Source: a virus. Taken from it: a DNA stretch of 23,376 nucleotides. The translations under genes were made by a program, and so were the position numbers. Of the stretch, positions 1-23,376 are shown one piece after another. The notes beneath the pieces are model-generated. The model had not been told where the DNA came from and searched no databases. It was given only the letters and a program-made list of their open reading frames with translations. Within the stretch, counting starts at the first letter, position 1. Every line of letters starts with the position of its first letter. The stretch spans positions 1 through 23,376 of IMG/VR virus record IMGVR_UViG_3300008116_000694; one strand, 5' to 3'.

Positions 1-8
1 TATAAATA
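1..8 (+). promoter_or_regulatory. T4-type late promoter
   Basis: The first eight bases are an exact TATAAATA, the T4 late-promoter box read by the phage gp55/gp33 sigma system. A GAGAGG ribosome site and an ATG follow within 33 bases, which is the usual late leader length. Anything upstream lies outside the window. Confidence 0.75.
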
Positions 9-32
9 CTCTTATTAAACCGAGAGGATTTC

Positions 33-446
33 ATGGCAAACATCACATTACGTTTAGTTAAAGGATCTAGTTTAACATATCAAGAGTTAGACGATAACAT
101 GTCCAACTTGAATAGTTTCAAGGTTGAGGGGCGGTCTGGGTCTTTGACCACAACCGCCACCACTGCCAATCAAGTTGTGGATACTGTGTCTGCCTCAACT
201 ATAAGAACCTTACGTTATATAATTCAGGCATCTAACTCTACTTTATCCAGTTATCATACCACCTCTGTGATGTTAATTCATGATGGAACGACTGTCTATC
301 TGACAGAATATGCCACAGTAATGACTGGCAATTCTTTAGCAACTTTTGATGCAGACATTTCAGGTGGCAACCTCAGGCTACTGGTCACACCTGCTAATGC
401 CAGCAGTACAGTATTTAAGTTTTCTGCCATGACAGTTGCCGTATAA
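33..446 (+). CDS. putative virion structural protein
   Basis: A 137-aa protein with no signal peptide or membrane segment. Its start is fixed by GAGAGG at 22-27. The N-terminus (ITLRLVKGSSLTYQELDDNM) resembles the short attachment segment of many phage fibre proteins, which carry an 'LTYxELDxNxxNL' motif. The rest is Ser/Thr-rich and predicted to be beta (TVSASTIRTLRYIIQAS, then VTPANASSTVFKF near the end), like a small tail or fibre accessory domain. It has its own late promoter at the window edge and is followed by another late promoter, so it can be expressed as a single unit. The virion role is inferred from N-terminus, promoter type and neighbours; I do not recognise a specific family. 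Confidence 0.6.
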   Translation: MANITLRLVKGSSLTYQELDDNMSNLNSFKVEGRSGSLTTTATTANQVVDTVSASTIRTLRYIIQASNSTLSSYHTTSVMLIHDGTTVYLTEYATVMTGNSLATFDADISGGNLRLLVTPANASSTVFKFSAMTVAV

Positions 447-450
447 TTAT

Positions 451-458
451 TATAAATA
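451..458 (+). promoter_or_regulatory. T4-type late promoter
   Basis: An exact TATAAATA lies in the 38-base gap between the genes ending at 446 and starting at 485. It should start a transcript near 464-466 covering the genes at 485, 820, 1099 and 2924 up to the terminator at 3126-3155. Confidence 0.8.
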
Positions 459-484
459 ATGGTGTCTCTCTTACCTATTCTCAT

Positions 485-820
485 ATGGCAACCATTAAAA
501 ATTTAGTCATAGACCAAGGATCAACATTCACAGTTTCCATTGTGATATTTGATCCTAATGGCAATGAGCTAGATTTAACGGATTACACCATTCGTGCACA
601 AATGCGTAAGAGTTATGGATCCAACTCGTACACAAGTTTTACTGCATCTAAAGGGGTGGATCCAACTAATGGTGAAATTACTATTTCATTAACTGCAACA
701 CAAACATCAGCTCTTCGTAGCGGTCGATATGTATATGACATAGAGATTGAAGATGACGAAGATGTTGTGACCCGAGTTCTGGAAGGCATCGTTACTGTCA
801 CGCCCGAGGTTACACGATAA
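485..820 (+). CDS. small beta-sandwich phage structural protein (BppU N-terminal-like)
   Basis: A 111-aa protein with the pattern 'DQGSTFTVSIVIFDPNGNELDLTDYTIRAQMRKSY' split over residues 10-44, ending in a strand-rich half with SGRYVYDIEIEDDED. An early 'xxQGxTF' motif, then 'xDLTxYxxRxQxR', then 'GxYxYDxEI' is what I know from small phage Ig-like or BppU N-terminal-like tail modules that bind a baseplate or fibre. No clear Shine-Dalgarno precedes the ATG: the leader after the late promoter is CT-rich. The stop overlaps the next start by one base (TAATG), so translation is probably coupled. The fold is inferred from the pattern, and the exact virion position is unknown. Confidence 0.6.
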   Translation: MATIKNLVIDQGSTFTVSIVIFDPNGNELDLTDYTIRAQMRKSYGSNSYTSFTASKGVDPTNGEITISLTATQTSALRSGRYVYDIEIEDDEDVVTRVLEGIVTVTPEVTR

Positions 821-1074
821 TGGCACTAGAAGTACAAGTCAATCGTCCAGGAAAAATTAGCTCAGTACAAGTAACAGGTCCCGGTGTTATCAACACCAGT
901 GTCAAAAAGGTGCAAATGCCTTTAGTGAAACTTGAAGAATTAGTGAATGTAGATGAAAATGTGAACGGCTTACAAGATGGTTATACTTTGGTTTATAATG
1001 CTTCGACACAAACATGGGTGACCCAACAAATAGAATCAGTTGGATTAGCAAACATAGATGGCGGAACTTACTAA
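820..1074 (+). CDS. small phage structural protein ending in IDGGTY
   Basis: An 84-aa protein whose start overlaps the previous stop (TAATG). A short beta-rich N-terminus (VNRPGKISSVQVTGPG) leads to 'NVNGLQDGYTLVYNASTQTW', a motif often seen in phage fibre and tail proteins as 'DGxxLxYNxxTxxWV'. The last residues are NIDGGTY, and the next protein, a 600-aa fibre, ends in HIDGGTY. A shared C-terminus in adjacent genes suggests a shared docking or capping element, or common ancestry of the ends. The structural role is inferred; there is no enzymatic signature. Confidence 0.6.
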   Translation: MALEVQVNRPGKISSVQVTGPGVINTSVKKVQMPLVKLEELVNVDENVNGLQDGYTLVYNASTQTWVTQQIESVGLANIDGGTY

Positions 1075-1098
1075 ATTTAAACCAAAGAGGTACTTTAC

Positions 1099-2901
1099 AT
1101 GGCAACACGTATTCAAATTAAGCGTTCTTCTGGCGCAACAGCACCAACAACAGGTCAATTACTAGAAGGTGAATTAGCCTACTCCCAAGACCGCACAGGT
1201 AACGGCGCAGGCGCTATATTATACATTGAATCAGTAGCATCTGATGGTTCAACAGCAGTTATTGATAAAGTCGGTGGTAAGTACTATACAGGAACTGTTG
1301 ACAGTTTCTTAACACCTGCCACATCATCAGTAGCTGACAAAGTTGTGTTACATGAAGCAACAGCAAACGGCACTAACAATGTGACAATCAAAGCACCAGA
1401 TACATTAGGTGCCAATGTCACATACACATTACCTGCCACATACGCCAATGACCAATATTTAAAGGTTGATGGTTCAGGTAATTTGTCATTTGCTGCCATC
1501 CCATCAGGCAGTTTCACAATTGCCGGTGACACAGGTACTGACACATTCACAACTGGTAATACATTAACCTTCACAGGTTCAGACGCAATTGATACAACAG
1601 TTACAGATGATGTTGTAACTATTGCTGCCAAAGATGCGACAGACACACAAAAGGGTGTGGCATCTTTCAATAGTACCAACTTCACTGTAACAACAGGCGC
1701 AGTTGCCATCAACAGTGTTGAAGCATCAAAGGTTGATATCACAGGTGCAACAGCTCTTGATCCATTAGCTGGCGATGACTCATTCCTAGTCTATGATTTG
1801 TCAGCAACAGCTAACAAGAAAATCACAGCAGAAAATGTTGCTGATTACATCTATGCCGGCGTTTCAGGTGCTATCACCATCTCAGAAGCCGGTGTTGCCT
1901 CAATGGCAGCCAATTCTGTGGCACTTGGCGCAGATACAACAGGTAACTATGTTGCCACAGTAGCAGGCACAGCCAATCAAATCTCAGTCACAGGTTCTGG
2001 TTCAGAAACGGCAGCCGTTACAATTGCCTTAACCAACGATGTTGCTTTAGTTGGTGATTTAACAGTTGGCGGTAACGACATCAAAATGTCAGGTGGCACA
2101 ACAGCATTAACATTCTCTGGTTCAGGTGATGTTGAAGTTGCTGGTGATTTACAAGTCACAGGCAATGACATCAAGATGGCTGCTGGCACAACAGCATTAT
2201 CATTCTCTGGTACAGGTGATGTTAAGACTAACGGCGATTTAATTGTTGGTGGTCAAGACATCAAGTCCAGTAACGGCACAACAGCATTAACATTATCCGA
2301 CACATCAGGAAACGTAGCTGTTGCTGGTGATTTACAAGTTTCGGGTAATGATATCAAGTCCTCTTCTGGTACAACTGCCATCACACTTGATGGTGCCAAC
2401 GTAACTGTGGCTGGTAACTTGACAATTAACGGTACATCAACTATTGTTAACTCAACAACTGTTACAGTAGATGACTCATTGCTCAAGTTAGGCGACGGCA
2501 ACACAGCCAACTCCATTGACGTAGGTGTCTATGGTGAATATGACACAGGTACAACTGCCAAGTATGCTGGTTGGTTCCGTGATGCTTCAGACAGCAACAT
2601 CTTCAAGTTGTTCGTGGGTCTTGAAGTAGAACCAGGTACAACTGTTAATACAGCTGGAACAGGCTACACAGTTGGTACACTTCTTGCCAACATCACAGGC
2701 GGAACAGTTTCAGGATTGTCAGCCGACATCGGCGTAGCAGACGGTGGTACAGGTGCTAGCTCATTCACAACAAACGGTGTCTTGTATGGCAACAACACAA
2801 GTGCTTTACAAGTAACATCAGCAGGTACAGATGGACAAGTATTACAAGCCAACTCATCAGGTGTGCCAATCTTCGCACACATTGACGGTGGTACATATTA
2901 A
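1099..2901 (+). CDS. long tail-fibre-like structural protein with tandem beta repeats
   Basis: A 600-aa protein started by AGAGG at 1086-1090. The N-terminus (MATRIQIKRSSGATAP, then GQLLEGELAYSQD) is the domain I associate with the Mtd-like N-terminal module of phage fibres, which attaches the fibre to the particle. The middle is low-complexity Thr/Ser/Gly/Ala beta structure. Residues about 319-438 hold four tandem units of roughly 30 aa built on 'GDLxVxGxDIKxxxGTTAL', typical of elongated trimeric fibres. A 'NSTTVTVDDSLLKLGDGN' block follows, then a more globular part ('YAGWFRDASDSNIFKLFVG', residues about 490-515) and the motif 'GVADGGTGASSFTTNGVLYG', both common in marine phage fibres. It ends in IDGGTY. 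It probably forms a homotrimeric fibre under late control. Its exact attachment site is unknown. Confidence 0.8.
   Translation: MATRIQIKRSSGATAPTTGQLLEGELAYSQDRTGNGAGAILYIESVASDGSTAVIDKVGGKYYTGTVDSFLTPATSSVADKVVLHEATANGTNNVTIKAPDTLGANVTYTLPATYANDQYLKVDGSGNLSFAAIPSGSFTIAGDTGTDTFTTGNTLTFTGSDAIDTTVTDDVVTIAAKDATDTQKGVASFNSTNFTVTTGAVAINSVEASKVDITGATALDPLAGDDSFLVYDLSATANKKITAENVADYIYAGVSGAITISEAGVASMAANSVALGADTTGNYVATVAGTANQISVTGSGSETAAVTIALTNDVALVGDLTVGGNDIKMSGGTTALTFSGSGDVEVAGDLQVTGNDIKMAAGTTALSFSGTGDVKTNGDLIVGGQDIKSSNGTTALTLSDTSGNVAVAGDLQVSGNDIKSSSGTTAITLDGANVTVAGNLTINGTSTIVNSTTVTVDDSLLKLGDGNTANSIDVGVYGEYDTGTTAKYAGWFRDASDSNIFKLFVGLEVEPGTTVNTAGTGYTVGTLLANITGGTVSGLSADIGVADGGTGASSFTTNGVLYGNNTSALQVTSAGTDGQVLQANSSGVPIFAHIDGGTY
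2053..2412 (+). repeat. four tandem ~90-bp coding repeats in the fibre gene
   Basis: Units begin with the 'Gly-Asp-Leu' codons at 2053, 2143, 2233 and 2326, with a degenerate fifth start (Gly-Asn-Leu) at 2413. Spacing is 90, 90, 93 and 87 bp. Each encodes 'GDLxVxGxDIKxxxGTTALxxS'. This is a fibre-shaft repeat that could change in number by slippage or recombination. Confidence 0.8.
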
Positions 2902-2923
2902 TCATTAATCGGAGTAACATATT

Positions 2924-3127
2924 ATGGATCAACAAGCATTTATCAACGAGTATATTCAACAATTAGCTAATCAATGCAAGAACTTCTTGATGGAAAAAAC
3001 CATGTTGGGTGTTCAACACGCCATGGCAGTAAAACAAGTAGAAGAACAAACAAAGCGAATTGAAGAATTACAACGACAAGTAGATGATTTGAATCGACAA
3101 TTGACTGAACTTCGTCAAGACGTATAA
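2924..3127 (+). CDS. small coiled-coil protein
   Basis: A 67-aa protein with a good ribosome site (GGAG at 2911-2914). From about residue 30 to 65 it is a clear heptad-patterned coiled coil rich in Glu, Gln, Arg and Leu ('VEEQTKRIEELQRQVDDLNR'). The N-terminal 30 residues are also helical. There is no signal or membrane segment. Short coiled-coil proteins of this kind are common in T4-like late regions as chaperones, trimerisation elements or minor virion components; which applies here cannot be read from sequence. It is the last gene of the left-hand late unit, with its stop touching the terminator's A-tract. Confidence 0.65.
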   Translation: MDQQAFINEYIQQLANQCKNFLMEKTMLGVQHAMAVKQVEEQTKRIEELQRQVDDLNRQLTELRQDV

Positions 3128-3155
3128 AAAAAGAGCGCCGAAAGGCGCTCTTTTT
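3126..3155. terminator. bidirectional intrinsic terminator
   Basis: A perfect 7-bp stem GAGCGCC (3133-3139) / GGCGCTC (3144-3150) with a GAAA loop, flanked by A7 on the left and T5 on the right. It therefore works on both strands. It lies between convergent genes: the + strand coiled-coil gene ending at 3127 and the - strand methyltransferase ending at 3154. Confidence 0.92.
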
Positions 3156-3864
3156 ATTTCTTTATTAGACTCATAATATCTGGTCGAGATTTGTGAACTG
3201 CAATATAATCTGGACCATGAAAATCTTCATCCCAAAGATGATATTCTTTGAATTCAATTCCGTCCGGTGATATCTTACCCCAGACATATCCGAGAGGATT
3301 CAACATTTTATAAAAATCAATCAAGAGATTCTTTGTTAGCACATTCATGAAACTATATTCAAATTGAATAAGGGCAACATGTCCTTTATTTAAGATATTT
3401 TCAAACCCCTGGAGTACTTCATATTCATGTCCTTCAGTATCTATTTTTAAATAATCCACATAACCAATATCATGCATTTTCAAGTAGACATCACCCGGTA
3501 ATACTACACCAGTTGTCCACACAGAATCATCATGTCGAATATCTGAAATGGTTGTTGTAACTCTATCATTATGTGGTACATACTTTACTGGAATCTCTCT
3601 GAAACTATTTGATAATCCAAAGTTGTTGGGAACCATTTTATCATCTAACGTTTGTTCTTGTAACATATGACGATATGTTCGAGTACTTATTTCAAACATA
3701 TGAATGTGTGCATTATGATGAAATGAACGCGCCATTTGTGTCCAATACCCCCGATTACATCCTACATCTAGAATGGTGTTAAATCCTATAGGAATCAATT
3801 TTTCAAGAAGTTGATATTCTCCATGTGTTTGGAATTCTTCAATTGCATTATATTCTGGTAACAT
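3154..3864 (-). CDS. FkbM-family SAM-dependent methyltransferase
   Basis: A 236-aa protein, a usual length for this family. Residues 32-40 (LDVGCNRGY) are the SAM-binding motif I, and FEIS at 57-60 fits the acidic residue that ends the second strand and contacts the SAM ribose. Residues 137-154 (DYLKIDTEGHEYEVLQGF) are the diagnostic FkbM motif. FkbM enzymes O-methylate small molecules or sugars, often in polysaccharide or glycan clusters. Its start overlaps the stop of the upstream glycosyltransferase by one base (TAATG), so the two are translationally coupled and probably act on the same glycan. The substrate is not known. Transcription should come from the - strand promoter at 6566-6594 and end at 3126-3155. 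Confidence 0.88.
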   Translation of the reverse strand: MLPEYNAIEEFQTHGEYQLLEKLIPIGFNTILDVGCNRGYWTQMARSFHHNAHIHMFEISTRTYRHMLQEQTLDDKMVPNNFGLSNSFREIPVKYVPHNDRVTTTISDIRHDDSVWTTGVVLPGDVYLKMHDIGYVDYLKIDTEGHEYEVLQGFENILNKGHVALIQFEYSFMNVLTKNLLIDFYKMLNPLGYVWGKISPDGIEFKEYHLWDEDFHGPDYIAVHKSRPDIMSLIKK

Positions 3865-6539
3865 TACAAAGCCCCTTTAGGATAAAATTCAGTTTTTCCA
3901 ACATGTCTGCAAATGATACTGGTATCAACAAAAATTTTAGCACCCACTTCTTGTGCCCGGCGACAAAAATATACATCTTCTGATATAGTGTTGGCATGAT
4001 TTAAAGCCGATGTATATACAAATTGTGGATAACCAATTTTTCTTATAACATCAGATTTAACAAGTACACAACCAAAACCGCACCCATCAATTTCTTGTAA
4101 CCCCTTGTTAGATAATAAACTTGTAATGAACACATTCGATACGCCGCCCTGTGCATTCTTTCTATAAATCTCAGGAATTTCTACACCATCTTTTCTTTGA
4201 ATATACACACCTGACACCATGTCCACGTTGTGGGACAGCAATTTTACTAAAGTGTCTTGTGGCAAAACAATATCACTGTCTACAGAAAACAGATAATCAA
4301 ATCGTTCTGCCCAATTGGCAATTAAATTACGTATCTGGTCAATTTGATACCCGAAGAAATATTGGAATGTTATTTCCACATCATCAGGAACATCTAAATC
4401 ATAGATGCTTTTAAAAGTTTCAGGCTCAACATATTTGTTGGTAGGAATAGCCAACAGAATTTTTTTCTTTTTCATGTCTTGTCTATTTCGAATGAATTTG
4501 CTCGTTCTGTCTTGTTCTAAACCATTCACTTTATAATCGTTTAAAGGATTGATATCATTATAAGAGTACACAATTTTTTGTAGTGCTTTCACCTTCTTAG
4601 GATCAGCTTGTTCTAAAATGGAATAGAACGTGGCATTATCTCCGCCAGCTCGGAACCAGTTCCCAGCGTCATCTTGAAACTCGGTTAATGGGATATTGTT
4701 AACCAAATATTTTTTGAATGTTCGTAAATGAGTATAAGGAATAGCCCAAGCAAAATGATGTTGTCGGTATGTTTTAGTTTCTTTTACATGTTCTGGGTAT
4801 TCTTGAGCTATTAAAGGAATATCATCCGCTTGTGACCACATACTTCCATATGTGAATTCAGTTGATCCATCGTACAGGGTATTGTAATAATGAAAGATGT
4901 TATTGTCAGGAATTAAACAATCATCACCATCAAGTAGCATGATGATATCATCATCAGATGCCTTCAGGAATCCCATGACTTGATTATGTACAGCACCCAT
5001 ATTCTGTTCATTATTAATTACAATGAATTTCTTTCGTAAGGCTTCAGGAAACAGCTCTAATGTTTCTTGTACTATTTTCAAGGAGTTATCCGTAGATGCA
5101 TCATTGATAAGTACCATTTGATAATTATCATAATCCTGTGACGCCACCGACAATATGCATTTTCTAATATATTCTTCGGCATTATAAAATGGTGCAATTA
5201 CAGTTATAGGTTGTTGCGGGTATGACCGAACAACATTCCATTCTTCTGAATTACTAAATCTCCGTTGAAACACTTCATGTACTTTTTGATTGATACGAGA
5301 CACTTTACGGTACTCATCAACAGAAAGATACATATTTAACTTTTTGTAGATATGCTGTTTCCATTGTAGAGCCACGGTATCCCAACCAGCAATATCATGA
5401 ACGATATTGCAGTAATGCATCTTTTGTTGATGAACATACTTGTTGTAGTAGGCATCACAAGTTAATTCAACAAATTTTTCCACTTGGTTCATTTTATCTA
5501 TAGATGGAAATAATCCATTAGGTTCAATAGCATAATCCATTTTATAGCATGCCAAGTCTAACGCAGTTTCTTCTAAAGCCCCAAATCGTGTTGTAATGAT
5601 GGGTGTGTTATACAGTAACGATTCTAAACTTGAAATGCCAAATGTTTCAGGGAACGCGCCCGGGAAAATCATGAAAGATGCTTTAGCTAGGTGATGTGCA
5701 ATTTCTGGCTGAGGAATTACACCAGTAAACGTAACATCTAAAGTCTTGAAATCATCACGTTCAGTCAATTCATGAAATTTTATTTCTTGTTCATCTGGTG
5801 GAGCTCCGTCACGGAATCTATAGTAACCTCCAATGATAGTTAGCTTGGCTTGTGGAATTTTCGTTTTCACTTTAGGCCAAACATGTTCCAATAATGGTAA
5901 CATGCCTTTTGTTATAGAGGCATTGTAAATGAACAAGTTGGGATCTTTTTGTGTAATGTTAACTTCAGGAATCCATTTCTTTGCCCCGTTTCGAGTCATG
6001 AAAATTTTATTTTTCAACACTTCAAAATTTCTTTTGCGCCCGTGGTCACAGTTTGAAACATATGTGGTATGAAAATCCGACAATGTGAAAATTTCATCAA
6101 TATATTTCTGAGTGACTAGTTCTTCAACTAAGTGATCCCCAGAACAAAAAGTGTCGTGCAGCCAAAGAACTTTATATTTTGCACTTTGTTGTAGTTGGGT
6201 GAATACATTTGTGGGATAGGATTTCCCTATCATGTTATTGTTTTCCCAATGTTCTCCTGAAAGGAATGGAACCACTGACCGAGAGCCAATCATTACATCA
6301 CAGGTATAATTGTTGGGATGATGTAACTTTTGAAGGTTCACATATTCCACACCATCATATATCCCTTCTTTGGCACGACTGTCATCACAATGGTTAAAGA
6401 CAGTCACTTGAAATCCTAGTTCTTGAAGTTCTTTCGCCATGTAAATAATGGCTGATTCTGACCCGCCAAGACCATATTTTTCAATAGTAGTAGCGTCATA
6501 TGTTAGCCCAATAACATCAATTATAGCAATTTTTATCAT
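3864..6539 (-). CDS. three-domain glycosyltransferase (GT-B + GT2 + GT-A)
   Basis: An 891-aa cytoplasmic enzyme with no membrane segments. Residues 1-400 look like a GT4-type GT-B fold: an N-terminal 'GLGGSESAIIYMAKEL' (23-38) and the donor-site region FPGAFPETFGISSLESLLY (292-310). Residues 445-660 are a GT2-type GT-A domain: VIAPFYNAEEYI (447-458), VLINDASTDNS (476-486) and the metal-binding DGDD (537-540). Residues 692-885 are a second, different GT-A domain with DSD (754-756), a GCGFGCVLVK loop (819-828), EDVYF (854-858) and RHVG (878-881). This last domain is clearly related to the stand-alone enzyme at 20069-20776. Three putative catalytic centres in one chain suggest stepwise assembly of a short glycan. 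The start is set by GAGG at 6546-6549. Acceptor and donors are unknown. Confidence 0.85.
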   Translation of the reverse strand: MIKIAIIDVIGLTYDATTIEKYGLGGSESAIIYMAKELQELGFQVTVFNHCDDSRAKEGIYDGVEYVNLQKLHHPNNYTCDVMIGSRSVVPFLSGEHWENNNMIGKSYPTNVFTQLQQSAKYKVLWLHDTFCSGDHLVEELVTQKYIDEIFTLSDFHTTYVSNCDHGRKRNFEVLKNKIFMTRNGAKKWIPEVNITQKDPNLFIYNASITKGMLPLLEHVWPKVKTKIPQAKLTIIGGYYRFRDGAPPDEQEIKFHELTERDDFKTLDVTFTGVIPQPEIAHHLAKASFMIFPGAFPETFGISSLESLLYNTPIITTRFGALEETALDLACYKMDYAIEPNGLFPSIDKMNQVEKFVELTCDAYYNKYVHQQKMHYCNIVHDIAGWDTVALQWKQHIYKKLNMYLSVDEYRKVSRINQKVHEVFQRRFSNSEEWNVVRSYPQQPITVIAPFYNAEEYIRKCILSVASQDYDNYQMVLINDASTDNSLKIVQETLELFPEALRKKFIVINNEQNMGAVHNQVMGFLKASDDDIIMLLDGDDCLIPDNNIFHYYNTLYDGSTEFTYGSMWSQADDIPLIAQEYPEHVKETKTYRQHHFAWAIPYTHLRTFKKYLVNNIPLTEFQDDAGNWFRAGGDNATFYSILEQADPKKVKALQKIVYSYNDINPLNDYKVNGLEQDRTSKFIRNRQDMKKKKILLAIPTNKYVEPETFKSIYDLDVPDDVEITFQYFFGYQIDQIRNLIANWAERFDYLFSVDSDIVLPQDTLVKLLSHNVDMVSGVYIQRKDGVEIPEIYRKNAQGGVSNVFITSLLSNKGLQEIDGCGFGCVLVKSDVIRKIGYPQFVYTSALNHANTISEDVYFCRRAQEVGAKIFVDTSIICRHVGKTEFYPKGAL

Positions 6540-6561
6540 GGATTACCTCAAATAGAAATCA

Positions 6562-6569
6562 TATAAATA
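6562..6569 (+). promoter_or_regulatory. T4-type late promoter (+ strand)
   Basis: An exact TATAAATA on the + strand, 90 bases before the collagen-like fibre start. It shares four bases (6566-6569) with the -10 box of the opposing - strand promoter, so the two cannot be occupied at once. The variant box at 6603-6610 could also serve the fibre gene. Confidence 0.6.
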
Positions 6570-6594
6570 TAGTATTATATATCTCATTTGTCAA
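6566..6594 (-). promoter_or_regulatory. sigma70-type promoter for the glycosyltransferase/FkbM cassette
   Basis: Read on the - strand, a perfect -35 box TTGACA (6594-6589), a 17-base spacer and a -10 box TATATT (6571-6566; one mismatch to TATAAT). The predicted start near 6559 gives a leader of about 20 bases containing the GAGG ribosome site. It differs in type from the late boxes of the neighbouring structural genes, so early or host-polymerase expression is expected. Confidence 0.75.
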
Positions 6595-6602
6595 GAGAAA
6601 CA

Positions 6603-6610
6603 GATAAATA
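6603..6610 (+). promoter_or_regulatory. late promoter variant GATAAATA
   Basis: GATAAATA differs from the T4 late box only at the first base; NATAAATA variants are known in T4-like cyanophages. It lies 49 bases before the fibre ATG and just outside the opposing -35 box, so it may be the working late promoter for the fibre gene. Confidence 0.5.
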
Positions 6611-6629
6611 GTGAACAACATATACCCCT

Positions 6630-6648
6630 CTGCTATATAGCAGCTTTT
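6630..6648 (+). other. leader palindrome before the fibre ribosome site
   Basis: Bases 6630-6643 form a perfect 14-base palindrome (CTGCTATATAGCAG), able to make a short hairpin followed by CTTTT and then the GAGGAG ribosome site at 6649-6654. It is too weak to call a terminator. It may be an mRNA leader structure or a protein-binding site. Confidence 0.35.
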
Positions 6649-6658
6649 GAGGAGCCAA

Positions 6659-9379
6659 ATGGCAAATTATATTAGATTGAAAAGATCCGCGACACCTAGC
6701 AAAGTCCCTACAATAGGTGATATAGAATTAGGTGAGTTAGCAATCAATACATATGACGGAAAATTATATCTAAAAAAAGATAATGGAACTGCTAGTGTTG
6801 TTTCTTTAGGGGAAACAGGATTCACTGGTAGTATTGGTGCAACAGGTTTTACAGGTAGCCAAGGTGACCAAGGTGTTCAAGGAGACCAAGGTTTTCCAGG
6901 TGATACTGGATTCACAGGAAGTCAAGGCGATGTTGGTTTCACTGGAAGCCAGGGCACCCAAGGCACCACAGGATTCACAGGATCTTTAGGGTATACTGGT
7001 AGTCAAGGACCTATTGGCGCTTCTGCTACCGGTCGTATCTATTGGTTTGCTTCAACTGCGAGTGATTTAGGAAGTCCCGCTTATGAATCCATTAGTTTAA
7101 CCATTTCTGGTCTAGCACAAGATGACATGTCTGCGTCTGCGACGAATACTTCAGGTGAAGTGTTTATTGCTGGATTCGCTACACCGCCTGGAGAACCTTA
7201 TATCGAAGAAATTCCTGTTGGCGAAATTCAATGGCGCCTTTGGGCTAAAGTAGATGATGTTTCTGGTGTTTCCAACTTAGTTGTAAAAGTTTATAAAGTA
7301 GATACAACAAACAGCAATACCGAAACATTATTATTCAGCCAAGACAGCCCAGAAATCAATAGCACCAGTTACCAACAATATCTGTTTAGCAGTTTCGTCA
7401 CATCACCTGTCCCCTTGTTGTTAACTGACCGTATTGTTGTGAAACTTTACGTGAAAACTACTTCAACAACAAGTATTACTTTAACAACTGCCCATGATGG
7501 TAACACCTATCAAAGTAGTGTGGTAACACCTATTACCCAAGGTGTTACAGGATTCACTGGTAGTAAAGGGTTCACTGGTAGTAAAGGCGATGTTGGATTC
7601 ACTGGGAGTCAAGGCTCCACGGGGTTCACAGGAAGTCAAGGTGATTTTGGTTTCACAGGAAGCAAAGGAGATACTGGCTTCACTGGAAGTCAAGGCGATG
7701 TTGGTTTCACCGGTAGTGTCGGCTTCACAGGAAGCAAAGGAGATACTGGCTTCACAGGAAGCAAAGGAGATACTGGCTTCACTGGAAGTCAAGGCGATGT
7801 TGGTTTCACAGGAAGTCAAGGAGCAGGATTCACAGGAAGCAAAGGAGATACTGGCTTCACTGGGAGTGTCGGCTTTACAGGTAGTCAAGGCTCCACCGGT
7901 TTCACTGGAAGCAAAGGAGATACCGGTTTCACTGGTAGTCAAGGACCTATTGGCGCTTCTGCTACCGGTCGTATCTATTGGTTTGCTTCAACTGCGAGTG
8001 ATTTAGGAACTCCCGCTTATGAATCCATTAGTTTAACCATTTCTGGTCTAGCACAAGATGACATGTCTGCTACCGTGAGTAGCAGCACTGGTCAAGTATT
8101 GATTGCTGGATTCGCTACACCGCCTGGAGAACCTTATATCGAAGAAATTCCCGTTGGCGAAATTCAATGGCGTATCTGGGCTAAAGTAGATGATGCCAAT
8201 GGAGCTAGTAAAATTGTTGTGAAGGTATACAAAGTAGATACAACAAACAGCAACACGGAAACCTTATTATTCAGTCAAGACAGCCCAGAAATCAATAGTA
8301 CTAGCTACCAACAATATGTTTTTAGTAGCTTCGTGACCTCACCGGTTCCATTATTACTAACTGATAGAATTGTTGTGAAATTGTTTGCTGAAACCACCTC
8401 GTCTACTAACATTATTGTTACAACTGCCCATGATGGTAACACCTATCAAAGTAGTGTGGTAACACCTATCACCCAAGGTGTTACTGGCTTCACCGGAAGC
8501 AAAGGTGATACCGGCTTTACAGGTAGTCAAGGGTCTGGATTAGGTTCTTGGACTAATATTACAACAACAGGTTCTACGGGTGTTCGAAGTAATCGTTACA
8601 TCATTACAACATCTGGTGTTGGTTTTACATTCAATCTTCCCGCAAGTCCTTCAACAGGTGACTGGCTTATCATCACAGATGGAGCCGACTGGAGCACCAA
8701 CACATTAACTATCGGAAGAAATGGGTCCACAATTGAAGGTGTGGCTGATGATTTATTAGTGAACTTCAAAGGTATCACTATCGAATTCTTCTATTCAGGT
8801 AGTACATGGCAAGTCACAGCCAACCTAGGACCTAAAGGAGATGCAGGTCCATCTAATTTAATTAATACTACCGATGACACTACATCTACAACATTATATC
8901 CCGTCCTGGTGGGATTTGTGGGTAGTAACACCACGGCTAAAACTACATCAACAAAATTAAGTTATGATGCTGCAACCGGAGCATTGCAAATTCAAGCCTT
9001 GTTAGAAAAAGCCACGATTTCTGCTACTGCTGCCACAGGTACTATAAATTATGATGCGGCAGACCAAGCGGTGCTATACTACACAACTAATGCCTCAGCT
9101 AACTGGACGTTGAATGTCCGTGGATCAGCAACCACATCATTAAACACCATGATGCCTATTGGGGAATCATTAACTGTGGCATTTTTAGTAACGAATGGAG
9201 CAACAGCGTTCTACGCTACAGGATTTCAAATTGATGGTAATGTTGTTACTCTAAGATGGGAAGGTGGCACAGCACCCACAGCAGGAAATACTAACAGTAT
9301 TGATGTGTATACATACAGTATTTTGAAAACAGGAAGTGCTGCTTTCACTGTGTTAGCTTCACGCACAAAATTTGCATAA
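6659..9379 (+). CDS. collagen-like tail fibre with duplicated 185-aa module
   Basis: A 906-aa fibre protein. I take ATG 6659 as the start: GAGGAG sits at 6649-6654, while the in-frame TTG at 6647 would place the ribosome site inside the gene. Residues 1-45 (MANYIRLKRSATPSKVP, then GELAINTYDGKLYLKKDNG) are an Mtd-like fibre attachment module. Residues 51-118, 297-424 and about 607-628 are collagen-like Gly-X-Y tracts built on GFTGSxGDT. Residues 113-297 and 425-609 are two copies of one globular beta domain (beginning GPIGASATGRIYWFASTASD). The C-terminal part holds 'GDWLIITDGADWSTNTLTIG' and ends 'SIDVYTYSILKTGSAAFTVL', both familiar ends of phage fibres. It probably forms a trimeric triple-helical fibre with knob domains. 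The many Thr/Ser in the tracts are possible O-glycosylation sites. Confidence 0.88.
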   Translation: MANYIRLKRSATPSKVPTIGDIELGELAINTYDGKLYLKKDNGTASVVSLGETGFTGSIGATGFTGSQGDQGVQGDQGFPGDTGFTGSQGDVGFTGSQGTQGTTGFTGSLGYTGSQGPIGASATGRIYWFASTASDLGSPAYESISLTISGLAQDDMSASATNTSGEVFIAGFATPPGEPYIEEIPVGEIQWRLWAKVDDVSGVSNLVVKVYKVDTTNSNTETLLFSQDSPEINSTSYQQYLFSSFVTSPVPLLLTDRIVVKLYVKTTSTTSITLTTAHDGNTYQSSVVTPITQGVTGFTGSKGFTGSKGDVGFTGSQGSTGFTGSQGDFGFTGSKGDTGFTGSQGDVGFTGSVGFTGSKGDTGFTGSKGDTGFTGSQGDVGFTGSQGAGFTGSKGDTGFTGSVGFTGSQGSTGFTGSKGDTGFTGSQGPIGASATGRIYWFASTASDLGTPAYESISLTISGLAQDDMSATVSSSTGQVLIAGFATPPGEPYIEEIPVGEIQWRIWAKVDDANGASKIVVKVYKVDTTNSNTETLLFSQDSPEINSTSYQQYVFSSFVTSPVPLLLTDRIVVKLFAETTSSTNIIVTTAHDGNTYQSSVVTPITQGVTGFTGSKGDTGFTGSQGSGLGSWTNITTTGSTGVRSNRYIITTSGVGFTFNLPASPSTGDWLIITDGADWSTNTLTIGRNGSTIEGVADDLLVNFKGITIEFFYSGSTWQVTANLGPKGDAGPSNLINTTDDTTSTTLYPVLVGFVGSNTTAKTTSTKLSYDAATGALQIQALLEKATISATAATGTINYDAADQAVLYYTTNASANWTLNVRGSATTSLNTMMPIGESLTVAFLVTNGATAFYATGFQIDGNVVTLRWEGGTAPTAGNTNSIDVYTYSILKTGSAAFTVLASRTKFA
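6995..7548 (+). repeat. direct repeat, copy 1 (554 bp)
   Basis: Codes for the first 185-aa module of the collagen-like fibre. It matches 7931-8484 at a constant offset of 936 bases with no net insertion or deletion. Long runs are identical (for example the stretch around 7001-7070), while the middle has diverged at both silent and amino-acid-changing positions. Confidence 0.9.
7549..7930 (+). repeat. collagen-like Gly-X-Y repeat tract
   Basis: Imperfect 9- to 27-base periodic DNA coding for GFTGSKGDT and GFTGSQGDV-type units. Gly is at every third residue, and X-Y pairs are mostly FT, SQ/SK and DT/DV, with almost no proline. A shorter tract of the same type lies at about 6809-6994. Repeat number is probably unstable. 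Confidence 0.9.
7931..8484 (+). repeat. direct repeat, copy 2 (554 bp)
   Basis: Second copy of the module at 6995-7548, inside the same reading frame. Residue differences cluster in short loops: SASATNTSGEV versus SATVSSSTGQV, and VDDVSGVSNLV versus VDDANGASKIV. Confidence 0.9.
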
Positions 9380-9381
9380 CT

Positions 9382-10149
9382 ATGTCACCAATATTTGGCA
9401 GTTTCGGCTCCGGTTCTATTCGAGGATTTGGAAGAATTACTAAAGGATTTTCCTATAGTACAGAAGTATTATTAACTACGCCAGGTGCAGGTAATTGGAC
9501 AAAGCCAGATGGCGTCACTCTCATTCAAGTTGAATGTTGGGGTGGTGGCGGAGCAGGCGGAGGATGCTCAACTAATAATACTGGTGGTGCTAGCGGTGCC
9601 GGCGGCCAATATGCAAAAAAAATTATCGTGTATGGAAGTGCACAACAATCCATTGCTTATTCTGTGGCTGCATCTGTTGCAGGAACAAATGGAAATGGTG
9701 CCAATGGTAATGATACTACCTGGCAAACCAATGTTGTAGTAGCAAAAGGTGGCCCGGGCGGCCTAGCTAATCGAACTGATGATGTTGAAACTGCAGGATC
9801 TATTACAGGAGGCATCGGTGATATCGTATTTCGAGGCGGTACTGGTGGAGGAGGATTTTTTGTTGATGGACTGGGTGTCAATCCTAATATCGTAGGAAAC
9901 GGTAATGGCGGCGGCGGTGCAGGACCACTTAGAAACGGTGATGATGTTAATTTTTTTTATAATGATAACGCAGGAGATTTTGCTGGTGCCGGCGGCGTCG
10001 GCCTTAGTCTTAATTCAGCTATAGATAATGGATCTAATGGAAATCCAGGAAACAACTATGGAGGTGGTGGAAGCGGCGGAGCTAAATTTTCTGGCGGCGG
10101 TCGTACCGGTGGTGCTGGCGCCCAAGGTTTAATTCGTATTCGGTATTAA
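9382..10149 (+). CDS. glycine-rich probable tail-fibre adhesin
   Basis: A 255-aa protein starting two bases after the collagen-like fibre stop. After a short N-terminus (SFGSGSIRGFGRITKGFSYS) comes 'GNWTKPDGVTLIQVECWGGG', then many Gly-rich stretches (GGGGAGGG, GGTGGGGF, GGGGAGP, YGGGGSGG) and a final 'GGAGAQGLIRIRY'. This is the pattern of the phage glycine-rich domain family, whose Gly runs can pack as polyglycine-II layers. In T2-like phages a gene just after the distal fibre gene (gp38) encodes a Gly-rich adhesin that caps the fibre and binds the receptor; position and composition here fit that role. Homology to gp38 itself is not shown. Adhesin function is inferred. Confidence 0.7.
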   Translation: MSPIFGSFGSGSIRGFGRITKGFSYSTEVLLTTPGAGNWTKPDGVTLIQVECWGGGGAGGGCSTNNTGGASGAGGQYAKKIIVYGSAQQSIAYSVAASVAGTNGNGANGNDTTWQTNVVVAKGGPGGLANRTDDVETAGSITGGIGDIVFRGGTGGGGFFVDGLGVNPNIVGNGNGGGGAGPLRNGDDVNFFYNDNAGDFAGAGGVGLSLNSAIDNGSNGNPGNNYGGGGSGGAKFSGGGRTGGAGAQGLIRIRY

Positions 10150-10167
10150 CATTTAATTTAGAGAACT

Positions 10168-10446
10168 ATGCCACAAAATCTTTTTGATATATTACAAGCA
10201 TCTGCTCCTATAGGATTCACCGGTAGCATTGGCGGTACAGGATTCACCGGTAGTATCGGTACAGGATTCACCGGAAGTCAAGGAACCACTGGTTTCACAG
10301 GTAGCATCGGCGATACAGGATTCACAGGGAGCGTCGGTTTCACAGGATCACAAGGCACTGTAAACGGATACACAGGCACACTTACTGTAGGCACCACCCA
10401 ACCAGTATCTCCCGCAGTGAATGACTTGTGGGTAGACACAAACTAA
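10168..10446 (+). CDS. small collagen-like protein
   Basis: A 92-aa protein with weak GAGA at 10161-10164 as ribosome site. After a short N-terminus (MPQNLFDILQASAP), residues about 15-65 are Gly-X-Y repeats of the same GFTGSxG type as the 906-aa fibre. The C-terminus (GTTQPVSPAVNDLWVDTN) resembles the 'xxPxxPxxGDLWxDT' segment often found at the end or joints of phage fibres. It could be a short trimeric fibre, a fibre segment that pairs with another protein, or the product of copying from the large fibre gene. No stop or frameshift links it to a neighbour. Confidence 0.7.
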   Translation: MPQNLFDILQASAPIGFTGSIGGTGFTGSIGTGFTGSQGTTGFTGSIGDTGFTGSVGFTGSQGTVNGYTGTLTVGTTQPVSPAVNDLWVDTN

Positions 10447-10457
10447 TAGGATAATTT

Positions 10458-10643
10458 ATGCATACATATACTTTTCCACATGAACATTTTAAGTCAATCA
10501 TGGACCATATGGTAGGATTACAAATTGTAGTCAGTAGTCTTTCATTGAGTGAGTTGACGTACACGATGGTATGTACAACACAGGTTGATAGTGACCAATA
10601 TCTACATTTAAATCAACTGTATAGTCTAATGGAGGTTGTATAA
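10458..10643 (+). CDS. small protein of unknown function
   Basis: A 61-aa protein, probably real: AGGATAA lies just upstream, it is 11 bases from the previous stop, and its stop overlaps the next ATG by one base (TAATG). It is His/Met-rich at the N-terminus (MHTYTFPHEHFKSIMDHMVG) and otherwise mixed, with no membrane segment or known motif. The operon position suggests a small assembly or virion factor, but nothing in the sequence names a function. Confidence 0.5.
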   Translation: MHTYTFPHEHFKSIMDHMVGLQIVVSSLSLSELTYTMVCTTQVDSDQYLHLNQLYSLMEVV

Positions 10644-11512
10644 TGTTGTTTGTTCCACAAGGTGCTAATGATTTTTCTGCTGTACTTTCGTATGGTACCA
10701 CTAGACCAGGTACAACAGCAAACTTTGGTACGTCAATCACACCTGGAACTGGTGCAGTCTACGGAGCATATTCTCAGGTTGGTAACGATTTAACACAGGA
10801 TTGTTATGGACTGCTTATCAACGTAAACAACGCATTTTCGGGTGGTGTATTTCGTCAAATCGCAATCCAAATTGGTGTAGATTATGCTGGCGGTACGACA
10901 TGGACAACCATTGCACAAGATATTATGGTCAGTCAAGCAAATAACTATGCAGGTGGTGGTGGAGCATGGTTATATTTTCCGTTATATATTCCCGCAGGTG
11001 CGGCGGTGGCGATAGCGGGACGTTCATCAGTGGCAACCACGTTTGGTGTAAATATTCGATATATGACCGCACCACCAAATCCAACAATGGTTAAACGTGG
11101 GTCGTTTATAGAGTCATTAGGTATTACTTTAGGTACAGGTACGGTCACAGGAACTTCGGTTACTCCCGGTACAACAGCAGAAGGCGCGTGGACATTGATA
11201 GGTACCACAACCAAACGTTGTTGGCATTGGCAGTTTTCCTGTCAACATAGTGATACGACAATGACCGCATTAAACTATCACGTAGATATTGCAACGGGTA
11301 ATACCACAACAGTTGGTGACCCCAAAGACATTATTACGTCAGATGCTTATGTAAGAACAACTGGTAGTGAAACATTTGAGGTTAGTCCATTGGTAACTGG
11401 AGTGGAAAAAACCGTTCCCCCAGGAAAAACAATATGGGCACGTGTGCAGAACGCAGGTACTAACGAAAACGCAGGTACATTTCAAGTCGTGGTTTACGGA
11501 ACAGGGGGATAA
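10643..11512 (+). CDS. putative virion protein with two related beta domains
   Basis: A 289-aa protein with no signal or membrane segment and a Thr/Gly/Val-rich beta composition. It appears internally duplicated. SITPGTGAVYGAYSQVG (31-47) corresponds to SVTPGTTAEGAWTLIG (172-187), and PLYIPAGAAVAIAGRSS (113-129) to KTVPPGKTIWARVQN (256-270). Each half ends in a strand-rich segment. This looks like two jelly-roll or beta-sandwich modules, as in many phage tail and receptor-binding accessory proteins. Its start overlaps the previous stop and the next gene begins seven bases after its stop, so the genes from 10458 to 12068 form a tight unit. I do not recognise a named family. Confidence 0.6.
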   Translation: MLFVPQGANDFSAVLSYGTTRPGTTANFGTSITPGTGAVYGAYSQVGNDLTQDCYGLLINVNNAFSGGVFRQIAIQIGVDYAGGTTWTTIAQDIMVSQANNYAGGGGAWLYFPLYIPAGAAVAIAGRSSVATTFGVNIRYMTAPPNPTMVKRGSFIESLGITLGTGTVTGTSVTPGTTAEGAWTLIGTTTKRCWHWQFSCQHSDTTMTALNYHVDIATGNTTTVGDPKDIITSDAYVRTTGSETFEVSPLVTGVEKTVPPGKTIWARVQNAGTNENAGTFQVVVYGTGG

Positions 11513-11518
11513 TAATTT

Positions 11519-11872
11519 ATGGCTATAACAGAAGCATTTAGTGGAACAGCAACAGTTGGTGTTACGGAATTTTCAGCACCAAATAACGCAAACTTCGTGG
11601 CAAATACAGGTGGACGTACGGAAGATGGAGTCTATCAAGTCTTTTTGGATGTAAGTGATATGGTGGCGGGTGACCAATTACAAATTCGTGTGTATGAAAG
11701 TTGTCGCGCCGCAGATACACAGCGTATCATTTACGAATCTATTTTATCAGGTGCACAAGCAGATATCTGGGTGAGTCCCTCGTTAATATTACTCCATAAA
11801 TGGGATGTCACGTTGGACACATTACTTGGTACGTCGATTGTCGTCAACTGGTCCATCCGACGAGTAGCATAA
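11519..11872 (+). CDS. small beta-rich putative virion protein
   Basis: A 117-aa protein; the G-run before the previous stop (about 11504-11508) can act as ribosome site. The sequence is strand-rich with FLDVSDMVAGDQLQIRVYES (44-63) and a final 'LGTSIVVNWSIRRV'. That pattern (an 'overall effect of a deformation-type' short beta-sandwich with LxIRxYE) recurs in small proteins of large tailed phages, but I cannot assign a family. It is one base from the next gene. A virion or tail accessory role is inferred from neighbours only. Confidence 0.5.
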   Translation: MAITEAFSGTATVGVTEFSAPNNANFVANTGGRTEDGVYQVFLDVSDMVAGDQLQIRVYESCRAADTQRIIYESILSGAQADIWVSPSLILLHKWDVTLDTLLGTSIVVNWSIRRVA

Positions 11873-11873
11873 T

Positions 11874-12068
11874 ATGTCATGGGTCTTTCAACCGCTTCTA
11901 CCAGCGTCAGCAGATTTACAAGCGGCTGTCGCACCAACTGGACAAATTAAAGTCTGGACGGGTACGGTATGGGTAGCAAAACCCGTGAAAGTCTGGACGG
12001 GTGCTGCATGGGTCACAAAACCTGTCAAGTATTGGAATGGAACACAGTGGGTGATAACACCATATTAA
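11874..12068 (+). CDS. small Trp-rich triple-repeat protein
   Basis: A 64-aa protein starting one base after the previous stop. Residues 26-64 are three tandem 13-aa repeats: KVWTGTVWVAKPV, KVWTGAAWVTKPV and KYWNGTQWVITPY. Each carries two aromatic positions in a 'xxWxGxxWV' pattern. Similar 'VWxGxxWV' units occur at the ends of phage fibre proteins and may form a small beta prism or a carbohydrate-contacting surface. The N-terminus (MSWVFQPLLPASADLQAAV) could be the anchoring part. It closes the unit before the next late promoter. Function is inferred, but the repeat itself is certain. Confidence 0.6.
   Translation: MSWVFQPLLPASADLQAAVAPTGQIKVWTGTVWVAKPVKVWTGAAWVTKPVKYWNGTQWVITPY
11949..12065 (+). 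repeat. three 39-bp tandem coding repeats
   Basis: Units at 11949-11987, 11988-12026 and 12027-12065. The first two are nearly identical at DNA level; the third has diverged. They encode the 13-aa Trp-containing repeats. Confidence 0.9.
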
Positions 12069-12083
12069 ACAATCCCGGATTAC

Positions 12084-12091
12084 TATAAATA
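12084..12091 (+). promoter_or_regulatory. T4-type late promoter
   Basis: An exact TATAAATA in the 58-base gap before the large fibre gene. AAGAGGATAG (12111-12120) follows as ribosome site for the ATG at 12127. Confidence 0.8.
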
Positions 12092-12126
12092 TTCACATTA
12101 ATTACCCGCCAAGAGGATAGAGAATC

Positions 12127-13503
12127 ATGGCAACAACACGTAGGTTTATCGCCCGTAATGGGTTAGATAATAATAACAATTCCATTACGAATATTGGAGC
12201 ATCAGGCTCTACTTTGACTATGAGTGGCGGGCATACTGTCACATTGACAACATCAGGTACTTCAAGTATCACCCTCCCGACATCAGGTACCGTGGCAGTT
12301 CAAGGGGGTGCTTTAGGTACTCCAACCAGTATCACATTAACAAACGCCACAGGACTCCCATTATCAACTGGTGTTACAGGAACATTACCCGTAGCTAATG
12401 GTGGTACAGGTGTCACAACATCAACAGGTAGTGGGAGTAATGTTTTAAGTACAAGTCCCACATTAGTTACACCCATCTTGGGAACACCCACATCAGGTAC
12501 ATTAACGAATTGTACCGGTCTTCCCATCAGCACTGGTGTGTCGGGCTTGGCATCCGGAGTTGCCACCTTCTTGGCAACACCCACAAGTGCCAATTTAATA
12601 GCTGTTGTCACAGATGAAACAGGTTCTGGCAATCTGGTGTTCTCAGCAGGCCCAACGTTCACGGGTACCGTGAACGCAGCCAATTTAATATTAAGTGGCG
12701 ATTTAACTGTGAATGGTACCACAACATCTGTGAATAGTAACACAGTGAATATTGGTGATAACATCATCATTTTAAATAGTGATGAGACAGGTACACCGTC
12801 ACAAAATGCGGGTATAGAAATTGAACGTGGTACATCCACCAATGCATCATTAATTTGGGATGAAACTGCTGATGTGTGGGAAGCTGGCTTAGCGGGATCA
12901 GAAATTCCTATAGCATTAACAACAGCAACCCAAACATTAACCAACAAGACAATTGCTGCCGGCTCTAACACCATTTCAGGATTAACGAACAGTAATTTAA
13001 GTGGTACAGCGGGCATCACAAATGCCAACTTAGCTAATAGTACCATTTCTGGTGTTGCGTTAGGTGGCACTTTAGGAACGTTGACTTTAGGAACATCAGG
13101 GACTGGCTTATCTGGAAGCACCACATATAACGGTTCAGGTGCTGCCACGTTCACAGTTACCAGCAATGCCACAAGTGCCAATACCGCGTCAGCAATTGTC
13201 GCTCGTGATGCATCAGGCAACTTTAGTGCAGGCACTATTACCGCAGCTTTATCAGGTAATGCAACAACAGCAACCAATATCTCAGGGTATTCAGGAACTT
13301 ACTGGACTAGTAATAATGACGGCGCTGGATCTGGATTAGATGCTGACACAGTTGATGGATTACAAGTCCATACAGGAACTAATAACGCAGCAAATCAAAT
13401 TGTTCGTACTGATGGTAACGGATACATTCAAGCAGGTTGGATCTGGCTATATTCGTTACTATACACCTGCCAATTTCCGCACAGTATTAAATGTACCCAC
13501 TAG
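12127..13503 (+). CDS. large tail fibre, N-terminal part (frame-broken)
   Basis: A 458-codon frame encoding the N-terminal part of a long fibre. It starts MATTRRFIARNGLDNNNNSI and contains typical fibre repeats: ALGTPTS...LPLSTGVTGTLPVANGGTG and ILGTPTS...LPISTGV. 'GDLTVNGTTTSVNSNTVNIG' (about residues 195-214) and a 'LTNKTIAAGSNTISGLTNS' block follow. Near residue 436 the conserved text (VRTDGNGYIQAGWI) stops, and the last ~20 residues (WLYSLLYTCQ and onward) do not look like fibre. The natural continuation (GSGYIRYYTPANFRTVLN) is found in the +1 frame from about 13437. So the fibre is interrupted by a frame change, probably from a small deletion or a sequence error. It has its own late promoter and strong ribosome site. 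Confidence 0.75.
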   Translation: MATTRRFIARNGLDNNNNSITNIGASGSTLTMSGGHTVTLTTSGTSSITLPTSGTVAVQGGALGTPTSITLTNATGLPLSTGVTGTLPVANGGTGVTTSTGSGSNVLSTSPTLVTPILGTPTSGTLTNCTGLPISTGVSGLASGVATFLATPTSANLIAVVTDETGSGNLVFSAGPTFTGTVNAANLILSGDLTVNGTTTSVNSNTVNIGDNIIILNSDETGTPSQNAGIEIERGTSTNASLIWDETADVWEAGLAGSEIPIALTTATQTLTNKTIAAGSNTISGLTNSNLSGTAGITNANLANSTISGVALGGTLGTLTLGTSGTGLSGSTTYNGSGAATFTVTSNATSANTASAIVARDASGNFSAGTITAALSGNATTATNISGYSGTYWTSNNDGAGSGLDADTVDGLQVHTGTNNAANQIVRTDGNGYIQAGWIWLYSLLYTCQFPHSIKCTH

Positions 13504-15268
13504 AACTGGCGGAGATGCTTCCGGTACTTGGGGCATTAATATCACCGGTAATGCCGCTACAGCTACAACTGCGGATCAAATTGACGGTGTAGCATTTAGA
13601 AATACTGCCAGCAATTCTGGTGTAAATGCGGACACCTTGGATAGTAATGGTGTAACTTATTATACTAGTGGTGTTACGAATTTTTCTGGTAATGCAACGG
13701 ATGGTGCACTATATTCGCAGGCATACAGCTCATCATGGCAACATCAAATTGCAGGTGATTATCGTTCCGGACAAATTGCATTACGCGGAAAAAATAATGG
13801 CACCTGGCAGTCATGGCGTACTGTTTTAGATAGTGGAAATTATAACAGTTATGCACCTACCTTAACAGGAACTGGTGCTTCCGGTACTTGGGGCATTAAT
13901 ATCACCGGTAATGCAGCAACTGCGACATCTGCAACATCAGCATCTTCAGCTGCAACATTAACAACTGCTCGAAATATTAACGGTGTTTCTTTTAATGGTT
14001 CTGCTGATATCACAGTAACGGCAGCAGCAGGAACCCTATCTGGTACTACTTTAGCATCTGGTGTAACAGCTTCTAGTCTAACATCTGTTGGTACTTTGTC
14101 TTCACTTATAGTATCGGGTAATTTTACCGTTGATACTAATACCTTGTTTGTAGATGCTACTAATAACCGAGTTGGTATTGGAACTACAACACCTGTCTCT
14201 ACATTTGATATTCGTGGAACAGCCGGACAACTATTCTCAGTTACAGATAGTTTAACTGGTGTCTTAATGTCTGTGAATGATGTCTCGGGATTACCTATTC
14301 TTGAAGTTACATCTAGTAACGTTGTGACCATGGGTACCTATGGACAAAACGCATTGGTAGTGAATGGTACAACAGTAGGATTTGGTTTAGCTTCTGGACA
14401 TGCTGCACCAGTTCATATTTCTGGTGGAACTGGTATGACTGGAGGATGGAACAGAACACAAATGTTACAAGCAACATATCCTGTGCTAGGATTTTATTCT
14501 ACCGCAGCTACTAAGTATGCGGGTATTGGATATGATTCAACAGCGGGCTTCCGTTTTTGGGTTAATTCATCCAGTACAGATATTGCTGCTGGAACTACTG
14601 GAATGACTCTTAGCAATTCAGGTGTTATTGGCAATGCTACATGGAATGGTGCCTCTATTAGCACATCATACACCGATGCAAAGGTAACATCTGTCAATGC
14701 AGGCACTGCAATTAGTGTTAGTGCCACGACCGGCGCAGTAACAGTAAACAACACAGGCGTAACATCCATCACAGGCACAAGCAATCAAGTAACAGCATCA
14801 GCCAGTACAGGCGGTGTTACTTTATCTCTCCCACAATCTATTCATACAAGCGCACTAGTTCAATTCAGTGGCATCGGTGCTGGCACAGCAGGTGTTGCCA
14901 CCGAAATTCGTGCCACGGGCGAAATAACTGCTTGGTATGGTTCATCAGATGTACGATTAAAGGAAAACATTCAACCATTAACTGATGTACTAGAAAAAAT
15001 CGTTCACATCCGTGGTGTTGAATTTGATTGGACAAAAGAACACATGGATTCACGTGGTGGTGAAGATGGTTACTTTGTTCGTAAGCATCAGTATGGAGTA
15101 ATTGCCCAGGAAGTTGAACCCGTATTCCCACATCTAGTCAACGAAAGACAAGATGGAACTAAGGTAGTTGATTATCATCATATGTCTGCTATATTAATTG
15201 AAGCAGTAAAACAATTATATAGCAAAATTGAAACTTTGGAGAAGAAGATAAATGGGAATACATTATAG
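13340..15268 (+). CDS. large tail fibre, C-terminal part with S74 chaperone (frame-broken)
   Basis: A 642-codon frame whose first ~33 codons merely overlap the upstream part; the genuine fibre sequence begins near 13437. It holds GASGTWGINITGNAATAT motifs (twice), a 'NRVGIGTTTPVSTFDIRGTA' block and a head-like middle. At the end comes a peptidase S74/endosialidase-type intramolecular chaperone: SDVRLKENI from Ser536 to about 544, then 'YGVIAQEVEPVFPH' and a C-terminal helix 'AILIEAVKQLYSKIETLEKK'. In this family the Ser/Lys pair of SDxRLK carries out self-cleavage after the fibre has trimerised. The ATG at 13340 has no convincing ribosome site, so this part probably belongs to one protein with the upstream frame. 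The last 17 bases overlap the next gene. Confidence 0.75.
   Translation: MLTQLMDYKSIQELITQQIKLFVLMVTDTFKQVGSGYIRYYTPANFRTVLNVPTRTGGDASGTWGINITGNAATATTADQIDGVAFRNTASNSGVNADTLDSNGVTYYTSGVTNFSGNATDGALYSQAYSSSWQHQIAGDYRSGQIALRGKNNGTWQSWRTVLDSGNYNSYAPTLTGTGASGTWGINITGNAATATSATSASSAATLTTARNINGVSFNGSADITVTAAAGTLSGTTLASGVTASSLTSVGTLSSLIVSGNFTVDTNTLFVDATNNRVGIGTTTPVSTFDIRGTAGQLFSVTDSLTGVLMSVNDVSGLPILEVTSSNVVTMGTYGQNALVVNGTTVGFGLASGHAAPVHISGGTGMTGGWNRTQMLQATYPVLGFYSTAATKYAGIGYDSTAGFRFWVNSSSTDIAAGTTGMTLSNSGVIGNATWNGASISTSYTDAKVTSVNAGTAISVSATTGAVTVNNTGVTSITGTSNQVTASASTGGVTLSLPQSIHTSALVQFSGIGAGTAGVATEIRATGEITAWYGSSDVRLKENIQPLTDVLEKIVHIRGVEFDWTKEHMDSRGGEDGYFVRKHQYGVIAQEVEPVFPHLVNERQDGTKVVDYHHMSAILIEAVKQLYSKIETLEKKINGNTL
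13517..13554 (+). repeat. 38-bp exact direct repeat, copy 1
   Basis: Identical to 13877-13914 (offset 360 bases). It encodes ASGTWGINITGNA. Recombination between the copies would remove exactly 120 codons in frame. Confidence 0.85.
13877..13914 (+). repeat. 38-bp exact direct repeat, copy 2
   Basis: Second copy of the repeat at 13517-13554 in the same reading frame of the fibre. Confidence 0.85.
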
Positions 15269-15860
15269 TCCTCGCACGTACACGGATGGGTTGATACTTT
15301 ATCTTGATGCGGGCAATCCCAATTCCTATTCTGGTTCTGGTACTACATTCACTGATTTGAGTGGTCGTGGCAATCATCACACTATTGTAAATAGTCCTAC
15401 ATTTTCAGGAGGAAAATTTACATTTAATAACACCTCCATGGGCTTCACAAAAGCTTCGGCTCTTACAGGTGTGACCTCCACATGTACGGTTGTGCTGTGG
15501 TATAAAAACAATAACGACACAGAATTGTGGGTACGGGGAAATCAAACTAATGGAACTTATTTAAGTGCAAGCTCGGGAAACCCTTATTATCATAGTAATG
15601 TGGGATCTCCTACAAATTTTGTGGATTTAAATACAGTAACTAATCCTACATCTCCCACCAATTATAGAAATAATGCCTATCATATGTGGGAAGCAAAAAA
15701 TGTAGATTTTTCTGGCTGGTCATATTTCGAATGGTTTCAATATCCAGATCCTTGGTTTCTTTCAGGTGAGGTAGCAATCATCATGGTGTATGACCGTGTA
15801 TTAAGCACTGCACAATCAACAGCAAATTTTCATGCGCTGCGTTCTCGGTTTGGTGTTTAA
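15252..15860 (+). CDS. LamG/concanavalin A-like lectin protein
   Basis: A 202-aa protein starting inside the end of the fibre gene (17-base overlap), with GGAGAAG upstream. It opens with TDGLILYLDAGNPNSYSGSG, then 'TDLSGRGNHHTI', continues with 'TVVLWYKNN', and ends 'VYDRVLSTAQ...NFHALRSRFGV'. This is the Laminin-G-like jelly roll common in phage tail and receptor-binding proteins, and this copy is the plain form without insertions. The domain usually binds glycans or forms fibre heads. It is followed after two bases by a longer paralogue, so the three LamG genes are one translated series. Sugar specificity cannot be read from sequence. Confidence 0.8.
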   Translation: MGIHYSPRTYTDGLILYLDAGNPNSYSGSGTTFTDLSGRGNHHTIVNSPTFSGGKFTFNNTSMGFTKASALTGVTSTCTVVLWYKNNNDTELWVRGNQTNGTYLSASSGNPYYHSNVGSPTNFVDLNTVTNPTSPTNYRNNAYHMWEAKNVDFSGWSYFEWFQYPDPWFLSGEVAIIMVYDRVLSTAQSTANFHALRSRFGV

Positions 15861-15862
15861 GC

Positions 15863-17200
15863 ATGGCATATACTAATGGTCCTAAAATATCTACAACAGG
15901 ATTATTATTATCATTAGACGCGGGAAATTTAAATAGTTTTCCTGGACAGCCTACAAGTAATTTATCCTATCATCAAAATCCTAGATTAGATAGTTATTAT
16001 CAACCTTATATGCCTGAGTCTGCCTCTGGTACTATAGCAGCAAATCACCCAGGTGCTATACGAGTATATAATAGTAACGGTAGTGATATATCCTATTATT
16101 TAAATACAGGTATCAGTGTTGCAAATTCAGGTATTGCATGGGAGTTTACCCGTCATGCCTATTGGATATATGATAACACGTTAAAAAAACCTGTGGTGGA
16201 AATGTATGATACCAATTCAGTTTGGAAAGCAAAATATTTTAGTTTAGGAACTGGATCTTGGTCTTCTAACGGTTGGGGAGTAGGTACAAAATACACCATC
16301 TCCTGGTTGCAATGGACTACAGACATTGCCAAGGCAGCATATGTAGGAATGTACACCAGAAATACGGCAGGCACTTATAATTTTTGGGACGGCCTATCTT
16401 TTGGATATAATACTGAAGTTAATAAATGGGAACGAGTGTCAGCTACCTTTACTGTAACTTCAAGTTGGGATCAAACAATAGATTACAATAGCATTTACAT
16501 GTATGGTATGTATGGTCCAGTTCCCAATACGTTAAGAATTGCGGATGTACAAGTTGAAATAAAAGATGCCGCTACAAATTTTTCCGAGACATTGACTCGT
16601 GGAACTTCTGTGGCTACGAACGGAGGATGGCGAGATATTTCTGGAAACAACAACCATGGAACTCTAGTTGATAATCCTTCATTTAATAGTTCAAATGCTG
16701 GAAGTATAGTATTTAATGGAAGTAATTATGTTTCTGCTGTTAGTGTGAACGCCAATAATAGTATAACATTAGAAGCTTTTATATATCCTACTTCATACCC
16801 GTCCGGCGGTGGGGGAGGAGGTTTTATAATATCCAATTTAGGATATTACTTAGAATTAGCTAATTCTGGTGTATTGAGAAGTTATTTTTATGGTTTAAGT
16901 TCTGCTGGATATCACAATGGGACTGTCACTATACCATTAAATACATGGAGACATGTAGCAGTTGTAAGAAATACAAGCGATAACACCATCCGCCATTATG
17001 TCAATGGTGTATTAGACAATACAATATCAAGTGTCACTGGAACTACAAATAATGGGTCGCAAACATTGATAGGAGCCTATACAAGCGGAGGATATGGATT
17101 TGTAGGCAGAATTGCCAATGTGAAAGTTTATAACCGCGCTCTATCTTCTACAGAATTATCCGAAAACTTCAATGCTACACGGTCAAGGTTTGGTGTATAA
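15863..17200 (+). CDS. LamG lectin protein with inserted jelly-roll domain
   Basis: A 445-aa paralogue of the preceding protein. Residues 11-28 give STTGLLLSLDAGNLNSFPG. The expected next strand (WRDISGNNNHGTL) appears only at about residue 258. The ~225 residues between (from TSNLSYHQNPRL to FSETLTRG) form a separate Trp/Tyr-rich beta domain containing 'KYTISWLQWTTDIAKAAYVG' and 'WERVSATFTVTSSWD', like a carbohydrate-binding-module jelly roll. The LamG core then continues ('SITLEAFIYPTSYP', 'WRHVAVVRNTSDNTIRHYVN') and ends VKVYNRALSSTELSENF...RSRFGV. It has two glycan-binding candidates in one chain and is likely a receptor-binding or fibre-head protein. Its stop overlaps the next start (TAATG). 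Confidence 0.8.
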   Translation: MAYTNGPKISTTGLLLSLDAGNLNSFPGQPTSNLSYHQNPRLDSYYQPYMPESASGTIAANHPGAIRVYNSNGSDISYYLNTGISVANSGIAWEFTRHAYWIYDNTLKKPVVEMYDTNSVWKAKYFSLGTGSWSSNGWGVGTKYTISWLQWTTDIAKAAYVGMYTRNTAGTYNFWDGLSFGYNTEVNKWERVSATFTVTSSWDQTIDYNSIYMYGMYGPVPNTLRIADVQVEIKDAATNFSETLTRGTSVATNGGWRDISGNNNHGTLVDNPSFNSSNAGSIVFNGSNYVSAVSVNANNSITLEAFIYPTSYPSGGGGGGFIISNLGYYLELANSGVLRSYFYGLSSAGYHNGTVTIPLNTWRHVAVVRNTSDNTIRHYVNGVLDNTISSVTGTTNNGSQTLIGAYTSGGYGFVGRIANVKVYNRALSSTELSENFNATRSRFGV

Positions 17201-18441
17201 TGGCATTATTTCATAGTACACGAATTGTTACCTCGAATTTACAGTTTCTTATGGATCCGGGAAATTTAAATAGTTTTCCCGGACCTGCTACTACCAATCT
17301 ATCTGCTAATTATGGATTATCCATTTATAATAATGTACCTTCAGATGTGTCTGCTACTTTAGTTCAGACCTCAGAATTTTATAAAGATGCTCCTGTTTGG
17401 AAACTCACACTTACGCCTATTACTAGTACAGGTGTTAGTTATCTTATGAATGCCAACAATCCGGGGATAGGAGTCGTTACAAGTGGCGGCGGCGGCCTAG
17501 CTAATCGCTATACGGGACATTCTATATTTTTTAAACCTACCGTACCTATGCATAGTAGTGCCCCTATATACACTCATTATAGTAATATTTCAGGTTGGCA
17601 ATCATATACCAATTATGATGATATGGGAGATGGCTGGTTTCGCGCGCATGTTATTTGGTATGACACTGTAACACGTTCAGACGGAAAATATTGGGCTATT
17701 AATCCAGCATCAGCAACATTAAATGTTCCGATGATTTTCTACTGGGCGGGCCCATTTAAAGAAGATAGAAATGATAGCATATTTGTTTCTAACTTTATAA
17801 ATGGAACTAGAACTACAGCAATGAGTGCTAAAGATATTACAGGTAATAGAACAACCACAACATCTAATCTGACATATCCTACAGGCTCTACAGCATTGTA
17901 TCCCTATTTAAATTCCTCCACGAATGCTGTCATCACAGATTCTAGTTCTATCTTAGACACGGATACACATTCAATTTTTTTCATGGTGAGATTTAACACC
18001 ACAACTTCTTACGGGAGTAATGGATATTCTGGCAGCTGGGATAAGATATTTTCTTTTAATGCCGGCGGGAGTGATAGAAGTCCTGGTATATGGCGTTGGC
18101 CAAGCGAAAGAACTTTACATTGGAGATATGATCCAGGTAACAGCGGTTGTGATTTTGGAAAATCTGCCGCAGGAACAGGAGATCCATTCAATATAGATAC
18201 CTGGTATTATGTTGGTGTTACAAAAAATGGTGCAACCGCCACTATGTACGTTAATGGAAATTCTGTGGGAACATCTACTGTATCCTCTCCTAAAACTGCA
18301 GGCAGTTCCTCTATAATTTTATTTGAATATTTTCCTACAGGATTAGCTAGTTTAGGATTGATAAAGGTGTATAACACAGTTCTTACTGCTACACAAGTTC
18401 AACAAAATTTTAACGCCGTAAGAAATCGGTACGGAATATAG
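17200..18441 (+). CDS. LamG lectin protein with inserted jelly-roll domain (third paralogue)
   Basis: A 413-aa protein translationally coupled to its upstream paralogue. It begins with 'TSNLQFLMDPGNLNSFPGPA' and then carries the same kind of inserted beta domain ('VWKLTLTPITSTGVSYLMN', 'DDMGDGWFRAHVIWYDT', 'PMIFYWAGPFKEDRND'). It returns to the LamG fold at 'AMSAKDITGNRTTTTSN' (about residue 208), with 'HSIFFMVRFNT', 'WYYVGVTKNGATATMYVNG' and 'IKVYNTVLTATQVQQNF' at the end. It closes with RNRYGI, matching the RSRFGV ends of the other two. It has diverged most in the LamG core. The role is inferred as for its neighbours. Confidence 0.78.
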   Translation: MALFHSTRIVTSNLQFLMDPGNLNSFPGPATTNLSANYGLSIYNNVPSDVSATLVQTSEFYKDAPVWKLTLTPITSTGVSYLMNANNPGIGVVTSGGGGLANRYTGHSIFFKPTVPMHSSAPIYTHYSNISGWQSYTNYDDMGDGWFRAHVIWYDTVTRSDGKYWAINPASATLNVPMIFYWAGPFKEDRNDSIFVSNFINGTRTTAMSAKDITGNRTTTTSNLTYPTGSTALYPYLNSSTNAVITDSSSILDTDTHSIFFMVRFNTTTSYGSNGYSGSWDKIFSFNAGGSDRSPGIWRWPSERTLHWRYDPGNSGCDFGKSAAGTGDPFNIDTWYYVGVTKNGATATMYVNGNSVGTSTVSSPKTAGSSSIILFEYFPTGLASLGLIKVYNTVLTATQVQQNFNAVRNRYGI

Positions 18442-18452
18442 GAGAACATCAT

Positions 18453-19112
18453 ATGGGAGTTCATTCAGGTCCTGTTGTATATGATGGTACAAGTGCAAAA
18501 AATGTTTTATCTTCGAATCAATATGTAGCCTTACGTAGTAGTCAAAACGGTACTGTTAGTGTGCCAAAAGTTTGGGCAGATGTTACATCTGATTCTACAA
18601 CTGGATGGTTTTTAACATTTATGGCATATCCCCGTGTAACATCACCGTATAATGCGTCTGCTGTTGGTTCTGATTCCCCACATCCAAATGACGCTGGTAT
18701 GACTAAATTATCAGACACATCTATTCAAACAATTTTAAATCAAGGTGCAAAAACTACTAGAACACAATGGTTTCATACATCAGAAGCAGATGGCTCAGTA
18801 TGGGCAGACGGATCATTAAATAATAGTAGCACTATGTATAACATTTTTGAAAATCCTAGTCAGTGGAATAGCGTTTCATCAAGTTCAGGACAAAGATTTA
18901 AACGCAGACAAGGGCCAACCGGTAGTTATACTGATTGGATAACTTCAGGTTCTACTAGTGGTTGTGCTGGACCAGCAGGAGGGTGGAGTAATTATTATGA
19001 ACAAAGTTGTACTATTTCCTGGTTTGCAAGTTGTGAAGGAGCACCAGCATACTACCACTGCTGTGCCTGTCCAGTAGACAGAGCATCAAAACTTATTGTT
19101 TGGGCTAATTAA
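18453..19112 (+). CDS. putative virion protein with cysteine-rich C-terminus
   Basis: A 219-aa protein with a strong ribosome site (AGGAG at 18440-18444, overlapping the previous stop). The body is Ser/Thr/Trp-rich and probably beta, with 'TTGWFLTFMAYPRV' and 'KTTRTQWFHTSEADGSVW'. All six cysteines lie in the last 50 residues (171, 186, 194, 203, 204, 206), around 'GGWSNYYEQSCTISWFASCE' and 'YYHCCACP'. This suggests a small metal- or disulphide-stabilised knob. The Trp- and Cys-rich end recalls fibrinogen-like or intelectin-like lectin tips, but I cannot show homology. It sits directly after three lectin-like proteins, so an adhesin or fibre-tip role is plausible. Confidence 0.6.
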   Translation: MGVHSGPVVYDGTSAKNVLSSNQYVALRSSQNGTVSVPKVWADVTSDSTTGWFLTFMAYPRVTSPYNASAVGSDSPHPNDAGMTKLSDTSIQTILNQGAKTTRTQWFHTSEADGSVWADGSLNNSSTMYNIFENPSQWNSVSSSSGQRFKRRQGPTGSYTDWITSGSTSGCAGPAGGWSNYYEQSCTISWFASCEGAPAYYHCCACPVDRASKLIVWAN

Positions 19113-19113
19113 A

Positions 19114-19338
19114 ATGGTTAAAACACTACTTCTTATTAAAAATGACATATCTGGAACCTGGGTTGATGTTTTTAATCATACTCAAAGTAGTACAGAAACG
19201 TTACAAACATCTGACGATATTTTAAGTTACATTCAACGGTATTATAGTTCACCTCTTGGTAATTATACCGTAGAGATAACGGATAATGAAGTGTATACTA
19301 TAGGAGATAGAATCATTCCGTGTATAAATTGTCCATAA
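19114..19338 (+). CDS. small protein with C-terminal CxxC
   Basis: A 74-aa protein. I use ATG 19114, one base after the previous stop, rather than the in-frame TTG at 19096 inside the upstream gene. The sequence MVKTLLLIKNDISGTWVDVF leads to a mixed alpha/beta middle (DDILSYIQRYY, NYTVEITDNEVYTI) and ends in PCINCP, a CxxC at residues 70-73. The upstream protein also ends near a CxC/CC cluster, so the pair may share a metal or redox feature. There is no clear ribosome site, so it is probably coupled to the upstream gene. No family is recognised. Confidence 0.5.
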   Translation: MVKTLLLIKNDISGTWVDVFNHTQSSTETLQTSDDILSYIQRYYSSPLGNYTVEITDNEVYTIGDRIIPCINCP

Positions 19339-19346
19339 TTTATACA

Positions 19347-19354
19347 CATAAATA
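19347..19354 (+). promoter_or_regulatory. late promoter variant CATAAATA
   Basis: CATAAATA matches the T4 late box in seven of eight bases. It sits 23 bases before a ribosome-site-bearing 58-codon gene. Confidence 0.6.
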
Positions 19355-19376
19355 GTACTATATTTAGGAGAATTAC

Positions 19377-19553
19377 ATGGGTTTAATACCAGCTACCGGT
19401 TCTGCAATACAAATGGGGCGTGTGCGAAATGCATACGGTTTGTCTGGTGCAACTCGCTTACGTACTGATTTAGGTGCACAAATCGGTATTAATAGTGGCC
19501 CAATTCGTTTATCTATTGATTTTGGTGGAAGAACAACTCCGAATACTTACTAA
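19377..19553 (+). CDS. small phage structural protein (58 aa)
   Basis: A short gene with a good ribosome site (TTTAGGAG ending at 19370) and its own late-type promoter. The product starts MGLIPATGSAIQMGRVRNAY and continues GLSGATRLRTDLGAQIG to a terminal TPNTY. The opening 'xxPxxGxIxMGxVxxxxG' resembles a widespread family of small phage tail-region proteins that begin with 'PSSGPISMxDIxxE'. There are no cysteines and no membrane segment. A small virion or assembly factor is likely, but the precise role is unknown. No terminator separates it from the next cassette. Confidence 0.6.
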   Translation: MGLIPATGSAIQMGRVRNAYGLSGATRLRTDLGAQIGINSGPIRLSIDFGGRTTPNTY

Positions 19554-19558
19554 AATGC

Positions 19559-19587
19559 TTGACTAAGTAATAGTAGTACGTTATATT
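19559..19587 (+). promoter_or_regulatory. sigma70-type promoter for the second modification cassette
   Basis: TTGACT (19559-19564), a 17-base spacer and TATATT (19582-19587). The spacing and -10 box are the same as for the - strand promoter at 6566-6594. The predicted start near 19594 gives a ~20-base leader with GAGGTG (19602-19607) before the ATG at 19614. Confidence 0.7.
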
Positions 19588-19613
19588 ATTTTATATTTTA
19601 TGAGGTGATAATT

Positions 19614-20072
19614 ATGGAACCGATTACCAGTGACACATTAATTTCTGCTTTAAATGATAGCCCATCGGAATATGAAGAACGATATGTCCGATGGGTTTCT
19701 ATTGGGTATGATAAAACTCGGTTATCTGAGTTGTTGTACGAGTTGAAATATTTAAAAGAGCAAAACACCTGGCCCGAACGGATTGCTTTACTAGAAGATA
19801 TTCTGTCTCAGCATGATCCTGAACATTTATTAAATCTTCTTAACAATGATATGCAAACTCATAGATTTGCCATTATTGAAAAATGGGCACGGCTAGCTGC
19901 CATGGAAATCCTTATTTATGACAAGTACAGCATTGAGACACTAAACACAGTTACACAATTTCCTTTAGCTGATTATCAACTATTTGTGAAACGAGTTTAC
20001 GAACTCACTGAGTTGATTCGTGGCATCACTACACAAGCTACCACCTTAGCATCAGGCATAGCTGGCGTATGA
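19614..20072 (+). CDS. alpha-helical protein of unknown function
   Basis: A 152-aa protein. ATG 19614 is chosen because GAGGTG lies six bases upstream; the in-frame GTG at 19605 is part of that ribosome site. It is almost wholly helical, Leu/Glu/Tyr-rich ('LSELLYELKYLKEQ', 'LLALLEDILSQHD'-like segments, 'DYQLFVKRVYELTELIRGI'), with no membrane segment or catalytic motif. It leads a three-gene cassette and overlaps the glycosyltransferase start by four bases (ATGA), so it may be a partner or regulator of that enzyme, but this is only inferred from position. Confidence 0.6.
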   Translation: MEPITSDTLISALNDSPSEYEERYVRWVSIGYDKTRLSELLYELKYLKEQNTWPERIALLEDILSQHDPEHLLNLLNNDMQTHRFAIIEKWARLAAMEILIYDKYSIETLNTVTQFPLADYQLFVKRVYELTELIRGITTQATTLASGIAGV

Positions 20073-20776
20073 AGAACATTTATGATTTAAGTGCATGGCA
20101 AGCAAAACCAGTGAAACTTGCTGTTCTAGTTCCTTGCCGAGAAAACATGTACAGTTTATTCACAGCATCATTGGTTGAATTAGTAAAAACTACAACCATG
20201 GCGGGTATAGATGTGCATGTGATTTATGACCAAAGCACTATACTACTTTCTCAACGTGAGAAACTAGCAAAACAAGCTATATCTATGAATTCTGATTATG
20301 CTCTGTGGTTAGATTCTGACATGTTATTTCCTAGCACCGCAGCTTTGCGTTTATTAAATCATAAACAAGATATAGTTTGTTCTAACTATATGAAACGTTC
20401 CGTGCCTTTACAAACTGTAGCATATCCAGAACGTGGTAATTGGGAAAATTGGTTACCTTTAGAAGGTGACCAAGAACTTCAAGAAGTTGAAGGTATTGGC
20501 ATGGGATGTATGTTAATGAAAACTGAAGTATTGAAAAATATAGAGCCTCCGTACTTCAATTTTGAATATCGTGATGGTGACTGGCACGGTGAAGATTTTT
20601 ATTTTCAACAAAAACTTCGTAATGCTGGATATAAAATATTAGTTGATATGAACTTAAGTTTTCAAGTTCGACACATCGGTCAATGGGCGTTTGGACCAAA
20701 CATTGGAACTAATGAAGAACAAAGAATAAAACGTGAAGTAACTAAAATGAAATCGAGGAAAAAGAATGCTAAATAA
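20069..20776 (+). CDS. GT-A glycosyltransferase
   Basis: A 235-aa enzyme without membrane segments. It has an N-terminal nucleotide-binding strand (KLAVLVPCRENMY, residues 16-28), the metal/donor motif LDSDMLFP (81-88), a GIGMGCMLMK loop (142-151), EDFYF (175-179) as likely catalytic/acceptor region, and RHIG (201-204). The same order of motifs occurs in residues 692-885 of the 891-aa enzyme at 3864-6539, so the two are paralogues and probably use similar donors. The sequence ends in a basic tail (KMKSRKKNAK). It overlaps its neighbours on both sides (4 and 11 bases). The acceptor is unknown; virion fibre, host glycan or another target are all possible. Confidence 0.82.
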   Translation: MKNIYDLSAWQAKPVKLAVLVPCRENMYSLFTASLVELVKTTTMAGIDVHVIYDQSTILLSQREKLAKQAISMNSDYALWLDSDMLFPSTAALRLLNHKQDIVCSNYMKRSVPLQTVAYPERGNWENWLPLEGDQELQEVEGIGMGCMLMKTEVLKNIEPPYFNFEYRDGDWHGEDFYFQQKLRNAGYKILVDMNLSFQVRHIGQWAFGPNIGTNEEQRIKREVTKMKSRKKNAK

Positions 20777-21872
20777 TGAATCATGGTTGGCTCATAGTGA
20801 CTTGTTTGACAAATATTGGACTATAGAAACTAAACCCTGGGTTCGGAGTTTAGGGTGGTTTACTGATTTCATTGATACTGTGCGTGATTCAAAAGGCTGG
20901 GCACAGGCAGGAGATAAAGAATTATCAGCATTTGATTATATTGATATCATTGACGCGCCTTTAGCTGAAAAGAGACTGTATCGGTGTGTAAATGGTGTTA
21001 CGTGGGAACATATTTCTGGTCCTGTTTTATTTGTTGTAAAAAAAGATGCTGAACAAGTGTTTATTGCAGGCTGGGCAGGTGATAAAAAAATCATTGAAAA
21101 ACTGAAAAAAGAAAGCAAAGATCCATGGGATTGGGAAGATAAAATGATTGTAGAAGTAGATCCAATCATTGCTCTTCATACATTGAAAGTTCGAAGAACA
21201 CAAAAACAGAATCCAGTCCCTGTGTTTTTTGTGAGTAACGGAGAATCTAACGCAGAACAGAATTGGAAACATCTAGTGAAGTTGTGTCCCAGAGCTGTTC
21301 GAATTGATGGCATTAATGGACGAAGAAAGATGTTTCATCGGTGTGTAGATTTAGCAGGAGATGCGTCACAATTCTTTGTAGTGACTGGAAAAAATTACAT
21401 TACCGATTCTTCAGTATTTGATTATCCTGTGGAAACTATCACAGATGCCCATATCATCTTTCAAGCAAAAAATATGAGTAATCGGTTACAGTATGGGCAT
21501 ATGGGTGTTGTATGTTATAACAGTAATCTTGTGTTAAATACACCTGCCAATTTTGGTTTAGATTTCACACAATATAGCAAAACAATAACTATTGCCAGAA
21601 CAGTTTCAGAAGCCACGTTTGCCACAACTCCCTTTGAGGCCTGGAGAACAGCATTTCGTGAAACTGTGAAGCTGACTACTCAGTATTCTAAAGATGCACA
21701 TCTTTGGTTAGAACGTTGGTTAGCTTTTGCTGAAGGAGAACATGCTGAATGGGTATTACGCGGAGCGAAAGACGGCGTTGAATATGCAGAAACCCATCGT
21801 GAAAACCCTGAAGCTCTAAGAAAATCTGTCGATTGGAATTGGTTAGAACAATACTTTGAAGAAAACAGATAA
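20766..21872 (+). CDS. conserved T4-like phage protein, possible glycosyltransferase-like
   Basis: A 368-aa soluble protein whose start lies within the end of the glycosyltransferase gene. Notable segments are 'FDKYWTIETKPWVRSLGWF' (14-32), 'PVFFVSNGESNAEQNWKHL' (152-170), 'RIDGINGRRKMFHRCVDLAG' (179-198), 'QAKNMSNRLQYGHMGVVCYN' (233-252) and 'PFEAWRTAFRETVKL' (289-303). From memory, related proteins occur in T4-like aquatic phages near glycosyltransferases. The 'ISNGE...NG...R' layout would suit a GT-A-like nucleotide-sugar fold, but I see no canonical DxD at the expected place. A sugar-transfer, glycan-processing or partner role is inferred from the operon. The gene is followed at once by a terminator. 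Confidence 0.55.
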   Translation: MLNNESWLAHSDLFDKYWTIETKPWVRSLGWFTDFIDTVRDSKGWAQAGDKELSAFDYIDIIDAPLAEKRLYRCVNGVTWEHISGPVLFVVKKDAEQVFIAGWAGDKKIIEKLKKESKDPWDWEDKMIVEVDPIIALHTLKVRRTQKQNPVPVFFVSNGESNAEQNWKHLVKLCPRAVRIDGINGRRKMFHRCVDLAGDASQFFVVTGKNYITDSSVFDYPVETITDAHIIFQAKNMSNRLQYGHMGVVCYNSNLVLNTPANFGLDFTQYSKTITIARTVSEATFATTPFEAWRTAFRETVKLTTQYSKDAHLWLERWLAFAEGEHAEWVLRGAKDGVEYAETHRENPEALRKSVDWNWLEQYFEENR

Positions 21873-21879
21873 TCATTCT

Positions 21880-21887
21880 TATAAATA
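21880..21887 (+). promoter_or_regulatory. T4-type late promoter for the neck genes
   Basis: An exact TATAAATA, 42 bases before the gp13 ATG. Its last five bases form the start of the terminator stem at 21883-21912, so the late transcript starts at about the hairpin loop. Confidence 0.8.
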
Positions 21888-21914
21888 GTTGGGAAGAGAT
21901 TCCCAACTATTTTT
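21883..21914 (+). terminator. intrinsic terminator after the second modification cassette
   Basis: A perfect 13-bp stem: left arm 21883-21895 and right arm 21900-21912, with loop GAGA (21896-21899) and a T5 run at 21910-21914. The left arm overlaps the late promoter. Transcripts arriving from the cassette contain the whole hairpin, while late transcripts starting near 21893-21895 would lack most of the left arm. Confidence 0.85.
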
Positions 21915-21929
21915 GTTTAGAGGGTGGAA

Positions 21930-22901
21930 ATGCCAATCACAAACCGCCAAGGATTAAAAGATTATTGTTTGCGTCGCTTAGGTTATCCCGTCATTGAAAT
22001 CAATGTCGATGACGACCAAGTGGAAGATAGAATACAAGATGCTATAGATTTTTGGCACGAATATCATTTTGATGGTGTGGAACGTATCTATTTTTCTGCT
22101 GAAATTACAGCATCCACACTGAAATTATCTACAATTTTTGCGGGCAATTTCAGTGTAGGTGAAACTGTCACAGGTGCCACCTCTGGAAAAACTGCTGTTA
22201 TCACAAAAGTAAAAGGTAGTAATGAGTTGGAAATAGATGAAGAATCTGGTGCGTTCACTAATGGTGAAACCATTACAGGTTCAGTTTCTGGATTTTCCAC
22301 TACGTTACATGCAACTACTGCATATACTGAAGGCACTATGCATAAACAATACATTGAAGTGCCTGACAGAATCACAGGTATTGTTCGTGTATTTCCTTTA
22401 GGATCCGCAGGCAGTAGTGTCACAGGATCAACAAACATTTTCAATGTAGTATATCAATTTCGTTTGAATGACATGTACAACTTGTTGTCATCTGACTTGA
22501 TTTACTACCAACAAGTAAAAATGCATTTGCAAATGCTTGATGACATGTTTGCTGGCAATAGAACGATTCGTTTCAACAGAAAGATGAATCGCATCTTCAT
22601 TGATGTAAATTGGAAAGAAACTTTCGTTCCAGGTGACCATGTCATTTTTGAATGTTATGCTATTATTGATCCAGACACATATACAGAAGTATATAACGAT
22701 ATGTTTCTTCGTAAGTACGCCACATCATTGATTAAACGTCAATGGGGTGAGAACATGAAGAAGTTCCAAGGCATGCAACTCCCTGGTGGCATTCAAATGA
22801 ATGGACAGCAAATATTCAATGAAGCGGAAGAAGAAATCCGTCAAATAGAAGAACAAATGCAAAGTCGATACGAGCTTCCAGTAGATTTCATGGTAGGCTA
22901 A
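21930..22901 (+). CDS. 13: neck protein gp13
   Basis: A 323-aa T4 gp13 homologue, part of the head-completion/neck ring between portal and tail. ATG 21930 is preceded by GAGGG at 21920-21924; the in-frame GTG at 21924 lies within that site. Residues 1-50 (GLKDYCLRRLGYPVIEINVD, then RIQDAIDFWHEYHFDGVE) and the C-terminal half ('RLNDMYNLLSSDLIYYQQ', 'YNDMFLRKYATSLIKRQWG', and an acidic Glu/Gln-rich tail) are the family's conserved parts. Residues about 70-125 are an insert with two repeats (FSVGETVTGATSG and FTNGETITGSVSG), a beta module seen in other marine T4-like gp13 proteins. It is two bases from the gp14 gene. Confidence 0.9.
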   Translation: MPITNRQGLKDYCLRRLGYPVIEINVDDDQVEDRIQDAIDFWHEYHFDGVERIYFSAEITASTLKLSTIFAGNFSVGETVTGATSGKTAVITKVKGSNELEIDEESGAFTNGETITGSVSGFSTTLHATTAYTEGTMHKQYIEVPDRITGIVRVFPLGSAGSSVTGSTNIFNVVYQFRLNDMYNLLSSDLIYYQQVKMHLQMLDDMFAGNRTIRFNRKMNRIFIDVNWKETFVPGDHVIFECYAIIDPDTYTEVYNDMFLRKYATSLIKRQWGENMKKFQGMQLPGGIQMNGQQIFNEAEEEIRQIEEQMQSRYELPVDFMVG

Positions 22902-22902
22902 C

Positions 22903-23376
22903 ATGGCAACAAATTTCTATTTTCAAAGTGGCAATACATCAGGTACCACTAATGAACAGCGTTTATTGGAAGATTTGATTATTGAAAGTATTAAAATATA
23001 TGGTCATGATGTATATTACATGCCTCGAACAAGCATGAAACAGGACAATATTCTTGGTGAGGATGTACTTAGTCGTTTTGATAATGCCTATCCTTTGGAA
23101 ATGTATTTGTCTAATATTGAAGGGTGGGATGGCGATAGTGAGTTGTTAACAAAGTTTGGTATTCAAGTTACACATCAAGCAACATTCGTAGTAGCCAAGC
23201 GTCGATGGGAAGATGTTGTAGGAGCTGTCGATGAAAATTTCCTCCAACTTCCTAATCGTCCTGCTGAAGGCGATTTGTTATATTTTCCCAAGACTAACAG
23301 CTTGTTTGAAATTAAATTCGTTCAACATTTAGATCCCTTCTTCCAACTTGGCAAGTTTCATGTCTATAGCATGCAA
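22903..23376 (+). CDS. 14: neck protein gp14, 5' part
   Basis: An open frame of 158 codons that runs off the right edge with no stop. The product starts MATNFYFQSGNTSGTTNEQR, then 'LLEDLIIESIKIYGHDVYYM', and continues 'FGIQVTHQATFVVAKRRWED' and 'EGDLLYFPKTNSLFEIKFVQ'. These are hallmarks of T4 gp14, which pairs with gp13 in the neck and stabilises the filled head for tail joining. Its position just after gp13 is the standard T4 order. It is incomplete only because the window ends. Confidence 0.9.
   Translation, partial: MATNFYFQSGNTSGTTNEQRLLEDLIIESIKIYGHDVYYMPRTSMKQDNILGEDVLSRFDNAYPLEMYLSNIEGWDGDSELLTKFGIQVTHQATFVVAKRRWEDVVGAVDENFLQLPNRPAEGDLLYFPKTNSLFEIKFVQHLDPFFQLGKFHVYSMQ

Follow-up and report, generated by a model that had tools for sequence, protein, structure and literature searches.

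The short gap between a glycosyltransferase cassette and a collagen-like tail-fibre gene in this phage probably holds an early, host-type promoter of the cassette that is nested face-to-face with a late promoter of the fibre gene, such that the open complexes of the two exclude each other. The window, by which we mean the whole stretch of 23,376 nucleotides analysed here, is a 23-kb fragment of a phage of the T4 superfamily, with many fibre genes and a gp13-type neck protein (21924-22901). Its minus strand carries the gene of a multi-domain (GT1 + GT2) glycosyltransferase (GT) of 891 aa (3864-6539; Pfam PF00535, PF13692) and, as second gene of the leftward cassette, that of an FkbM-type methyltransferase (3154-3864; Pfam PF05050). 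The cassette ends at a likely bidirectional terminator (3128-3155; 12-bp stem, A-run 5', T-run 3') that also ends the converging late genes, which extend rightward to 3127 and there meet the stem. On the plus strand the collagen-like tail-fibre gene (6659-9379) begins at the ATG at 6659, preceded by AGGAG at 6650-6654. The assignment of GT and FkbM to the leftward and of the fibre to the rightward direction, made in a preliminary description of this DNA, is supported, and since the cassette is antisense we infer that a separate promoter for the fibre must lie within the 119-bp gap. A DNA-level search of annotated phages gave no match, nor did an Rfam scan and a tRNA scan.

The leftward, early sigma70-type promoter can be read directly. 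Its -35 hexamer TTGACA (6589-6594, minus strand), which is fixed in the GT clade of the window, and its -10 hexamer TATATT (6566-6571, minus strand) are separated by 17 nt, with a predicted start at about 6559; the hexamers and the spacer had been proposed before and were verified base by base. Of the 12 hexamer bases, 11 agree with the sigma70 consensus; the motif constitutes the best site between 3001 and 10500 and has a spacer within the 16-18 nt that are the rule for early (sigma70) promoters of T4-like phages. The pattern TTGACA-N15..19-TATAWT is found once in the window and its reversed control not at all, and TTGACW-N17-TATATT has two exact matches where shuffled sequences predict 0.01. 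A second copy of this early class, TTGACT-17-TATATT (19559-19587, plus strand), precedes a cassette with another glycosyltransferase (20069-20776); in the contig of L005 an ORF homologous to the one behind this second promoter is preceded by TTGACA-16-TATATT. The perfect TATAAT at 6579-6574 was rejected as a leftward -10, because TTGACA is too close, at just 9 nt, and a -35 at the correct distance is lacking.

Two late-type boxes on the plus strand face the fibre gene, both as reported in the preliminary description and both verified. The first, TATAAATA at 6562-6569, has a predicted start at about 6575 (placed by T4 rules, with the box at -13..-6; PMC1524935) and leaves a leader of 89 nt from its end to the fibre ATG. 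The second, GATAAATA at 6603-6610, lies behind the leftward -35, back-to-back with that promoter and 48 nt 5' of the fibre ATG. The other members of the GT clade of the window have just one fibre-directed box each. The bare TATAAATA is mildly enriched in the window, with 5 matches against 2.3 expected (7 of 100 shuffles reach 5). All 5 lie on the late-gene strand, as do all 7 in a 42-kb twin contig (of L004), in which at least the first 11.5 kb of the window recur without a difference. None of these 7 is located inside an ORF of at least 100 aa, and 6 are found 19-89 nt upstream of a same-strand ORF start. TATAAATA-type 8-mers stand upstream of late genes and on the late strand, as T4-type late promoters do. 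Immediately after the late box at 21880 and ahead of the gp13 homologue, the leader holds a terminator-like hairpin (21887-21914), an inverted repeat AGTTGGGAAGAGATTCCCAACT followed by ATTTTTG. The fibre leader contains a hairpin, CTGCT-ATAT-AGCAG (6630-6643, plus strand), 5' of the ribosome site. A hairpin of the form GCT-NNNN-AGC (mostly GCTATATAGC) begins about 26 nt 5' of the start codon in 26 of the 54 distinct leaders of fibre genes (L084-L163 and the window), also in phages that lack the GT or the late box, and its flanking pair stays paired in 16 of the 26 (9.8 in shuffles, p 0.005).

The two opposite promoters have the bases AATA (6566-6569) in common, in agreement with the preliminary description. 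By computation the late box TATAAATA occupies positions -10..-3 of the leftward promoter, and the open complexes should therefore be mutually exclusive; on established promoter geometry, the melted regions would overlap at about 6563-6570. The idea that this DNA cannot hold both polymerase forms at once is supported by these predicted bubbles; shared bases and overlapping bubbles would be one mark of a mutually exclusive switch, in which polymerase sites on opposite strands overlap. Physical exclusion of the two promoters would thus follow from their overlap. The overlap alone, of two AT-rich motifs within 119 bp, is no improbable event; it draws its weight from the conservation of the layout and not from itself.

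Relatives were collected with an alignment of two GT sequences as the query, which yielded 80 viral loci; when the GT scan was repeated more broadly, hardly any further contigs appeared, and a GT search of genome contigs found no relatives. The 80 loci show two arrangements, with the GT either divergent from a fibre gene or downstream of a codirectional gene. The GT clade of the window (the twin L004, L005, L007, L008, L009, L011 and L089; SH-aLRT 100) is divergent throughout, and the gap of every member contains TTGACA-17/18-TATATT on the GT strand together with a fibre-facing NATAAATA; outside these motifs, identity of the promoter region between lineages of the clade is about 30%. A set of 59 distinct fibre genes that resemble one another at the N-terminus served as a control. 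The sigma70 motif on the opposite strand accompanies 5 of the 6 that have a divergent GT versus 0 of the 53 others (Fisher 1.2e-6), and the late box 6/6 versus 6/53. Therefore, both elements track the divergent GT-fibre pair, which is old and common to many lineages, and both promoters are very likely real. The exact composite pattern occurs in 21 stretches of viral contigs; most of these represent one unrelated repeated family or chance, and 4 belong to the GT-fibre layout (contigs of L007, L008, L009 and L010).

The same comparison bears on a different reading of the distal box, in which TATAAATA at 6562-6569 would be an A/U-rich element of the GT mRNA leader, involved in ribosome binding, with GATAAATA at 6603 as the sole driver of the fibre gene. 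Such a role would suit a box that lies 23-30 nt 5' of the GT ATG, just above the GT ribosome site, and whose 89-nt leader is the longest among the twin-contig boxes with an assigned gene (19-48 nt for the others). However, TATTTAT is absent upstream of the GT in all 41 distinct codirectional relatives and present where a divergent gene exists, and in L005, L007, L008 and L089 this box is the only fibre-facing NATAAATA. We consider the leader element quite improbable.

What is conserved is the nesting of the two promoters and not the shared bases. The sharing of bases between -10 and late box was found solely in the window and its twin contig. In L026 the box lies 1 nt past the leftward -10, in L005 and L089 7 nt, in L007 and L008 9 nt, in L058 and L066 11 nt and in L072 12 nt, so that in all of these it covers the leftward start; in L003 it lies 32 nt past the -10, and in L011 it is located behind the -35. 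The base-sharing in the window is therefore one variant of a nested layout that is conserved, displaced by about one helical turn. In 9 of 11 lineages the late box overlaps the segment -12..+15 of the leftward promoter (p 0.004 for uniform placement, kinship ignored), and the promoters are face-to-face in 10 of 11 (p 0.001 by permutation, common descent ignored).

These figures have to be weighed against the possibility that two independent promoters merely occupy one short gap, that sigma replacement alone sets the timing, and that the overlap is a sharing of AT-rich letters. A short intergenic gap favours overlap even without function, and with lengths of 58-147 nt there is little room. The base-sharing is not kept in relatives, T4 itself has crossed as well as back-to-back layouts, and fusions of a -10 with a late box of the same direction exist (L256 at 4342; L003). 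Nevertheless, the box is anchored close to the GT, beginning 23-32 nt 5' of its ATG in 12 of 17 divergent lineages, whereas its distance to the fibre gene ranges from 33 to 135 nt across the 17; moreover, the face-to-face orientation exceeds uniform placement, where back-to-back would be the economical default. Independence of the two promoters is accordingly regarded as a real but lesser possibility, and nested, mutually exclusive promoters as the preferred reading.

The way in which the GT is driven varies between lineages. In the divergent lineages L027, L028, L049, L052, L077 and L082, which fall outside the clade, no good sigma70 site is found and a late box drives the GT too; the late boxes pointing both ways are again mainly face-to-face. 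Among the 41 distinct codirectional relatives, 22 have a sigma70-type site upstream of the GT. In the codirectional relatives L012-L064 this often takes the form TTGACN-16-TGTATAAT with TAATAGC next to it; only 7-12 nt separate the end of the -10 from the GT start codon, which suggests that their GT mRNA may be leaderless or almost so. The GT thus usually appears to have its own promoter, the class of which changes between lineages, and early GT expression is apparently not universal, considering that sister lineages drive the GT by late boxes. A sigma70 -10 fused to a late box of the same direction was seen in L256 (4342-4377) and L003 (780-798), as TATATTATAAATA and TATAATATAAATA, respectively; such a fusion could render a gene both early and late.

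The time classes of the two promoters were assigned from the relatives. TTGACA-N16-18-TATAWT occurs 8 times in a 117-kb relative (L028 contig), and the 39-kb contig of L011 has 5 copies, with no matches of the reversed control in either. In relatives the motif stands before genes for DNA polymerase, ATP-dependent DNA ligase, exonuclease and Hsp20, and also upstream of an endolysin gene (L011 contig), so that the class is not confined to replication genes; TATATT is the usual form of the -10, as in the window. The TTGACA-N-TATATT class is best read as the early promoters of these phages. The T4-type late sigma gp55 (phrog_234) is encoded by the 117-kb contig of L028 (E 1.3e-61), a relative that shares the divergent gene pair, and was also found in the contigs of L048 and L043. 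Most of the related fragments searched gave no gp55 match; the window and its 42-kb twin are themselves incomplete. The time classes of the preliminary description are strengthened by the replication genes behind the same early motif and by gp55 in a relative, the switch between them being something we still infer. An order of early GT and late fibre is likely from these sigma classes. The leftward sigma70 motif might instead be constitutive and used all through infection, with a GT that is not strictly early: host-type promoters require no phage factor, and the GT has its own sigma70-type promoter in the codirectional relatives counted above as well. Against this, replication genes of relatives are preceded by promoters of the same class, and sigma70-type promoters form the early class in T4-like phages (PMC1524935), which makes constitutive use unlikely.

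In the mechanism that we propose, host RNA polymerase with sigma70 would read leftward from about 6559 into the moron-like GT-FkbM cassette and stop at the terminator at 3128-3155. Later a late sigma of the gp55 type would appear, acting with the sliding clamp, and the late polymerase would read rightward from TATAAATA at 6562-6569 (start about 6575), from GATAAATA at 6603-6610 (start about 6616), or from both, into the collagen-like fibre operon; transcripts from the former box would run back across the leftward -35. Actual use of the promoters, their timing and a contribution of exclusion to the late silencing of the GT may be as outlined. The order of GT and then fibre could result from sigma availability or replacement alone, and it is doubtful that the overlap is a regulatory necessity, with occlusion needed to turn the GT off. 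Slightly more tentative still is the view of the late box on the GT start region as a built-in off-switch, in which late-promoter opening and readback would silence the GT, the fibre would be started from the same bubble, and the antagonistic layout would have been selected across T4-like lineages.

The late promoter of T4 (gp55/gp33/gp45) shares with that of the window the 8-bp TATAAATA, the AT-rich downstream segment and the lack of a -35; the first base of the box varies, as is reported for T4 relatives (PMC2988020, PMC1524935). The distal box of the window differs in lying within an opposite-strand early -10 and in its unusually long leader. In none of the T4 divergent gaps compared (rnh|34, segD|24, 4|53, inh|segE and 26|51) does an early -10 enclose a late box. 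The gaps rnh|34 and segD|24, of which gene 34 encodes a tail fibre, contain a sigma70-like leftward motif and a rightward TATAAATA that are back-to-back, the late box being on the side of its own gene, in contrast to the window; at 4|53 and inh|segE the late boxes are crossed, similar to the window layout. Both strands of T4 are reported to be transcribed at different times at several sites (PMC2988020), whereas in the window this would happen at the promoters themselves. Like lambdoid morons, the cassette has its own promoter (6594-6566) and terminator (3128-3155) and is set in a late module; unlike them, it is a two-gene cassette that is old and conserved. Its GC content is slightly lower than that of the window (35.1% vs 39.8%). 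Novel ORFs of T4-like phages have been described as mostly not moron-like and as commonly preceded by early promoters (PMC1524935). In pelagic T4-like phages, glycosyltransferases are typical among the tail-fibre genes and thought to modify the host surface, and the authors could not predict middle and late promoters (PMC7029224).

The principle is known; what is new is the late box nested in an early -10 and the conservation of the overlapping layout. The arrangement offers a compact model in which sigma replacement could flip the direction of transcription at a single site, and the natural variants, in which the box occupies the -10, the start or the DNA behind the -35, or in which late boxes point both ways, form a set for probing how much the overlap matters. 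Finally, GT cassettes of uncultured T4-like phages are hereby tied to the early class of promoters, a link relevant to the question of whether the glycosyltransferases would act on the host surface early rather than on the virion late.
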